Made by a program: the position numbers and the translations under genes. A stretch of DNA of 64,000 nucleotides. Source: Actinoplanes nipponensis. Lineage in GTDB: Bacteria; Actinomycetota; Actinomycetes; Mycobacteriales; Micromonosporaceae. Below the pieces are notes generated by a model. That model searched no databases, was not told where the DNA came from, and saw only the letters and a list, made by a program, of their open reading frames with translations. Shown here in pieces: positions 1 to 64,000 of the stretch; within the stretch, counting starts at the first letter, position 1, and each line of letters starts with the position of its first letter. The stretch spans positions 1-64,000 of the forward strand of contig NZ_BOMQ01000011.1 in NCBI RefSeq assembly GCF_016862275.1. The letters run 5' to 3'.

Positions 1-1067
1 CTGGTGCCCCGCGCGGTGTCCTGGATCGTCGTCACGCCCGCGGGCGGCGTCGCGGCCTTGTAGAGCGCCTGGTACTTCGCCGACGCCAGCGGCATGTTCA
101 CCGGGTTCCACAGCGAGTTGCGGCCGTCGTTGCCGTCGTTGCCGAAGTACGCCTCGTAGGCGATGTCCGCGGCGTTCTGCCGGAAGAAGTCGTACATGTG
201 CTGGATGTAGCCGGGCTGGTCGCCGTGGCCGGGCGCCGCCTCGCCGTCCTCGTAGGTAGTGGTGTAGAGGCCCCATTCCGGGAAGGAGAGCTTCTTGCCG
301 TGCCGGCGGGCGAACGCCAGCCAGGCGTTCATGCCCTGCTCGGGGTCGTTGAGCGCCCAGTTCCAGTCGACCCAGCTGTCGTAGGTGTCGACGCCGATGA
401 TGTCGACGTACTCGTCGCCCGGGTAGGCCACGTCCTGCAGCTCGGCGGTGTCCGGGATGCCGTTGCTCTGCCCCCGGTTGACGTTCCAGTCGAACTTGAG
501 GTCCGGCGCGACCGCCCGGACCGCGGTGACCACTCGCCGGAAACAGTCCCGGTACGCCACGGCGTCGCCGCCCCAGCGGAACCAGGCGCCGTTCATCTCC
601 CAGCCCAGGCGGATGACGGAGGAGCCCAGGCCGGCGTCGGTCAGGGTGTGGCCGAACGTCGTCCATTTCTGGTCGTACTCACCGGCCGCGCACCGGTCCA
701 GGGACGCGTCCTCCTGCTCGGGAATGGGCGGGATGCCGTAGACCATGGTGTACGGCTGTCCGGTGAAACTCGAGTACGCCGGGCCCGGTTCGACGAAGTC
801 GTCCCAGGTCGCCCGGGACGGAAAGGTCGAGACGAGGTCGAGTGGCCGCTGCCGGTACTGGCCGAAGGCGGCATAGCGCTGCGTGTCGTAGCCGGGAACG
901 AATACGCCACTGGCCCAGGCGCCGCCGGATCGGCTCGGCATCTTGTAGCCGTCATTGCCGGCGGCCGCCGCGCTCGTACCGCCGAAGGCCGCACCGGTGG
1001 CCATCGCGGCGAGCGTCACGATCGCGACCAGCGCGCGCCGGGCGGACGGTTTCCTGCGTGAAGACAT
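1..1067 (-). CDS. Secreted GH26 beta-mannanase-like glycoside hydrolase, C-terminus cut off by window edge
   Basis: The frame is open from an ATG at 1067 to the window start, giving the N-terminal 355 residues. An AGGAG ribosome-binding site lies 8 bases upstream. The protein begins with a basic, hydrophobic signal peptide ending near TSAAAAG. The body shows the two GH26 active-site signatures: WEMNGAWFRWGG, whose Glu is the expected acid/base, and SFPEWGLY, whose Glu is the expected nucleophile. GH26 enzymes cleave beta-1,4-mannan or, less often, beta-1,3-xylan or lichenan; substrate cannot be fixed from sequence. It is probably exported to attack plant mannan. It lies 167 bases downstream of the SARP-GH16 fusion on the same strand, so that regulator may control it (inference). 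The missing C-terminus may carry a carbohydrate-binding module. Confidence 0.88.
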   Translation of the reverse strand, partial: MSSRRKPSARRALVAIVTLAAMATGAAFGGTSAAAAGNDGYKMPSRSGGAWASGVFVPGYDTQRYAAFGQYRQRPLDLVSTFPSRATWDDFVEPGPAYSSFTGQPYTMVYGIPPIPEQEDASLDRCAAGEYDQKWTTFGHTLTDAGLGSSVIRLGWEMNGAWFRWGGDAVAYRDCFRRVVTAVRAVAPDLKFDWNVNRGQSNGIPDTAELQDVAYPGDEYVDIIGVDTYDSWVDWNWALNDPEQGMNAWLAFARRHGKKLSFPEWGLYTTTYEDGEAAPGHGDQPGYIQHMYDFFRQNAADIAYEAYFGNDGNDGRNSLWNPVNMPLASAKYQALYKAATPPAGVTTIQDTARGT

Positions 1068-1234
1068 CAGGCTGCTCCTGGAGTGCATGAGGGGACGGGC
1101 GGCCGGCCGACATGCCCCTGTTGCCGTCATTCACCCCGGCCGGCTCGTGCTGCGGCGACAGCGTCGCAGGACCCGCCGACGGCTCGGCTGCGGAATTGCT
1201 GAGGTCCCGGCTGGGCAGGGCAGATGCGCCGGGG

Positions 1235-2851
1235 TCAGCTCGTGTACCGCGCCCAGTCCACGTGCGCGGTCACCTGATCGGGCGTGGCCGGATTCGGCGC
1301 CGGGACCGGACCCTCCGGTCCGGGAATGACCTGTACGTACAGGAACATCGGGACCGTCGGAATGGCCACCCGGGTGGGCAGGGTGCGGGTGTCGAAGATG
1401 ACCGCGCCATTGAGGGAGACGGTGACGAATGTGGCCCGCCATTCGATGGCGTACGTGTTCCAGGCGGTGAAGTCCCCGGCCACCGCAGCGCCGTCGATCG
1501 GGCTGCCACCCGCGCCGCGCACGACCGGATACATGATTCTGCGCGCGCCGTCGTCGAGCCTGGCCAAGGTCAGGAAACCCCAGCCCGCGGTGTGCTCGTC
1601 CACCTCCGAGTACAGCCCGATGACCGGTGCGTAACCGGCGCCGGCGTCGAACTTGGCCCGCACCTCCCACTTTCCGTAGGTGCGTTTGACGCCGTGCTCC
1701 AGGCACCAGCACACCGAGCCGGCCATGTTGCCGGTCCCGGTCGCGCTGCGGCCCACCCCGTTGATCTGCAGCTCGCCCCCGCTGACCCGCACCATGCTGG
1801 GTGACCACGACGATCCGTTGTGCTGCTGCGTCTCGTGGGCGTCCCACTGCTGCGGCGCCAGCCCGGTGCCGGAGAAGTCCTCGGTGACGGTGAAGTGGTC
1901 CGGGCCGGGCGGGCCGGCGGGCCGGTCGGCCGGCCGGAGCAGGGCGACGGCGCCGAAGGCGACGGCGAGGGTGACCACCAGGGCGAAAGCCCCGGCGAGC
2001 AGGCGCCGCCGGGCGGGACGGGCCCGTGCCGGTTCCGCGGGCGCCGGGGTGTCCGGCGCCTCGGACTGCTTCGCCGGCGGGGCGGCGGCCGGCGGGGTGG
2101 CGGCCGGCGGGGCGTCGGCGCGCAGGATGCTCTCGTAGAGCTGCATCAGTTGCGGGCTCGGGTCGGTGCCGTACTCGGTGGCGAGAAGCTGCCGGTGCGA
2201 GCGGCACCGCTCCAGCGCCTCGGTCGGCCGGCCCGTCGCCGCCAGCGCCCGCACCAACGCCAGGACCAGCGGTTCCACCAGGGGATGGGCCTCGGCCAGC
2301 GTGGTCAGGGGGGCCAGCACCGCCGTCGCGTGGCCGGCGGCCACCTCCGCCTCGGCCCACTCCGCCCGGGCCGTCAGCAGTTCCCCGGTCAGCTGTTCAC
2401 GGGTGCGCACCGCCCAGGCGCCCTGCACCCCGGTCAGCGGGTCGCCGCGGTGCAGCTCCACGGCCTGCCGCAGGAGAGCGGCGCGCTCCTCGGGCGTACC
2501 GGACGGCATCCGGGCCCGAACGACCAGCTCGCGGAAGCGGAAGAGGTCGACCTGATCCGGCCGGGCGGCCAGCCGGTAACCGCCCGGCTGGTTGATCACG
2601 GTGACCGTCGCGTCGACGAAGGAGGTCTCCAGCATCCGGCGGAGCCGGGTGATGTAGGTGCCCAGGGTCCGGGCCGCCTGCCCGGGCGGGCCGTCACCCC
2701 AGACCCGGTCGATCAGGGTCGTCGTCGACACCACGCGGCCCGCGTCGACCGTCAACGCCGCCAGCACCGCCAGGCGGCGCGGCTCGCCGGTGTGGACGAC
2801 GCCGTCGTCGGCGACGACTTCCACCGGTCCGAGCAGCCGCAGCTGCGCCAC
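1235..2851 (-). CDS. Membrane-spanning SARP transcription factor fused to an extracytoplasmic GH16-like domain
   Basis: 538 residues from a GTG start with a GGGGAGG site 8 bases upstream. Residues 1-95 form an OmpR/AfsR-type winged helix (LRLLGPVEV, then TLGTYITRLRRML). Residues about 100-245 form the bacterial transcriptional activation (BTAD) helical domain of SARPs. A Pro/Ala linker follows, then one transmembrane helix at about 284-305 preceded by RPARRR, which predicts the N-terminus inside and the C-terminus outside. Residues 322-538 resemble a GH16/concanavalin beta-sandwich. The GH16 motif ExDxxE is degenerate: Glu416 and Asp418 are present, but the general acid position (421) is Thr. 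The outer domain therefore looks like a glucan-binding sensor rather than an enzyme. Overall layout resembles CadC/ToxR one-component regulators. Function as a sugar-responsive activator is inference. Confidence 0.85.
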   Translation of the reverse strand: MAQLRLLGPVEVVADDGVVHTGEPRRLAVLAALTVDAGRVVSTTTLIDRVWGDGPPGQAARTLGTYITRLRRMLETSFVDATVTVINQPGGYRLAARPDQVDLFRFRELVVRARMPSGTPEERAALLRQAVELHRGDPLTGVQGAWAVRTREQLTGELLTARAEWAEAEVAAGHATAVLAPLTTLAEAHPLVEPLVLALVRALAATGRPTEALERCRSHRQLLATEYGTDPSPQLMQLYESILRADAPPAATPPAAAPPAKQSEAPDTPAPAEPARARPARRRLLAGAFALVVTLAVAFGAVALLRPADRPAGPPGPDHFTVTEDFSGTGLAPQQWDAHETQQHNGSSWSPSMVRVSGGELQINGVGRSATGTGNMAGSVCWCLEHGVKRTYGKWEVRAKFDAGAGYAPVIGLYSEVDEHTAGWGFLTLARLDDGARRIMYPVVRGAGGSPIDGAAVAGDFTAWNTYAIEWRATFVTVSLNGAVIFDTRTLPTRVAIPTVPMFLYVQVIPGPEGPVPAPNPATPDQVTAHVDWARYTS

Positions 2852-3312
2852 CGTGCCACCTCCCCGTTCGAACCGCCGGAAGCCCGCACGGCCCGCGCCA
2901 CCCTAGCAACCGGTGGACGGCGGGGGCCGGTCCCGCACCGCCGATGGTCGCGGCCGGGTCGGAGCGGTCGCTTGCGTTATTGACAAGCGGCAATGTGCAT
3001 GCGTCATTTCACGATAGGGATGCGGCCGGGAAAAGTGTTACAGCGCATCCGCCGAGGAAGTCGGTAAAGCCTTTCCGACTGACGCTCTTGAATGTCTGGA
3101 AACATTCTGGCAATGTCCGGGTGCAGGCGTCACCGCTGTCGCCGCACCGTGACCTCGGCCCGGCCCGGCAGCGATGGACGGGCGTGTGACGGTGCCGCTC
3201 CCGATCCCCACCCTTTCCTCCGACCGGCCGGCACCGGCCCGCCGGGCAGCCACCCGCGCGGGCAGACGGCACCGCCGCGCCCCGATCCGACCACACCGAG
3301 CAGGGAGTACAC
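2852..3312. other. Divergent intergenic region between the SARP-GH16 gene and the RCC1 gene
   Basis: No convincing coding frame is present; the short frames here lack ribosome-binding sites and domain similarity. It contains a TTGACA hexamer at 2980-2985, without a clear -10 partner, and the conserved dyad at 3085-3113 described separately. It is relatively AT-rich for this genome around 2970-3115, as expected for a promoter zone serving the leftward SARP gene and the rightward RCC1 gene. Confidence 0.5.
3085..3113 (+). promoter_or_regulatory. 29-bp conserved dyad element, copy 1 (GAATGT-N6-ACATTC)
   Basis: This segment matches 27152-27180 (opposite strand) at 28 of 29 positions. Its core is an inverted repeat, GAATGT-N6-ACATTC, preceded by CTCTT and followed by CTGGCAA. 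It sits about 200 bases before the RCC1 protein start, reading toward it. The second copy reads toward an SGNH esterase/GH27 operon. Such conservation between two non-coding sites suggests a shared regulator-binding site or promoter. No known regulator is recognised. Confidence 0.6.
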
Positions 3313-4524
3313 ATGAAACGCCGCTCCGCCTCCGGGCATACCCACCGTCGCTGGCGCCGGGTCGCGCACGGCATCGTCACCGCGCTGGCCACGGCGACCG
3401 GGATCGTCGCGCTGAGCATCACCGGCCTGGCCGGCCCGGCCGGCGCGAGCGCCGCCGCGCCGAGCGCCGCGGCGGTCTCCGAGGTGGCCACCGGTTACGG
3501 GCACACCTGCGCGATCCGCGTCGACGGCAGCCTGTGGTGCTGGGGCAGCAACTACCTGGGCGAGCTGGGCGACGGCGGCACCACGGCCCGGACCGCCCCG
3601 GTACGCGTCGGCACGGCCACCACCTGGGCCAGCATCGACGCCGGCACCAGCTACACCTGCGCGATCCGCGTCGACGGCAGCCTGTGGTGCTGGGGCAACA
3701 ACTTCCGGGGCCAGCTCGGCGACGGCACCACCACGAACCGGACCAGCCCGGTACGCGTCGGCACGGCCACCACCTGGGCCAGTGTCAGCGCCGGCGACAG
3801 CCACACCTGCGCCACCCGCACCGACGGCACCCTGTGGTGCTGGGGCTTCAACCGTTTCGCGCAACTGGGCATCGGGTCCGACCCCTACTACGCCACTGCT
3901 CCGGTGCAGGTCGGCACGGCCACCACCTGGGCCGGTGTCACCACCGGTTATGCGCACACCTGCGCCGTCCGTACCGACGGCACCCTGTGGTGCTGGGGCA
4001 ACGCCACGGACGGACAGCTCGGCCTCGGCGACCTGACCTACCGGGACACCCCCACGCGGGTCGGCACCGCGACCACCTGGACCGGCGTCACCGCCGGCTA
4101 CGCCTACACCTGCGCGGTCCGCGCCGAGGGCACCCTGTGGTGCTGGGGCGAGAACGGGTACGGCCAACTGGGCGTCAGCGGCACGCACCAGGTCACCCCG
4201 ATCCAGGTCGGCACGACCACCACGTGGAGCACCGTCCGGGCGAGCTTCGACACGGCCTGCGCGGTCCGGACCGACGGCAGCCTGTGGTGCTGGGGCAACA
4301 ACTCGACCGGGCAGCTGGGCGACGGGACCACGACCCACCGGTCCGCCCCCACCCGGATCGGCACGGCCACCACCTGGACGCGTGACTTCGCGACCGGCTA
4401 CCACATCTGCGGCTTCCAGGCCGACGACAGCCTGTGGTGCTGGGGAAACAACGCCAACGGGCAGCTGGGCGACAACACCACCACCCAGCGTCCGGCCCCG
4501 GGCCGGGTGACCCTCCCGGCCTGA
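3313..4524 (+). CDS. Secreted RCC1-repeat beta-propeller protein
   Basis: 403 residues with a signal peptide (basic start RRWRR, hydrophobic stretch, cleavage near GASAAA). The mature part consists of seven RCC1 (ATS1) repeats of about 50 residues. Each carries the core CAxRxDGxLWCWGxNxxGQLG, so a seven-bladed propeller is expected. Each blade has two cysteines spaced to form a disulfide, which suits an exported protein. Repeats 1, 2 and 6 are nearly identical in DNA, indicating expansion by internal duplication. RCC1 propellers mediate protein or ligand binding; the bacterial secreted members have no settled function. An AGGGAGTAC stretch 5 bases upstream supports the ATG. A strong dyad terminator follows the stop. 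The conserved element at 3085-3113 links it to the alpha-galactosidase operon at 24-27 kb, so a role in plant-material use is possible but unproven. Confidence 0.85.
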
Positions 4525-4537
4525 CCGGCGTACCCGC

Positions 4538-4565
4538 GTGAGCGGGCCCGGCCGGGCCCGCTCAC
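4538..4565 (+). terminator. Perfect 28-bp dyad terminator after the RCC1 gene
   Basis: Two 14-base arms, starting GTGAGCGGG and ending CCCGCTCAC, are perfectly complementary with no spacer. It starts 14 bases after the stop at 4524 and ends 41 bases before the next start at 4607. There is no U-tract, as is usual for GC-rich actinobacterial terminators. Confidence 0.65.
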
Positions 4566-4606
4566 CCACCCCGCTTCGATCCACCACCTCCGACGGGAGT
4601 CCGCTC

Positions 4607-6943
4607 ATGTCCTCCTCCGCTTTCAGCCGCCGTCGCCTGCTCCAGGCCACCGGCGCCGCCGCGCTGGTCACCACGGCCGGCGCCGGCGTCGTGGACGCCC
4701 GGCCCGCCGCGGCCGCGGTCGTGCCGCCGGTCCGCCCGGACCTCGGCGCGGCGGCGTTCGCCTTCCAGCCGGGCGAGGTGCGGCTGACCGCGGGCCGGTT
4801 CCTGGACAATCAGACCCGGACGCTGAACTACCTGAGGTTCGTCGACGTCGACCGGCTGCTCTACGTCTTCCGGGCCAACCACCGGCTGGCCACCAACGGG
4901 GCGGCGGCCAACGGCGGCTGGGACGCGCCGTCCTTCCCGTTCCGCTCCCACGTGCAGGGCCACTTCCTGACCGCCTGGGCGCAGGCGTACGCGGTGCTCG
5001 GCGACACCACCTGCCGGGACAAGGCCGCCCAGATGGTCGCCGAGCTGGCCCGGTGCCAGGCCAACAACGCCGCCGCCGGATTCGCCGCGGGCTACCTGTC
5101 GGGCTTCCCGGAATCGGACTTCACCGCGCTCGAGGCCCGCACCCTGTCGAACGGCAACGTGCCCTACTACTGCGTCCACAAGACCCTCGCGGGCCTGCTC
5201 GACGTCTGGCGGCACACCGGCAACGACCAGGCCCGGACCGTGCTGCTCGGGCTGGCCGGCTGGGTCGACACCCGCACCGCGCGGCTCAGCGCCGCCCAGC
5301 TGCAGGCCATGCTGGGCACCGAGTTCGGCGGGATGAACGAGGTGCTGGCGGACATCTACCAGCAGACCGGCGACGCGCGCTGGCTGGCCGCCGCGCGGCG
5401 GTTCGACCACGCGGCCGCGTTCGACCCGCTCGCCGCCGGGGCCGATCAGCTCAACGGGCTGCACGCCAACACCCAGGTGCCCAAGTGGATCGGCGCGGCC
5501 CGCGAGTACAAGGCGACCGGGGTCACCCGCTACCGCGACATCGCGGCCAACGCCTGGGCCATCACCACCCGGGCGCACACGTACGCGATCGGCGGCAACA
5601 GCCAGGCCGAGCACTTCCGCGCCCCGAACGCCATCGCCGGCTACCTGAGCAACGACACCTGCGAGCACTGCAACACGTACAACATGCTGAAGCTGACCCG
5701 GGAGCTGTGGCTGCTTGACCCGGACAACGCCGGCTACTTCGACTTCTACGAGCGGGCGCTGCTCAACCACCTGATCGGCGCGCAGAACCCGGCCGACAGC
5801 CACGGCGGCGTCACCTACTTCACGCCGCTGAAGCCGGGCGGGCGCCGCGGGGTCGGCCCGGCCTGGGGCGGCGGCACCTACTCGACCGACTACAACTCGT
5901 TCTGGTGCTGCCAGGGCACCGGCATCGAGACCAACACCAAGCTGATGGACTCCGTCTACTTCTTCGCCGGCACCACCCTGACCGTGAACCTCTTCGTGCC
6001 CTCGACGCTGAACTGGTCGCAGCGCGGCATCACGGTCACCCAGGCCACGACCTACCCGGTCGGCGACACCACCACCCTGACCCTGTCCGGGGCCATGAGC
6101 GGGGCCTGGAGCATCCGGGTACGGATTCCGGCCTGGACGCAGAACCCGGTCCTCGCCGTCAACGGCGCCACCCAGGCGGTCACCGCGACGCCGGGCAGTT
6201 ACGCGACCATCACCCGCACCTGGGCCGCCGGGGACACGCTGACGGTCACCCTGCCGATGCGGGTGGTCATGCGGGCGGCCAACGACAACGCGGCCGTCCA
6301 GGCGATCACCTACGGGCCCGCGGTGCTCTGCGGCAACTACGGCAATACCGCGCTGTCCTCGCCGCCGTCCCTGACCGTCTCGTCCATCACCCGGACCAGC
6401 TCGTCGAGCCTGGCCTTCACCGCGACGGCCGGCGGCACCACCGTGCCGCTCGGGCCGTTCCACGACGCGCACGGCTTCAACTACGCCGTGTACTGGAACA
6501 CCGGCGACAGCACCGGGGGCGCCACGACCTACAAGCTGGTCAACGTCGGCACCGGGCTGGTCCTCGGGGTGAAGGACATGTCCACCGCCGACGGCGGGCT
6601 CGCCGTGGTGTGGGGCGACACCGGGACAGCCGACCACAACTGGGTCAGGGTCGCCGACGGCGGCGCCGTCCGGTTCCGCAACGTCCACAGCGGCCGGGTC
6701 CTCGGCGTCGAGAACATGTCGACCGCCGACAACGCCCGGGTCCTGCAGTGGTCGGACAACGGCACCGCCGACCACCGCTGGACGCTGATCGACCTGGGCG
6801 GCAACACCTACCGGATCCGCAACGTCAACAGCGGGAAGCTGCTGGCCATCCTCGACGGCGCGAGCGCCTGGGGCGCCCAGGTCGTCCAGGATGCCGACAA
6901 CGGCACCGCCGACAACGTGTGGCGGCTGGTCCCCCTCGGCTGA
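4607..6943 (+). CDS. Tat-exported GH127 beta-L-arabinofuranosidase with C-terminal ricin-type lectin domain
   Basis: 778 residues. The ATG at 4607 is preferred over 4538 because it gives a Tat signal (SRRRLLQATGAAALVTTAG) and follows GACGGGAG; the 4538 option lies inside the terminator. Residues about 45-620 match the GH127 (DUF1680) alpha/alpha barrel. Glu353 and Cys355 in CEHCNTYN and the Cys434-Cys435 pair in WCCQGTG match the zinc-bound Glu/Cys/Cys/Cys site of Bifidobacterium HypBA1, where the first Cys of the pair is the nucleophile. Glu335 in SQAEHF is the likely acid/base. Residues about 640-778 hold three ricin-type repeats (LGVKDMSTADG, LGVENMSTADN, LAILDG), a sugar-binding module. 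The enzyme should remove L-arabinofuranose from plant glycans or glycoproteins outside the cell. Tat export fits folding with metal in the cytoplasm. Confidence 0.9.
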   Translation: MSSSAFSRRRLLQATGAAALVTTAGAGVVDARPAAAAVVPPVRPDLGAAAFAFQPGEVRLTAGRFLDNQTRTLNYLRFVDVDRLLYVFRANHRLATNGAAANGGWDAPSFPFRSHVQGHFLTAWAQAYAVLGDTTCRDKAAQMVAELARCQANNAAAGFAAGYLSGFPESDFTALEARTLSNGNVPYYCVHKTLAGLLDVWRHTGNDQARTVLLGLAGWVDTRTARLSAAQLQAMLGTEFGGMNEVLADIYQQTGDARWLAAARRFDHAAAFDPLAAGADQLNGLHANTQVPKWIGAAREYKATGVTRYRDIAANAWAITTRAHTYAIGGNSQAEHFRAPNAIAGYLSNDTCEHCNTYNMLKLTRELWLLDPDNAGYFDFYERALLNHLIGAQNPADSHGGVTYFTPLKPGGRRGVGPAWGGGTYSTDYNSFWCCQGTGIETNTKLMDSVYFFAGTTLTVNLFVPSTLNWSQRGITVTQATTYPVGDTTTLTLSGAMSGAWSIRVRIPAWTQNPVLAVNGATQAVTATPGSYATITRTWAAGDTLTVTLPMRVVMRAANDNAAVQAITYGPAVLCGNYGNTALSSPPSLTVSSITRTSSSSLAFTATAGGTTVPLGPFHDAHGFNYAVYWNTGDSTGGATTYKLVNVGTGLVLGVKDMSTADGGLAVVWGDTGTADHNWVRVADGGAVRFRNVHSGRVLGVENMSTADNARVLQWSDNGTADHRWTLIDLGGNTYRIRNVNSGKLLAILDGASAWGAQVVQDADNGTADNVWRLVPLG

Positions 6944-6977
6944 CCGGCGTCACGCCGAGCGGGACCGGCCGTCCGCG

Positions 6978-7904
6978 TCAGGCGCCGCCGGCGCGGAAGG
7001 CCACCCAGGCGTCGCTCATCCGGTCGGCCTGGCCGGCGGTGAACATGTTCATGCAGGAGTCCTGGGTGTAGTCCATGAAGTTGTGGATCGGGTCCAGGCC
7101 CGGCGCCGTGCAGGTGTCGGCGCCCACCGGGCAGTCGAACTGCGGCGCCGCCTCGGGGGCGGTGTCGGCCACGAAGTCGCCCGAGGCCGAGCAGCCGTGG
7201 GCGAACGTGTGCTCCAGCATGAGCCAGTGGCCGACCTCGTGGGTCAGGGTGTCACCCTCGGCGTACTTGCCGGCGGTGCCGCCGGGCATCGACTCGTCGA
7301 GCATCACGACGCCGTCGATGAAGTCGCGGCCGTTGTTGTAGGCCTTCGGGAAGTACGCCCAGCCGAGCAGGCCGCCGCCGATGTCGGCCGCGTACACGTT
7401 GAGGGTGCGGGCATCGCCGGTGTAGAGGGCGCTCTTCATGTCGCGCTCGTTCTTCCCCGGCTCCACGGTGTACCAGGCGCTGTTGACGGTCCACGTGGTG
7501 TTCGACAGGGCGAACCGGAACGGCGTGGCCGATGCGTTGGCCGCCGTGCGGCCCGCGTACGCGTCGTTCAGCACGGTCATCTGGTTGGCGATGAGGGTGT
7601 TCCACCGGTTCTTCTCGGCCGCGCTGAAGGCGTGGTCGGAGATCATGTGGAAGACCGTGGGGACGGTGACGCTGCCGTCGCGCAGGCGCGGCGAGTCCTT
7701 GATCACCCCGTAGGCGTTGGCCTCGTTCTTCGGGTAGAGCGCCGGCTCCTGGGCGGTGGCGCCCGCCTTCACCCGGGCCGCGCTGCCTTCGGCGCAGGGC
7801 GCGGCGCTGTCGGGCCCGGCAGCGGCGGGCGCCCCGCCGGTCGCCGCTACGGTCAGCACGGCCGCGCTCATCAGGGCGAGCCGCATCCTCAGGGTCGTGT
7901 GCAT
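6978..7904 (-). CDS. Secreted M43 (pappalysin-like) zinc metalloprotease
   Basis: 308 residues from an ATG at 7904, chosen over 7928 because GGAAGG lies 10 bases upstream and a signal peptide (TLRMRLALMSAAVLTVAATGG) then begins at the N-terminus. The zinc motif HEVGHWLMLEH (His222, Glu223, His226, His232) is the extended metzincin form HExxHxxGxxH with Met/Leu variants. The later NFMDYTQDSCMNMFT supplies the Met-turn. Cysteines CSASGDF and CPVGADTC fit disulfides in an exported enzyme. M43B proteases of actinobacteria are secreted endopeptidases of unclear substrate. It converges with the GH127 gene, 34 bases apart. Confidence 0.87.
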   Translation of the reverse strand: MHTTLRMRLALMSAAVLTVAATGGAPAAAGPDSAAPCAEGSAARVKAGATAQEPALYPKNEANAYGVIKDSPRLRDGSVTVPTVFHMISDHAFSAAEKNRWNTLIANQMTVLNDAYAGRTAANASATPFRFALSNTTWTVNSAWYTVEPGKNERDMKSALYTGDARTLNVYAADIGGGLLGWAYFPKAYNNGRDFIDGVVMLDESMPGGTAGKYAEGDTLTHEVGHWLMLEHTFAHGCSASGDFVADTAPEAAPQFDCPVGADTCTAPGLDPIHNFMDYTQDSCMNMFTAGQADRMSDAWVAFRAGGA

Positions 7905-8043
7905 GGTGATCGCGCCTTCCGGCTGCACCGGCCGAACCGGTCAGCGCTGTTTCGACGGGCATCTTCCTTCTCGGTATCAGACCACGCGACCGGCACCGCG
8001 AAAACGGCCTTTCGGCTGATGACGGGCCGCAGGGCGCCCAGTT

Positions 8044-8061
8044 CGCTACGCAGTCGTAGCG
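8044..8061. promoter_or_regulatory. Operator-like inverted repeat before the F420-type oxidoreductase gene
   Basis: CGCTACG-CAGT-CGTAGCG is a perfect 7-base inverted repeat ending 13 bases before the ATG at 8074. Its position over the probable transcription start suggests repressor binding, for example by a TetR-type protein. No cognate regulator gene is adjacent. Confidence 0.45.
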
Positions 8062-8073
8062 TAAGCTGGGGGC

Positions 8074-8574
8074 ATGTCCTCCGGTACCCGGCCCGCCGTT
8101 GAGCGCGTGCGACCCCCGAAAGCCCCCTACCGCGTGGTGAACCGCGTGATGAGGTGGCTCCTGTCCTCGCCCGGCCGCGCGCGAGGTGTCGGCCGGCACC
8201 TGATGCTGCTGCACGTCACCGGCCGCCGGTCCGGCCGCCGGTTCGTGTTCCCGGTGGCCTACCGCGACAACGGCGACGGCCGCCTGCTGGTGCTGACGAA
8301 CTCGCCGTGGCGGGCCAACCTGCGCGATCGTCCCGACGTCGCCGTGACCCTGGGCGGGAGCCACCGCCCGGCCCGCGCGCACCTGGTCGAGGACCCCGAC
8401 CGGGTGGCCCCGGTCTACCTGCGACTCATCGAGGAGGCCGGGCCCGCGAAGGCCGGCCGTCGCCTGGGCATCCGGATCAACGTGCCCCGCCCGCCGACCC
8501 TCGCCGAGCTGGCCGACGCGGTCCGCCGCGACGGGCTCGCGGTCATCTACCTGGACGTCGCCGACCGGCCATGA
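8074..8574 (+). CDS. Nitroreductase/deazaflavin (F420)-dependent oxidoreductase family protein
   Basis: 166 residues. The pattern GRHLMLLHVTGRRSGRRFVFPVAYRDNG, followed by LLVLTNSPWRANLRDRPDVAVTLGG, is the split beta-barrel fold of the Ddn family (F420H2-dependent quinone/nitro reductases). Its N-terminal basic and hydrophobic segment could associate with the membrane, as for mycobacterial Ddn. Substrate is unknown. It is a single-gene unit with its own dyad upstream, converging on an ABC permease gene 9 bases beyond its stop. Confidence 0.78.
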   Translation: MSSGTRPAVERVRPPKAPYRVVNRVMRWLLSSPGRARGVGRHLMLLHVTGRRSGRRFVFPVAYRDNGDGRLLVLTNSPWRANLRDRPDVAVTLGGSHRPARAHLVEDPDRVAPVYLRLIEEAGPAKAGRRLGIRINVPRPPTLAELADAVRRDGLAVIYLDVADRP

Positions 8575-8583
8575 CGGTCGTCC

Positions 8584-10188
8584 TCAGCCCTGGAGGTCCC
8601 GACGCCGGTAGCCCGCGGCGCCGGCCGCCACCAGCGCGACGGCGAGCGTTGTCATGATCAGGGTGGCGGCCCAGGCGACGGCGGTCAGCGGGACGGGGGC
8701 CAGGTGGGCGAACGGCGACAGCTGCCGCACCCAGCGCGGCGCGCCGGCGCTCTCGGCGATCACCAGCAGCAGGAAGCCCCCGGTGGCGGGCAGCGATCCG
8801 GCCAGGGCGGCCGCCCGCGGCGCCCAGCCGGTGGCCAGCACGGCCGCACCCAGGCTGAGGAGCACGATGGGCAGCGTGTTCCAGGCCCCGGCCAGGGCGG
8901 CGGGCAGCCCGAGCCGGCCCCCGGTGGCGGCGAGGCCGGCCCAGACGGCGACCCCGGCCACGGTGACCAGGGCGAGCGCGCCGCCGACGGTGGCGGCCAG
9001 CTCGGCGGCGAGCAGCCGGAGCCGGCTGATCGGCTGGGCGGTCAGCAGCGTCAGGTGGCGGCTGTTCTCGGCGGCGACGAAGGCCGACAGGCGGACCGCC
9101 ACGAAACCGCCGACGGGCACGGCCAGCAACGCGAACAGGGTCGCGGCGAACCCCTCGACGGCGTCCAGGCCGGCGAACCCGGCCCGGGCCGCCTGACCGG
9201 CGAGGGCGGGGTTGTCCGCCAGGAAGCCGGTGACCGACCTCGTGGTGAAGCCGATGAGCAGGTAGTACGCGCCGACACCCAGGGCCCAGCCGGTCAGCGG
9301 CCGCAGCAGCCGCCGGGCCGCGAACGCCTCCACGCTGGTCAGCGAGCTCAGCCGGGGGCGCCGGCCGGCCGGGCCGGCCACCAGGCCACCCCCGGCATCG
9401 CGGCGGCCGGCGGCGGCGAGCGCCGCGCCGGTCACCACCGCGGCCGCGGCCAGCAGGAGCAGCAGCGGCAGGACCCGGTTCCGGCCGTACGGCTCGCTGA
9501 GGGCGAGCAGCCCGAACGGCGTCAGCCAGCGCAGCCACCCCAGCTCGGTGAGACCGTCGCCGACCATCCGCGCGAGCAGCCCGGCGCCCAGCACCGCCAC
9601 GGCCGTGCCGGTCGCGGTCGCCCGGGCCGGGAACACCTGCGCCGCGAGCCCGGCGGCAGCGACGAAGAACAACCCGAGAACGCCGAGGCCCGCGCCGTGC
9701 ACCACCGCGCCGGCCGGCTCGGTGCCGCTGAGCAGCAGCACGGAGGTCACCGCGGCCCCCGCGGCAACCGGGACGATCATGACCGCGGCGAGGTGCCGGG
9801 CCACCGTCGCGCGCAGGGTCACCCGCCCGGCCAGCAGCAGCGCCCACCGGCCGGCGTCCTCCTCGCCGCGGGTGATGCGGGTGGTGGCCAGGATCGCCCA
9901 CGCGGCCAGCAGGACGGCGATGAAGGTGCCGACCCGCCACACCGTGAAGCCGCCGGCCCGGTCGAGCGCGACCGGCTCGCCGAACAGCGTACGGATGGCC
10001 GGGTTGGCGGCGAGCCGGCCGATGCTGCCCGCGGCGGCCGGATCGGCCATGACCCTCGTATAGGTGGCCGCCACCAGCGCCGGCAGGCCCGCGCAGAGTC
10101 CCACCACGAGGAGGCCGCCCCGGCGCACCTGGCGGACCGCCACCCCGGTGACCGCCGTCGCCGGGTTGGCCGGCCTTCCGGCGCTCAT
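8584..10188 (-). CDS. ABC-2 type exporter permease, large tetronasin-type
   Basis: 534 residues with about twelve hydrophobic segments, the size and shape of two-half ABC-2 permeases found in actinobacterial antibiotic exporters (TnrB-like). Its ATG overlaps the stop of the upstream ATPase gene as ATGA (10188-10185), so the two are translationally coupled and likely form one complex. The substrate is not predictable; drug or lipid export is the usual inference for this family. Confidence 0.83.
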   Translation of the reverse strand: MSAGRPANPATAVTGVAVRQVRRGGLLVVGLCAGLPALVAATYTRVMADPAAAGSIGRLAANPAIRTLFGEPVALDRAGGFTVWRVGTFIAVLLAAWAILATTRITRGEEDAGRWALLLAGRVTLRATVARHLAAVMIVPVAAGAAVTSVLLLSGTEPAGAVVHGAGLGVLGLFFVAAAGLAAQVFPARATATGTAVAVLGAGLLARMVGDGLTELGWLRWLTPFGLLALSEPYGRNRVLPLLLLLAAAAVVTGAALAAAGRRDAGGGLVAGPAGRRPRLSSLTSVEAFAARRLLRPLTGWALGVGAYYLLIGFTTRSVTGFLADNPALAGQAARAGFAGLDAVEGFAATLFALLAVPVGGFVAVRLSAFVAAENSRHLTLLTAQPISRLRLLAAELAATVGGALALVTVAGVAVWAGLAATGGRLGLPAALAGAWNTLPIVLLSLGAAVLATGWAPRAAALAGSLPATGGFLLLVIAESAGAPRWVRQLSPFAHLAPVPLTAVAWAATLIMTTLAVALVAAGAAGYRRRDLQG

Positions 10189-11081
10189 CGGCTTTCCGGC
10201 GTGCCGTAGTAGTCGAGGAAGATCTCTTCCAGGCTGGCCTCCCGGACGGCCAGAGCGGTGACCTCGGCGGCGGCGAGCGCCCGCAACGCGGGTGCCGGCG
10301 CGCCGATGAGCGAGAACCGCAGCCGGCCGGCGCCGACCTGCTCGACCGAGTCGACGCCGGGAACCGTGTCCAGTCCGGACGGTGGGGCGCCGGTGTAGGA
10401 CACGGTCACCTCGGTGCGGTGCAGGCCCCGCAGCTGGTCGATGGCGGCGATCTCGGCCAGCCGGCCGGCCCGCAGGATCGCGACGCGGTCGCACACCGCC
10501 TCGACCTCGGCGAGCTGGTGGGAGCTGAGGAACACGGTCTGCCCGCGCTCACGGGCCTGGGCCACGGCGGCGCGGAACTCCCTTTCCATCAGCGGATCGA
10601 GGCCGCTGGTGGGCTCGTCCAGGACCAGCAGCGGCGCCCGGGTGGCGAACGCCGCGACGAGCGCGACCTTCTGCCGGTTGCCGCTCGAGTAGGTGCGGGC
10701 CGGCTTGCTCGGGTCCAGGGCGAAGCGTTCCACGAGCTCGGCGCGGTAGGACGGATCGATGCCGGGGCCGGTGGACGCCTGCAGGTGCAGGATCTCCGCC
10801 CCGGTCAGCTGCGGCCACAACGCCACGTCGGCGGGCACGTACGCCAGCCGCCGGTGGGCCCGGGCGACGTCGGCGGCGTCGGTGTCGAACACCCAGGCGC
10901 GGCCGGCGGTCGGGCGGGCCTGTCCCAGCAGCATCCGGATGGTGGTCGACTTCCCGGCGCCGTTGGGGCCGAGGAAACCGAACACCTCCCCGGCCGCCAC
11001 CTCCAGGCAGAGGTCGTCGACGGCCACCACACGGCCGTACCGTTTGCCGAGATTGACGGTGCGCAGCGCAGCACTGCTCAT
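10185..11081 (-). CDS. ABC transporter ATP-binding protein
   Basis: 298 residues. Walker A is GPNGAGKST, the signature region is TYSSGNRQKVAL (a variant of LSGGQ), and Walker B is LLVLDEPTSGLDP. A switch His lies in FLSSHQLAEVE. The C-terminal extension of about 80 residues is typical of drug-type ABC ATPases of the DrrA/CcmA group. The ATG at 11081 was chosen because upstream in-frame sequence lacks similarity and runs into the divergent promoter zone. It pairs with the permease at 8584-10188. Confidence 0.87.
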   Translation of the reverse strand: MSSAALRTVNLGKRYGRVVAVDDLCLEVAAGEVFGFLGPNGAGKSTTIRMLLGQARPTAGRAWVFDTDAADVARAHRRLAYVPADVALWPQLTGAEILHLQASTGPGIDPSYRAELVERFALDPSKPARTYSSGNRQKVALVAAFATRAPLLVLDEPTSGLDPLMEREFRAAVAQARERGQTVFLSSHQLAEVEAVCDRVAILRAGRLAEIAAIDQLRGLHRTEVTVSYTGAPPSGLDTVPGVDSVEQVGAGRLRFSLIGAPAPALRALAAAEVTALAVREASLEEIFLDYYGTPESR

Positions 11082-11223
11082 GGCGGAGGTCCTTACCGGC
11101 CGACGTGGATATGACCGCCGACCAGACTTCCCGGCACACCAGGGCTCACCGTACCCCCCGGCCTCCACCCCGCGGGCGCGCCGGTCTATCCATCCACCGC
11201 CATCGAACCCTACTCTCCGGTAC

Positions 11224-12564
11224 ATGCCTCGAATCCCCAGTGCCCTGGCGGCCGTCGTCACCCTCGCCGGCGCCTGCGTCGCGGTCCTGACCGCCGCCCC
11301 GGCCGCCCTCGCCGCGAGCGGCGCCTTCACCGCGCTGACCTACAACGTCGCCGGGCTCCCGGAGGGCCTGTCCAGCGCGCCGACCCCGCGCGCCTCCGCG
11401 ACCACCGCGATCGGCCAGCGCCTCGGGCCGTACGACGTCGTGCACGTCCAGGAGGACTTCAACTACCACGCCGCGCTGTACGCCGCGGACAGCCACCCCC
11501 ATCGGACGCCGACCAGCGGCGGCGCCGGCATCGGCAGCGGACTCAACACGCTGTCCGGCCTCTCCTCCGACACGGACGACTTCGAGCGCGTGCGCTGGAA
11601 CTCCTGCCGGCTCGACTCCGGCGACTGCCTGACCCCGAAGGGGTTCAGCTTCCAGCGCGCGCGCCTGGCCGAGGGCGTGTTCGCCGACTTCTACAACCTG
11701 CACACCAACGCCGGCACCAGCGCCGGGGACCAGGCGGCCCGGGCCGACAACCTCCACCAGCTCAGCGCGTTCATCGCGACGCACTCGGCCGGCAACGCCG
11801 TGCTGGTCATGGGTGACACGAACACCCGATACACGCGCGCCGCGGACACCATCGCCGAGTTCGCCGCGGCCAACGGGCTCACCGACGCCTGGGTGCAACG
11901 CGAGCGCGGCGGGGTGGCGCCGGCGAAGGGCAGCGACGCGCTGCTCTGCGACGAGAACGCGGTCACCGACGCCTGCGAGGTGGTCGACAAGGTCCTCTAC
12001 CGCGGCAACCGGCTCGTCACGCTGAACGCCCTGGACTACCACAACCAGCACGCCGCCTTCCGGGACGACAACGGCCGCAGGCTGTCCGACCACGACCCGA
12101 TCAGCGTCACGTTCTCCTGGTCGGCCAACCCCGCGTACCGGATGAGCGAGCAGTTCGGCGGCCCGCACGGCGGCTTCTACACCGACCTCGACCGCGTCCC
12201 GGCCGGCGCCCGGGCCACCTCCCTCAGCCTGCGGTCCGGCTCCCGGGTGGACCAGATCGGCCTCACCCTGAGCGACGGCGCCGTGCTCGCCCACGGCGGC
12301 GCCGGCGGGACCGCCGCGACCCTCGCCCTGGGCCCGGAAGAGTACGTGAGCTCGGTCCGGCTCTGCCGGGGCCGGCACGACAACACGACGCGGATCTTCT
12401 TCGCGCAGTTCACCACCAGCGCCGGCCGCACCCTGGCCGGCGGCGCCACGACCGGGGACTGCGTCACCCGCACGACGCCGGACGGCTGGGCCCTGGCCGG
12501 TTTCCACGGCCGCTCCGGCGACGAGGTGGACAAGCTCGGCCTCGTCTACACGAAGCGGCCCTGA
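11224..12564 (+). CDS. Secreted endonuclease/exonuclease/phosphatase-fold hydrolase with jacalin-like tail
   Basis: 446 residues with a signal peptide (SALAAVVTLAGACVAVLTAAPAALA). Residues about 35-305 form an EEP domain: FTALTYNVAGLPEG, HVQEDF (metal-binding Glu), DFYNLHTNAG, LVMGDTNTRY (Asp/Asn pair) and the terminal RRLSDHDPISVTF with catalytic Asp-His. Secreted EEP members include sphingomyelinases and DNases. Residues about 320-446 have the jacalin/beta-prism features FGGPHGGFYTDL and GFHGRSGDEVDKLG, suggesting carbohydrate or glycan binding. Cysteine pairs fit an exported protein. The combination suggests an enzyme targeted to a glycosylated surface; the substrate is unknown. Confidence 0.82.
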   Translation: MPRIPSALAAVVTLAGACVAVLTAAPAALAASGAFTALTYNVAGLPEGLSSAPTPRASATTAIGQRLGPYDVVHVQEDFNYHAALYAADSHPHRTPTSGGAGIGSGLNTLSGLSSDTDDFERVRWNSCRLDSGDCLTPKGFSFQRARLAEGVFADFYNLHTNAGTSAGDQAARADNLHQLSAFIATHSAGNAVLVMGDTNTRYTRAADTIAEFAAANGLTDAWVQRERGGVAPAKGSDALLCDENAVTDACEVVDKVLYRGNRLVTLNALDYHNQHAAFRDDNGRRLSDHDPISVTFSWSANPAYRMSEQFGGPHGGFYTDLDRVPAGARATSLSLRSGSRVDQIGLTLSDGAVLAHGGAGGTAATLALGPEEYVSSVRLCRGRHDNTTRIFFAQFTTSAGRTLAGGATTGDCVTRTTPDGWALAGFHGRSGDEVDKLGLVYTKRP

Positions 12565-12595
12565 TGGCCATCAGGTGAACAGCCGCCCGCGGGGC

Positions 12596-12608
12596 TTGTC
12601 CGGGACAA
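12596..12608. promoter_or_regulatory. Small perfect palindrome before the arsenic operon
   Basis: TTGTCC-G-GGACAA is a perfect 13-base palindrome 24 bases before the ars start codon. It lies 32 bases after the preceding stop and immediately before the larger operator. It could be a second operator half or part of a weak terminator for the preceding gene. Confidence 0.35.
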
Positions 12609-12611
12609 CAA

Positions 12612-12644
12612 GCTCAGTGATTATTGAGTCAATGAGCACTGAGC
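12612..12644. promoter_or_regulatory. 33-bp ArsR-type operator overlapping the ars start codon
   Basis: The segment is a near-perfect palindrome centred on G12628, with 16-base arms that pair at 14 positions. The inner core TTGA-G-TCAA and outer arms GCTCAGTG and CACTGAGC are perfect. It contains the ATTGA/TCAAT pattern typical of ArsR/SmtB operators and covers the ATG at 12632. A bound repressor would block both transcription and ribosome access. Autoregulation by the ArsR domain encoded just after it is the natural inference. Confidence 0.75.
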
Positions 12645-13327
12645 GGCAGCGGGTGGGGGAGCGGGCGCGGATCCACGCCGCGCTGGGTGACCCGGCGCGC
12701 CTGGCGATCGTGGACGCGCTGAGCCTCGGCGATGCCTCGCCGGGCGAGATCGCCCACGACCTCGCCCTGCCGACGAACCTGGTCGCGCACCACGTCAAGG
12801 TCCTGGCCGCGGCCGGGTTGGTGGAACGCACCCGCTCCGAGGCCGACCGCCGCCGCACCTACCTGCGGCTGCGCCCCGAGACCCTGGGCCTGCTGGCCGG
12901 GCCCCGGCTGCCCGACGCCGACCGGGTCGTCTTCGTGTGCACCCACAACTCGGCCCGTTCCCAGCTGGCCGCCGCGTTGTGGGCCGACCGCACCCACCGG
13001 CCCGCCGCGTCCGCCGGGACCCACCCGGCGCCGCGGGTCCACCCGCGGGCGGTCCGGGTCGCCCGCCGGCACGGGCTGCGGCTGAACCCGGCCGGCCCCG
13101 CGCACGTCGCCGACGTGGTCACCGACCAGGACCTGGTCATCGCGGTCTGCGACAACGCCCACGAGGACCTGACCGGCGCCGTCCGGCCGCGGCTGCACTG
13201 GTCGGTGCCCGACCCGGTGCGGGCCGGCACCGACGCGGCCTTCGAGGCCGCCTACGCCGACCTCGCCGGGCGCATCGAGCGTCTCGCGCCGCCCGGTCCG
13301 CCGGCCCCACCCGTACGTCCCGCCTGA
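12632..13327 (+). CDS. ArsR repressor fused to a low-molecular-weight phosphatase/arsenate reductase-like domain
   Basis: 231 residues. Residues about 1-90 form an ArsR winged helix (ARIHAALGDPARLAIVDALSLGDASPGEIA, then LVAHHVKVLAAAGLVERTRSEADRRRTYLRL). Residues about 105-225 form an LMW-PTP/ArsC-like domain starting VVFVCTHNSARS, with the P-loop CxxxxxR (Cys-Thr-His-Asn-Ser-Ala-Arg) intact and a downstream VPDPV in place of the usual DPAG. The fusion may sense arsenic through a cysteine in the second domain or couple sensing to reduction. No ribosome-binding site is evident; the operator covers that region. It heads an operon with an aquaporin and a second ArsC. ATG 12575 would extend the protein without similarity. 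Confidence 0.85.
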   Translation: MSTERQRVGERARIHAALGDPARLAIVDALSLGDASPGEIAHDLALPTNLVAHHVKVLAAAGLVERTRSEADRRRTYLRLRPETLGLLAGPRLPDADRVVFVCTHNSARSQLAAALWADRTHRPAASAGTHPAPRVHPRAVRVARRHGLRLNPAGPAHVADVVTDQDLVIAVCDNAHEDLTGAVRPRLHWSVPDPVRAGTDAAFEAAYADLAGRIERLAPPGPPAPPVRPA

Positions 13328-13356
13328 CCTGCCCACCACCTGGAGAAACCGTACTC

Positions 13357-14109
13357 ATGAACCCTGTTGCGACCTGGCGGCGCCTGCTCGCCGAGTTCGC
13401 CGGCACCGCGCTGCTGGTGACCGCCGTCGTCGGCTCGGGCGTCATGGCGACCACCCTGTCGCCGGACGACGTCGGGCTGCAGCTGCTGGAGAACTCGGTC
13501 GCGACCGCGTTCGCCCTCGGCGCGCTGATCCTCACCTTCGGGCCGGTCTCCGGCGCGCACTTCAACCCGGTCGTCTCGGCCGCCGACTGGTTCCTCGGCC
13601 GCCGCGCCGGCACCGGCCTGACCGCCGGCGACCTCGGCGGCTACGCCCTGGCCCAGACCCTGGGCGCGATCGCCGGGTCGATCCTGGCGAACCTCATGTT
13701 CGACCTGGCCGCCGTCGACTTCTCCGGCCGGGACCGTTCCGCCGGTCACCTGTGGCTGGGCGAGGTCGTCGCCACCGCCGGGCTGATCCTGCTGATCTTC
13801 GCCCTGGCCCGCTCCGGCCGGTCCGCGGTCGCCCCGGCCGCGGTCGGCGCCTACATCGGCGCCGCGTACTGGTTCACCAGCAGCACCAGCTTCGCCAACC
13901 CCGCGGTCACGATCGGCCGCGCCTTCACCGACACCTTCGCCGGGATCGCCCCGGCGTCCGTGCCCGGCTTCGTCGTCGCGCAGCTCGTCGGTCTCGCGGC
14001 CGGGGCCGCCCTGACCCTGGCCCTCTACCCCGGCGTGGGCCAGGCGGCCGACGAGGTGGTCGTCGCCCACGACGGGGGCACCGCGCCCACCCACGCCGGC
14101 CGGCCCTGA
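13357..14109 (+). CDS. Aquaporin/MIP-family channel of the arsenic operon (probable arsenite channel)
   Basis: 250 residues with six hydrophobic segments and two MIP half-helix motifs: HFNPVVS (NPV in place of NPA) and FANPAVTIGRAF (NPA with Arg). Its placement between an ArsR-ArsC fusion and an ArsC mirrors operons in which an aquaglyceroporin (AqpS of Sinorhizobium) replaces the ArsB/Acr3 pump. Arsenate reduced inside the cell leaves as arsenite down its gradient. GGAGAAA precedes the ATG. The gap to the upstream stop is 29 bases. Confidence 0.87.
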   Translation: MNPVATWRRLLAEFAGTALLVTAVVGSGVMATTLSPDDVGLQLLENSVATAFALGALILTFGPVSGAHFNPVVSAADWFLGRRAGTGLTAGDLGGYALAQTLGAIAGSILANLMFDLAAVDFSGRDRSAGHLWLGEVVATAGLILLIFALARSGRSAVAPAAVGAYIGAAYWFTSSTSFANPAVTIGRAFTDTFAGIAPASVPGFVVAQLVGLAAGAALTLALYPGVGQAADEVVVAHDGGTAPTHAGRP

Positions 14110-14155
14110 CCGCGCCGCCGCCCCACCCCGACAACCACACCAGGAGATGTCTCCG

Positions 14156-14560
14156 ATGAGCAAGCCCAGCGTCCTGTTCGTCTGCGTGCACAATGCCGGC
14201 CGTTCCCAGATGGCCGCCGGCTGGCTACGCCACCTCGCCGGCGACACCGTCGAGGTCCGCTCGGCCGGCTCCGCGCCCGCCGAGGCCGTCAATCCGGCCG
14301 CCGTCCAGGCCATGGCCGAGGTCGGCATCGACATCACCGGCCAGACCCCGAGGAAGCTCGCCTGGGAGACCGCCGAATCCTCCGACGTGATCATCACCAT
14401 GGGCTGCGGCGACGCCTGCCCGGTCTTCCCCGGCAAGCGCTACGAGGACTGGAAGCTCGAGGACCCGGCCGGCCGGGGCGTCGAGGCCGTACGCCCGATC
14501 CGCGACGAGATCAGGACCCGGGTCGAGCACCTGCTCACGGAGCTGGCCCCGGCCACCTGA
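14156..14560 (+). CDS. arsC: Arsenate reductase, LMW-phosphatase family
   Basis: 134 residues. The P-loop CVHNAGRS opens the protein, and the GCGDACPVFPGKRYEDWKLEDPAG block carries the second redox cysteine and the DPAG acid loop. This is the pattern of actinobacterial arsenate reductases that use mycothiol/mycoredoxin or thioredoxin. ATG 14156 is chosen over 14147 because AGGAG lies a proper distance ahead only of 14156. It is the third gene of the arsenic operon and provides the arsenite exported by the adjacent channel. Confidence 0.9.
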   Translation: MSKPSVLFVCVHNAGRSQMAAGWLRHLAGDTVEVRSAGSAPAEAVNPAAVQAMAEVGIDITGQTPRKLAWETAESSDVIITMGCGDACPVFPGKRYEDWKLEDPAGRGVEAVRPIRDEIRTRVEHLLTELAPAT

Positions 14561-14604
14561 CCGGCCCGTGCCGCCGCGTGGGGTGTCCTGTCAGGGCTTC
14601 GACG

Positions 14605-17220
14605 TCACCCGGGGTGCGGATGCGGCTCACCGTCGCGTGGGTCTGCCGAGCGGGGCGATCCGGTGTCCTGTCCGGGTGGCGTGTACCGCAGGCAGACCAG
14701 GACGATGTCGTCGTCGGTGGGGGAGTCGTCGGTCATGCGCGCGACGATGCCGTCGGCGACGGCCGGCAGGGTCCGGGCGGTCAGACCGGCGGCGACCGTC
14801 TCGAGGCGGGCGATGCCGGCGGTGAGGGTGGTGCGGCGGCGTTCGATGAGGCCGTCGGAGTACATGACGATCAGAGCGCCGGGCTCCAGCGTGATCTCTG
14901 CCCTGGGGCGGCGCCGGGTGTCGCGGTCGTCGTGGTACCGGTAGATCGCGGGGGCCCGGGCGTGCTCGAGCCGTTGCGGGGGCCGGCCGGGGGCGAGCAC
15001 GAGCGGCGGCGGGTGCCCGGCCGACGAGTACGTGAGCACGCCGGAACGCGGGTCGATGATGACGCAGACGGCGCTGACCAGCTCGGCGCCGCTCGGTCCG
15101 CAGGCGTACTCCTCGAGGGCGTCGAGAACGGCGGCCGGGTCGGCCGGGGTGTGGGGTACGAAGGCGGCGGTGACGGCCCGGAGCCGGCCCATGATGATCG
15201 CCGCGTCCATGGTGTGCCCGGCCACGTCGCCGATGACCACGCCGATGCGGCCGTCCGGCCAGGCGAACGTGTCGTACCAGTCGCCGCCGACCTCCAGGAG
15301 CTCGTCGCCGGCCCGGTAGCGGGCCTCGATGCCCAGGTGGGGATGGGACTCGACCCGGTCGGGCAGCATGGACCGCTGGAGCCGGACGGCGATGTCGTGT
15401 TCCCGCTGGCGGATGTGCGCCGACATCAGGACCACGCCGATGCGCCGGGCCAGGTCCTCGAAGAAGGCCAGATCGTCGGGCCGGTACGGCGCGCGCCCGG
15501 GCTCGCTGAGCCCGATCATGAGCGCTCCCGACTTCGCGTCGCTGAGCGCCAGTGGCACGGCCAGGTGCGAGCGGGTGCCCAGCCGGGCGAGCAGCTGGGT
15601 CGCGTCGGGGGAATACCGGGCGTACTCCGCGATCATGTCCGGGGCGATGCTCAGGAGCTGGGCAGTCCCGGCCGCGGCGGCGTGCAGCGAATCGGGCTGT
15701 CCGGCGCCGAGCCGGTGCTCGGTCCGCAGGCGGCGCAGGATCTGCGCCTTCTCATGGTCGCGGTGGGTGAGCGCGAGGAGGAAGTCGTCCTCGCCGGGCG
15801 CCTCCACCGTCGCGTAGTCGGCGACCCGGGGCACCAGGACATCGGTCAGAGCTTGCACCTGGGCCGCGACCGTGTGGTGGCGTTCCAGGGTGCTGAGCAC
15901 GTCGACGACCAGTTGCGCACGAGCGTGCCGATCGTGCCGGGCCTGCTCCTCCGCGGCCTTGCGGATCGCCGCCCAGGTGCGCTCGGCGGCATCGGTGATC
16001 AGCGTCAGGTCGTCGGGAACCCAGCTCCGCGGCTCGAGGTCGTGCACCGCCACGGCGGCCACCGGGCGGTTCTGCCGCACCACGGGCACGACGACGTAGG
16101 CCCCGGCGCCGAAACCGGCGGGCGACTCGGGGCCGGCCGCGTCGACGACGACGGGCTGCCCGGCCCGGAACGCCGTCATACGGTCCGCCCCGTAGTCGTC
16201 CAAGGGGTGCCGGGTCCGCAGGCCGGGCAGGTCCGGACAGTGCTCGGCCAGCACGGTCGCGTACTCGACGTGCTCGTCGATCTCCAGGTAGCGGACCCGG
16301 CCGGCGCGCAGGTGCCGGGCCAGGGTCCGGGCCGCCCCGGCGGCGATCTGCGCCGGGTCCGTCAACGACTCCAGCACGTCGGCCAGCCGCGTGCGGAAGG
16401 CGTTGATCGCCGCGGCGGCGTTCAGCGTGAGCTGGGCCAGTTTCCGTTCGGTGACGTCGGCGCTGGTTCCGACGTAACCGAGGAACACGCCGTCCGGGCC
16501 GATCCGGGGGCTGCCCCACGATTCCAGCCAGCGCCACTGCCCGTCCGCGTGCCGGACGCGGACCTCGCCGTGGAAGGGGCGGCGTTCGGCGACGGCGGCG
16601 AGGAAGTCGCGCCCGTACTGCCGACCGTCGTCGGGGTGGGTCAGCATCTGCCACCGCTCCGCCCGCATCTGGTGGCGGCTGACGCCGAAGAACGAGCAGA
16701 AGGTGGCATTGACCCACTCCTGCCGGCCGGCGGAGTCGTGCTGCCAGATCAGCAACGGCAGGTTGTCGGCCATGGTGCGGAACCGTTCCTCGCTCTCCCG
16801 CAGGGCCGCCTGCGAGGCGAGGCGTTCGGAGACGTCGATGGACAGCCCGACGACGCCGACGAGCTCGTCACCGCGGATGATCGGGCTGTTGACGACCATC
16901 GCGGTGAAGGTGGAACCGTCCTTGCGCTGAACCTCGAACTCCCCGCGCCAGCTGTCGCCCCGGCGCAGCGCCGACATGATCGAGCGGGCCTGGTCCGCCG
17001 TCGTCAACGTCGGGGTCACCTCGATGATCGATCGCCCGATGACCTCGGCCGCCGTCCACCCGTACATGACCTCGGCGAAACGGTTCCAGACGACGATGCG
17101 CCCGTCGAGGTCGGTGGCGATGATGCCCTGTTCCGCCGCGTTCAGCAGGAGAGCCGCCAGTCCCGTGTCGGCCCCGCTCGCGGCGGTCCGCTCAGCTCCG
17201 AAGACGTCCATCTCAACCAT
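14605..17220 (-). CDS. PAS/GAF sensor with PP2C (SpoIIE/RsbU) phosphatase domain
   Basis: 871 residues without a transmembrane segment. Two PAS domains come first (about 25-140, AAEQGIIATDLDGRIVVWN; and 145-265, ending SADVTERKLAQ). Two GAF-like domains follow (about 280-430 and 440-600). The C-terminal PP2C domain (about 625-855) contains GGDWYDTF, GDVAGHTMDAA, SSAGHPPPLV and MYSDGLIERR, the metal-binding Asp signatures of SpoIIE-type phosphatases. It should dephosphorylate an anti-anti-sigma (STAS) protein in response to a cytoplasmic signal, possibly redox or light. Its ATG overlaps the upstream MEDS-ATPase stop by 8 bases, so the two are co-expressed. A STAS candidate lies at 18893. Confidence 0.9.
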   Translation of the reverse strand: MVEMDVFGAERTAASGADTGLAALLLNAAEQGIIATDLDGRIVVWNRFAEVMYGWTAAEVIGRSIIEVTPTLTTADQARSIMSALRRGDSWRGEFEVQRKDGSTFTAMVVNSPIIRGDELVGVVGLSIDVSERLASQAALRESEERFRTMADNLPLLIWQHDSAGRQEWVNATFCSFFGVSRHQMRAERWQMLTHPDDGRQYGRDFLAAVAERRPFHGEVRVRHADGQWRWLESWGSPRIGPDGVFLGYVGTSADVTERKLAQLTLNAAAAINAFRTRLADVLESLTDPAQIAAGAARTLARHLRAGRVRYLEIDEHVEYATVLAEHCPDLPGLRTRHPLDDYGADRMTAFRAGQPVVVDAAGPESPAGFGAGAYVVVPVVRQNRPVAAVAVHDLEPRSWVPDDLTLITDAAERTWAAIRKAAEEQARHDRHARAQLVVDVLSTLERHHTVAAQVQALTDVLVPRVADYATVEAPGEDDFLLALTHRDHEKAQILRRLRTEHRLGAGQPDSLHAAAAGTAQLLSIAPDMIAEYARYSPDATQLLARLGTRSHLAVPLALSDAKSGALMIGLSEPGRAPYRPDDLAFFEDLARRIGVVLMSAHIRQREHDIAVRLQRSMLPDRVESHPHLGIEARYRAGDELLEVGGDWYDTFAWPDGRIGVVIGDVAGHTMDAAIIMGRLRAVTAAFVPHTPADPAAVLDALEEYACGPSGAELVSAVCVIIDPRSGVLTYSSAGHPPPLVLAPGRPPQRLEHARAPAIYRYHDDRDTRRRPRAEITLEPGALIVMYSDGLIERRRTTLTAGIARLETVAAGLTARTLPAVADGIVARMTDDSPTDDDIVLVCLRYTPPGQDTGSPRSADPRDGEPHPHPG

Positions 17221-18169
17221 GGCCCGACCCCTCCCCGCCCGCCGGTTCGCCGATGGCCATGGCGAAGCGGACCGTCGTGCCGTCGGCGGCGAAGCGGGTG
17301 CGTACCAGGTCGGTCATCAGGTTGACCAGCAGCAGCCCGCGCCCGGACAGTTGCGTGGGCGGCACCGGCCGCCGGCCCGCCAGCGGGTCGTCGAGCCGGC
17401 CCCGGTCGCGCACGTCGCCGGTCAACATCCCGTCGCCGGTCCAGATCCGGAGCGTTCCGCCGCCCCCGCCGTGCTTGATCGCGTTCGTGGCCAGCTCGCT
17501 CACCACGACAGCCACCGTGTTCACCCGGCGCTCGGGCATCCCGGAGCGGCGGGCCTGCGCCACGGCCGCCTGTCTGACCCGGCCCAGGTTGGCCAGATCG
17601 AACGACATGTGCAGCGCCCCGACCGGCTCGGGCAGGGGCCGGTCGGCAGCGGCCAGCACGTCCGTGGCGGCGTAGCGTTCGCTGCGGAGCAGGCCCTCTC
17701 CCTGGATCACCGTCGGGTGGGTGGCCAGCACGTCGGCCAGCGCCGCCTCGTCGAGCGCCGGCCGGGCGTAGGGGCACATGATGGCGATCGGGCGCTCGGC
17801 GAGCGCCAGGTTGACGAGAGCCTCGTGCTGCACGCAGGCGGCGAGCTCCTCGGGCGTGCGGCCGGGCCACACCGGCTCGCTGACGATGCGCACGCGGTCG
17901 GCGGGGAAGGCGTCGGCGAAGGCGTACAGCACCGCCGGGAGGATCCGTCCCGGATTGCGGCCGACGTCGGTCATGTCGATCAGGCGCACCCGGCCGGCGT
18001 CCCCGCGCAGGGCGTCCTCGATCATCACGAGGTGGGCCGGCGGCACGGCGACGGCGACCGGCTCCCCCGCGGCGAGTCCGCCGCGGACGAACCCCATCAC
18101 CTCGACCAGGTATTCCTCGGCGCTCGCGTACAGCAGAGCCGAGTGACAGCAGACCTCGGACGGGGCCAT
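17213..18169 (-). CDS. MEDS-domain sensor fused to HATPase (anti-sigma-type kinase)
   Basis: 318 residues. ATG 18169 is fixed by AGGAGG 11 bases upstream; longer in-frame starts lack support. Residues about 8-165 match the MEDS domain (LLYASAEEYLVEVMGFVRGGLAAGEPV), known from the DcmR regulator. Residues about 190-310 are a HATPase_c fold of the RsbW type (VSELATNAIKHGG, the N-box; SGRGLLLVNLMTD, the G-box). Such proteins bind sensory ligands and phosphorylate or sequester STAS partners. It is translationally coupled to the PP2C phosphatase and divergent from the RsbW-like and STAS genes. Confidence 0.85.
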   Translation of the reverse strand: MAPSEVCCHSALLYASAEEYLVEVMGFVRGGLAAGEPVAVAVPPAHLVMIEDALRGDAGRVRLIDMTDVGRNPGRILPAVLYAFADAFPADRVRIVSEPVWPGRTPEELAACVQHEALVNLALAERPIAIMCPYARPALDEAALADVLATHPTVIQGEGLLRSERYAATDVLAAADRPLPEPVGALHMSFDLANLGRVRQAAVAQARRSGMPERRVNTVAVVVSELATNAIKHGGGGGTLRIWTGDGMLTGDVRDRGRLDDPLAGRRPVPPTQLSGRGLLLVNLMTDLVRTRFAADGTTVRFAMAIGEPAGGEGSGHG

Positions 18170-18425
18170 GGCGGCAACGACCTCCTGCTCGGCGAACGCG
18201 GCGACCGCCGGGGCAGCGCCTGTCACCGCCGAGACAACCACAAAGGCCGCCGCAACCGCACACCTGGACGGCCCGCGGATGGCGCCACCGGCCGTTCCCG
18301 CCACCGGAAACGCACAGCGAGTCCGTTCCTCGCGCCGCCGGGCCGTCCTACCGTGGCGCTGACCATCGCTGTCGTCCCACGACTCCACCGGCGGCACGCG
18401 ACCTCCACTACCGACTCGAGGCGAC

Positions 18426-18872
18426 GTGCCTGAGCTACCCGAATCGATCCGATCCCCGGCGACCGCAGCCGTCGTTCCCCTGCTGGAGCGCACGTTCGAC
18501 CGGAACGCCCTCACCCTCATCCGTCGCGAGCTGGGCCGCTACGGCCGGGCGGCGGGGCTCAACGACCGGCTGCTGTCGAACCTCATCCTCGCGGTCAACG
18601 AGATCACCACCAACGCCGTCCGCCACGGCGGCGGTGTGGGGCATCTGCGCCTGTGGCAGGACGGCACCAGCCTCTGGTGTGCCATCGAGGATCAGGGACC
18701 GGGCATCTCCGCCGAGCTCCTCGAACGCTCCTACCGGCGGCAGCCGGGGTACGTGGGCGGCCACGGCCTGTGGCTCACCCGGCACATCTGCGACGCGGTC
18801 GACATCCAGGCCATCTGGCCGCGGGGCACCTGCGTCACCTTGCGCTACGAACGGCCGGCGAAGCTCGGGTGA
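18426..18872 (+). CDS. RsbW-like ATP-binding anti-sigma factor
   Basis: 148 residues from a GTG. The N-box VNEITTNAVRHGG, the DQGPGIS box and the GGHGLWLTRHICD box form a stand-alone HATPase_c2 domain. Proteins of this size in actinobacteria are serine kinases acting on STAS antagonists. The stop codon overlaps a GTG of the next frame, and the next gene is a STAS protein. With the divergent phosphatase and MEDS kinase this makes a complete partner-switching unit. Confidence 0.85.
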   Translation: MPELPESIRSPATAAVVPLLERTFDRNALTLIRRELGRYGRAAGLNDRLLSNLILAVNEITTNAVRHGGGVGHLRLWQDGTSLWCAIEDQGPGISAELLERSYRRQPGYVGGHGLWLTRHICDAVDIQAIWPRGTCVTLRYERPAKLG

Positions 18873-18892
18873 CGGCGATGGGGGAGCAGCCG

Positions 18893-19258
18893 ATGGACCC
18901 CACGGACGCGGTTCCCCTGCCGGAGGTGCGGTTCGGGCCCCCGGTGCGGGATGCGGGCGGCCTGCACATCAGCGTCGGCGGCGACATCGACATGACCACC
19001 GGCGACCTGTTCACCCGTACGCTGCACGACGTTCTCGTCGAGACCGACGTCGCCGCCGTCACGCTCGACATCGGGCAGCTCCACTTCATCGACTCCAACG
19101 GCGTCACCGCGCTCATCCGAAGCCAGTGGGCGGCCCGCGAGCGCGGCATCCGCCTGACGATCAGCAACGCCTGTGGTCCCGTCCGCGAGATCCTCGAGAT
19201 GCTCGACGTCTACGAGACGCTGAGCGGGGGCACTCCACCGGCTCCGCACGAGCGGTGA
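18893..19258 (+). CDS. STAS-domain anti-anti-sigma factor
   Basis: 121 residues in a STAS fold: GGLHISVGGDIDMTTGD, then AAVTLDIGQLHFIDSNGVTALI. The Ser in IDSNG is the expected phosphorylation site. ATG 18893 follows GGGGGAG at ideal distance; GTG 18869 or ATG 18878 are possible if translation is coupled to the preceding gene. It is the likely target of the RsbW-like kinase at 18426 and the PP2C phosphatase at 14605. Confidence 0.85.
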   Translation: MDPTDAVPLPEVRFGPPVRDAGGLHISVGGDIDMTTGDLFTRTLHDVLVETDVAAVTLDIGQLHFIDSNGVTALIRSQWAARERGIRLTISNACGPVREILEMLDVYETLSGGTPPAPHER

Positions 19259-19321
19259 ACCGCTCGAGCCCGTCGCCGATCGGCTTCATCGGCCTGTAAG
19301 GATTTCGCCAGGGCGCTCGGA

Positions 19322-19343
19322 CGTATGGTCGGTGCACCATACG
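19322..19343. promoter_or_regulatory. Perfect inverted repeat before the thiol-redox lipoprotein gene
   Basis: CGTATGGT-N6-ACCATACG is a perfect 8-base inverted repeat with a 6-base spacer. It lies 27 bases before the ATG of the TlpA-like gene and 63 bases after the STAS stop. Geometry fits a dimeric repressor operator or a MerR-type site. No regulator gene is next to it. Confidence 0.5.
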
Positions 19344-19370
19344 CCGGACGAGAGGTGGCGGACGATCGTG

Positions 19371-19904
19371 ATGCGCAGGCTGGTTCTTCTCGGCGTGGTC
19401 ATGGCCGTGGTGCTGAGCGGCTGCGGCTCGGGCGGTGACCGCACCGGCCCGACGGGAGACACGGGCCCGAGCGGCGCGGCCGGTCCCGGAGCGGGCGGTT
19501 CGCTCCTCGCCTTCTCCGGCACCACCATCGACGGCAAACCGTTCGACGGGAAGTCGCTGGCCGGCAAGCCGGCGGTGCTGTGGTTCTGGGCGCCGTGGTG
19601 CCCCGTATGCCTGCAGCAGGCGCCGGGGGTACGGGCCGCCGTCGAGCAGTACGGCGACCGGGTCACCATCGTCGGGGTGGCCGGCCTGGACAAGGCCGCC
19701 GCGATGCCCGAGTTCGTCCGCCTGGCGAAGGTGGAGTCGATCACCAACCTCTCCGACGAGGCCGGCGCGGTGTGGAAGCACTTCGGCATCACCTCCCAGA
19801 GCACCTTCGTGCTGCTCGACGCGGCCGGGCAGCCGACCGGCCGGGGCGTGCTCAGCGCGGACCAGGTGCCCGGCAAGGTCAAAGAGCTGCTGGACGCCCC
19901 GTGA
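19371..19904 (+). CDS. TlpA-like thiol:disulfide oxidoreductase lipoprotein
   Basis: 177 residues. The signal ends in a lipobox (VVLSGC), so the mature protein is tethered to the outer face of the membrane. A Gly/Pro/Thr-rich linker precedes a thioredoxin/AhpC-TSA fold with the active-site motif WCPVC in FWAPWCPVCLQQAPG. It resembles mycobacterial DsbF/Mpt53-type proteins that oxidise or reduce exported proteins. GAGAGGTGG lies upstream. The next gene, 43 bases on, is a CcdA-like membrane protein that would relay electrons to it. Confidence 0.87.
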   Translation: MRRLVLLGVVMAVVLSGCGSGGDRTGPTGDTGPSGAAGPGAGGSLLAFSGTTIDGKPFDGKSLAGKPAVLWFWAPWCPVCLQQAPGVRAAVEQYGDRVTIVGVAGLDKAAAMPEFVRLAKVESITNLSDEAGAVWKHFGITSQSTFVLLDAAGQPTGRGVLSADQVPGKVKELLDAP

Positions 19905-19947
19905 CCGGGCGGGGCCCCGCGCTGCCGGTACGCAACGGCGATCCGAC

Positions 19948-20811
19948 ATGACCGAGGTGCCGTTCGCGCTGGCGGTCGCCGCGGGCACGCTCGCCGCGCT
20001 CAACCCCTGCGGTTTCGCGCTGCTGCCGGTGTATCTGACCATCCTGGTCACCGAGGACCAGCAGTCCCGGGCCAGCGCGGTGGCCCGGGCCGCGATCAGC
20101 ACGGCGGCCATCGTGAGCGGGTTCGTGGCCGTGTTCGCGCTGTTCGGGCTGGCGCTCGCCCCGGTCGCCGGGGTCGTGCAGGCGCGGCTGCCGTGGTTCA
20201 CGATCGTGCTGGGCCTGGCCCTGGTCGGGCTCGGCGGGTGGCTGCTCGGCGGCCGGAGCCTGCCCGGGATCAGCCGGCTGGCCCGGCGCGGGCCGGCGGC
20301 GACCCGGACCATCCCGGCCATGGCCGCCTTCGGCGCGAGCTACGCGCTCACGTCGCTGAGCTGCACCATCGGGCCGTTCCTGGCGATCGTCGTGTCCAGC
20401 TTCCGGGCCGGGTCGCCGCTGGCCGGGCTGCTGCTCTTCCTCGGGTACGCGGCCGGCATGGGCATGGTCGTCGGCATCGCGGCGCTCGCCCTGGCCCTGG
20501 CGCGCACCTCGCTGATCGGCCGGATGCGCCGGCTCGCGCCGCTGGTCTCGCGGGCCGGTGGCCTGGTGATCGCGCTCGCCGGCGCCTACGTCGCCTACTA
20601 CGGCTGGTTCGAGCTGCGGGTGCTGCGTGGCGACCCGGCGGACGACCCGGTCATCGGGGCCGCCCTCACGGTGCAGGGGTGGTTCTCGGGCGCGGTCGCC
20701 GAGCTGGGCGTGCCGGTTGTCGTGATGGCCTTCGCCGCTGTGCTGGGGGTGGCGGGCGCTGCCGTCTGGCGGTCCCGGTCGCGCAGACGGGTACGGCAGC
20801 AGACCGGTTGA
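19948..20811 (+). CDS. CcdA/DipZ-family electron-transfer membrane protein
   Basis: 287 residues, eight to nine hydrophobic segments (family minimum is six). The two conserved cysteines are in LNPCGFALLPVY and LTSLSCTIGPF, placed in the first and fourth helices as in CcdA. It should transfer reducing equivalents from cytoplasmic thioredoxin to the TlpA-like lipoprotein encoded just upstream. The pair supports cytochrome c maturation or repair of exported disulfide proteins; the many disulfide-rich hydrolases encoded nearby are possible clients (inference). Confidence 0.88.
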   Translation: MTEVPFALAVAAGTLAALNPCGFALLPVYLTILVTEDQQSRASAVARAAISTAAIVSGFVAVFALFGLALAPVAGVVQARLPWFTIVLGLALVGLGGWLLGGRSLPGISRLARRGPAATRTIPAMAAFGASYALTSLSCTIGPFLAIVVSSFRAGSPLAGLLLFLGYAAGMGMVVGIAALALALARTSLIGRMRRLAPLVSRAGGLVIALAGAYVAYYGWFELRVLRGDPADDPVIGAALTVQGWFSGAVAELGVPVVVMAFAAVLGVAGAAVWRSRSRRRVRQQTG

Positions 20812-21256
20812 CGACCGGTCGGCGGGCGCCCGCCGCCGCTGCTTGCCCGCTGATCGCCGTCCGCCGTCCGCCGTCCGCCGCTTGTTCGCCGCCGCCTGCT
20901 GCCCGTTGCTCGCCGCCGCCTGCGCGCCCGCCGCTGCCTGCCGCCCGTCACGCGCCGCTGCCCGCGCGCCCGTTGCTCGCCGCCGTCCGCCGTCCGCCGT
21001 CCGCCGCCTGCCGTTCGCCGCCGCCTGCCGTCCGCCGCTTGCTCGCCGTCATCCGCCGCGCGCGCCCGCCGCTTGCTCGCCGCCCGTCGCCGCCTGTAGC
21101 CCGCCCCCCTGTCGCCCGGCTTGCTCGCCGCCGCTCGCCCGCTGCTGTCGGGTCAGGTCTCGACCCGGGCGGATCCAGCGGGCCGACGCAACGATTTACA
21201 TAGATGTCATTGATTGTTACCGTTCACAGCACTGGTGCTCAAGCGGAGGTGGCGGC
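20812..21256. repeat. Low-complexity CGCC/GCTTGCTCGCCGCC-rich region and promoter of the first GH27 gene
   Basis: From about 20835 to 21150 the DNA is a degenerate repeat built from CCGTCCGCCG, GCCGCCTGC and GCTTGCTCGCCG units on the + strand. One frame stays open through it and into the GH27 gene, but composition and lack of similarity argue against coding. The core GCTTGCTCGC is the reverse complement of GCGAGCAAGC found in the tandem repeats at 23284-23400. The right end, 21190-21256, is a more AT-rich promoter zone with an ACATAGATGT palindrome and the LacI-type operator. Confidence 0.6.
21215..21228. promoter_or_regulatory. LacI-type operator before GH27 gene 1
   Basis: TGTTACCGTTCACA fits the LacI-family consensus TGnnAnCGnTnnCA at every fixed base. 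Its reverse complement, TGTGAACGGTAACA, differs at one base from the site at 27123-27136 before the second GH27 locus. It lies 28 bases before the ATG. A galactoside-responsive LacI repressor is inferred; its gene is not in an obvious place here. Confidence 0.65.
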
Positions 21257-22981
21257 ATGGTCCGGTCACGAAGGTATGCGGGCTGGCGCACCGTGGTCGC
21301 GGCGGTCCCGATGCTCGCGCTCGCGGTGACGGCAGGCGGCGCGATGGCCGGCGAGGCGGCCGTTGCCGCACCCGCACCCCCCGTGGCCGCGCCGCCCGCG
21401 GTGGCCGCACCCGCGCCCGCTCCGGCGGTGGCCGCCGTGGCCACGCCTCCCATGGGCTGGGCGTCGTGGAACAGCTTCGCCGCGCAGATCAACTACTCCG
21501 TCATCAAGGCGCAGGCGGATGCGATGGTGTCCACCGGTCTCAAGGACGCCGGCTACCAGTACGTCAACATCGACGAGGGCTGGTGGCAGGGCACCCGGGA
21601 CGCCGCCGGCAACATCACGGTCGACACCAACGAGTGGCCGGGTGGCATGAAAGCCATCGCCGACTACATCCACGGCAAGGGCCTCAAGGCCGGCATCTAC
21701 ACCGACGCCGGCCGCGACGGGTGCGGCTACTACTACCCGACCGGGCGACCGGCCGCGCCCGGCAGCGGCAGTGAAGGCCACTACGCGCAGGACTTCCTCC
21801 AGTTCTCCCAGTGGGGCTTCGACTTCGTCAAGGTGGACTGGTGCGGTGGCAGCGCCGAAGGGCTGGACGCCCGTACGGCGTACCAGGCGATCAGCGCGGC
21901 GATCGACCGGGCGGCGGCCCAGACCGGACGGCCCCTCGTGCTGTCGGTGTGCAACTGGGGCGAGCAGAGCCCGTGGACCTGGGCCCCCGCGCTGTCCACG
22001 ATGTGGCGCACCAGCCAGGACATCATCTACTGGGGGCAGAGCCCGTCGATGGACCGGGTGCTCGGCAACTTCGACGCCGCGCAGCACCCCGCGGCCCAGA
22101 GCGCCGGGCACTACAACGACCCCGACATGCTCGTCGTCGGCATGCCCGGCTTCACCGCCGCGCAGAACCGGACCCACATGGGCCTGTGGGCCATCTCCGG
22201 CGCCCCGCTGCTGGCCGGCAACAAGCTCACCGAGATGAGCGGTGACACCCGTTCCGTGCTGACGAATCGGGAGGTCATCGCCGTCGACCAGGACCCGCTG
22301 GGACGGCAGGGCGGCAAGGTCGCGGAGGCGCAGGCGGGCCTGCAGGTGTACAGCAAGACGTTGTCCGGCTCCGGCCGGCGGGCCGTGCTGCTGCTCAACC
22401 GCACCGGTTCCTCGGCCCCCGTCACCGCCCGGTGGGCGGACCTGGGCCTCACCGGGCCGGCGGCCGTACGTGATCTCTGGCGGGCGGCCGACGTGGGCCG
22501 GTTCGACGGCAGCTACACCGCGACGGTGCCGGCGCACGAGGCTGTGCTGCTCACCGTGACCGGCACCGATGGCGGCGGGGGAGGCCAGACCGCCGCGCGC
22601 AGCATCGTGGGCGCCGTGTCGGGACGGTGCGTCGACATCAACAACTTCGCCACCGCCAACGGCACCCAGGCCCAGCTGTGGGACTGCAACAGCCAGTCGA
22701 ACCAGGCCTGGACGTACACCTCGGCCGGCCGGCAGCTGACGATCTACGGCGCCAAGTGCCTGGACGCGTACAACCAGGGCCGCGCCAACGGCACCGCCGT
22801 GGTGATCTGGGACTGCAACAACCAGGCCAACCAGCAGTGGAACGTCAACACCGACGGCACCATCAGGGGCGTGCAGTCCGGGCTGTGCCTGGACGCGGCC
22901 AACGCCGGCACGGCCAACGGCACCAAGCTGGTGCTGTGGAGCTGCAACGGCTCGGCCGGTCAGCGGTGGACACTGCGGTAA
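21257..22981 (+). CDS. Secreted GH27 alpha-galactosidase with CBM13 (ricin) module
   Basis: 574 residues with a signal peptide followed by an Ala/Pro-rich linker to about residue 60. The catalytic domain (about 63-440) opens TPPMGWASWNSF. The nucleophile is Asp194 in KVDWCGG, and the acid/base is Asp288 in HYNDPDML. A C-terminal beta domain (about 360-435) precedes a ricin-type CBM13 (about 448-574) with three QxW-like repeats (AQLWDCNSQSNQAW, VIWDCNNQANQQW, LVLWSCNGSAGQRW). It should release terminal alpha-galactose from galactomannan or raffinose-type sugars; alpha-N-acetylgalactosaminidase or beta-L-arabinopyranosidase activity are alternatives within GH27. GGAGG 7 bases upstream fixes the ATG; the reading frame extends left to 20843 only through low-complexity DNA. 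Confidence 0.9.
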   Translation: MVRSRRYAGWRTVVAAVPMLALAVTAGGAMAGEAAVAAPAPPVAAPPAVAAPAPAPAVAAVATPPMGWASWNSFAAQINYSVIKAQADAMVSTGLKDAGYQYVNIDEGWWQGTRDAAGNITVDTNEWPGGMKAIADYIHGKGLKAGIYTDAGRDGCGYYYPTGRPAAPGSGSEGHYAQDFLQFSQWGFDFVKVDWCGGSAEGLDARTAYQAISAAIDRAAAQTGRPLVLSVCNWGEQSPWTWAPALSTMWRTSQDIIYWGQSPSMDRVLGNFDAAQHPAAQSAGHYNDPDMLVVGMPGFTAAQNRTHMGLWAISGAPLLAGNKLTEMSGDTRSVLTNREVIAVDQDPLGRQGGKVAEAQAGLQVYSKTLSGSGRRAVLLLNRTGSSAPVTARWADLGLTGPAAVRDLWRAADVGRFDGSYTATVPAHEAVLLTVTGTDGGGGGQTAARSIVGAVSGRCVDINNFATANGTQAQLWDCNSQSNQAWTYTSAGRQLTIYGAKCLDAYNQGRANGTAVVIWDCNNQANQQWNVNTDGTIRGVQSGLCLDAANAGTANGTKLVLWSCNGSAGQRWTLR

Positions 22982-23516
22982 CGAACGCCCGGCGAACGTC
23001 GCTACCACACGGAGTTGCGCGCCGGCGGGTCTGCAACTGCTGCGCAGAAGGTTGACACCGGACGAGCGCAGAGTTCTTACGAACCTCTTGCGGCTTCATC
23101 GTTTACCGTGCGCGTCGCGTACCTTTCCCCGGAGCGACTCGCGGCGGTATGGAGGCTCGGATGCGTGGCTGCGGTTTGACCAGGTGGCGCCGGGCTCGTC
23201 TCCGGCGACGGCGAGGGCGCGCTCCCGGCCGCATCGGCGGCGAGACCGAGGAGCGGCACCTGATGGTCGACGCCTTCGACCGCGCTGCCGCGAGCAAGCC
23301 GCGCTGCCGCGAGCAGGCCGCGTCGGCGCGAGCAGGCCGCGCTGCCGCGAGCAGGCCGCGCTGCCGCGGCAAGCCGCGTCGGCGCGGGCCGGGAGCCGCG
23401 CCGCCGCCGGCCGGAAGCCGCGTTCGCGCCCGACGGACAACCGCCGCTCTCGCCCAGCAAGGATGCCGCACCCCTCCCGATGAACAACCGTCTCCTCCCG
23501 ACCGACCGGTGGTGCC
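22982..23516. other. Intergenic region with tandem repeats, no credible gene
   Basis: Several open frames cross this stretch on both strands, but they are Arg/Ala-rich, lack signals or domains and differ in every frame, which marks them as GC-driven. The central part is a tandem array listed separately. The first 100 bases downstream of the GH27 stop hold no strong hairpin. The last 60 bases should contain the promoter of the membrane protein gene at 23517, but no clear boxes are visible. Confidence 0.45.
23284..23400. repeat. About 19-bp tandem repeat array (5-6 copies)
   Basis: Units start at 23284, 23303, 23322, 23341, 23360 and 23378. The common form is GCTGCCGCGAGCAGGCCGC, with a GTCGGCGCG variant in the third and sixth copies and one-base deletions later. 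Unit length is 19 bases, so the array would not keep a reading frame. The GCGAGCAAGC core also occurs, inverted, in the low-complexity block upstream of the GH27 gene, so similar repeats bracket that gene. Confidence 0.75.
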
Positions 23517-24182
23517 ATGATCGACGCGAACCCTGACCCCCGTCAGCCCCGCCCGAGCGCGGCCCGCACCCTGGTGCTCGTGATGCTGGGGCCGGTGCTC
23601 CTGGCCCTGGCCGGCCTCGCCCACCCGAGCGGGCTGTCCGCCGCGACGGCGCAGCACTGGGTATGGCTGCACATCGTTCTGCTGCCGGTCTTCCCCCTGC
23701 TGGCGCTGGGGTTCGTGGTGCTGTTGCGCGAGCGGCCACGAACCCGTACCGCCGGGGTGGCCCGGATGGTCGCCTGGGTCTGCGCGGCGGTCTACGCCGC
23801 CGGCTACACCGGCCTGGACGCGGTGGCCGGGATCGGCGCGGGCACCGTCGCCGGGCAGCCGGGAGACCCGGCCGAGCTGCGACGACTGGTGCTGGCGCTC
23901 TACGACACGGGCGACGGGCTCGGGGCCGCCGGCGTGTACGCCTTCCTCGCCGCCACGCTGGCCGCGGCGCTGTCGCTGGGCAGCAGCCACGGCATCCGGG
24001 TGCTGCCCGGCACCGTGGTGCTGCTCGCCGCCGGCTGGTCCTTCATCGACAGCCACATCTTCGCGCCCCGGGGAGTGCTGACCATGCTCGCCATGGCCGC
24101 CGGGTTCGCGCTCTGGACCTGGGCCGGGCTGCGGCGGGCACCGAGCCGGCGCCCGCCGCAGGCGGTGACGATCGACCGTTGA
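23517..24182 (+). CDS. Hypothetical membrane protein
   Basis: 221 residues with five or six predicted transmembrane helices: LVLVMLGPVLLALAGLAHP, HIVLLPVFPLLALGFVVLL, MVAWVCAAVYAAGYTGLDAV, GVYAFLAATLAAALSL, VLPGTVVLLAAGWSFID and LTMLAMAAGFALWTWAGL. Conserved-looking polar residues include HP in helix 1, Asp in YTGLDA and DSH in the fifth helix. I do not recognise a family with assigned function. Codon use matches the neighbours. It stands alone between two GH27 loci. Confidence 0.65.
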   Translation: MIDANPDPRQPRPSAARTLVLVMLGPVLLALAGLAHPSGLSAATAQHWVWLHIVLLPVFPLLALGFVVLLRERPRTRTAGVARMVAWVCAAVYAAGYTGLDAVAGIGAGTVAGQPGDPAELRRLVLALYDTGDGLGAAGVYAFLAATLAAALSLGSSHGIRVLPGTVVLLAAGWSFIDSHIFAPRGVLTMLAMAAGFALWTWAGLRRAPSRRPPQAVTIDR

Positions 24183-24286
24183 TCAGCCGCGTCTGTTCTG
24201 GTGGATCCCGCCGGTGTAGGTGACCGGGGTGCCGTCGGCTGTCCCGGCGTTGTCGCGTCGAGGCGTACGCCGGGGTGAGAGCGGGT

Positions 24287-24315
24287 GGCTGTGGCGGCGG
24301 GCGGCCGCCACAGCC
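24287..24315 (-). terminator. Strong hairpin between converging genes
   Basis: Arms GGCTGTGGCGGC and GCCGCCACAGCC pair perfectly (12 bp) around a 5-base loop. It lies 12 bases beyond the stop of the GH27 gene on the minus strand and about 100 bases after the membrane protein stop, so it can end both transcripts. Confidence 0.75.
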
Positions 24316-24327
24316 GTCGCTACCCGG

Positions 24328-25965
<1,638 letters not shown>

Positions 25966-27069
25966 CTATCGACCTGACCAGACCTGGTTGGCGGCGGCGG
26001 TGCAGGTCCACAGCTGGACCAGGCTGCCGGCGGCGGTGGCGTTGTTCCTGACGTCCAGGCACAGGCCGGACGCCACGTTGCTGATCGTGCCGTTGGCGTT
26101 GCGGTTCCAGCGCTGATTGGCTCCGCCGGAGCAGTCCCACAGCTGCACCTTGACCCCCGCGGTGGCGTTGGTCGGTGAGTCGAGGCACTTGCCCAGCGAC
26201 TGCAGGGTCTGGCCGGAGGCGGTCCACTTCTGGTTGGCGGCGCCGTTGCAGTCCCAGATGATCGGCTGGGTGCCGTTGGTGGTGTTGCTGCCCGGCACGT
26301 CCAGGCAGCGCCCGGAGCCGGCCCCGACCAGCGCGCCGCCGGTGGGGGTGCCGGTGGTCTCGCCGATGGTGCCGGGAACCGACCGCAGCGCGGCGTACCA
26401 GGTCGCGGCCATCTTGTCGTAGCCGCCGGCGGTGGGATGGATGCCGTCGATGAGGTCCGCGGTCGTCAATGCGGCGTGCATGTCGACCAGGTGGACCCGC
26501 TTGCCGCTGTTCACCTTGCCCTGCACGATGCCCGGAAGGGCGGCGTTGAAGGTGCGCGCGGCCGCCTCCTGGCCGGCCGACGCCAGCGGAATGATCGTCG
26601 CCACGAACACGTCCGCGGCGGGCGCGGCCGCGGTGATGTGGTCGAGCAGGGTGGAGAGCCGGCTCGGCGCGGAGGACACGTTGTAGTTCTGCAGGATGTC
26701 GTTGGTGCCGATGTGCAGCAGAACGGTACGGGGGCCGGTGGCGCCCAGCCACCCGGTGATGTTCGCGTCGATCTGGTCGATCCGCCAGCCCGGATGGCCC
26801 TCGTGGTCGTGGTCGCCGAGGGCGGCCGGGCCGTTGAACTGCGTGCCGACGAAGTCGACACGGTAGCCCGCGCCGGCCAGCCGCTGCCAGAGCCCGATGC
26901 GGTAGCCGCCGGGCACCTGGGTGCCCTCGGTGATCGAGTCGCCGAGCGGCATGACGCGGGTCCCGCCGTTGGACTCCGCCGCCGCGGGGCCGGCTTGCGT
27001 GACGGCGCCGGTCAGGGTGAGTCCCACGCTCAGGGCGGCGGCGAGGAGCCATCTTCTTCGTTTGGGCAT
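25966..27069 (-). CDS. Secreted SGNH-family esterase with CBM13 module
   Basis: 367 residues; the ATG at 27069 follows AAAGGAA, and a signal peptide (LLAAALSVGLTLTGAVTQA) starts directly. SGNH blocks are visible: block I MPLGDSITEGT (Ser), block III LLHIGTNDILQN (Asn) and block V DGIHPTAGGYDKMA (Asp/His). This fold covers acetylxylan and rhamnogalacturonan acetylesterases. The C-terminal 130 residues are a CBM13. Part of it is nearly identical at DNA level to the CBM13 in the downstream GH27 gene. It is the first gene of a two-gene operon, so deacetylation and alpha-galactoside removal are co-expressed. Confidence 0.88.
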   Translation of the reverse strand: MPKRRRWLLAAALSVGLTLTGAVTQAGPAAAESNGGTRVMPLGDSITEGTQVPGGYRIGLWQRLAGAGYRVDFVGTQFNGPAALGDHDHEGHPGWRIDQIDANITGWLGATGPRTVLLHIGTNDILQNYNVSSAPSRLSTLLDHITAAAPAADVFVATIIPLASAGQEAAARTFNAALPGIVQGKVNSGKRVHLVDMHAALTTADLIDGIHPTAGGYDKMAATWYAALRSVPGTIGETTGTPTGGALVGAGSGRCLDVPGSNTTNGTQPIIWDCNGAANQKWTASGQTLQSLGKCLDSPTNATAGVKVQLWDCSGGANQRWNRNANGTISNVASGLCLDVRNNATAAGSLVQLWTCTAAANQVWSGR

Positions 27070-27122
27070 CGCTTTCCTTTCGGCGGTCCGCCGTGTCCGC
27101 GGCGGCACCGGCAGGTACTGGG

Positions 27123-27136
27123 TGTGAACGTTAACA
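27123..27136. promoter_or_regulatory. LacI-type operator before the esterase/GH27 operon
   Basis: TGTGAACGTTAACA matches the LacI-family consensus TGnnAnCGnTnnCA and is 13/14 identical to the reverse complement of the site at 21215-21228. It lies 53 bases before the ATG at 27069. Confidence 0.65.
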
Positions 27137-27151
27137 ACGTAATTCTCAAGG

Positions 27152-27180
27152 TTGCCAGAATGTTTCCGGACATTCAAGAG
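27152..27180 (-). promoter_or_regulatory. 29-bp conserved dyad element, copy 2
   Basis: On the minus strand this reads as the element at 3085-3113 with one C/T change, keeping GAATGT-N6-ACATTC. It lies 82-111 bases before the esterase start and reads toward it. A third, degraded relative with the TGTTTCCGGA core is at about 27421-27432. Confidence 0.6.
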
Positions 27181-27283
27181 TAGGAATTTGATAAGCGGGT
27201 GCCGACTTAGTGATGCGGCCGTGCATAACGCTTTTTCGGAATGAGCGACGGCGCCGGTGGTCGACCACGGCAGGCCGCGCCCT

Positions 27284-27296
27284 CCGAAAGTTTCGG
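27284..27296. promoter_or_regulatory. CGAAAGTTTCG palindrome, xylanase-type operator
   Basis: CCGAAAGTTTCGG is a perfect palindrome around a central G. The CGAAASTTTCG pattern is known upstream of xylanase and beta-xylosidase genes in Streptomyces. Here it lies 270 bases before the GH11 xylanase gene and 215 bases before the divergent esterase operon. Confidence 0.6.
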
Positions 27297-27436
27297 GCGA
27301 GAAGATCGCAAGAGTGGCCGCAAGCTTGCGACTCGGGAGCGCACCAGGCGGCCACCTTAACCGCGTTGAACTGGGAAAATCGCTGGGGAGCGGGTTCTGA
27401 GCGTGGGTTTGAATTCCGGTGTGTTTCCGGAAGTTG

Positions 27437-28595
<1,159 letters not shown>

Positions 28596-28629
28596 CCCGG
28601 CCGTCCGGATCCGAGAGGAGGCACGTCGT

Positions 28630-29640
28630 ATGCGCACCCCAGCACGCCGGTGGAGAAAGTCGCTGACCGGCCTGACCGTCGCCGCGTTGGCCGTGGCGAG
28701 CGTCGTCGCGATCACCGTCGACGCCACCCCGTCCCAGGCCGCGACCTGCAACGGCTACGTCGGACTGACGTTCGACGACGGACCCTCGGGCAACACGCAG
28801 AATCTGCTGAACGCGCTGCGCCAGAACGGCCTGCGCGCCACCATGTTCAACGAGGGCCAGTACGCCGCGCAGAATCCCGGGCTGGTGCGGGCCGAGGTCG
28901 ACGCCGGCATGTGGGTCGGCAACCACAGCTACACCCACCCGCACCTGACCCAGGGCAGCCAGGCCAGCATGGACTCGGAGATCAGCCGGACCCAGACGGC
29001 GATCGCGAACGCCGGCGGCGGCACGCCCAAGCTGTTCCGCCCGCCGTACGGCGAGACCAACGCGACCCTGCGGTCGGTCGAGCAGAAGTACGGCCTGACC
29101 GAGATCATCTGGGACGTCGACTCGCAGGACTGGAACAACGCGAGCACCGACGCCATCGTGGCGGCCAACGCGCGGCTGACCAACGGCCAGGTGATCCTGA
29201 TGCACGACTGGGCGGCCAACACCCTGGCCGCCATCCCGCGCATCGCCCAGGGTCTGGCGAGCCGCAACCTGTGCGCCGGCATGATCTCGCCGTCGACCGG
29301 CCGGGCGGTGGCGCCGAGCGGGGGCACCGACCCGGGCCCCGGCCCGACGGCCACCACGCCGCCGCCCGGCAGCGGCAGCTGCACCGCGACGTTGTCGGCC
29401 GGCTCGAGTTGGAGCGACCGGTACAACCTGAACGTCGCGGTCAGCGGCTCGAACACCTGGACTGTGACGATGGACATTCCGGCGCCGGAGAAGGTCCTCT
29501 CCACCTGGAACATCACGGCGAGTTACCCGACAGCGCAACAGCTGGTCGCCCGGCCGAACGGCAGCGGCAACAACTTCGGCGTGACGATCCAGAAGAACGG
29601 CAGCACCACCTGGCCGAGCGTCTCCTGTCGCGTGGCCTGA
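28630..29640 (+). CDS. axeA: Secreted CE4 acetylxylan esterase (polysaccharide deacetylase) with CBM2 module
   Basis: 336 residues with a signal peptide ending near PSQAA. The NodB domain (about 41-230) holds TFDDGP (Asp49, Asp50), the metal motif HSYTH (His99, His103), the RPPYGETN block and LMHDW (catalytic His). A Gly/Pro/Thr linker joins a CBM2-type domain whose DNA contains a 65-bp stretch identical to that of the upstream xylanase. CE4 enzymes with this layout remove acetyl groups from xylan (or chitin), opening it to the co-transcribed xylanase 34 bases upstream. A strong terminator follows. Confidence 0.92.
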
Positions 29641-29647
29641 TCCCGGT

Positions 29648-29681
29648 GACGGCGCGGCGGCTCACCGGCCGCCGCGCCGTC
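29648..29681 (+). terminator. Terminator of the xylanase/esterase operon
   Basis: A perfect 14-bp stem (arms begin GACGGCGCGG and end CCGCGCCGTC) with a 6-base loop starts 8 bases after the axeA stop. Confidence 0.78.
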
Positions 29682-29745
29682 GCTCGTCCCGGGGTGCGGC
29701 TCCACGGGCTGGCGGGATGCTGGCGACGGGTGCCATCGTTGCCCC

Positions 29746-30684
29746 ATGAATCATCGGGTCGTGGTGCTGGTGCTGGACGGCGCGAAGCCGCTCGACGTCG
29801 GCATTCCCGCGCAGGTCTTCGCGAACCGGCCGACCATGCCGTACCAGGTCTTCGTGTGCGGGGCCGCGCCCGGGCCGGTGGCCGGCGGTGACGGGCTGTC
29901 GTACCACGTGGCCGAGGGGATCGAGGCGTTCGCCCACGCCGACACCATCTTCATCCCGGGCTACCGCGAGCCGGCCACGACCGAGCCGCCGGCCGCGGTG
30001 GTCGCCGCCCTGCGCGCGGCCCACCGGCGCGGAACCCGGCTCGCGGCCATCTCGACGGGCGCCTTCGCGCTCGCGGCGACCGGCCTGCTGGACGGCAAGC
30101 GGGCGACGACCCACTGGCACTACACCAGGGCCCTGGCCGAGAAGCATCCGCAGGTGCGGGTCGACGAGAACGTGCTGTTCGTGGACGAGGGCGACGTGCT
30201 GACCTCGGCCGGCGCGGCCTCCGGCCTCGATCTCTGTCTGCACCTGGTACGGCGGGACCACGGCGTCGGACTCTCCACCATCGTGGCGCGGCGCCTGGTC
30301 GCGGCGCCGTACCGCAGCGGCGGCCAGGCCCAGTACGTGCCCCGCAGCGTCCCCGAACCGCTCGGCGAGATGTTCGCCGCCACCCGTGAATGGGCCCTGT
30401 CGCGCCTGGACGAGCCCCTCACCCTGGACGCGCTGGCCCGCCACGCCCGGGTGTCGGCGCGGACCTTCTCCCGGCGGTTCGTGGAGGACACCGGGTACAC
30501 GCCGATGCAGTGGGTGTTGCGGGCCCGCGTCGACCTGGCCCGCGAGCTGCTCGAAGTCACCGCCCTGGGCGTGGAGCAGGTCGCCGCCCGCGCCGGTCTG
30601 GGCACCGCCGCCAACCTGCGCCTGCACTTCCAGCGGATTCTCGGCACCTCACCGACGGAGTACCGGCACACGTTCGCCTCTTGA
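29746..30684 (+). CDS. GlxA-family AraC regulator (DJ-1/PfpI domain plus AraC HTH)
   Basis: 312 residues. Residues about 3-170 form a DJ-1/PfpI-like domain (VVVLVLDGAKPLDVGIPAQVF, IFIPGYREP, RLAAISTGAFALAATGLLDG). The usual nucleophile-elbow Cys is replaced by Thr in STGAF, consistent with a ligand-binding role. Residues about 215-310 carry two AraC helix-turn-helix units (LTLDALARHARVSARTFSRRF and VEQVAARAGLGTAANLRLHF). It may control the neighbouring GAPDH gene, 77 bases downstream on the same strand, or act elsewhere. Confidence 0.87.
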   Translation: MNHRVVVLVLDGAKPLDVGIPAQVFANRPTMPYQVFVCGAAPGPVAGGDGLSYHVAEGIEAFAHADTIFIPGYREPATTEPPAAVVAALRAAHRRGTRLAAISTGAFALAATGLLDGKRATTHWHYTRALAEKHPQVRVDENVLFVDEGDVLTSAGAASGLDLCLHLVRRDHGVGLSTIVARRLVAAPYRSGGQAQYVPRSVPEPLGEMFAATREWALSRLDEPLTLDALARHARVSARTFSRRFVEDTGYTPMQWVLRARVDLARELLEVTALGVEQVAARAGLGTAANLRLHFQRILGTSPTEYRHTFAS

Positions 30685-30761
30685 TCTTGATGGCGAGATC
30701 CTTGCGCATAGCGGCGGTGCAGCCACTGTCGCCGGGCCGGCGGGCCACCGACGATGGGGCC

Positions 30762-31757
30762 ATGACTCGCATCGCCATCAACGGATTCGGCCGCATCGGA
30801 CGCAACACCCTGCGAGCCCTGCTGCGGCGCGACAGCAAGCTCGAGGTGGTGGCCGTCAACGACCTCGCCGCCCCGGAGACCCTGGCCCATCTGCTCAAGT
30901 ACGACAGCGCACTGGGCCGCCTCGGCCGCCCGGTCGACGTCGACGGCGCCGGCCTGGCAGTCGACGGCCACCGCATCCGCGTCTGCGCCGAGCGCGATCC
31001 GGCCGCCCTGCCCTGGGCCGAGCTCGACGTCGACATCGTGCTGGAATCCACCGGCCGCTTCACCGGGGCCCGGGCCGCCCGGGCCCACCTGGACGCCGGC
31101 GCCCGGCGGGTGCTGGTCAGCGCCCCCTCCGACGGCGCCGACGTGACCCTGGCCTTCGGCGTCAACACCGGCGCGTACGACCGCGAGCGGCACCTCGTCG
31201 TCTCCAACGCGTCCTGCACGACCAACGCGCTCGCCCCGCTGGCCTCGGTGCTGGACGACCTGGCGGTCATCGAACACGGCTTCATGACCACCGTGCACGC
31301 GTACACGCAGGAACAGAACCTGCAGGACGGGCCGCACCGCGATCTGCGCCGGGCCCGCGCGGCCGCGGTCAACATCGCCCCCACGACCACCGGCGCCGCC
31401 AAGGCGATCGGCAAGGTCCTGCCCCGGCTCGACGGCAAGCTCACCGGCGACTCGATCCGCGTGCCGGTGCCGGTGGGCTCGCTGGTGGAGCTGAACACCA
31501 CGGTCGCCCGCGCGGTGAGCCGCCAGGACGTGCTGGCGGCGTACCGGGCCGCGGCGGGCGGCGGACTGCACGGCATCCTCGAGTACACCGACGAGCCGCT
31601 GGTCTCCAGCGACATCGCCGGCAACCCGGCCTCGGCCGTCTTCGACGCCGCCCTGACCCGCGTGGACGGCCGGCACGTCAAGGTGGTGGCCTGGTACGAC
31701 AACGAGTGGGGCTTCGCCCACCGGGTCATCGACACCCTCGAGCTGATGGCCGGCTAG
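30762..31757 (+). CDS. gap: Type I glyceraldehyde-3-phosphate dehydrogenase
   Basis: 331 residues. The NAD fold starts TRIAINGFGRIGRNTLRALL; the catalytic Cys is in SNASCTTNALAP with His in TTVHAYTQEQ. NEWGFAHRV closes the family signature. The enzyme oxidises glyceraldehyde-3-phosphate to 1,3-bisphosphoglycerate. Its isolated position beside a GlxA regulator and hydrolase genes, not a pgk-tpi operon, suggests a paralogue rather than the housekeeping copy (inference). Confidence 0.92.
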   Translation: MTRIAINGFGRIGRNTLRALLRRDSKLEVVAVNDLAAPETLAHLLKYDSALGRLGRPVDVDGAGLAVDGHRIRVCAERDPAALPWAELDVDIVLESTGRFTGARAARAHLDAGARRVLVSAPSDGADVTLAFGVNTGAYDRERHLVVSNASCTTNALAPLASVLDDLAVIEHGFMTTVHAYTQEQNLQDGPHRDLRRARAAAVNIAPTTTGAAKAIGKVLPRLDGKLTGDSIRVPVPVGSLVELNTTVARAVSRQDVLAAYRAAAGGGLHGILEYTDEPLVSSDIAGNPASAVFDAALTRVDGRHVKVVAWYDNEWGFAHRVIDTLELMAG

Positions 31758-31761
31758 TCGC

Positions 31762-31776
31762 GGCGGCTCAGCCGCC
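31762..31776. terminator. Short dyad between converging gap and CE7 genes
   Basis: GGCGGC-TCA-GCCGCC forms a 6-bp stem in the 21-base gap between two converging stops. It is short, but the position fits a bidirectional terminator. Confidence 0.4.
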
Positions 31777-31778
31777 AG

Positions 31779-32741
31779 TCACCCGAGGCGCTCGCGCAGG
31801 AAGCGCAGGGCGCGCGCCTCGTCGAGGATGCCCCCGCCCTCGTGTCCGTTGTAGGGCCACACCTGTAGCTCCCGGTCCCCGCGGTACTCCTGGTAGGCCG
31901 CGTACACCGTGGACGGCGGGCAGATCGCGTCCATCAGCGCGACGGAGAACAGCGCCGGCGCGCTCGCCCGGCGGGCGAAGACGACCCCGTCGAAGTAGGC
32001 CAGGGTGCGGTGCACCCGGTCCACCCGCTCGCGGTGCACGGCCAGGTAGTCGGCCACCTCGCGGTACGGGTAGGCGTCGGTGATCCGGGTGGCCCGCGGG
32101 AAGTCACACAGGAACGGCACGAAGGACACCGCGGCCGCGAGGTCCGAGCGCAGCCCGGCCACCGCCAGCGCGGTGCCGCCGCCCTGGCTGCCCCCGACCA
32201 CGGCCAGCCGGTCCGGGTCGACCTGGGGGAGCGACCGGGCCGCGTCGACCGCGCGTACGGCGTCGGTGTACAGCCGCCGGTAGTAGTAGTCGGCGGGATC
32301 GTTGATGCCCCGGGTGAGCACGCCGGGACCCTGCGGCGCGCCCGAGCCGGGGTCGGGGGTGTCCCCGGTGCTCCAGCCCGAGCCCTGGCCGCGGGTGTCC
32401 ATGAGCAGGTGCGCGAATCCGGCCGAGGACCAGAAGAGGTTCTCCAGGGCGTTGCCGCGGCCGCCGCCGTAGCCGACGTACTGCACGACCGTGGGCAGCG
32501 GCCCGGCCGCGGTCGCGGGGAGCCGGAGCCAGGCCCGGACCGGCTGGCCGGCATAACCCCGGAAGGTGACGTCGTGGGTGGTCACGGTGGTGAGCCCGGT
32601 GTCGACCGGCCGCACGCTGACGTCGAGGTCGTGGGCGGCGGCCTCGGCCAGGGTCTTGGCCCAGAAGTCGTCGAAGTCGGCCGGCTCGGTCTGCGTGCTG
32701 CGGTACGCCAGCAGCTCGTCGCCGGAGAGGTCGGTCAGCAC
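31779..32741 (-). CDS. CE7 acetyl xylan esterase / cephalosporin-C deacetylase
   Basis: 320 residues from a GTG with AGGAGG 10 bases upstream, without a signal peptide, so it acts inside the cell. CE7 features: RGYAGQPVRAWL, MDTRGQGSGW (RGQ motif), nucleophile Ser in VVGGSQGGGTAL, Asp in LMDAICPPSTV and His in YNGHEGGG. It should deacetylate imported short acetylated xylo-oligosaccharides. It starts 31 bases after the stop of the SGNH-CBM2 esterase gene, so both are likely co-transcribed: one outside, one inside. Confidence 0.9.
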   Translation of the reverse strand: MLTDLSGDELLAYRSTQTEPADFDDFWAKTLAEAAAHDLDVSVRPVDTGLTTVTTHDVTFRGYAGQPVRAWLRLPATAAGPLPTVVQYVGYGGGRGNALENLFWSSAGFAHLLMDTRGQGSGWSTGDTPDPGSGAPQGPGVLTRGINDPADYYYRRLYTDAVRAVDAARSLPQVDPDRLAVVGGSQGGGTALAVAGLRSDLAAAVSFVPFLCDFPRATRITDAYPYREVADYLAVHRERVDRVHRTLAYFDGVVFARRASAPALFSVALMDAICPPSTVYAAYQEYRGDRELQVWPYNGHEGGGILDEARALRFLRERLG

Positions 32742-32772
32742 CGGTGGGTCCTCCTGCAGGTGGTGGCGGTGA

Positions 32773-33885
32773 TCAGCCGAGGGCGCAGGCCACCGCGGGG
32801 CGGGTGTCGGTCCCGTTCGACGAGGCCAGGAAGCCGAACGTGGCGGAACCGCCGGGGGCCAGGACGCCGTTCCAGCCGGCGTCCCGCGCCCGGACGGCAG
32901 CGCCGCTCTGGGTCACCGTAGCGTTCCACGCCTGGCTGATCCGCTGACCGTCGGGGAAGGTGAAGGTCGCGGTCCACGCCGACGACGGCGCGGCCGAGCC
33001 GTTGCGTACGGTCACCTCGCCCTGGAAGCCGCCGGTCCATTCCGAGACCACCCGGTAGACCGCGTCGCACGCGCCGGCCGGTGTGGTCGGCTGCGGTGTG
33101 GTCGGTGGCGGTGAACTCGGCGGGGTCGTCGGTGACGTGGTGGGCGGGGTCGGCGCCGTGCCGGCGAGGACGTTGGTCAGCACGGGATACCAGCGGTCGG
33201 CCATCTTCTGGAAGCCGGTGCTGTTCGGGTGGACCCCGTCGACGTTGTCCGCGACCGCGTCGTACCCGGTCCACAGGTCGGCGACGACGATCGGCGAGCG
33301 GGCCGTCGTCAGGCCCGCGGCCCAGCCCGGAATCGCGTTGTTGAGCGCGACGACGTCGGCCGGGCAGGTGGCGCAGGCCGCGGCGCTCATCGGGATGATC
33401 TGGGCGACGATGATCTTCATGTCGGGGTTGTTCGCGCGCATCTGGCCGACCAGCTTGGTGAACGCGGCCAGCTTGTCGGCCAGCGGGAGATACCCGCCCC
33501 ACATGTCGTTGGTGCCCAGATGCATCATCACGACGTCGGGCCGGGCCGCGGCCAGCCACGGCGGCAGCTGGTCGTTGGCCGCGATGCCGGTGGCCGAGTA
33601 GCCGCCGTGGCCCTCGTGGTCGGTGTCGTAGGAGTATCCGGGGTTGCACCCCCCGCCGTCGGACACCCCGCCGACGAAGTCGACGCCGGTCTGGCCGGCG
33701 GTCTGCAGCCGGTGCCAGAGAACGGCCCGCCAGCAGCCGGGCCCGGCGGTGATCGAGTCGCCGAGCGGCATGATCCGGACGGGGGCGGCGGCCGAGCGCG
33801 CGGGCTCCGCCGCGGCGAGTATCGGCGCCCCGGCCACGGCGGCCAACGCGGCGGACAGCAGCAGCGAGCGGAACCTTCGCGACAT
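32773..33885 (-). CDS. Secreted SGNH-family esterase with CBM2 module
   Basis: 370 residues with a signal peptide (SLLLSAALAAVAGAPILAAAEPARSA). SGNH blocks: RIMPLGDSITAGPG, MMHLGTNDMWGG and DGVHPNSTGFQKMA. A Pro/Ser/Thr linker (PTTSPTTPPSSPPPTTPQ) leads to a CBM2a-type domain bounded by Cys residues (ACDAVYRVVSEWTGGFQGEV to AVACALG) with surface Trp residues for cellulose binding. Probably a cellulose-anchored acetylxylan esterase (CE3-like); the exact family is uncertain. Confidence 0.88.
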   Translation of the reverse strand: MSRRFRSLLLSAALAAVAGAPILAAAEPARSAAAPVRIMPLGDSITAGPGCWRAVLWHRLQTAGQTGVDFVGGVSDGGGCNPGYSYDTDHEGHGGYSATGIAANDQLPPWLAAARPDVVMMHLGTNDMWGGYLPLADKLAAFTKLVGQMRANNPDMKIIVAQIIPMSAAACATCPADVVALNNAIPGWAAGLTTARSPIVVADLWTGYDAVADNVDGVHPNSTGFQKMADRWYPVLTNVLAGTAPTPPTTSPTTPPSSPPPTTPQPTTPAGACDAVYRVVSEWTGGFQGEVTVRNGSAAPSSAWTATFTFPDGQRISQAWNATVTQSGAAVRARDAGWNGVLAPGGSATFGFLASSNGTDTRPAVACALG

Positions 33886-33903
33886 GGTCGTTCCTTCCCG
33901 GTG

Positions 33904-33929
33904 GTGGCGGGCCGGGGCCGGCCCGCCAC
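33904..33929 (-). terminator. Terminator after the GH5 cellulase gene
   Basis: GTGGCGGGCCGG and CCGGCCCGCCAC form a perfect 12-bp dyad separated by 2 bases. It lies 11 bases beyond the GH5 stop and 18 bases before the next start on the same strand, separating the cellulase from the esterase pair. Confidence 0.7.
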
Positions 33930-33940
33930 GATCCGTCGGG

Positions 33941-35476
33941 TTACGGGTTGACGGTGAGCAGGTGGGCCTTGAACCCTTCGCCGTACGTCTTGGTCGGGGT
34001 GCCGTTCCAGTCCTCGATCAGGACGTTGCCGCCGCTGGCGCAGCCGCCCCACGGGTTCCAGGTCCAGGCGGTGTAGCCCACGCCGTTGGCGTCGGCCCAG
34101 GCCATCACCTGGTCGATGTAGTCGTGGGCGCAGGTGTCCTGGCCGATCTCGCCGGCGTGCACCGGCACCTGCGCGGCCACGGCGCCGATCTGGCTGTTCC
34201 AGCAGGCGGTGGTCACACACGCGTTGAAGTTGTAGGAGTGCCACGAGGCCATCAGGTTGCCGGTGGGGTCGGTCGGCTTGTACGCCAGCCACTGGCTCAG
34301 GTCGTTGGTCCAGGTCAGGCCGGCCGACATGACGACGTTGGTGGCGCCGGTGGCCCGGACCGCGTCGAGCAGGTCCTGCATGCCGGCCACCTCGTAGCCG
34401 ATGCCGGTGCAGGTGCCGCCGTCACGCAGGCACTTCCAGGCGGCGGTCATGTCGGACCAGTTGTTCGACGCGTCCGGGTAGGGCTCGTTGAACAGGTCGA
34501 AGACCACCGCGTTGTTGCCCTTGAACATGGTGGCCACGCCGGTCCAGAACTGCGGCGTGTACTGCATGCTGGGCATCGGCTTCTGACAGGTCGCGTTGAC
34601 GTCCGAGCAGGCCGAGATGTTGCCGGTGTACTGCCCGTGGGTCCAGTGCAGGTCGAGGATCGGGTTGATCCCGTTGGCGACCAGCGCGTCGACGAACGTC
34701 TTGACCTCGGTGCGGTACGCGGCGCCGCTCGGCGAGCCGGACAGGCCCAGCCAGCAGTCCTCGTTGAGCGGGATCCGCACGGCGTGCACGTTCCAGGCCT
34801 TCATCGCGGCGATGCCGGCCTGGTCCGCCGGCGCCCCGTCCCACATGCCCTTGCCCTGCACGCAGGCGAACTCGCCGCTGGACCGGTTGACCCCGAGCAG
34901 CCGGTAGGGCTTGCCCGCGGCGGTCACGAGCTTGTTGCCCGACACCCGCAGCGCCGGGGCCACCCCACCCGCGGGCGGCGTCGACGGCGGCGTGGACGGT
35001 GGGGTGGACGGCGGCGTGGACGGTGGCGTCGACGGCGGGGTGGACGGCGGGGTGGAGGGGGACGTGCCACCGGTGCAGGCCACCCCGTTGACGCGGAACG
35101 AGGTGGGGACCGGGTTGCTGCCGCTGTACGAGCCGGTGAAACCGAGGGAGGACACGGCGCCGCCGGTGGGCACGCCGCCGTTCCAGCTCAGGCTGGTCGC
35201 GGTGACGTGCGCGCCGGACTGCGACCAGGTGGCGTTCCAGCCCTGGGTGACCTTCTGGTTGACGTCGGGGAGGTCGAACTCCAGCTTCCAGCCGGTCAGC
35301 GGGTCACCCAGGTTGGTGAAGGAGACACCGCCCTGGAATCCGCCCGGCCATTGACTGACCACCGTGTACGTGGCCGAGCAACCGGTGGTGGCGGCCGACG
35401 CGGTGGACGCCGCCGCCGCTCCGGCTGCGACGAGCAAGCCGGCCGACATTGCCACCAGGGCAACGCGGTGTTTCAT
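33941..35476 (-). CDS. Secreted GH5 cellulase with N-terminal CBM2 module
   Basis: 511 residues. ATG 35476 follows AGAGGAGAG and opens a signal peptide; earlier in-frame Met codons lie upstream of or inside the operator. A CBM2 (about 31-131, CSATYTVVSQWPGGFQGGV to GVACTGG) is joined by seven STPP repeats to a GH5 catalytic domain. The acid/base is Glu331 in FDLFNEPYPD and the nucleophile is Glu443 in VHAGEIGQD. Motifs RIPLNEDCWLG and WHSYNFNAC support GH5 endoglucanase. It should cut cellulose or mixed-link glucan outside the cell. The perfect CebR box 43 bases upstream predicts induction by cellobiose. Confidence 0.92.
   Translation of the reverse strand: MKHRVALVAMSAGLLVAAGAAAASTASAATTGCSATYTVVSQWPGGFQGGVSFTNLGDPLTGWKLEFDLPDVNQKVTQGWNATWSQSGAHVTATSLSWNGGVPTGGAVSSLGFTGSYSGSNPVPTSFRVNGVACTGGTSPSTPPSTPPSTPPSTPPSTPPSTPPSTPPAGGVAPALRVSGNKLVTAAGKPYRLLGVNRSSGEFACVQGKGMWDGAPADQAGIAAMKAWNVHAVRIPLNEDCWLGLSGSPSGAAYRTEVKTFVDALVANGINPILDLHWTHGQYTGNISACSDVNATCQKPMPSMQYTPQFWTGVATMFKGNNAVVFDLFNEPYPDASNNWSDMTAAWKCLRDGGTCTGIGYEVAGMQDLLDAVRATGATNVVMSAGLTWTNDLSQWLAYKPTDPTGNLMASWHSYNFNACVTTACWNSQIGAVAAQVPVHAGEIGQDTCAHDYIDQVMAWADANGVGYTAWTWNPWGGCASGGNVLIEDWNGTPTKTYGEGFKAHLLTVNP
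34977..35063. repeat. 12-bp coding minisatellite (STPP linker)
   Basis: Seven consecutive 12-base units (GGCGTGGACGGT type on the + strand) encode the seven STPP repeats linking CBM2 to the GH5 domain. Copies differ only at wobble positions, so length variation by slippage is likely. Confidence 0.75.
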
Positions 35477-35518
35477 CGCGGCTCTCCTCTCGGGAAGCGA
35501 TGCATGGATGTCGATAGT

Positions 35519-35532
35519 TGGGAGCGCTCCCA
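35519..35532. promoter_or_regulatory. CebR/CelR operator (cellobiose-responsive)
   Basis: TGGGAGCGCTCCCA is the exact 14-base palindrome bound by CebR in Streptomyces and CelR in Thermobifida. It lies 43 bases before the GH5 cellulase start. Confidence 0.85.
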
Positions 35533-35548
35533 CAGCGTCCGGCATGTT

Positions 35549-35559
35549 TCTTAGGTAAG
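35549..35559 (+). promoter_or_regulatory. TCTTAGGYARG half-site, copy at the GH5 promoter
   Basis: TCTTAGGTAAG here matches, on the opposite strand, TCTTAGGCAGG at 36835-36845 in front of the ROK gene (9 of 11 bases). TTAGG-type half-sites are reported for actinobacterial ROK repressors. Candidate ROK binding site only. Confidence 0.3.
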
Positions 35560-35582
35560 TCAAGATATGGCTGGGCGGATGT

Positions 35583-36806
35583 TCAGCCGCGCAGCGACGA
35601 CTGCAGGACCAGCGCGGCCGCGCCGGTGGCGGAGGCGGTGGCCGCGGCGAGCGACACCGTGACCGAGACGCCCCGGCGCCAGGTGCGGGCGTCGGCCGCG
35701 GCGATGCGCTCGGTGATCGCGGGGCCGTACACGAACGACGCCGCGGCGAAGCCCGGACCGGTGAGCACCAGCAGGTTGACGTCCAGCAGGTTGACCAGGG
35801 ACTCGGCGGCCGCGGCGACGTAGCGGGCCGAGCCGTTCAGCAGCGCCCGGCAGGCCGGCGCGCCGGCGCGGGCCGCGCGGGCCACGGCGGCGAAGTCGGC
35901 GACCGTGCTGCGCCGTACGGCCGGGTCCAGCCCCGCCTCCCCGGCGGCGACCGGATCGGCCAGCGCCGCCGCCACGACGACCGGGGGACCGGCCAGCGCC
36001 TCGAGACACCCCCTGCTGCCGCACCAGCAGAGCGGGCCGTCCACCTGCAGGCACAGGTGGCCGAACTCGCCGGCGTGGGCGTGCCGGCCGCGCAGGGCCA
36101 CCCCGTCGAGAACGATGCCGGCGCCGATGCCGCCGGCCATGTAGAGCGCCGCGAACGGCCGGGCGGCCTCGACCCGGGCCACCCAGTACTCGCCCACCGC
36201 GGCGGCGGTCGCGTCGTTCTCGAGCAGCACCGGCCAGTCCGTGGCCCCGGCCAGCCGACGGGCCAGGTCGTCGCGGTACCGGCCCGCCGGGTGCGGGTCG
36301 CCGGCCGACGCGGCCGGGCGGGCGCTCGAACCGGACCACACCAGCCCGATGCCGAGGCACCGGGCGCGGTCGATGCCCGAGCCGTCGACCAGCCCCGCGA
36401 TGTCGGCGACCAGGCGGGCCAGCGTGGCCTCCGGGCCGGCGCCGGCCGGTGTGGGCCGGTTCATCCGCGCGATGATCCCGCCGGTCTGCCCGGTGAGCAC
36501 GTACGTCGTGACGTCGTCGTCCAGGTGCACGCCGACGGCGATGCGCGCGGCCGGATCCAGCCGCAGCATCGTGCGGGGCTTGCCGCCGCTCGGAGCCCGG
36601 CCCGTCTCCACGACCAGCCCCTCGTCGAGCAGCCGCCGTACGGTGGTGGAGACCGACGCCTCGGTCAGGCCGGTCGCCGCGGACAGCTCCACCCGGCTCA
36701 GCGTCTCGGCCGCCCGGATCGCATCCAGGATCGCCTCGCGGGCCCCGGGACGGCGGCCGCGCCCGGTGGCGATGCCGGCCACCGGGGCGGGGGCGTCGTC
36801 GCTCAC
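35583..36806 (-). CDS. ROK-family transcriptional repressor
   Basis: 407 residues from a GTG. A winged helix occupies about residues 20-85 (REAILDAIRAAETLSRVELSAATGLTEASVSTTVRRLLDEGLVVE). The ROK sugar-kinase fold follows, with LENDATAAAVGEYW, AGEFGHLCLQ and the zinc motif CWCGSRGCLE. A kinase-type GxGxxG is weak (GGIGAGIVLDG), as in regulators without kinase activity. It probably senses a sugar released by the nearby hydrolases and represses them. It is divergent from the LacI-like sensor gene, and candidate half-sites lie before itself and before the cellulase. Confidence 0.88.
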   Translation of the reverse strand: MSDDAPAPVAGIATGRGRRPGAREAILDAIRAAETLSRVELSAATGLTEASVSTTVRRLLDEGLVVETGRAPSGGKPRTMLRLDPAARIAVGVHLDDDVTTYVLTGQTGGIIARMNRPTPAGAGPEATLARLVADIAGLVDGSGIDRARCLGIGLVWSGSSARPAASAGDPHPAGRYRDDLARRLAGATDWPVLLENDATAAAVGEYWVARVEAARPFAALYMAGGIGAGIVLDGVALRGRHAHAGEFGHLCLQVDGPLCWCGSRGCLEALAGPPVVVAAALADPVAAGEAGLDPAVRRSTVADFAAVARAARAGAPACRALLNGSARYVAAAAESLVNLLDVNLLVLTGPGFAAASFVYGPAITERIAAADARTWRRGVSVTVSLAAATASATGAAALVLQSSLRG

Positions 36807-36818
36807 CGTCGTGATCCG

Positions 36819-36849
36819 TTGACGGCCTCGTTCACCTGCCTAAGATAAT
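36819..36849 (+). promoter_or_regulatory. Promoter-like boxes before the LacI-like sensor gene, with candidate ROK half-site
   Basis: TTGACG at 36819-36824 is followed by TAAGATAAT at 36841-36849, giving a 17-base spacer to AAGATA. The half-site CCTGCCTAAGA (36835-36845) overlaps the -10. It sits in the 161-base divergent gap between the ROK and LacI-like genes. Confidence 0.4.
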
Positions 36850-36967
36850 GGATCGAGAAAGTTCACCGGGTTCTCCGCCGGCCCCGGCGGCGTGCCGGGC
36901 CCGCCCCGCACGGCGACGAGAGAGAGCGTGCAGGCATGCCCGAGGTCCTCCGCGCCGGCGACCGGCG

Positions 36968-37843
36968 ATGACGGCCGGACCCGCCATGACCCGCGGGATG
37001 ATCGGCCTCGTGCTGACCGCCGGCGCCCCGCCGGTCGGTGTGGAGCCGTTCTTCCTGGAGCTCGTCTCCGGCCTGGAGGAGGTGCTCGCGCCGGCCGGCG
37101 GGACCGTGCTCCTGCTGGTGGTGCGCGACCTGGACGCGGAACTGGCCACCTACGCCCGGTGGGCGGGCGAGGGCGCCGTCGACGCCGTGGTCGTGGTGAA
37201 CCTGGTGCACGACGACGTACGCCCCGGCCGGCTGGCGCAGCTCGGCCTGCCCGCCGTCCTCGCCGGACGGTACGCCGGGCCGGCCGCGCTCAGCAGCGTG
37301 GTCTCCGACAACGCCGGCGCCATCGGCGCCGCGATGGACCTGTTCCGCGGCCTCGGCCACCGGCGGATCGGCCGGGTGACCGGACCGGCCGAGCTGCTGC
37401 ACACCGCCGAGCGCTCGGCGGCCATGCTCGCCTGCGGGCAGCGGCTGGGCCTGGACGTGCGCATCGCCGAGGCGGACTACAGCGCCGAGGCCGGCGTCCG
37501 GGCCGCCCGCCGGCTGCTGGCGGAGCCCGGCCCGCCCACCGCGCTCATCTTCGACAACGACGTCATGGCCGTGGCCGCCGAGGAGGACCTCGTGCGCTCG
37601 GGCGTCGCGGTGCCCGCGCGGGTCAGCCTGCTCGCCTGCGACGACTCCGCCCTGTGCGAGCTGGCCGTGCCGCCGATGTCGGCCCTGAGCATCGACGTCC
37701 ACGAGCACGGCGTCACCCTGGGCCGGGCCGTGCTCGACGGGCTGCGCGGGGACCGGCCGCGGGTCTATCCCGGCCCGCCGATCCGGATCCGGCGCCGCGG
37801 CAGCACCGGCGCGGCTCCGGCCGGCCCGGTCCACGGCCGCTGA
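36968..37843 (+). CDS. LacI/GalR-type sugar-sensing domain protein lacking the DNA-binding domain
   Basis: 291 residues. The entire protein is a periplasmic-binding-protein-like sensor domain of LacI regulators (GMIGLVLTAGAP, LVSGLEEVLAPAGGTVLLLV, VVSDNAGAIGAAMDLFRGLGHRRIGRVTGP, ALIFDNDVMAVAAEEDLVRSGVAVPARVSLLACDDS). No LacI helix-turn-helix (TxxDVAxxAGVSxxTVSR) is found before it in any frame: the 120 bases upstream are low-complexity Pro/Arg/Ala coding or the divergent promoter. ATG 36968 or 36986 are both possible; no strong ribosome site is visible. It could be a decayed LacI regulator or a sensor acting through a partner such as the adjacent ROK protein. Confidence 0.75.
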   Translation: MTAGPAMTRGMIGLVLTAGAPPVGVEPFFLELVSGLEEVLAPAGGTVLLLVVRDLDAELATYARWAGEGAVDAVVVVNLVHDDVRPGRLAQLGLPAVLAGRYAGPAALSSVVSDNAGAIGAAMDLFRGLGHRRIGRVTGPAELLHTAERSAAMLACGQRLGLDVRIAEADYSAEAGVRAARRLLAEPGPPTALIFDNDVMAVAAEEDLVRSGVAVPARVSLLACDDSALCELAVPPMSALSIDVHEHGVTLGRAVLDGLRGDRPRVYPGPPIRIRRRGSTGAAPAGPVHGR

Positions 37844-37872
37844 GCTCCGGTCCGTCCCGGGCGGCCGGGGGC

Positions 37873-38550
37873 TCACCCACCCGATCCACCGGCAGCGTGG
37901 GCGATGCCCGCGATCTGGGTGTTGAAGGGCACGAACGGCGTGTGCAGCCGGTACGGCCGGAGGTCGACCCGGGCGAACCCGGCGGCGCGCAGCAGACCGG
38001 CCAGGTCCCGTTCGCACGAGCACCCCTCGAAGGTCCAGGCCCACGGCCGGCGCAGCACGCGCTGGACGACGCGGGTGGCGGTGCCGGCCGGGGCGGCGAC
38101 GTGTTCCACGAACCGGAAGGTGCCGCCGGGACGCAGGATGCGCCGCACCTCGGCCAGGACGGCGACGGGGTCGTCGACCGTGCACAGCACGAGCGAGGAG
38201 ATCACGGTGTCCACGCCGGCGCCGGGCAGGCCGGTGCGCTCGGCGCGCCGGTCACGCAGGTCGAGGTGCACGCCGTGGCGCTCGGCGGCGGCCCGGAGCC
38301 GCCGGTGCATCGGACGGTTCGGTTCGATGGCGACGAGCGTCGCTCCCGGGCGCAGATACGGCAGGTTGGCGCCCACTCCGGGGCCGAGTTCGACCACCGT
38401 GGAGGGCAGCTCGGCGAACACGCGCCGCTTGTGCTGCCGCAGGCTCCGTTCGAGATAGGGGCCCATCGCGCTGAAGAACGCGGCGTTGAAGGGCCCGCGC
38501 GCCCGGTGCACCGGGAAGCCGGTCGCCGGGGTCATGGTGTCGTCGGTCAT
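37873..38550 (-). CDS. Class I SAM-dependent methyltransferase
   Basis: 225 residues. Motif I is TVVELGPGVGANLPYL, the acidic residue at the end of beta 2 is in LVAIEPN, and motif III region is LAEVRRILRPGGTFRFVEHVAA. It resembles UbiE/phospholipid or small-molecule methyltransferases with a conserved EGCSCERD segment. AAGGAC lies ahead of the ATG. Substrate unknown. It could belong to lipid metabolism; no link to the polyketide cluster is apparent. Confidence 0.82.
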   Translation of the reverse strand: MTDDTMTPATGFPVHRARGPFNAAFFSAMGPYLERSLRQHKRRVFAELPSTVVELGPGVGANLPYLRPGATLVAIEPNRPMHRRLRAAAERHGVHLDLRDRRAERTGLPGAGVDTVISSLVLCTVDDPVAVLAEVRRILRPGGTFRFVEHVAAPAGTATRVVQRVLRRPWAWTFEGCSCERDLAGLLRAAGFARVDLRPYRLHTPFVPFNTQIAGIAHAAGGSGG

Positions 38551-38641
38551 GGCAGTCCTTGCCTCGCTGGGTCGGTACCGGCACTCTGCGCCGATCGCGG
38601 CGGCGAGTCAGGCGGGGAAATACCCCACTGTCGGCAACCGT

Positions 38642-39676
38642 TCAGATCAGGTCGCGCCGGGCGCCGTACCAGGCGGCGATCTGGGCGCGGGACCGGAAAC
38701 CCAGCCGCAGCCGGATCCGTTCGACGTGACCCTCGGCCGAGCGCTCCTCGATGCCCAGGCGCGTCGCGATCTCGCGGTTCGTCAGGCCCCGGCTCACCAG
38801 CTCCGCCACCTCGCGCTGGCGCGCGGTCAGCCCGTCGGCGCGGCGCCGGGGGAGGGGCAGGCCGAGGAACCGGCGGACCACCCGCACCAGCTCGTCCCGG
38901 TCACCCGCGTACGGCAGGTGCGACCGGCCGGGCAGCAGCGCCAGCTCGGCGCCGGCGATGCCGGCGGCCAGGACCTCGGCCTGGGCGACCGGCGCCGCAC
39001 GGTCGCCGGTGCGGTGCACCACCAGCGTGGGCGCCCGTACCTGGCCGAGGCGGTCGGTGACGTCGAGCTCGTAGCTCAGCGCCAGCAGCGCCCGGGCGGT
39101 CGCGGCGCTCGAGCACGCGCGCTGGTAGCGGGCCAGCTCGGCCCGGGTCGAGCGGTCGGCGTCGGGGGCGAAGATGTCGGTCAGCACGTCCGAGCCCAGC
39201 CCCCAGTGGGCCTCGACCAGACCCAGGACATGATCGCGTACGGGGGCCGGGGACAGGTCGCCGCCGCGCGCCCAGCCGCCGTAGAGCACCAGCCGCCGCA
39301 CGGTGCCGGGATGCGCCGCCGCCCACGCCACGGCCACCGGAACGCCCATCGACGTGCCCATCAGATCGAACGGCTCGCCCAGCGTGCCGGCGACCGCGGC
39401 CAGCTGTTCGAGCTCGAACGCCAGCGACGCCGGGCGGGCCACGGCCGCCGACAGCCCGCACCCGGCGCGGTCGTAGCGCACCAGCCGGCAGTCCTGGGCC
39501 AGCGCCTCGTAGAGCGCCCGCTCGGCCGGCAGCTCCCAGCTCAGCCGGAGATGGGTGAGCCAGCCCATCACGTAGACCAACGGCCGGCCCGCGCCGACCG
39601 AGGCGTACGCCACGACGGCGCCGTCGGCCGACACCACTCGAGTGAGCCGCTGCTGCACCCCGCGATTGTCGCTCAC
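38642..39676 (-). CDS. Alpha/beta-hydrolase domain fused to a LuxR-type DNA-binding domain
   Basis: 344 residues from a GTG that overlaps the upstream stop as GTGA. Residues about 10-260 form an alpha/beta hydrolase: [12 protein letters not shown], nucleophile Ser in [13 protein letters not shown], Asp in HRTGDRAAP and His in [13 protein letters not shown]. Residues about 275-340 form a LuxR/NarL HTH ([39 protein letters not shown]). The triad looks intact, so the protein may hydrolyse or bind a small ester signal and control transcription. It is translationally coupled to the rhomboid-like gene. Confidence 0.87.
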
Positions 39677-40377
39677 GCCCGCAGCGGCCGGCTCCCGCGC
39701 ACCGGTCCCGGCTTCTCGCGCCAGGTGAGGGCGGCCGCCAGAAGCAGGCCGGCCAGCAGCGCCGCGCCGTGGATGTTGCGGGCGGCCGTCAAGGTCACCG
39801 CGGTCGCCACGCAGACGCCCAGGACGAGGAAGCCGAGACCACCCCACCGGGCCTGGATCAGGCGTGGGGTCACGGCGGCCGGGACCGCGCCCAGCACCAC
39901 CAGCGGCACGTACCAGGTGGTGAAGAGCACGCCGCACCAGACCAGCGTCGCGGGCGCGGCGATGGCCGGCACCGACCGGGGCCGGCGCACCAGCGCCCAG
40001 GCGAGCACGGCCGCCAGGCCACAGACCGCCACGGAATTGCCGCCGCCGGTGGGCTGCCACGAGTAGCCGGCGAGCTCACCGATCAGCCCGGTGCCGAAGT
40101 ACGCCAGCAGCCAGCGCGGGCGCGACGTCACACTCTCCGCCACGGCGCCCAGCACGAGCAGGAACACCAGATTGGACAGGGTGCCCAGGACGCCGCCGTC
40201 CTGCACGAACAGGGACGCGAACGTCCGCCACCAGTCGCTGTGCAGCCCGGCCGACGTGCGCTCCAGGGACCGGAGCAGCCGCGGATCGACGGTGAGCTGA
40301 ATCAGGTTCACCGTGGCCGTGACGGCGAACACGCCGAGCGTCAGCCACGGGCGCCGGATCATCCGCGGCATGCCCAT
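39673..40377 (-). CDS. Rhomboid-like membrane protein
   Basis: 234 residues with about six transmembrane segments. [11 protein letters not shown] segment and a later [15 protein letters not shown] correspond to the catalytic Ser and His regions of rhomboid intramembrane proteases, although the classic GxSG is GNSV here, so activity is uncertain. AAAGGGG 7 bases ahead supports ATG 40377. The stop overlaps the GTG of the LuxR-hydrolase gene, so the two are made together. It is divergent from the polyketide cluster and marks its left border. Confidence 0.7.
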
Positions 40378-40471
40378 CGTGCCCCTTTCGGTGGTGTCCG
40401 GCCGGATCGGTGCCGTCATTATGCCGACCTCGCCTCGAAGATCGTTGGCGTCCCGCCGGGAGGCCTGCTCT

Positions 40472-40502
40472 GCCGGGCTTCGAGACGGTCTCGAAGCCCG
40501 GC
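40472..40502. promoter_or_regulatory. Perfect 31-bp palindrome in the divergent promoter at the cluster border
   Basis: Two perfectly complementary 15-base arms flank a single G (40487). The inner part reads CTTCGAGAC-G-GTCTCGAAG. Both flanking genes start and point away from it (40377 minus, 40571 plus), so it cannot be a terminator. A related, weaker site, sharing GGTCTCGAAG, lies at 47961-47977 in the other divergent promoter of the cluster. It is probably an operator for a cluster-specific dimeric regulator. Confidence 0.65.
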
Positions 40503-40570
40503 CAGCACGGTGACACCTGACGGCGGAGCCTCCGGAGGTTCCCACCGATGAGCCCGTGGAGGTGGAGCTG

Positions 40571-41875
40571 ATGAGCGAGTCGCAGGAGCTCATCCTGGAA
40601 TCGGTCCGCAAATACCACCGCGAGCAGCAACGCGAGACATCGTTCGTGCCGGGGGTCACGCCGCTTCTTCCCTCCGGGGCGGTGATCGACGAGGACGACC
40701 GGGTCGCGCTGGTCGGCGCGGCGCTGGACCTGCGGATCGCGGCCGGCGTCAGCTCGCGGCGCTTCGAGCGGGAGTTCGCCAAGGTGCTGGGCCTGCGCAA
40801 GGCGCATCTGACCAACTCCGGATCGTCGGCCAATCTGCTCGCCCTCACGGCGCTGCGGCAGCGTGAGCTCGGCGACCGCCGGCTGCGCCCCGGCGACGAG
40901 GTGATCACGGTCGCGTGCGGCTTCCCGACCACCGTGTACCCGATCCTGCAGAACGGCCTGCTGCCGGTCTTCATCGACGTGGAACTGGGCACCTACAACA
41001 CCACGGCCGAGCGGGTGGCCGCCGCGATCGGGCCGAGGACGCGGGCCATCATGATCGCGCACGCGCTGGGCAACCCGTACCCGGTGGCGGAGATCGCCGC
41101 CCTGGCCGAGCGGCACGGGCTGTTCCTGATCGAGGACAACTGCGACGCGGTCGGCTCGCTGTACCAGGGGCGCCCGACCGGCACCTTCGGGCACCTCACG
41201 ACCGCCAGCTTCTACCCGGCGCACCACCTGACCATGGGTGAGGGCGGCTGCGTCCTGACCGACGACCTGCGGCTCGCCCGGATCGTGGAGTCACTGCGGG
41301 ACTGGGGCCGCGACTGCTGGTGCGAGCCGGGTGAGAACGACACCTGTCACAAGCGTTTCGGCCAGCAGCAGGGCGGATTGCCGTACGGCTACGACCACAA
41401 GTACACGTTCTCGCACGTCGGCTACAACCTGAAGAACACCGACCTGCAGGCGGCTCTGGGGCTCAGCCAGCTCACCAAGCTGCCGGAGTTCGGGGCGGCG
41501 CGACGGCGCAACTGGGCGCGGCTGCGCGCCGGGCTCGACGGCGTGCCCGGCTTGCTGCTGCCGGAGGCGACGCCGGGCAGCGACCCCAGCTGGTTCGGCT
41601 TCGTGCTCACCGTGGCCCCGGACGCCGGGTTCACCCGCGCGCAGCTCGTGGCGCACCTCGAGGCGCGCCGGATCGGCACCCGGGTGCTGTTCGCCGGCAA
41701 CCTGACCCGGCACCCGGCCTTCGCCGACCAGCCGTACCGGGTGTCCGGCGAGCTGACCAACAGCGACGTGATCACCGAGAACACCTTCTGGATCGGTGTC
41801 TACCCCGGTTTGAGCATCGAGATGCTCGACTACATGGCCGCGTCCGTCCGCGACTTCGTCGCGGCGAGGGGCTGA
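40571..41875 (+). CDS. NDP-4-keto-6-deoxyhexose 3-dehydratase (RfbH/SpnQ/E1 type)
   Basis: 434 residues of the DegT/DnrJ/EryC1 fold. The usual PLP lysine is replaced by His in SFYPAHHLTMGEGG, the hallmark of 3-dehydratases that use PMP or PLP without forming a Schiff base. A cysteine-rich loop, RDWGRDCWCEPGENDTC, fits the [2Fe-2S] region (three Cys seen, C-x-C-x7-C). The enzyme removes the C3 hydroxyl of an NDP-4-keto sugar. It is a committed step to 2,3,6-trideoxysugars such as rhodinose, amicetose or forosamine, or to 3,6-dideoxyhexoses. ATG 40571 follows GGAGGTGGAG; GTG 40556 is also possible. First gene of the cluster's left rightward operon. Confidence 0.9.
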   Translation: MSESQELILESVRKYHREQQRETSFVPGVTPLLPSGAVIDEDDRVALVGAALDLRIAAGVSSRRFEREFAKVLGLRKAHLTNSGSSANLLALTALRQRELGDRRLRPGDEVITVACGFPTTVYPILQNGLLPVFIDVELGTYNTTAERVAAAIGPRTRAIMIAHALGNPYPVAEIAALAERHGLFLIEDNCDAVGSLYQGRPTGTFGHLTTASFYPAHHLTMGEGGCVLTDDLRLARIVESLRDWGRDCWCEPGENDTCHKRFGQQQGGLPYGYDHKYTFSHVGYNLKNTDLQAALGLSQLTKLPEFGAARRRNWARLRAGLDGVPGLLLPEATPGSDPSWFGFVLTVAPDAGFTRAQLVAHLEARRIGTRVLFAGNLTRHPAFADQPYRVSGELTNSDVITENTFWIGVYPGLSIEMLDYMAASVRDFVAARG

Positions 41876-41879
41876 TCCG

Positions 41880-42905
41880 ATGCGCTGGAACAGCCTGTAC
41901 ATCGCGGGGCTGGGCAGCCGGCTGGCCCCGCCCACCGCGGCCCGGGAAGCCGTGGACGCCGGCCTGCTCGACGCCGAGCGCTTCAAGACCCTGGGCTACC
42001 GATCGATCTGCGTCGACGAGGACACCGCGCCGCCGGACATGGCCGTGCAGGCGGCCCGGGTGGCGCTGGCCCGCGCGGACGTCGCCGGCCGGGAGCTGGC
42101 GATCGCCCTGCACGGCAGCCTGTGGTTCCAAGGGCTCGACATCTGGCCGGCCGCGTCCTATGTGGCCGCGGCCGCCGGCGCCCGCTCCGTGCCCGCGTAC
42201 GACGTCCAGCAGCGGTGCAACATCGGCCTCGGCGCCGTCGAGCTGGCGGCGGCTCACCTGGCCGTCTCCCGGGCCCCGGCCGCGTTGATCACCACGGCGG
42301 ACCGGTTCGCCGGCCCGGCGATCGACCGGTGGAACGCCCACGACTTCAACGTCTACGGCGACGGCGGCACCGCGCTGGTGCTGTCGTCGCGCAGCGGCTT
42401 CGCGCGCGTCCTGGCGACCGCCACGGTCGCCGACAACACCCTGGAGGGCCAGGCGCGCGGCGCGGAGACCTTCTCCGCCGCATCGCGGGCCGGGCAGTGT
42501 CCGGTCGATCTCCAGGCCCGCTCCGCCGCGTACGCGACAGCCCACGATCCGACGCAGACCAGCATCCGGATCGGCCGGGTGATGATCGCCGCCCGGGCCG
42601 CGGTGCTGAAGGCCGCCGGGCTGCCGATGGAGCGCGTCGCCCGCATGGTGACCCCGGCGACCGGCCGGCTCAAGGGGGACTACCAGGTGCACCACCTGCT
42701 CGGCGTGGCCGAGGAGATGACGACCTGGGACTTCGGCCGCACCACCGGCCACGTCGGGGCGGGCGACTGGGCGGCCGGGCTCGAACACCTGGTCACCACG
42801 CGCGCGGTCGAGCCGGGCGACCACGTGCTGCTGTTCGGCGGTGGCGCCGGCTACACCTGCACCACCGCCGTCGTGGAGATCCTCGACCGGCCGGAGTGGA
42901 CATGA
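41880..42905 (+). CDS. KASIII-like thiolase-fold protein with Cys but no catalytic His
   Basis: 341 residues, starting 4 bases after the dehydratase stop. Thiolase fold with DVQQRCNIGLGAVELAAAHL (Cys113 in the nucleophile place) and FGGGAGYTCTTAVVEIL at the end. It is a paralogue of the KASIII-like protein at 46738. Aligned to that protein the catalytic His is Ala (LEGQARGAE against LETMHRGDD), while the Asp in GHVGAGDW is kept. It may act as an acyl carrier-to-acceptor transferase rather than a condensing enzyme. Its stop overlaps the AMP ligase start as ATGA, linking it to acyl activation and ACP loading. Confidence 0.85.
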   Translation: MRWNSLYIAGLGSRLAPPTAAREAVDAGLLDAERFKTLGYRSICVDEDTAPPDMAVQAARVALARADVAGRELAIALHGSLWFQGLDIWPAASYVAAAAGARSVPAYDVQQRCNIGLGAVELAAAHLAVSRAPAALITTADRFAGPAIDRWNAHDFNVYGDGGTALVLSSRSGFARVLATATVADNTLEGQARGAETFSAASRAGQCPVDLQARSAAYATAHDPTQTSIRIGRVMIAARAAVLKAAGLPMERVARMVTPATGRLKGDYQVHHLLGVAEEMTTWDFGRTTGHVGAGDWAAGLEHLVTTRAVEPGDHVLLFGGGAGYTCTTAVVEILDRPEWT

Positions 42906-44419
42906 CCGTCATGGAGCACGTCCGTACCGGCCTCGTCGTCGACGACCTGCTGCGCGAGGCGGTCGCTCGCCGGCCGCACGCGCGCGCCGTCAGCGACGCC
43001 ACCGGCGGCTGGACGTACGCCGAGCTGGACGCGGCCGCCCGCACCGGCGCCGCCTGGCTGGCCGCCCACGGGATCGGCCCCGGCGACCGGGTGGTGTGCC
43101 GGGCGGGCAACGTGCGCGAGTTCGTGGCCCTGCTGTTCGCGACACTGCGCCACGGGGCGATCTTCGTGCCGATCAATCCCGGCATGCGCCGGTACCACCT
43201 GCGGAGCGTGCTCGCCGACGCCGACCCGAGGCTGGTGGTGACCGGCGACGACGACGCCGTCACCGTGCGGGAGGTGACCGACCGGCCGGTCGTCGGCCTC
43301 GGCACCCTCCGGGCGGCGCTGTCAGGACCGTCGCTGCCGCCGGCCGGACCGGCCGGACCGGCGCCGAACGGCGACGCGACCGCGTTGTTGATCTACACGT
43401 CCGGGAGCACCGCCGCGCCGAAGGCGGTGGTGAGCCCGCACGGCACGGTCGTGTTCGCGGCCCGCGCGATCGCCGACCGGCTGCGCTACCGCGCGGACGA
43501 CGTGGTGCTCTGCGCCCTGCCGCTCGCCTTCGACTACGGGCTCTACCAGGTCTTCCTCAGTGTGCTGGCGGGCGCTCACCTGGTGCTCGGGGAGCCGGCG
43601 GCGCACGTGCGGCTCATCTCGACGATCCGCGAGCACGGGGTGACGGTGGTGCCCGTCGTGCCCAGTCTGGCCGAGATGCTGGTGCGCCTGGCCGCCCGGC
43701 ACAGCAGCGTGCCGGCGGTCCGGCTGTTCACCAACACGGGCGCGGCGCTGACCGCGCCGATGATCGCCGCACTGCGGCAGCGCTTCCCGGGCGCCGGCAT
43801 CGTGGCGATGTTCGGCATCACCGAGTGCAAGCGCGTGACGATCGCCGAGTGCGACGGGGACCGCGGGCGTCCCGGCTCGGTGGGCACGGCGCTGGACGGC
43901 ACCCAGGTGCTGATCCTCGACGACGCCGGGCATCCGCTGCCGCCCGGGGAGTGCGGCGAGATCGCGGTCCGCGGCCCGCACGTGATGGCCGGCTACTGGC
44001 GGGCGCCGCAGCTGAGCGCGCAACGGTTCCGCCGCGACCCGGACACGGGCACGGTGACGCTGCACACCGGCGACTACGGGCGGCTCGACGCCGACGGCCA
44101 CCTCTACTTCGAAGGCCGGCGCGACGACATCTTCAAGCGCCGGGGGCTGCGGGTCAGCGCTGTGGAGATCGAGGCGGCCGCCTGCGACGTTCCCGGGGTA
44201 CGCGCGGCCGCCGTGCTGCCCCCGACCGGCCGCCGTGACGTCGCCCTGTTCGCCGTCACCGAGCTGGCGCCGGCCGACGTGCTGCGCGCCCTGGCCGAGC
44301 GGATCGAGGACGGCAAGCTGCCGCCGGCCTGCCACGTGCTCCCGCAGCTGCCGCTGACCGCCAACGGCAAGACCGACAAGCGGCGCCTGGCCGAGCTGCT
44401 CGACCAGCCGCAGGAATGA
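42902..44419 (+). CDS. AMP-forming acyl ligase (ANL superfamily)
   Basis: 505 residues, start overlapping the KASIII-like stop (ATGA). Core motifs: IYTSGSTAAPKAVV (A3), FGITECKR (A5), LHTGDYGRLDADGHLYFEGRRDD (A7/A8), and LTANGKTDKRRL (A10 Lys). It should adenylate a carboxylic acid and load it on the ACP encoded next. Which acid is unknown; the neighbouring reductase suggests an acid modified on the carrier. Proteins of this kind supply acyl groups to sugars or aromatic cores in actinobacterial polyketides. Confidence 0.88.
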   Translation: MTVMEHVRTGLVVDDLLREAVARRPHARAVSDATGGWTYAELDAAARTGAAWLAAHGIGPGDRVVCRAGNVREFVALLFATLRHGAIFVPINPGMRRYHLRSVLADADPRLVVTGDDDAVTVREVTDRPVVGLGTLRAALSGPSLPPAGPAGPAPNGDATALLIYTSGSTAAPKAVVSPHGTVVFAARAIADRLRYRADDVVLCALPLAFDYGLYQVFLSVLAGAHLVLGEPAAHVRLISTIREHGVTVVPVVPSLAEMLVRLAARHSSVPAVRLFTNTGAALTAPMIAALRQRFPGAGIVAMFGITECKRVTIAECDGDRGRPGSVGTALDGTQVLILDDAGHPLPPGECGEIAVRGPHVMAGYWRAPQLSAQRFRRDPDTGTVTLHTGDYGRLDADGHLYFEGRRDDIFKRRGLRVSAVEIEAAACDVPGVRAAAVLPPTGRRDVALFAVTELAPADVLRALAERIEDGKLPPACHVLPQLPLTANGKTDKRRLAELLDQPQE

Positions 44420-44430
44420 AGGAGGCACCC

Positions 44431-44712
44431 ATGACCACTGCTCCCGAGTGGGACACCCGGTTCGAGACGGTCCTGCGCGGCATCCTGCCGCTGCCGCCCC
44501 GGCTGGCCCCCGACACGTGCCTGCGCAGCCACGGGCTTGACTCCCTGGCCTCCATCGAGGTGCTGATGGAGCTGGAGGACGCCTACGCGGTGCGGCTGCC
44601 GGACTCCTTGCTGACCGGCGACACGTTCGCCACCCCGGCCGCGTTGTGGCGGACCCTGACGCAGGTGCGGTCCGCGGACGCCGTGTCCGCGCCGCCGGTG
44701 ACCGGGCGATGA
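44431..44712 (+). CDS. Acyl carrier protein
   Basis: 93 residues with the phosphopantetheine motif HGLDSLASIEVLMELED. AAGGAGG 5 bases ahead supports ATG 44431 over 44416. Its position between the ligase and the reductase, and overlap with the SDR start (ATGA), indicate it carries the ligase-activated acyl group. It is unlikely to be the type II PKS ACP, which normally follows the KS-CLF pair. Confidence 0.88.
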   Translation: MTTAPEWDTRFETVLRGILPLPPRLAPDTCLRSHGLDSLASIEVLMELEDAYAVRLPDSLLTGDTFATPAALWRTLTQVRSADAVSAPPVTGR

Positions 44713-45470
44713 GCGTCGACCTGGCCGGTCGGGTGGTCCTGGTCACCGGCGCGGCCGGCGGTCTCGGCGCGGCCCAGGCACGGCTGCTGGCCGGCTGCGG
44801 CGCGAAGGTCGTGCTCGCCGACACGGCGGAGGTCAAGGCCCTGGTCGACGAGCTGAACGACGGTCACGCCGAGCCGGTCGCGGCCGGGGTACCGCTCGAC
44901 GTCCGCCAAGCGGAGCAGTGGGCCGCCGCGGTGTCCCGGTCGCAGGCGGTGTTCGGGCATCTGGACGGCCTGGTCAACAACGCCGGGGTGCTCGGCGTCG
45001 GCGCCGTCGCGGACCTGCCCGAGGCGGAGTTCCGCCGGATCGTCGACGTCAACCAGGTGGGCGTGTTCCTGGGCATCCAGGCCGTCGTCCCGGCGATGCG
45101 GACGGCCGGCGGCGGCACGATCGTCAACATCTCCTCGATCGACGCGATGATCGGCTTCCGGTACCTCTCGGCGTACTGCGCCTCGAAGGCGGCGGTGTCG
45201 GCGATCAGCCGCACCGCCGCGATGGAACTCGGCCCGGACGGGATCCGGGTCAACGCGGTCTGCCCCGGCGTGATCGGCACCCCGATGACCGAGGAGCTGG
45301 ACGCCAACGTCTCCGGCTGGCTGCACCGCACCCTGCCGTTGCGCCGGCTCGGCACCGCACCGGAGGTCGCCACCGTGGTCGCGTACCTCACCTCGGCGGA
45401 CTCGTCCTACGTCACCGGCACGGAGATCGTCGTCGACGGCGGCCTGCTGGCCGGCTTCCTCTTGCCGTGA
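44709..45470 (+). CDS. Short-chain dehydrogenase/reductase
   Basis: 253 residues of classical SDR type: TGAAGGLG cofactor motif, LVNNAGVLG, catalytic Ser in NISSIDAM and YCASK (Tyr/Lys). The C-terminus TGTEIVVDGG is typical of FabG-like enzymes. Translational coupling to the ACP suggests it reduces or oxidises an ACP-bound acyl group; a role on the deoxysugar is the alternative. Confidence 0.88.
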   Translation: MSVDLAGRVVLVTGAAGGLGAAQARLLAGCGAKVVLADTAEVKALVDELNDGHAEPVAAGVPLDVRQAEQWAAAVSRSQAVFGHLDGLVNNAGVLGVGAVADLPEAEFRRIVDVNQVGVFLGIQAVVPAMRTAGGGTIVNISSIDAMIGFRYLSAYCASKAAVSAISRTAAMELGPDGIRVNAVCPGVIGTPMTEELDANVSGWLHRTLPLRRLGTAPEVATVVAYLTSADSSYVTGTEIVVDGGLLAGFLLP

Positions 45471-45478
45471 GCGCCGCG

Positions 45479-46720
45479 ATGCGGGTCCTCTTCTCGGTGT
45501 CGGCGTGGCCCGGGCACTACTTCCCCATGGTGCCGCTGGCCCGCGCGCTCGGCGCCGCCGGGCACGAGGTACGAGTGCTGTGCGCCGCCTCGCAGGCCAC
45601 CTCCGTACAGGCCGCCGGATTGCCCGCGGTCCCGGTCCTCGACGGGCTGGACATGGTGCTCCAGGCCCGGTTGAGCCACTTCTGGCAGGCGCAGGCGGGG
45701 GACTGGCCGTACCCGTGGCTGCCCGTGCACCCGGTCACCGGGCAGCACCTGAGCCGGCTCGAGGACTTCGACTCGGCGGCGTACCGGGCCGAGCACCGGG
45801 CGGCGGCCCTGGCCGCGACCGCGCGCAGCTTCGACGCGGCGGTGCGGTTCGCCACCGGGTGGCGCCCCGATCTGGTGGTGCACGACCGGCTCAGCCTGGA
45901 GGGCGTGCTGGCCGCCCGAGTGGTCTCGGTGCCGGCCGTGGCGCACCTGTGGGGTCCGGTCGGCACCGCCGAGGAGGGCGCGCTGCGGCTGGTGCCCGGC
46001 GACCCGACCCGGTCGTTCGCCCGTCACGGCGTGGCGGAGCTGGGTGACCCTCCCTTCCGTACCGTGATCGACCCGTGCCCACCGGCGTTGTGCCCGCCGG
46101 TCGGTGCGGCGCACCGGCTCGACGTGCGCTATGTGCCGTACGCGGGCGGGTTCGGCGGCAGCTGCCCGCCGCGTCCCCGGGTGAGCGGCCGTCCGCGGGT
46201 GTGCGTGGTCTGGGGCACCTCGCTGACCGCCATGGCGGGGGCGCGGTCGTTCGTCGTGCCCGAGATCCTGGCCGGGCTAACCGGCGCCGGGCTGGACGTG
46301 ACCGTCCTGGTGAGTGCGGCCGACGCGGCAGCGCTGCGGGTGCCGCCGGCGACGACGGTGTTCAGCGACGTGGCCCTGGCGTCGGCGCTGAGCGGCGCCG
46401 ACGTCGTCGTGCACCACGGCGGCGCCGGATGCGTGATGACGTCCGTGGCTGCGGGAGTGCCGCAGGTCGCCGTCACGTTCGCCGCCGAACAGGCCGCGAA
46501 CGCCGACCGGGTGGCCGCGACCGGCGCGGGCCTGCATGTGCGGGGTGGCGACTTCGACGCCGGGGCCGTGCGGGCCGCCGTCACCGACGTGATCGCGGAC
46601 CTCGCGTACGGGCGGGCGGCCCGCTGGTTGCGCGACCAGAACGATCGGCGACCCACCCCGGCCGGCCTGGTGGCCCGGCTCGAGGACCTCGCCGGTGCGC
46701 GGGCTCCGGCGTCCGGCTGA
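45479..46720 (+). CDS. Glycosyltransferase, GT1 (antibiotic type)
   Basis: 413 residues. Start motif RVLFSVSAWPGHYFPMVPLARAL and the donor-binding segment VVVHHGGAGCVMTSVAAGVPQV followed by FAAEQAANADRV identify a GT-B enzyme of the macrolide/aromatic polyketide type. GTG 45467, overlapping the SDR stop, is an equally good start. It should transfer a deoxysugar from an NDP donor, plausibly the product of the 3-dehydratase pathway. It converges with the DpsC-like gene, 17 bases apart. Confidence 0.9.
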   Translation: MRVLFSVSAWPGHYFPMVPLARALGAAGHEVRVLCAASQATSVQAAGLPAVPVLDGLDMVLQARLSHFWQAQAGDWPYPWLPVHPVTGQHLSRLEDFDSAAYRAEHRAAALAATARSFDAAVRFATGWRPDLVVHDRLSLEGVLAARVVSVPAVAHLWGPVGTAEEGALRLVPGDPTRSFARHGVAELGDPPFRTVIDPCPPALCPPVGAAHRLDVRYVPYAGGFGGSCPPRPRVSGRPRVCVVWGTSLTAMAGARSFVVPEILAGLTGAGLDVTVLVSAADAAALRVPPATTVFSDVALASALSGADVVVHHGGAGCVMTSVAAGVPQVAVTFAAEQAANADRVAATGAGLHVRGGDFDAGAVRAAVTDVIADLAYGRAARWLRDQNDRRPTPAGLVARLEDLAGARAPASG

Positions 46721-46737
46721 TCCGCTGCCTGGCGCGC

Positions 46738-47781
46738 TCACGAGCGGTCAGGGGCGCTGATGATCTCGAAGACCGCGCAGGACCAGGTGAAACCGCCGCC
46801 CACGCCCATCAGGGCGATCAGCTCGCCGGAACGCAGCCGGCCGGTCCGCGCCAGGTGCGCCAGGCCGGCGAACTGGTCGCCCGCGCCGAGATGGCCCACC
46901 GAACGGCCCCACGGCCAGGTCGTGCGCGCCGGATCGATGCCGAACGGGCGGAAGAAGCCCGGCTCCATCCGCCGCGCGCCGAAGTTGGGCAGCACGAACC
47001 AGGAGATGTCGGCGATCGTGGCGTCCGCCTCGGCGAGGGCCTGCTTCGCCGCGGCCCGCTGACCGGCTGCCATTCGCTGCGCCACGAAGGAGCTGCCCAC
47101 CCGGCGCAGGAAGTCGCGGGTGGTGTGCCGGACGTCCAGCGGGGCGCGCGCGGTCAGCGGACCGGGATGCCAAGGGTCGTCGCCTCGGTGCATCGTCTCC
47201 AGCTCGCTCCCGCTGACCAGCGCCAGCCCGCGCAGGCGGGCGAAGCCGACGCCCCGGGTCAGCACCGCGGCGGTCCCGCCGTCGGCGAACACGGTGCCGG
47301 GGTCGCTGCGCCAGCGGTCGATGCCGGGCAGGCAGAACCGGTCCCCGGTGGTGAGCAGCGCGGCCCGGCCGGTGGGCAGGGTCGCCAGCTGCCGCGCGGC
47401 CAGATACAGCGAGGCCATCCCGCCGTTGGAGGTCTGCCGCACGTCGATGGCCAGACACGGGTCGCCCACCGTGTGTCGCTGCACGTACGACGCCGGCGCC
47501 CACATGTCGTGGCCCTGGTAGTAGAGCGCGCTGTGCAGCAGCAGGTCTATGCCGTCGATGGACGGCCCGGCACGGCGCAGGGCCTGCCTCGCGGCGGCCA
47601 CCGCCAGCTGCGGGCCGGACACCGGTGCGTCGCCGTCCTCCGCGACGACGGTGACCGCCCGCATCTGCTGGCTCGCGGCGTACACCGGGTCGCACAGGCC
47701 CAGACCGGCCGCCTCGGACGCGGACATCTCCGGCGGCAGGTAACTGCCCAGCGCGGCCAGGCGGATGTCGTCCAGGAGCAT
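46738..47781 (-). CDS. DpsC-type KASIII-like starter-unit enzyme with Ser-His-Asp triad
   Basis: 347 residues; GAGAGGTGA precedes the ATG. The thiolase-fold nucleophile is Ser118 (RQTSNGGMAS) in place of Cys. His198 (LETMHRGDD) and Asp302 (GHLGAGDQ) fall at the residue numbers I recall for the Ser118/His198/Asp302 triad of daunorubicin DpsC. DpsC primes the type II synthase with propionate; related KASIII proteins transfer aryl or alkyl groups. The next gene, divergent, is a DpsD-like acyltransferase, repeating the DpsC/DpsD pairing. It therefore probably selects a non-acetate starter unit. The KASIII-like protein at 41880 is its paralogue. Confidence 0.87.
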   Translation of the reverse strand: MLLDDIRLAALGSYLPPEMSASEAAGLGLCDPVYAASQQMRAVTVVAEDGDAPVSGPQLAVAAARQALRRAGPSIDGIDLLLHSALYYQGHDMWAPASYVQRHTVGDPCLAIDVRQTSNGGMASLYLAARQLATLPTGRAALLTTGDRFCLPGIDRWRSDPGTVFADGGTAAVLTRGVGFARLRGLALVSGSELETMHRGDDPWHPGPLTARAPLDVRHTTRDFLRRVGSSFVAQRMAAGQRAAAKQALAEADATIADISWFVLPNFGARRMEPGFFRPFGIDPARTTWPWGRSVGHLGAGDQFAGLAHLARTGRLRSGELIALMGVGGGFTWSCAVFEIISAPDRS

Positions 47782-47811
47782 GGCGTCACCTCTCGGTGCG
47801 GCTGAGGGCCT

Positions 47812-47859
47812 CCCGGGCGTCGTCGCGTACGCCTCGTGGGCGAGGCGGCGACGCCCGGG
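47812..47859 (-). promoter_or_regulatory. Long compound hairpin in the leader of the DpsC-type gene
   Basis: The outer arms CCCGGGCGTCG and CGACGCCCGGG (11 bp) enclose an inner stem CGCCTCG-TGGG-CGAGGCG (7 bp). It ends 31 bases before the DpsC-type start codon. As RNA it would form a strong two-part stem just ahead of the ribosome-binding site; as DNA it lies in a divergent promoter region. Attenuator, processing site or cruciform are possible. Confidence 0.5.
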
Positions 47860-47960
47860 ATCGGCGCCGGGTGGCGGGCGGATCGCGCCATGGCTGTCAC
47901 CCTCGCGGGCCGCGCTCGACGGTCGCTGGAGAACCGGTCGACGTCCGGTGCGACCCGTCG

Positions 47961-47977
47961 TCGAACCGGTCTCGAAG
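47961..47977. promoter_or_regulatory. Weaker relative of the 31-bp palindrome in the second divergent promoter
   Basis: The core TCGAACCGGTCTCGA (47961-47975) and right half GGTCTCGAAG (47968-47977) repeat the right arm of the palindrome at 40472-40502. The left arm is degenerate. It lies between the DpsC-type gene and the acyltransferase gene. Confidence 0.4.
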
Positions 47978-48044
47978 TCCACCGGCGACGGTGTGGTGGT
48001 CGTAGCCGGGCACGCCCGGCGCCATCCGCCGAGGAGGCCGTCCG

Positions 48045-49175
48045 ATGACCCAGCTCGACGTCGCCGCCCGGGCGACGGCCACCGGGACGCCACCCTCGTC
48101 GCGTCCGGTCGTGCTGATGTTCCCGGGCCAGGGCGCGCAGCAGACCCGGATGGCCGCCGGCCTCTACCGGGCCTGCCCGGTCTTCACCGCGGCCGTGGAC
48201 GAGGTGCTGAACTGCTTCGGCCCCGCCGCGTCCGGGCTGCGCGCCGACTGGCTGGCCGACCGCCCGCGGGTCGGCATCGACGACGTGAGCCGGGCGCAGC
48301 CGCTGCTGTTCGCCGTCAACTACGCGCTCGGCCGGATGGTGCTGGACTGGGGCGTACGACCCGCGGCCCTGCTGGGCCACAGCGTCGGGGAGGTCGCGGC
48401 GGCCACCCTGGCCGGGGTGTTCCGGGTCGCCGACGCGGCGCGGCTGCTCGCCGACCGGGTCGAGCAGGCGGCGCGGGCTCCGGCCGGCGGCATGCTCGCG
48501 GTGGCGGCGAGCGTCGCCGAGGTCCGGCCCCATCTGGCGCCGGGGGTGGCGGTGGGCGCCGTCAACGCACCTCGCCAGACGATGCTGGCCGGGCTCGACG
48601 CCGCGCTGGCCGAGACGACGCGACGGCTGCACGCGGCGGGGCTGGTGTGTCGCCGGCTGGGCAGTTCGGTGGCGTTCCACAGCCCTGCCGCCGCCCACCT
48701 GGTCGACGAGGCGCTGCCCGGCCTCGCCCGGATGACGTTGCGGGAGCCGCTGCTGCCGCTGTGGTCGGCCTACACGACTCGGCCGCTGACCGCCGACACC
48801 GCCCGCGATCCCGGGTTCTGGGCCGGTCACGCCGCCACACCGGTGCGCTTCTGGCCCACGCTGGACCGGCTGCTCGGCGCCGGGGACGCGCTGCTGGTCG
48901 ACGCGAGCCCCGGGCAGTCGCTGGCCGCGGCGGCGCGGCGGCATCCCGCGGTGGCGGCCGGCCGCAGTGCGGTGGTCGGGCTGCTGCCGGCCCGCCGGGG
49001 CCGCGACGAGGCGGACCGCGCCGCCACGATGGCCGCTGCCGAGCGCGTACGCGCCGAAGGGCACGACATCGCCGTGCCGGACCTCGCGACGGCCGTGCCG
49101 CAGCCGTCCATCGCCACCGATCCGCCGGGCCGCCCCACGGCCGGCGGCCCACCACCGCGAAGGAGCCGACCATGA
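48045..49175 (+). CDS. Acyl-CoA:ACP acyltransferase (DpsD-like, FabD fold)
   Basis: 376 residues. FabD-type motifs: MFPGQGAQQTRM, nucleophile Ser113 in GHSVGEVAAATLAG, AVNAPRQTML and SSVAFHSPAAAHL (catalytic His). Discrete acyltransferases beside a DpsC-type KASIII occur in anthracycline and pluramycin-type clusters and take part in starter-unit supply or proof-reading. The last 40 residues are an unstructured Pro/Arg tail. The stop overlaps the ABC ATPase start (ATGA), so starter selection and export genes share a transcript. Confidence 0.87.
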   Translation: MTQLDVAARATATGTPPSSRPVVLMFPGQGAQQTRMAAGLYRACPVFTAAVDEVLNCFGPAASGLRADWLADRPRVGIDDVSRAQPLLFAVNYALGRMVLDWGVRPAALLGHSVGEVAAATLAGVFRVADAARLLADRVEQAARAPAGGMLAVAASVAEVRPHLAPGVAVGAVNAPRQTMLAGLDAALAETTRRLHAAGLVCRRLGSSVAFHSPAAAHLVDEALPGLARMTLREPLLPLWSAYTTRPLTADTARDPGFWAGHAATPVRFWPTLDRLLGAGDALLVDASPGQSLAAAARRHPAVAAGRSAVVGLLPARRGRDEADRAATMAAAERVRAEGHDIAVPDLATAVPQPSIATDPPGRPTAGGPPPRRSRP

Positions 49176-50125
49176 CAGCGGCCGCCATCGAGACCCATGA
49201 CCTGCGCAAGTCGTACGCCTACGGCCCGCACACCATCAACGCGGTCAACGGCATCGACCTCCTCGTCCGGCCGGGCCGGTTCTTCGGGCTGCTCGGGCCG
49301 AACGGCGCCGGCAAGTCCACCACCATCGGCATGCTCACCACCCGGATCCGGCCCACCGGTGGCCGCGCCGTCGTGGCCGGCGTGGACGTGCAGCGCAACC
49401 CCGTCGAGGTGCGCCGCCGCGTCGCCGTGGTGACCCAGCGCAACACGATGGACCGGCAGATCTCCGTGCTGGAGAACCTGGAGTTCCGGGGGCGCTACTT
49501 CGGGCTGGGCCGCAAGGAGTCCCGCCGGCGGGCCCTGGCGCTGCTGGAGGAGTTCGGCATCGCCGACAAGGCCGACGCGTCCCTGGACGAGGTGTCCGGC
49601 GGCCAGGCACGGCGGGCGATGATCTGTCGCGCGGTGATGCACCGGCCCGAGGTGCTGGTGCTGGACGAGCCGTCCGCGGGCGTCGACCCGCAGACCCGGC
49701 TGCACCTGTGGGAACTGCTCGGCCGGCTGCACGCCGAGGGGCAGACCGTCCTGCTGACCACGCACCACCTGGAAGAGGCCGAGACGCTGTGCGACCGGAT
49801 CGCCATCATCGACCACGGCCGGGTGGTGGCCGGCGGCACGGTCGACGAGATCAAGACCGCGTCCGGGGCGGAGTCGGTGTTCACCGTGGTCTTCGACGGC
49901 GAGGCCCAGCCCGCCGCGGAGACCGCCGGCAAGCTGCCCGACGTGTCGCGGGCCGAGGCCGACGGCCGGCGGCTGCGGGTGCACGCGGCCGATGCGGCCG
50001 GCCTGGTCGGGGAGCTGGCCTCCATCGGCGCCGACCACGGGCTGTCCATCCTGGACGTCTCCACCCTGCGGCCCAGCCTCGAGGCCGCTTTCCTCAACCT
50101 GACCGGACGGGAGTACCGGGAATGA
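49172..50125 (+). CDS. DrrA-like ABC exporter ATPase
   Basis: 317 residues: Walker A GPNGAGKST, signature VSGGQARRAM, Walker B VLVLDEPSAGVDP, switch His in TTHHLEEAE, plus the long C-terminal extension of DrrA-type daunorubicin exporters. It overlaps the acyltransferase upstream and the permease downstream (both ATGA). It most likely powers export of, and self-resistance to, the cluster product. Confidence 0.9.
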   Translation: MTAAAIETHDLRKSYAYGPHTINAVNGIDLLVRPGRFFGLLGPNGAGKSTTIGMLTTRIRPTGGRAVVAGVDVQRNPVEVRRRVAVVTQRNTMDRQISVLENLEFRGRYFGLGRKESRRRALALLEEFGIADKADASLDEVSGGQARRAMICRAVMHRPEVLVLDEPSAGVDPQTRLHLWELLGRLHAEGQTVLLTTHHLEEAETLCDRIAIIDHGRVVAGGTVDEIKTASGAESVFTVVFDGEAQPAAETAGKLPDVSRAEADGRRLRVHAADAAGLVGELASIGADHGLSILDVSTLRPSLEAAFLNLTGREYRE

Positions 50126-50961
50126 GCGTTGTCGCACTTCCCCAGTCGACGATCAGCACGCGGCGGATCGCGTGGCACACCTTCCGGGCGATGCTGGTCC
50201 GGGACCTGCGGGTGCTGCGCGGCCAGCTCGGATCGCTGCTGACCCGCTCGGTGATGCAGCCGCTGGCGTTCACCTTCGTGTTCACGTACGTCATGCCCAA
50301 GATCGGCATGGCCGGCACCCCCGGGGTCGACGGACGCGGCTTCGCCACCATCCTGGTCCCCGGCCTGGTCGCGATCACCATCGCGATCCAGGGCATCATG
50401 GCCGTGACGATGCCGCTGCTGCTCGAGTTCTCCTACAACCGGGAGATCGAGGACCGGGCGATGGCTCCCGTGCCGATCTGGCTGATCGGCGTCGCCAAGA
50501 TCACGTCTGGGGCGTTGCAGGCGCTGGCCGCCGGGGCCCTGGTGTTCCCGATCGTGCTGCTGGTGCACGCCGAGGATCAGGCGCCCTACGTGCACGTGTA
50601 CAGCTGGCCGTTGTTCATCGCCGTGGCCCTGCTCTCCGCGCTGCTCGGCTCGGCCAGCGGGCTGCTGCTGGGCACGGTGATCGACATCAAGCGCGCCCAG
50701 CAGTTCTTCGCCGTCGTCGTGACGCCGATGACCATGCTGGGTTGCGTCTACTACTCCTGGTCCACGCTCGGCCCGCTGCCCTGGCTGCAGTACGCCGTCC
50801 TGCTCAACCCGGTCGTCTACATGAGCGAAGGGCTGCGCGCGTCGCTGACCCCGCAGCTCGCCCACATGCCGGCGATCGCCTTCATGTCCGCGCTGGCCGG
50901 CGGCACGGTGATCGTCGGCTGGGCCGCGGTGACCCGGTTCGTCGCCCGAGTGGTCGACTGA
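50122..50961 (+). CDS. DrrB-like ABC exporter permease
   Basis: 279 residues with six hydrophobic segments and the ABC-2 signature GLVAITIAIQGIMAVTMPLLLEF, then EIEDRAMAPVP. Coupled by ATGA to the ATPase. Forms the membrane half of the exporter. The next gene starts 8 bases later. Confidence 0.9.
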   Translation: MSVVALPQSTISTRRIAWHTFRAMLVRDLRVLRGQLGSLLTRSVMQPLAFTFVFTYVMPKIGMAGTPGVDGRGFATILVPGLVAITIAIQGIMAVTMPLLLEFSYNREIEDRAMAPVPIWLIGVAKITSGALQALAAGALVFPIVLLVHAEDQAPYVHVYSWPLFIAVALLSALLGSASGLLLGTVIDIKRAQQFFAVVVTPMTMLGCVYYSWSTLGPLPWLQYAVLLNPVVYMSEGLRASLTPQLAHMPAIAFMSALAGGTVIVGWAAVTRFVARVVD

Positions 50962-50969
50962 GGCCGGCG

Positions 50970-52316
50970 ATGACCGTCAGTGTGATCATCCCGACCGTGC
51001 TGCGCAGCCCCACGGTGACCCGGTGCGTCCGGGCCGCCGCTGACTCGGCGGCCCGCTTCCACCCCGACGCCGAGGTGCTGCTGGTGGTCAACGGGCCGGC
51101 CGCCGCGGCCCCGCTGCCGCCCGTCGACCCCCGCGTACGGGTGGTGCGCTCGGCCGCCGCCTGCGTATCCGCCGCCCGCAACGAGGGGGTCCGGCTGGCC
51201 CGCCACGACGCCGTGCTGTTCACCGACGACGACCTGGTGGTGCCGCCGCGGTGGTGCGCCGAGATGGCCCGGCCCTTGCTGGGCGGCGGCCACGCGGTCG
51301 CCGCCCCGGTACGCACGGTCGTGACCGGGCCGGTGACCGCGTTCCTGCACCACGAACGGGTCTTCGACGCCGCCCCGCTGACCGCGGACACCGCGCACGC
51401 GCTGGTGACGGCGAACGCCGGATACCGCCGCGACCTGATCGCGGGCGAACCGTTCGACGTGGCCCGCTATCCGCACTTCGCCGAGGACACCGACCTGGGG
51501 CTGCGCATCAGGCAGGCCGGCGGTGTCATCCACTGGCTCGGCGCCGCCCCCGCGCCGCTGCACGAGGTGGACGAGGAGCCCGCTTCCCTGGTACGCCGCG
51601 CCCTGCGCCAGGGCATCGGCACCGCCCAGGTCTTTCTGCAGCGCCGCGACCTGCAGTACTACTACCCGAGCCCGGTGGCGGCCTACCGGCGGTGCGTCGA
51701 CACGAGCGCCCCGATCGCCCGGCGCTACCTGGAGGTCGACGATCCCGGGGCGCGGACCGTCTTCGCCGCGCTCGGCATGATCCGCCGCGCGGTGCTGCTG
51801 GCGGGCTACCTGAGCGGCATCGGTGCGGCGCACGACGTCGCACTGGTCCAGCTGGACGAGGACGCGCTGACCGCCGGTATCACGACGGTGTTCGAGGAAC
51901 TGCTCGCCATCGTGCCGGCCGTGCGGTGGGACGCCGTCCCGGTGCGCTTCCGGCCCGCCCCGGCCGATGCGGCGCCGGTGGACCCCGCGCTGGCGGCCAC
52001 GGCGGCCGGGCTGGCGAAGGTGTTGTCCCGGGCCGCCCCGCCGGTGCCGACGGCGGCGGCACCGCCGGCCGCATCCCAGGACGATCTGACGTGGCTGGCC
52101 CGGGACGCGGTCGTCCGCGACCGGGTGAGCCGCGCGGGGACCAGCGGCACCGAGCCGGACGAGCGCGAGGTGGAACGCGCCGCCCGTGCCGGCGGGGTGG
52201 CGTTCGGTCGCGCCTGCGAGATCCGCGAGACCCACCGGGCGCATGCGACGCGGCGCTGGCCCGGCGCCGGCGTGCCGATGGCGCGGGCCGCCGGCCCGGC
52301 CCGCGGCGTCGCCTGA
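50970..52316 (+). CDS. GT2-family glycosyltransferase with C-terminal extension
   Basis: 448 residues. Residues about 1-230 are a GT-A fold: SVIIPTVLRSPTVTRCV, CVSAARNEGVRLA, and the metal-binding FTDDDLVVPPRW; FAEDTDLGLRIRQAG gives the catalytic ED. The remaining about 220 residues are helical and Ala-rich with no domain I recognise. GT2 enzymes are uncommon in aromatic polyketide clusters, where GT1 is the rule; it could add an unusual sugar or act on another acceptor. Confidence 0.82.
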   Translation: MTVSVIIPTVLRSPTVTRCVRAAADSAARFHPDAEVLLVVNGPAAAAPLPPVDPRVRVVRSAAACVSAARNEGVRLARHDAVLFTDDDLVVPPRWCAEMARPLLGGGHAVAAPVRTVVTGPVTAFLHHERVFDAAPLTADTAHALVTANAGYRRDLIAGEPFDVARYPHFAEDTDLGLRIRQAGGVIHWLGAAPAPLHEVDEEPASLVRRALRQGIGTAQVFLQRRDLQYYYPSPVAAYRRCVDTSAPIARRYLEVDDPGARTVFAALGMIRRAVLLAGYLSGIGAAHDVALVQLDEDALTAGITTVFEELLAIVPAVRWDAVPVRFRPAPADAAPVDPALAATAAGLAKVLSRAAPPVPTAAAPPAASQDDLTWLARDAVVRDRVSRAGTSGTEPDEREVERAARAGGVAFGRACEIRETHRAHATRRWPGAGVPMARAAGPARGVA

Positions 52317-52337
52317 GCGGACGACGGAGGAGCGTAC

Positions 52338-53516
52338 GTGCGATTCCTGATCAGCACCCTCAACGCCAGCTCCCACCTGCGCGCCCTGGCCCCGGTCGCG
52401 GCCGCCGCCCGGGCCGGTGGGCACGACGTGGTGGTGGCCGGCCCGCCGGAAGCGGGTGCGGAGGTGCGCCTCGACTACGGCCTCGACTTCCGGCCGGTCG
52501 GCGTCGACTGGGCCGCCGACGAGGACAGCGCCGGGACCATCGGCCGGCATCTGGCCCTGGGGGCACACCGGGCGTACACGGACGCGCTCAAGGAGCGGGC
52601 CTTCTTCGGCGACCCGGCCGTGCGCGCCGCCGCGGACATCCGGGAGCTGGCGGTCGAGTGGAACGCCGACGTGGTGGTGCGGGTGGCCGAGGAGTTCGGC
52701 GGTTACCTCGCCGCCGAGGCGCTCGGCCTGCCGCACGTGGCCGTCGCGTCCGGCTGTACGCACCTGCTGGAGGCCGGCGCCATCAGCGCCGAGCTGCGGC
52801 GGCTGCGGGCGGCGTTCGGGCTGAGCGACCAGGCCCACCCCGATCCGTACCGGTATCTGCTGGCCGGCTTCACACCGCCCGGCTACGGCGACGGGACGGA
52901 CGCCGCGACGTTGCGGCACTACCGGCAGGAGCAGCCGGCCCGCGTCGGTGAGCACGCCCCCGCGTGGCTCACCGAGCTGCCCACCGACCGGCCCCTGGTG
53001 TACGCCGCGTTCGGGTCGGTGCTCACCGGACAATCCTGGAAGTTGGCACCGCCGGCCGCAGCGCTGGTCCGTGCTCTGGGCGAGGTGCCGTGCACCGCCG
53101 TGGTCGCGGCCGGGGACACCGCCGAGCAGCTGCGGGACGCGGCGCCGCCGAGCGTTCGCGTGGTCGAGACGGTCGCGCAGCCCCTGCTGCTGGAGGCGGC
53201 CGACCTCTTCGTCACCCATGCGGGCTTTGGCAGTGTGCGGGAGGCGTTGCGGGCCGGCACGCCGATGCTCGCGCTGCCGGTGATCGGGGACGAGCCGTTC
53301 CACGCCGCCCGTTGCGCCCGGCTGGGAGTCGCCAAGGTGGTCCCGGTCACGGCCGGGCCCAGGGCTCTGGCGCGGGCGTGCGTCGAGGTCCTGGACACTC
53401 CGTCGTACCGGCAGGCCGCCCGCCGGGTGGCTCGTACCGTGCTGGCCCTACCCGGCCCGGACCGGCTCGTGGCCGACGTCCGGGACCTCGTGCACAGGTG
53501 TCGCGGCGTCGCATGA
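52338..53516 (+). CDS. Glycosyltransferase, GT1 family
   Basis: 392 residues from a GTG with GGAGGAG upstream. RFLISTLNASSHLRALAPVAAAARAGGHDVVVAG and the donor loop FVTHAGFGSVREALRAGTPMLALPVIGDEPFHAARCARLGVAKVV are typical of GT-B antibiotic glycosyltransferases. With the GT1 at 45479 and the GT2, the product could bear more than one sugar. Confidence 0.9.
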   Translation: MRFLISTLNASSHLRALAPVAAAARAGGHDVVVAGPPEAGAEVRLDYGLDFRPVGVDWAADEDSAGTIGRHLALGAHRAYTDALKERAFFGDPAVRAAADIRELAVEWNADVVVRVAEEFGGYLAAEALGLPHVAVASGCTHLLEAGAISAELRRLRAAFGLSDQAHPDPYRYLLAGFTPPGYGDGTDAATLRHYRQEQPARVGEHAPAWLTELPTDRPLVYAAFGSVLTGQSWKLAPPAAALVRALGEVPCTAVVAAGDTAEQLRDAAPPSVRVVETVAQPLLLEAADLFVTHAGFGSVREALRAGTPMLALPVIGDEPFHAARCARLGVAKVVPVTAGPRALARACVEVLDTPSYRQAARRVARTVLALPGPDRLVADVRDLVHRCRGVA

Positions 53517-53541
53517 GCGACCGCCGGGAGAGGAGCAGAAG

Positions 53542-53982
53542 ATGAGCGGACGTGGATTGCGGCTCGTGACCGGGGCGCTCGGTGTGCTGGCCGTGGCCAC
53601 CGGGACGCTCGCCGTCGCCGAGGGGCCGGCGGGCATGCTGGACGGCCAGGTCACCACGCCGACGGTGGACAGCGAGGTGCGGTTCCTGGGCACCTACTGG
53701 CTGGCGTACGGCGTGGTCACGCTGGTGCTGGCGCCGCGCGTCGCCGCGGCTCCGGCGGCGCCGGCGTACCGCGGGTGGCTGGGGGTGATGGCGGCCAGCG
53801 GGCTCGCCCGGGCGGTGTCCTTCGTGGTGGCCGGCCCGCCGCACCCGGTGATGGCCGCCGCGATGGTGGTCGAGCTGGTGGCGCCGCCGGTGCTGTGGGC
53901 CTGGCACCGGCGGGTCGTGTCGGCCGCGGCCGGCGGTCGTGACCCTTCGCCGGTCGCGGCCGCGGTCGCGGAACGCAGGTGA
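53542..53982 (+). CDS. DUF4345-like small membrane protein
   Basis: 146 residues with four hydrophobic segments and the characteristic SEVRFLGTYWLAYGVVTLVLAPR. It resembles the DUF4345 family, whose function is unknown. It follows the GT1 gene by 25 bases and ends at a shared terminator. A role in export or resistance is possible but unsupported. Confidence 0.7.
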   Translation: MSGRGLRLVTGALGVLAVATGTLAVAEGPAGMLDGQVTTPTVDSEVRFLGTYWLAYGVVTLVLAPRVAAAPAAPAYRGWLGVMAASGLARAVSFVVAGPPHPVMAAAMVVELVAPPVLWAWHRRVVSAAAGGRDPSPVAAAVAERR

Positions 53983-53985
53983 CGC

Positions 53986-54018
53986 GGCCGGCCCCGGCCT
54001 CACTCGCCGGGGCCGGCC
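53986..54018. terminator. Bidirectional terminator between converging operons
   Basis: GGCCGGCCCCGGC and GCCGGGGCCGGCC form a perfect 13-bp stem with a 7-base loop. It occupies most of the 41-base gap between the DUF4345 stop and the stop of the converging ABC permease. Confidence 0.8.
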
Positions 54019-54023
54019 CGCCG

Positions 54024-54761
54024 TCAGGCGTCCTTGCGGGCCGCCGACCGCCGGTACGCCCAGACCGCGAACGCGGCGAAAGCCAGCGACCAGGCGCCGA
54101 GGACGGCGGCGTCCAGGCCGGCCGGGTCGCTGTTGAAACCGACCACCCGCAGCGCCATGTCGGCGTAGCCGTGCGTCGGGGTCAACCGTCCCAGCCGGCG
54201 CAGCCAGGCCGGGAAGGTCTGCAGCGGCAGCCACAGCCCGCCCAGCAGCGACATGCCGAAGTAGCAGACGAAGTTGGCCGGCTGCACCGTCTGCGCGGTG
54301 CACAGGTACCCCAGGCCCAGGCCCAGCAGCACGAACGGCGTGGCGCCGAGCCACATCAACGGGACCAGCGCGCACCACTGGCCGCCACCCAGCCGGACGT
54401 GGTTGACCAGCACCGCGGCCAGGCACAGGGCGAGCACCGGCGGCACCGCGAGCAGCATCCCGGTCAGCCCCTTGCCGAGCACCACCCGCAGCGGCGACAG
54501 CGGGGTAAGCCGCAGGTGGCGCAGCCAGCCGCTGGTACGGTCCGCGACCACGGACGCGCCGTAGTTGAGCAGCGCCCCGACCGCACCGAAGCCACCGACG
54601 CTGATCATCGCGTACAGGGCGGCGTCGCGGCTGTGCCGGCCGGTGACCGTGCCGAGGTTGGTGAACACCAGGTACATCACCAGCGGCATGGCCACGGTGA
54701 AGATGACGAAACCCGGCGTGCGCAGCGTCCGCCGCAGCTCCAGGCGCAGATATCCCCGCAT
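54024..54761 (-). CDS. ABC-2 exporter permease (second exporter)
   Basis: 245 residues with six hydrophobic segments (PGFVIFTVAMPLVMYLVF, FGAVGALLNYGASVVAD, GMLLAVPPVLALCLAAVL, FVLLGLGLGYL, CYFGMSLLGGLWLPLQTFP, AWSLAFAAFAVWAY). Its start overlaps the ATPase stop by one base (TGATG). With that ATPase it forms a second exporter of the cluster. Confidence 0.88.
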   Translation of the reverse strand: MRGYLRLELRRTLRTPGFVIFTVAMPLVMYLVFTNLGTVTGRHSRDAALYAMISVGGFGAVGALLNYGASVVADRTSGWLRHLRLTPLSPLRVVLGKGLTGMLLAVPPVLALCLAAVLVNHVRLGGGQWCALVPLMWLGATPFVLLGLGLGYLCTAQTVQPANFVCYFGMSLLGGLWLPLQTFPAWLRRLGRLTPTHGYADMALRVVGFNSDPAGLDAAVLGAWSLAFAAFAVWAYRRSAARKDA

Positions 54762-55702
54762 CAGCGCACCTCCGTGATGGACAGGAACGCGTCCTCGAGG
54801 CTGCCGGCGCCGACCTCGATGTTGCGCAGCAGCCCGCGTTCCGCCAGCGCCGTGACGGCGGCGTCGGCATCGGTGCAGCGCAGCTCGGCCCGCCCGGCTG
54901 CCACGGTCGCCGAGGCGACCCCCGGCAGAGTCCGCAGCATGGCCTCGTCGGGGCCGTCGCGCGTCACGTCCACGGCGACGGTGCGATCGGCGACGGTGCG
55001 CCGGATCTGCGCCGGGCTGCCGTCGGCGACGATCCGGCCGGCCGCCAACATGACCACCCGCCCCGCGTGCTCGTCGACCTCCTGGAGGTGGTGGCTGGCG
55101 AACAGCACGGCCCGCCCGTGCGCGGCGTAGCCGTCGATCGCGCGCCAGAACTCCCGGCGCGCGCGCACGTCCAGTGCGGCGGTGGGCTCGTCGAGCACCA
55201 GCAGGGAGGGGCGACCGACGACGGCCAGCGCGAACCGGACCCGCTGCGCCTGGCCGCCGGACAGCCCGTCCGTGGTGCGACCCAGCAGGTCACCGACGTC
55301 GGCCAGGCCGGCCACCTCGTCCAGCGACATCGGCTCCCGGTACAGGCCCCGGGTGAAGTGCAGCAACTCCCCGACGGTCGCGCGGGGCAGCAGCTGATTC
55401 TCCTGCAGCATCGCGGCCACCAGACCGCGCCGCACCGCCTGCTCCGGGCCGAGCCCGAACAGGCTGACCCGGCCGGCGGCCGGCGTGAGCAGGCCGAGCA
55501 GCAGGCCGATGGTGGTCGACTTGCCGGCGCCGTTCGGACCGAGCAGGGCCAGCACCTCGCCGGGTTCGACCCGGAGGTCGAGACCGTGCACGACCGGATC
55601 GCGACCGTAGCCGAACGAGACGTCGTGCAGGCGCACCGCCGGGCCCGCGGGCGGGTCTGCCGGGGCGGCGCCGTCCGGCCGGCTCAGGGCCGTGGCGGTC
55701 AC
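54761..55702 (-). CDS. ABC exporter ATPase (second exporter)
   Basis: 313 residues from a GTG that overlaps the LeuA-like stop as GTGA. Walker A GPNGAGKST, signature LSGGQAQRVRFAL, Walker B LLVLDEPTAALD, switch His in FASHHLQEVDEHAG. The C-terminal tail LRNIEVGAGSLEDAFLSITE is typical of drug exporters. Translational coupling to a biosynthetic gene supports a role in product export. Confidence 0.9.
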   Translation of the reverse strand: MTATALSRPDGAAPADPPAGPAVRLHDVSFGYGRDPVVHGLDLRVEPGEVLALLGPNGAGKSTTIGLLLGLLTPAAGRVSLFGLGPEQAVRRGLVAAMLQENQLLPRATVGELLHFTRGLYREPMSLDEVAGLADVGDLLGRTTDGLSGGQAQRVRFALAVVGRPSLLVLDEPTAALDVRARREFWRAIDGYAAHGRAVLFASHHLQEVDEHAGRVVMLAAGRIVADGSPAQIRRTVADRTVAVDVTRDGPDEAMLRTLPGVASATVAAGRAELRCTDADAAVTALAERGLLRNIEVGAGSLEDAFLSITEVR

Positions 55703-57444
55703 CGGGCCACCGCCACGGCGGGGCGCAGCAGGGGACCGACGGCGGCCCGATGCACCGCGCTCACCGCGGCCCGCAGCGCCGCCTCGGCGGAGTCGCCGCC
55801 CAGGCCGACGCCCCAGAGCGTCGTTCCCGACACCGCGCACTCGACGTAGGCGACCACCCCGGCCCGCCCCTGGACGGTCGCCGGGTGTTCGTGGTGGTCG
55901 CGGATCGTCACGGACAGGCCCGCCTCGCCGAATGCCCTGGCCAGCGCGTCGAGCGGTCCCTCGCCGGCGGCAGCCAGCCGATGCCGGCGCCCGCCCAGGG
56001 TGAGCTCGGCCGTCAGCTCGACGGTCTGGGCGCTCGCGCCGTCCGGCCCGTACAGCGCGTAGTCGAGCAAGGGGGGTCGTGCGCCACCGAGGTACTCCGC
56101 GGTGAAGACCTGCCACAGCCGGTCCCCGTCCACCTCGCCGCCGCTGTCGTCCAGGTGCCGCTGCACCACGCCGGAGAACTCGATCTGCAGCCGGCGGGGC
56201 AGCTCCAGGTGGTGCTCGGTCTGCATCAGGTAGGCCACCCCGCCCTTGCCGGACTGCGAGTTCACCCGGATCACCGCCTCGTAGGAACGCCCGACGTCAC
56301 GCGGGTCGATCGGCAGGTACGGCATCCGCCAGGGCAGCCGGGCGGCCGGCACCCCGCTCGCGCCGGACCGGGCGCGCAGCGCCTCGAAACCCTTCTTGAT
56401 GGCGTCCTGGTGCGACCCGGAGAACGAGGTGTACACCAGGTCCCCGGCGTACGGGTGACGGTCGGGCACCGGCAGTTGGTTGCACTGCTCCACCGTGCGC
56501 CGGACCGCGTCGATGTCGGAGAGGTCGAGCTCGGGGTCGACTCCCTGGCTGAACAGGTTGAGGGCGAGCGTGACCAGGTCGACGTTGCCGGTGCGCTCGC
56601 CGTTGCCGAACAGGCAGCCCTCCACCCGGTCGGCTCCGGCGAGCACGCCCAGCTCGGCCGCCGCGACGGCCGTCCCGCGGTCGTTGTGCGGGTGCAGCGA
56701 CAGGCAGACGTGCCGGCGGCGGGTCAGCTGGTCACCGAACCACTCGACGAGATCGGCGTAGCGGTGCGGGCCGTACCGTTCGACGGTGGCCGGCAGGTTG
56801 AGCACGATCTCCCGGTCGGGCCCCGGCTGCCAGACGTCCATGACGGCCTCGCACACCTCGACGGCGAAGTCCGGCTCGGTGTCCACGACCAGCTCCGGGG
56901 AGTACTCGAAGCCCAGCACGGTGCCGGGCACCAGCTGCTGGGCCCGGCGCACGACGTGCCGGGTCGCCCGGACCGCGAGGTCACGGCAGCCGGCCCGGTC
57001 CGTGCCGAACACCACCTCGCGGAACAGCGGCGAGGTCGCGTTGTAGAGGTGGAGCGTGGCGTGCCGGGCGCCGCCGAGGCTGCGCAGCGTCGTGTCGATC
57101 AGCTCCTCGCGGGCCGGGGTCAACACGGAGATCTCGACGTCCTCGGGCACCAGGTCGTCCTCGATCAGCCGGCGCACGAATTCGTGGTCGACCCGGCTCG
57201 CGGCCGGGAAGCCCACCTCGATCTCCTTGAAGCCGAGTTCGACGGCCAGCCGGAACAGGGCGTGTTTGCGGTCCACCGACATCGGCTCGATGAGCGCCTG
57301 GTTGCCGTCGCGCAGGTCCACGGAGCACCACCGGGGCGCAGCCGTGTGCTCGGCGTCCGGCCACCGCCGCCGGCGGTTGACCAGAGCGGGGAACCGCTGG
57401 TAGCGGTGCGTCGCCATGGGGCTGGGACGCTGCCGGTTGGGCAT
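55699..57444 (-). CDS. 2-isopropylmalate synthase homologue within the polyketide cluster
   Basis: 581 residues; AGGAGGAG ahead of the ATG is one of the strongest ribosome sites in the window. HMGL-type barrel with DLRDGNQALIEPM (metal Asp and Arg), SLHPHNDRGTAVAA (metal His) and GNGERTGNVDLVTLALNL. A C-terminal LeuA regulatory domain (about 450-570) is retained. It condenses acetyl-CoA with 2-ketoisovalerate or a similar keto acid. Placed after a SARP gene and coupled to an exporter, it probably serves the pathway by raising supply of leucine-type keto acids and so of isovaleryl-type starter units, or by making another extended alpha-keto acid. A displaced housekeeping leuA is the alternative. 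Confidence 0.9.
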   Translation of the reverse strand: MPNRQRPSPMATHRYQRFPALVNRRRRWPDAEHTAAPRWCSVDLRDGNQALIEPMSVDRKHALFRLAVELGFKEIEVGFPAASRVDHEFVRRLIEDDLVPEDVEISVLTPAREELIDTTLRSLGGARHATLHLYNATSPLFREVVFGTDRAGCRDLAVRATRHVVRRAQQLVPGTVLGFEYSPELVVDTEPDFAVEVCEAVMDVWQPGPDREIVLNLPATVERYGPHRYADLVEWFGDQLTRRRHVCLSLHPHNDRGTAVAAAELGVLAGADRVEGCLFGNGERTGNVDLVTLALNLFSQGVDPELDLSDIDAVRRTVEQCNQLPVPDRHPYAGDLVYTSFSGSHQDAIKKGFEALRARSGASGVPAARLPWRMPYLPIDPRDVGRSYEAVIRVNSQSGKGGVAYLMQTEHHLELPRRLQIEFSGVVQRHLDDSGGEVDGDRLWQVFTAEYLGGARPPLLDYALYGPDGASAQTVELTAELTLGGRRHRLAAAGEGPLDALARAFGEAGLSVTIRDHHEHPATVQGRAGVVAYVECAVSGTTLWGVGLGGDSAEAALRAAVSAVHRAAVGPLLRPAVAVAR

Positions 57445-57472
57445 GACTCCTCCTGCCGGGGTGGTGATCGGG

Positions 57473-58282
57473 TCAGGACGCCGCGGCCAGCGTGGGCCGC
57501 ATTCCCAGGCCGAACCCGGGAGCCTCGGGGGAGTCGTAGGTCAGCACCTCGCGCTGCAACCGCTGCAGCTCCGGCTGCGGGTCGAGGCCGAGCTGGTCGT
57601 GCAGCAGCACCCGTAGGTTCTGGTACGCCTGCAGCGCCTCGCTGCGCCGCCCGCACCGGCTCAGCGCCGCGATGAGCTGACCGTGGAACCACTCGTTCAG
57701 CGGGTGGGCGGCCACCAGTGAGCGCAGCTCGCCGATCAGCTCGTGGTGCCGGCCCAGCTCGGCGTCGGCGAGGATGCGCAGTTCCAGCGTGCGCAGCCGT
57801 TCCTCCTCCAGGTGGACGGCGTGCGACTCCAGCAGCCGGCCGGTGAGGACGTTGGCCAGTGCCGGGCCGCGCCACAGGTCGAGTGCCCGGCGCAGCACGG
57901 CGGCGGCTTCCGCGGTGCGGCCGTTGTCCAGCAGCTGGCGGCCCTGCCAGGACATCGTCTGGAAGGAATGCGCGTCGATCTGCTCCGGATCGACGTACAT
58001 CAGGTAGCCGGGCGCGGTGGTGACGAGCCACTCCGGGCGCTGCGGGGCCACCTGGTGCCGGTTGAAGCTGCGCCGCAGCTGGTAGATGTAGGTCTGGGCG
58101 GTGGTGACCGCGCTCATCGGCGGGTGCTCGCCCCACAGCTCCTCGATCAGCGCGTCGACGGAGACGACCTGGTTGGCGCGCAGCAGGAGCAGGGCCAGGA
58201 CCCGGCGGACCTTGGGCGGGGTGGGGGTGCGGTCCGTGCCCTCGCTGGTGACTTCCAGGGGACCCAGCACATTGAATTTCAT
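57473..58282 (-). CDS. SARP-family pathway activator
   Basis: 269 residues, the size of small pathway-specific SARPs (ActII-ORF4, DnrI). Winged helix 1-95 (KFNVLGPLEVTSEG, TAQTYIYQLRRSF) and BTAD 100-245 (EERLRTLELRILADAELGRHHELIGELRSLVAAHPLNEWFHGQLIAALSRCGRRSEALQAY). GGAGAATACCGTG precedes the ATG. It is expected to activate cluster promoters. It lies 28 bases before the LeuA-like gene, so the two may be co-transcribed. A large inverted repeat lies between it and the divergent UbiA gene. Confidence 0.92.
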   Translation of the reverse strand: MKFNVLGPLEVTSEGTDRTPTPPKVRRVLALLLLRANQVVSVDALIEELWGEHPPMSAVTTAQTYIYQLRRSFNRHQVAPQRPEWLVTTAPGYLMYVDPEQIDAHSFQTMSWQGRQLLDNGRTAEAAAVLRRALDLWRGPALANVLTGRLLESHAVHLEEERLRTLELRILADAELGRHHELIGELRSLVAAHPLNEWFHGQLIAALSRCGRRSEALQAYQNLRVLLHDQLGLDPQPELQRLQREVLTYDSPEAPGFGLGMRPTLAAAS

Positions 58283-58446
58283 CACGGTATTCTCCGATTT
58301 CGTCGTTCCCGGGCGGACGCCACAGGGGAGGGACGGTGCACGGCCGAGCTCTGGATCGAAAGCTAGGGAGCGGCCGGACCGGGTCGCAAGGAGTCCTATC
58401 CCGGCGGCGGCGCGAGAGTGGACCATCCACGCGCTCGGCGGACGAA

Positions 58447-58481
58447 GGTGGTAGCCGGCACTACAACCTTCGGCTACCACC
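58447..58481. promoter_or_regulatory. 11-bp perfect inverted repeat in the SARP/UbiA divergent promoter
   Basis: GGTGGTAGCCG-N13-CGGCTACCACC. It is immediately followed by TTGACG (58483-58488) and then by CGGTCG, CGGTTG and CGGTTG repeats at 58492, 58498 and 58508, the last two 10 bases apart. The repeats could be SARP contacts and the dyad an operator for another regulator or a transcript stem. Confidence 0.55.
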
Positions 58482-58517
58482 ATTGACGCTGCGGTCGCGG
58501 TTGCCGACGGTTGATTC

Positions 58518-59450
58518 ATGTCAATCACTGTGCTCAGCGGTGCCGAGGTGCCGGTGCAGAGGACGCTGTCCTTCCCCGCCAAAATCGCCGCCTGCTTCGC
58601 GGAGGCACGGCTGCAGGTACAGGTGATCTTCCTGCTGCGGCTGCTGGCCGGTTTCGGGCTGGGCCGTCCGGCCGGTGTGGCGTTTCCCTGGCTCCGGCTG
58701 TTCGGGTCGATCGCGGTCTGGGAGCTCGCGGTGCTGAGCGTCTACCTGGCCGACGGCGTGATGGACATCGTGGAGGACCGTCTCAACGGATCCACCCGGC
58801 CGATCGCCCGTGGCGATCTGCCCCGCGGGTTCGCCGCGGTGGTCGCGGTCGCTGCCGGGGTGTTGTCGGTGCTGGGCGCGGCACGCCTGGGGGCGCCGTA
58901 CATCTTTCTGGTGCCGGTGATGGTGCTGCTGGGGTACGCGTACTGCAGCCCGCCGGCGCGGCTCAAGCGTTGGTCCGGCGCGGCCGGCGCGATCGTCGTG
59001 GTGGCGGGCCTGCTGACCTTCGCCGCCGGGTCGGCGGTGTGGGGGCCGCTGCGGCCGACCGCGCCCCTGATCATCTTCGCGCTCGTCATGTCGGTGTGGA
59101 TGGGACTGGTCGGCGCGTTGGCCAAGGACTTCTCCGACGTCGACGGCGACGCCGTGGCGGGCTGCCGCACCACCGCGTCGACCCGGCACGGGCGGGCGGT
59201 GCGCCTGGTCGTCGGCAACGCGCTCGTGGTGGCCGGCGGCTTCGGCCTGGCCGCGTTCACCATTGCGCCGGTTCTTCGCCCTTCTAGCCTGATTATGATG
59301 GCTGGTGCCTGGTGTGTCGTATTTACCACTATCGCCTTCGCGGCGGCGCCGGAACGGCACCGGCGGCGGCGCCCGTATAAAGCTTTCATGCTTACCCAGT
59401 ACGCGGTTCACGCGGCGATTCTGATCGATGTCTTTCTGTTGCTCACATGA
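58518..59450 (+). CDS. UbiA-family membrane prenyltransferase
   Basis: 310 residues with eight or nine transmembrane segments. The two Asp-rich motifs of the family are present: YLADGVMDIVEDRLNG (DxxxD) and AKDFSDVDGDAVAG. YCSPPARLKR after helix 4 is typical. Such enzymes transfer a prenyl group to an aromatic or quinone acceptor in the membrane. Within a type II PKS cluster it may prenylate the polyketide; alternatives are a menaquinone- or chlorophyll-synthase-like role. It is divergent from the SARP gene and leads a rightward group including the two-component system. Confidence 0.85.
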   Translation: MSITVLSGAEVPVQRTLSFPAKIAACFAEARLQVQVIFLLRLLAGFGLGRPAGVAFPWLRLFGSIAVWELAVLSVYLADGVMDIVEDRLNGSTRPIARGDLPRGFAAVVAVAAGVLSVLGAARLGAPYIFLVPVMVLLGYAYCSPPARLKRWSGAAGAIVVVAGLLTFAAGSAVWGPLRPTAPLIIFALVMSVWMGLVGALAKDFSDVDGDAVAGCRTTASTRHGRAVRLVVGNALVVAGGFGLAAFTIAPVLRPSSLIMMAGAWCVVFTTIAFAAAPERHRRRRPYKAFMLTQYAVHAAILIDVFLLLT

Positions 59451-59463
59451 TCTCGCGCGAGAT
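59450..59463. promoter_or_regulatory. Perfect 14-bp palindrome before the sensor kinase gene
   Basis: ATCTCGCGCGAGAT begins at the last base of the UbiA stop and ends 32 bases before the kinase GTG. Position suggests an operator for a promoter internal to the operon. Confidence 0.45.
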
Positions 59464-59495
59464 AGCCTCGTCCCACGTATGGGGCGGGGGAACGC

Positions 59496-60575
59496 GTGGC
59501 CGAACCAGAGGAAATGACGGCGATTTCCGGCGTGGTCGCCCGGCTGGAGGCGTCCACGTCGTCCATCCTGGCCGGGTACGAACGAGCGCTGCAGCAGCAG
59601 GGCAGCCCGCTGCTGTCCACTGCGGCGACGCGCTCGCAGATCCTGTCCCACGCCCGGCAGCTGCTCGACGACCTGGTCGACGAACTGTACGGCCGGCACG
59701 CCGAGACCGCGCGGCGCACACTGGCCACCGAGCTCGGCAGCAGCCGGGCCGAGGCGGGCATCTACCCCGGGGTCTCGTTGCGGGCGGCGGGCATGCTCTT
59801 CGACGTGGTGATGTGCAGTGTGGACCGGCAGGCCGGACCGCAGGGCGCTTCCGCGCAAGCCATGCTCGCTGTCGCGCTCGGCATGAACAGGGTGCTGATT
59901 CGGGCGCTGGGCGCCGCCGCCGATTCGTATGCCGCGTTACTGCTCGATCGCATTCATGGCGCGCACGTCGAGGAACGCAAGAGGATCAGCCGAGAACTGC
60001 ATGACCGGGTTGGTCACGGGGTCAGCCTGGCCTACCGCAACTTGGAGCTCTACGAGATATATCAGGCGAAGCGTCCCATTCAGGCGCGAAGCTGCGTCGC
60101 CACCGCTCAGGAATCCCTCCGGGAGACCCTCGACGCCGTTCGGGACCTCATCTCGGATCTGCGGGTGGCCGAGCCGCCGGACGGGCTGGAAAAGGCTCTG
60201 CGGAGCTTCCTGGAAACCGAACCCCGATCGCGGACCGACGTCCGGCTGCACGTCACCGGCGACGAACACTGGGCGTCCCCGGAGGTCCGCGACGAGGTCT
60301 TCCTGATCGTGCGGGAGGCGCTGCGCAACGTCCTCGCCCACGCCGGCGCCGACGTCGCGCTGGTCCGGGTGCAGATCAGTCCGGGCGAGCTGCGCGCCAC
60401 CGTACGCGACGACGGCCAGGGGTTCCAACCGTCCGCAGTGGACTCCTCCCACGCCGGGATCGTCTCCATGCGGGAGCGCGCCGGTCTCCTCGGCGGAGCG
60501 CTGTCCGTGGCCAGCAGTCCCGGCCAGGGCACCACGATCGAGCTGCTGCTCCCGCTCGCCCGGCCGACGGCATGA
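59496..60575 (+). CDS. NarL-type cytoplasmic sensor histidine kinase
   Basis: 359 residues from a GTG preceded by GGGGCGGGGG. No transmembrane helix is visible. An all-helical N-terminal sensory region (1-150) precedes a HisKA_3 box EERKRISRELHDRVGHGVSLAYRN (phospho-His) and a HATPase domain with VREALRNVLAHAG (N-box) and RDDGQGFQP (G1). It overlaps the response regulator start (ATGA). It probably senses an intracellular metabolite, possibly a pathway intermediate. Confidence 0.9.
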   Translation: MAEPEEMTAISGVVARLEASTSSILAGYERALQQQGSPLLSTAATRSQILSHARQLLDDLVDELYGRHAETARRTLATELGSSRAEAGIYPGVSLRAAGMLFDVVMCSVDRQAGPQGASAQAMLAVALGMNRVLIRALGAAADSYAALLLDRIHGAHVEERKRISRELHDRVGHGVSLAYRNLELYEIYQAKRPIQARSCVATAQESLRETLDAVRDLISDLRVAEPPDGLEKALRSFLETEPRSRTDVRLHVTGDEHWASPEVRDEVFLIVREALRNVLAHAGADVALVRVQISPGELRATVRDDGQGFQPSAVDSSHAGIVSMRERAGLLGGALSVASSPGQGTTIELLLPLARPTA

Positions 60576-61237
60576 ACGACATCCGGATCGTCCTCGTCGA
60601 CGATCACGCGCTGGTGCGCCAGGGGGTCCGCGAGCTGCTCGAGACCGAGCCGGACCTGAAGGTGATCGGCGAGGCCGGCGACAGCGAGACCGCCGTCGGC
60701 CTGGTGAGCGACCTGCGCCCGGACGTCGTGCTGCTCGACGTGGAGATCATCGGCGACGACGTGACCACCACCGTCGAACGCATGCGTACCCTCGCCCCGC
60801 AGAGCCAGATCCTCATCCTGAGCATGTACGACGGCCCGCAGCTGCTGCGCCGGTTGCTGGCGCTGAACATCCGCGGGTACCTGCTCAAGAGCGCCGGCCG
60901 CGCCGAGCTGGTCGCGGCGGTACGCGCCGCGTGCTCCGGCGACGACCGGATCATCCTCGGCGTCTCCCGCCGCAGCCTCGCCGCCGTGCACGCCCCGCGC
61001 GAGACGGCCAGCCTGTCGGCCCGCGAACGCGAAGTTCTCGAGCTGACCGCCATGGCGCTGACCAACGCCCAGATCGCCGCCCGCCTCTACGTCACCGAGG
61101 CCACCGTCAAACGCCACCTCAGCAACGTGTTCGCCAAGCTCGGCGCCCTGTCGCGGATCGACGCGGTCAAGAAGGCGATCGAGATGCGGATCATCCAGCC
61201 GCCCCGCGGCCCGGGTGGCCGCCCGGACCACCGTTGA
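60572..61237 (+). CDS. NarL/LuxR-family response regulator
   Basis: 221 residues. Receiver domain: LVDDHALVRQG, phospho-Asp in VVLLDVEI, and Lys in YLLKSAG. Output domain: LSAREREVLELTAMALTNAQIAARLYVTEATVKRHLSNVFAKL. It pairs with the overlapping kinase gene and may control the polyketide cluster in parallel with the SARP. Confidence 0.92.
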   Translation: MNDIRIVLVDDHALVRQGVRELLETEPDLKVIGEAGDSETAVGLVSDLRPDVVLLDVEIIGDDVTTTVERMRTLAPQSQILILSMYDGPQLLRRLLALNIRGYLLKSAGRAELVAAVRAACSGDDRIILGVSRRSLAAVHAPRETASLSAREREVLELTAMALTNAQIAARLYVTEATVKRHLSNVFAKLGALSRIDAVKKAIEMRIIQPPRGPGGRPDHR

Positions 61238-61348
61238 GCGGCCTCTAGCTCGCGCCTGTACCGGTTCTCCAGCGGCGCGGCCGACCCTCTTGCACAGGAC
61301 GGGACGACGGCAGACGAGCCGCCGCTCCCGCCGGAGGGGAGGCGAGTC

Positions 61349-61939
61349 GTGCGCACGGAAGTGTCCGTACCGGACTCCGGTTCCCGCACCCGGCAGGCGC
61401 CCGCACCACCGCCCGGCGGGGTGGGGGCCGAGGTGTTCCGGCGCGCGCTGGCCCACTGCGCCGCCGGAGTGGTCGTGGTGACCACCGGCGCCCGGCCGGC
61501 CGGCTTCACCGCCAGCTCCTTCACCTCGGTCAGCATGAGCCCGCCGCTGGTCTCCTTCTGCGTCGACAAGTACGCCGGCTGCTGGGGGCGGCTGCGCACC
61601 GCGGAGACGTTCACCGTCAACGTGCTGACCGACACGCAGCAGGCCCTGGCCGCCCGGTTCGCCGCGCGAGGGGTGGACCGTTTCGCGCCACCCACCCGCT
61701 GGCGCCACGGGCCGGACGGCGCGGTGCTGCTCGACGCGGCGGCGGCCCACCTGCAGTGCCGGCGGCACGCGGTGCTCCCCCTCGGCGATCACTTCCTGGT
61801 GGTCGGACTGCTGGTCGCCGTGCACGCCGGCACGTCCGCCCCGCCGCTGCTGTACCACGGCGGCCGGTACGGCCGGTTCACCACGCTGGAGTCCGCCGTG
61901 CCCCCCGTCCCAGAAGCCGACGAGCGGAGGAGCAGATGA
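61349..61939 (+). CDS. Flavin reductase (two-component monooxygenase partner)
   Basis: 196 residues from a GTG after GGAGGGGAGG. Split-barrel flavin reductase motifs: HCAAGVVVVTTGARPAGFTASSFTSVSMSPPLVSFCV, then TFTVNVLTDTQQALAARFA and FLVVGLLVAVHAG. ActVB-type enzymes supply reduced flavin to oxygenases that hydroxylate aromatic polyketides. It overlaps the KS-alpha gene (ATGA). The partner oxygenase must lie outside the window. Confidence 0.9.
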   Translation: MRTEVSVPDSGSRTRQAPAPPPGGVGAEVFRRALAHCAAGVVVVTTGARPAGFTASSFTSVSMSPPLVSFCVDKYAGCWGRLRTAETFTVNVLTDTQQALAARFAARGVDRFAPPTRWRHGPDGAVLLDAAAAHLQCRRHAVLPLGDHFLVVGLLVAVHAGTSAPPLLYHGGRYGRFTTLESAVPPVPEADERRSR

Positions 61940-63204
61940 GCCGCCGAGTTGTGATCACCGGAATCGGTGTGGTGGCGCCGGGTGGCGTCGGCACCCCGGC
62001 GTACTGGCAACGCCTGTTGTCCGGCCGGAGCGCCACCCGCACCATCACCGCGTTCGACCCGTCCGGATTCCGCTCCCGGATGGCCGCCGAGTGCGACTTC
62101 GACCCGACCGCGTACGGCCTCACCCCGCAGGAGATCCGGCGGATGGACCGCACGGCCCAGTTCGCCGTCGTGTGCACCGCCGAGTGCGTCGCCGACGCCG
62201 GGCTCGCCGGCGGGGAGGTGCCGGCCACCCGGGTGGGCGTCACCGTCGGCAGCGCGGTCGGCGCCACCATCAAGCTGGAGTCCGAGTACGTCGTGCTCAG
62301 CGACGGCGGACGGCGGTGGGAGGTGGATCCCGGCTACGCCGTTCCGCACCTGTACGACTATCTGGTGCCCAGCTCGCTGGCCGCCGAGGTGGCGTGGAAG
62401 GTGGGCGCCGAGGGACCGGTGTCGGTGGTCTCCGACGGCTGCACCGCGGGCATCGACGCGCTCGGCTACGCCGCCCAGGTCATCCGCTGCGGCGACGCCG
62501 ACGTGATGATCGCCGGCGGGACCGAGGCCCCGATCGCCCCGATCACCGTGGCCTGCTTCGACGCCATCAAGGCGACCTCGGTGCACAACGACGACCCGGA
62601 GCACGCGCACCGGCCGTACGACGTCAGCCGCAACGGGTTCGTGCTCGGCGAGGGCGCCGCCATGCTGGTGCTCGAGGAGTACGAGCACGCCCGGCGCCGC
62701 GGTGCCCGGGTCTACGCCGAGATCGCCGGCGTCGCCACCCGGGCCAACGCCTTCCACATGACCGGCCTGCAGGCCGAGGGCCGGGAGATGGCCGAGGCCA
62801 TCCGGGTGGCCCTGGACCAGGCGCGGATCGGCGCGGACCGGGTCGACTGGGTCAGCATGCACGGCACCGGCACCAAGCAGAACGACCGGCACGAGACCTC
62901 GGCCATCAAGCGAAGCCTGGGCCCGCACGCGTACCGGACCCCGGCCAGCTCGATCAAGTCGATGATCGGCCACTCGCTCGGCGCGGTCGGCGCCCTGGAG
63001 ACGGCGGCCTGCGCCCTGGCCATCACGCACGGGGCCGTGCCGCCGACCGCGAACCTGCACCGGCAGGACCCGGAACTCGACCTGGATTACGTACCCCTGC
63101 AGGCGAGGGAGCACCGAGTGGACGTGGCGCTGAACGTGGGCAGCGGCTTCGGCGGATTCCAGAGCGCGATGGTGCTCTGCCGGCCCGAGGCGGTGAGCCG
63201 GTGA
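61936..63204 (+). CDS. Type II PKS ketosynthase alpha (KS-alpha)
   Basis: 422 residues. Active-site Cys169 in SDGCTAGIDALGYA, the His residues in MHGTGTKQND and IGHSLGAVGALE, and the N-terminal RRVVITGIGVVAPGG identify a KS-alpha. It catalyses the decarboxylative condensations that build the poly-beta-ketone on the ACP. GGAGGAGC precedes the ATG. It overlaps the flavin reductase upstream (ATGA) and the CLF downstream (GTGA), the normal KS/CLF coupling. Confidence 0.96.
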   Translation: MSRRVVITGIGVVAPGGVGTPAYWQRLLSGRSATRTITAFDPSGFRSRMAAECDFDPTAYGLTPQEIRRMDRTAQFAVVCTAECVADAGLAGGEVPATRVGVTVGSAVGATIKLESEYVVLSDGGRRWEVDPGYAVPHLYDYLVPSSLAAEVAWKVGAEGPVSVVSDGCTAGIDALGYAAQVIRCGDADVMIAGGTEAPIAPITVACFDAIKATSVHNDDPEHAHRPYDVSRNGFVLGEGAAMLVLEEYEHARRRGARVYAEIAGVATRANAFHMTGLQAEGREMAEAIRVALDQARIGADRVDWVSMHGTGTKQNDRHETSAIKRSLGPHAYRTPASSIKSMIGHSLGAVGALETAACALAITHGAVPPTANLHRQDPELDLDYVPLQAREHRVDVALNVGSGFGGFQSAMVLCRPEAVSR

Positions 63205-64000
63205 GCGCCGCCGTCACCGGTCTCGGCGTGCTCGCCCCCAACGGGGTCGGTACCGGCGACTACTGGCGGCACACCCGGGCCGGGACGAGTGGCATCCGCC
63301 CGATCACCCGGTTCGACGCCAGCCGGTACCCGATCCGGCTCGCCGGCGAGGTGCGCGACTTCGACCCCGCCGCGCACCTGCCGGGGCGGCTCGTCCCGCA
63401 GACCGACCGGATGACCCAGCTCGCCCTGGTCGCCACCGAGTGGGCGCTGGCCGACGCGGGGCTGGCTCCCGACGCCGCGCACGACTTCGACTTCGGCGTG
63501 GTCACCTCGGCGTCCGCCGGCGGACTGGAGTTCGGGCAGCGGGAGCTGCAGAAACTGTGGACCCAGGGACCGTCGACGGTGAGCGCCTACATGTCGTTCT
63601 CGTGGTTCTACGCGGTCAACACGGGCCAGATCTCCATCCGGCACAAGTTGCGCGGCCCGGCCGCCGCGCTCGTCACCGAGCAGGCCGGCGGGCTGGACGC
63701 GGTGGGGCTGTCACGGCGGCTGGTCGCCGACGGCACCCCGGTGGTGATCACCGCCGGGGTGGACGGGGCGCTGTGCCCGATGGGGGTGGCCGGCCAGGTG
63801 CCGGCCGGGCAGTGGAGCACGTGCGACGACCCGGCGAGGGCGTACCGGCCGTTCGACGCGGGCGCCAGCGGCGGTGTCGCCGGGGAGGGCGGCGCCGTCC
63901 TGGTGATCGAGGACGGTGCGGCCGCGCGGCGGCGCGGTGCCCGGGTGTACGGCGAGATCGCCGGATACGCGGCCACCTTCGACCCGCCGCCGGGCTCGGA
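63201..64000 (+). CDS. Type II PKS chain-length factor (KS-beta), C-terminus beyond window
   Basis: The frame is open from GTG 63201 (overlapping the KS-alpha stop) to the window end, giving 266 residues. The start is SAAVTGLGVLAPNGVGTGDYW. Gln161 in VTEQAGGLDAVG replaces the Cys of KS-alpha, the diagnostic CLF change. At the positions lining the chain channel the protein has Leu109, Gly112 and Leu116, smaller than the Phe/Thr/Phe of the actinorhodin octaketide CLF, so a longer chain (decaketide class) is predicted. With KS-alpha it forms the heterodimer that sets chain length. Confidence 0.95.
   Translation, partial: MSAAVTGLGVLAPNGVGTGDYWRHTRAGTSGIRPITRFDASRYPIRLAGEVRDFDPAAHLPGRLVPQTDRMTQLALVATEWALADAGLAPDAAHDFDFGVVTSASAGGLEFGQRELQKLWTQGPSTVSAYMSFSWFYAVNTGQISIRHKLRGPAAALVTEQAGGLDAVGLSRRLVADGTPVVITAGVDGALCPMGVAGQVPAGQWSTCDDPARAYRPFDAGASGGVAGEGGAVLVIEDGAAARRRGARVYGEIAGYAATFDPPPGS

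Follow-up and report, generated by a model that had tools for sequence, protein, structure and literature searches.

We find that a single gene of Actinoplanes nipponensis encodes a SARP-type transcription activator joined, through a Pro/Ala-rich linker and one predicted transmembrane helix, to a domain of GH16 fold in which all three catalytic residues are replaced. The protein probably acts at the membrane as glycan sensor and transcription activator in one, whether it signals as a whole or after proteolytic release. SARPs have been studied as soluble activators of antibiotic clusters, with inputs that are mostly unknown. A DNA-binding domain inside, one transmembrane helix and a sensor outside are combined in a single protein in the regulators CadC and ToxR. 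The window, by which we mean the whole stretch of 64,000 nucleotides that was analysed, opens contig C11 in an 8.95 Mb genome whose named relatives are Actinoplanes and Paractinoplanes species.

Domain layout and relatives of the gene

The gene (window 1235-2851, minus strand) consists of one open frame for 538 amino acids, running from a GTG start to a TGA stop with no internal stop. Pfam recognised Trans_reg_C (E 1.6e-10, residues 23-94), BTAD (E 1.6e-27, residues 101-243) and Glyco_hydro_16 (E 1.8e-5, residues 391-534, 24.7 bits against a cut-off of 22). Read from the sequence, the order of parts is a SARP winged helix (wHTH) and BTAD domain, a Pro/Ala linker, one predicted transmembrane stretch at residues 284-305 and a GH16-fold domain at residues 320-538. 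The features of the region are these:

3..1067, minus strand: gene of a secreted GH26 enzyme, downstream, a likely target (Pfam GH26 7.3e-9; runs off the contig start)
1180..1201, minus strand: conserved 22-bp block of two imperfect 11-bp direct repeats, a candidate SARP box
1235..2851, minus strand: whole gene of the predicted membrane SARP with GH16-like outer domain (538 amino acids plus stop; Pfam and relatives)
1238..1894, minus strand: GH16-fold outer domain, residues 320-538 (Pfam, PDB profile search, Foldseek, VIA-align)
1559..1576, minus strand: FLTLAR, residues 426-431, in place of the GH16 EIDxxE (49-domain alignment; HMMER alignment to 3iln)
1703..1711, minus strand: CxC mark, C381-W382-C383, specific to the membrane clade among the aligned domains
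1937..2002, minus strand: predicted transmembrane helix, residues 284-305 (Kyte-Doolittle mean 2.47)
2003..2110, minus strand: Pro/Ala-rich linker, residues 248-283, Arg-rich at its end
2123..2551, minus strand: BTAD helical domain, residues 101-243 (Pfam; model pLDDT 69-91 per 10-residue block over 151-250)
2570..2851, minus strand: OmpR-type winged helix, residues 1-94 (Pfam; AfsR DNA contacts matched)

The N-terminal OmpR-type winged helix followed by BTAD is the arrangement of a SARP, and the closest solved structures were AfsR (E 1.2e-29) and EmbR (E 1.9e-29). We compared the AfsR alignment by hand with the contacts given in PMC10936776. Both AfsR residues for which base-specific contacts are described there, T88 and R92, have identical counterparts here in T65 and R69. 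Six of the 12 AfsR DNA contacts are identical in the window protein (these two together with W74, P79, Q81 and R94, here W51, P56, Q58 and R71), two are similar (S91 and K95, here Thr and Arg) and four are different (S46, Q48, S80 and R87). The same source lists Q48, W74, P79, T88, R94 and K95 as highly conserved, and four of these six are identical here; W51, P56, T65, R69 and R71 are moreover invariant across seven full-length sequences, the window protein included. Among the RNA polymerase contacts, AfsR R62, D71, R240, L243, E246, D250 and L263 are kept as R39, D48, R220, L223, E226, D230 and L243, E76 is changed to Asp, and R59, T63, E68, E77, R173, D245, L247 and V249 differ. Mutations of R59, D71, E76 and R173 are reported to lower activation by AfsR (PMC10936776); the window protein has D36, D48, D53 and Q153 there, one identical (D71), one similar and two different. 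Judged in this way the SARP half looks functional, with a specificity of its own, and the polymerase contacts leave room for doubt.

Beyond the SARP half, a hydrophobic stretch stands at the position of the predicted helix in eight of the nine proteins examined, window included (means 1.68-2.47), the exception being the deletion in the relative L056. The window protein carries five Arg/Lys in the 20 residues before this stretch and two after it, the bias expected of an N-in, C-out topology. Such residues are likewise commoner on the N side in the six proteins in which the transmembrane stretch scored highest (4-6 against 1-3; window protein, L053, L055, L058, L059 and L060), the counts for L056, L057 and L061 being left out because they belong to a stretch in the wHTH. 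Since that wHTH stretch scores as high as the transmembrane one or higher in L057 (1.91 versus 1.68) and L061 (2.12 versus 1.99), hydropathy alone is weak proof of a membrane helix. Comparison of the window gene with five relatives by NG86 gave dN of 0.15-0.22 and dS of 0.41-0.79 for the wHTH, the BTAD and the GH16 domain, which are under purifying selection. The corresponding values were 24-52% identity and dN 0.38-1.03 for the linker, and 27-41% identity and dN 0.46-0.78 for the transmembrane stretch. A sequence that drifts while its hydrophobicity is kept, between folded parts that are selected, would be expected of a spacer and a membrane helix, and we infer the topology on these grounds.

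The same architecture recurs elsewhere. Our genus set comprised 67 genomes, the own genome included, and a search of the other 66 with the outer domain found close relatives in eight (E 7.1e-93 or better, 66-75% identity) and matches of only about 30% identity in six more. SARP, linker, transmembrane stretch and domain lie in one frame in six of the eight relatives (L053, L055, L057, L058, L059 and L060), a 100-N assembly gap cutting the L060 gene near its C-end. L054 has an N run inside the linker and all parts in the correct order, and L056 (P. lichenicola, on the same contig as L047) lacks residues ~148-318, and with them half of BTAD and the transmembrane stretch, in a frame that stays open. 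This in-frame loss of ~171 residues (L056:9573-10673(+), and L047) joins the DNA-binding part and half of BTAD straight to the GH16-like domain, in a single assembly. A wider family search of 354 genomes yielded four more with the domain at E 1e-30 or better. One of them, G137 from another genus, has the fusion (L061) plus a second, partial domain (L065); the other three (G342, G350 and G351) have the domain preceded by Pro-rich sequence and then a hydrophobic segment, without any SARP. The first scoring took only 7-8 candidates per genome, and these counts are therefore lower bounds. The original prediction that a complete SARP unit, a transmembrane helix and a GH16-like domain are joined in one gene is thus borne out by the intact reading frame, Pfam, hydropathy and the same fusion in relatives.

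Two of the SARP-less membrane GH16-like genes (L063:8476-9417(-) and L064:8250-9206(-), in two genomes) are each divergent from an adjoining PHB-depolymerase-like esterase gene whose product starts with a hydrophobic stretch. Within the own genome, 26 other places matched the query, and only one locus (L008/L103) has membrane segments soon after BTAD, namely three helices without an outer domain; a single hydrophobic stretch occurs deep in the ATPase region of L010, L097 and L098 and within the wHTH of L011, loci cut at their ends having been read over about 730-800 residues. The gene at L103:2991-4640(-) on contig C71 encodes this second membrane SARP, in which wHTH and BTAD are followed by a Pro-rich linker and the three hydrophobic helices with a weak helix-hairpin-helix match and no outer sensor domain. 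A further small SARP-like frame lies at the far window end (57428-58276, minus strand), with a TGA inside the matched stretch.

The outer domain and its lost active site

Several comparisons assign the outer domain to the GH16 fold. An AlphaFold model built with five sequences was of low confidence (mean pLDDT 53.4, pTM 0.59), and Foldseek with the domain model placed GH16-type structures best (E 2.9e-8, TM-scores about 0.4-0.6), the best 50 rows being all GH16-type glycanases except for a lectin domain at rank 48. VIA-align of the model with 5dze gave a Z of 15.6 and an rmsd of 3.0 over 180 residues, and a profile of 12 domains run against PDB sequences matched laminarinases (best E 4.6e-6). 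The window protein exceeds the Pfam cut-off, and its relatives lie near or below it: four that were scanned fall under (L055 21.5, L059 21.4 and L053 16.8 bits, L061 no match), and a six-frame domain search found G014, G024, G029 and G049 slightly over (22.9-23.6 bits). The GH16 Pfam match is weak or borderline in this clade.

To locate the active site we used 35 related actinobacterial domains, read as secreted, lipoprotein-like or N-anchored, in an alignment of 49 domains, with one copy of each repeated or contained domain and with X-rich rows omitted. The L065 fragment, whose N-terminal part is not seen, is among the 11 fused rows. The nucleophile position is E in 33 of the 35 related domains and F426 here (F in nine, M in one and Y in one of the fused rows). 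The Asp position is D in 33/35 and T428 here, with T in 11/11 fused rows, while the acid/base position is E in 34/35 and R431 here, with R in 11/11. In the three rows that have a transmembrane stretch only, the Asp and acid/base positions hold T or K and then G or A. The catalytic E-x-D-x-x-E is accordingly replaced by F426, T428 and R431. The original prediction had proposed that the acid/base Glu is replaced by Thr421; the catalytic loss stands, the position is R431, and all three members of the triad are gone. Thr421 itself sits in a variable loop before the motif, as the HMMER alignment lays GEIDIAE of 3iln over GfltlaR and the 49-domain alignment agrees. Going by these alignments, the outer domain descends from enzymes and cannot be an ordinary GH16 hydrolase, and the case that had been set against the prediction, an active hydrolase, is made unlikely by the loss of all three catalytic residues.

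Other changes accompany this loss. The former catalytic region is rewritten, with the WP of LWP lost in the Actinoplanes members, and aromatic residues, W395, Y407 and W464 among them, are retained. The C381/C383 pair is present in 10/10 fused rows that have letters there and in 3/3 rows with a transmembrane stretch only, and in none of the 35 others; the pair (window 1703-1711, minus strand) could be a disulphide, a metal or a redox site. A maximum-likelihood tree of 47 of the 49 domains (two shorter than 150 residues left out, X letters removed, root for drawing only) set the CxC membrane clade apart from the others with support 100/99 and put the SARP fusions together on the same side of a 97/94 branch, the tree program warning of a possible false joining of long branches (L083 and the 13-row membrane clade). 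The simplest history suggested by these sequences is that a secreted GH16 enzyme lost catalysis and became anchored in the membrane, and that the anchored domain was then captured by a SARP.

Neighbouring genes and a candidate operator

Beside the 3' end of the SARP gene, on the same strand and 167 bases beyond it, the GH26 gene starts at 1067 after AGGAG. A secreted GH26-like or GH5 enzyme occupies this place in five of seven readable loci, window included; the other three of the ten loci are not readable on this side, as L053 has 48 bases left past the gene, L060 has its 100-N gap there and L061 has 645 bases. The neighbours in L055 and L056 are GH5 enzymes with CE2_N (below cut-off in L056). 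The neighbour in L059 combines a CE2_N-like part, below the Pfam cut-off, with a part that shares 30% identity with the window enzyme, and that in L054, which is convergent and has an N run inside, combines tandem CE2_N-like modules with a part 35% identical to that of L059. These last two have no Pfam GH26 match and are called GH26-like from pairwise alignments only, in which the motifs GWEMN and PEWG or AEFS line up; we take these motifs to hold the GH26 catalytic Glu. No enzyme of this kind adjoins the gene in L057 or L058, and tblastn found no enzyme remains there; the next same-strand gene of L057, ~720 bases on, encodes an Rv2525c-type glycoside-hydrolase-like protein with a peptidoglycan-binding domain and was counted as a no. 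In L060 a GH26-like gene lies ~5 kb upstream of the SARP gene (L060:3060-4073(+)), the downstream side being hidden by the gap.

Since there are only 5-10 Pfam GH26 matches per genome in the seven genomes searched, the repeated adjacency is unlikely to be chance, with the reservation that the loci are not independent. Among the neighbours originally put forward as targets, the GH26 gene is supported as a likely one. The RCC1 and GH127 genes are not: they are not conserved neighbours in the nine ortholog loci, where comparison with the first 16 kb of the window (L053 and L061 being short or one-sided) gave no GH127 relative and a single RCC1-like match, in L058 (40% over 103 residues, ~7.5 kb from the SARP gene). 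The repeat block described below has no copy near these two genes.

Just past the stop codon of the SARP gene, a block with the sequence CARCnnnTCCn CAGYCnnnCCn, its two copies lying 11 bp apart, is common to the window, L055, L056, L058 and L059; it is carried by four of the five enzyme-adjoining loci. SARP boxes are described as 22-bp pairs of 11-bp direct repeats (PMC10936776), and by its sequence the block has this geometry and is a candidate operator. A lag of 11 gave the best self-match among lags 4-18 (0.43 over the whole block, 0.53 within the 22-mers), and a half-site identity as high as the one observed arose in 1.1% of 20,000 column shufflings (p 0.011). A strict pattern found the block beside the gene in 5/5 genomes tried and at three further places in two of them, control matches numbering five in all, and a PWM gave the window block a score of 31.6, the runner-up within the window reaching 13.8; the 22-mer was chosen by eye, the PWM includes the window copy, and both pattern and PWM were built from the very loci they find. 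L058 keeps the block without an enzyme, and the block may therefore be part of the SARP transcript, at its 3' end; L054 has the convergent enzyme and lacks the block. Strong hairpins stand at its place in L053, L054 and L057, and Rfam matched no RNA element in 1000-3400. A short stretch upstream of the start codon, common to seven loci, includes a TASGGT- or TAGAGT-like hexamer, and no repeats were seen in it by eye.

Mechanism, alternatives and comparison with known systems

The mechanism we propose runs as follows. A single helix would tether the cytoplasmic SARP half (wHTH and BTAD) to the membrane's inner face, and the outer half, a former GH16 beta-glycanase that has lost its active site, would use its cleft to bind an extracellular polysaccharide or oligosaccharide. 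Ligand binding would lead paired SARP units to bind the two 11-bp direct repeats and, once bound, to activate the adjoining gene of a secreted GH26 or GH5 enzyme. As to the ligand, the GH16 origin suggests a beta-glucan-like compound, and the GH26-like and GH5 neighbours suggest at least as much a beta-mannan or another hemicellulose. More tentatively, these genes may form a class of transmembrane SARPs in which a dead GH16 domain, marked by the fixed Thr/Arg and CxC, is a polysaccharide receptor that controls the adjoining hemicellulase gene through a 22-bp SARP box.

How the signal would cross the membrane admits a second reading, which overlaps with the first and differs in the activation step: the outer domain would sense a glycan or the state of the wall, and cleavage in or near the transmembrane helix would free a soluble SARP. 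ECF52 factors of Actinobacteria, which have a transmembrane helix, a Pro-rich extension and a carbohydrate-binding domain, are expected to act after proteolysis (PMC5826349, PMC8999054), RsgI is reported to be cleaved in its transmembrane helix by RseP, the flexible linker ahead of the helix would leave the SARP intact after a cut, and L056 does without the helix altogether. Release has a substantial chance of being correct, yet the transmembrane sequence is poorly conserved, and we slightly favour signalling by the whole membrane protein.

The outer domain might instead be a structural anchor to wall or surface, or a sensor of something other than a glycan, for example of redox state through CxC, with the SARP half reporting the state of the envelope. 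This would suit the fixation of CxC in the membrane clade and its absence from the 35 enzyme-like relatives, as well as the rewriting of the catalytic region and the loss of WP in the Actinoplanes members; it is unlikely, however, given that polysaccharide-degrading enzymes adjoin in five of seven readable loci and that W395, Y407 and W464 are kept. Far less probable is a wholly cytoplasmic protein whose hydrophobic stretch does not span the membrane and whose GH16-like domain binds an imported oligosaccharide. The persistence of the L056 version without the stretch, and the equal hydrophobicity of the wHTH stretch in two relatives, agree with it, but the stretch recurs in eight of nine proteins despite 27-41% identity in the five compared, and three SARP-less relatives share the layout of Pro-rich stretch, hydrophobic stretch and domain. 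An artefact of sequencing or assembly that fused two genes, the frameshift named from the start as the other contrary case, is hardly conceivable: the same fusion recurs in separate assemblies from two genera (with close relatives in eight of 66 other genus genomes, and the fusion in one further genus) and agrees in its tree placement, the folded parts are under purifying selection, and no supporting point was found for it.

If the sensor-activator reading is true, the SARP family would gain an extracellular input by way of a carbohydrate receptor, and Actinobacteria would have, beside ECF52, a second route from a glycan outside to transcription inside. The protein would also serve as a modular receptor from which gene switches responsive to glycans could be built, and the repurposed GH16 cleft with its fixed T428 and R431 would make the question of the ligand approachable with one soluble domain. 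Our search of the open-licence literature, which for the survey of transmembrane regulators covered the main text, found no report of a membrane SARP with an outer carbohydrate domain. The words membrane, transmembrane and extracellular are absent from the SARP review PMC10972967, as are SARP and BTAD from the main text of the survey (PMC10269533), and the one paper containing both BTAD and GH16 mentions them in unrelated places and not as this architecture.

Among known systems, the SARPs AfsR and EmbR as presented in PMC10936776 share with the window protein the order of wHTH and BTAD, and it further resembles them in the kept T88/R92 pair and the candidate site of 11-bp direct repeats. After BTAD they part, as AfsR continues with NOD/TPR and EmbR has an FHA domain, whereas the window protein has the predicted transmembrane helix and the GH16-fold domain. 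With GH16 glycoside hydrolases it has the beta-sandwich fold and the sequence profile in common, but all three catalytic residues are replaced. The likeness in layout to CadC and ToxR that had been proposed is upheld, as a DNA-binding domain and at least one transmembrane segment, the latter predicted by hydropathy, occur together with the GH16-like domain in one protein; as predicted, the DNA-binding domain would lie inside and the sensor outside, as in the CadC/ToxR type. Transmembrane regulators are described as widespread among bacteria (PMC10269533). Unlike CadC and ToxR, the window protein has a BTAD after its wHTH, is actinobacterial and has an outer domain of GH16 origin. The ECF52 factor SCO4117 is alike in being an actinobacterial transcription factor tied through a transmembrane helix and a Pro-rich stretch to a carbohydrate-binding domain, but according to the accounts in PMC5826349 and PMC8999054 it is a sigma factor with a zinc-finger anti-sigma part and has neither SARP nor GH16; conversely, the window protein gave no Pfam match up to E 1 to a sigma factor domain, a zinc finger or the RsgI N-terminal domain. 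RsgI6 of Clostridium thermocellum resembles it in using a GH10 domain of very low activity as an outer polysaccharide sensor (PMC4711584), but RsgI6 holds a sigma factor, whereas here the DNA-binding activator is itself, as predicted, anchored. The architecture is thus a variant among transmembrane one-component regulators and SARPs rather than a new system.
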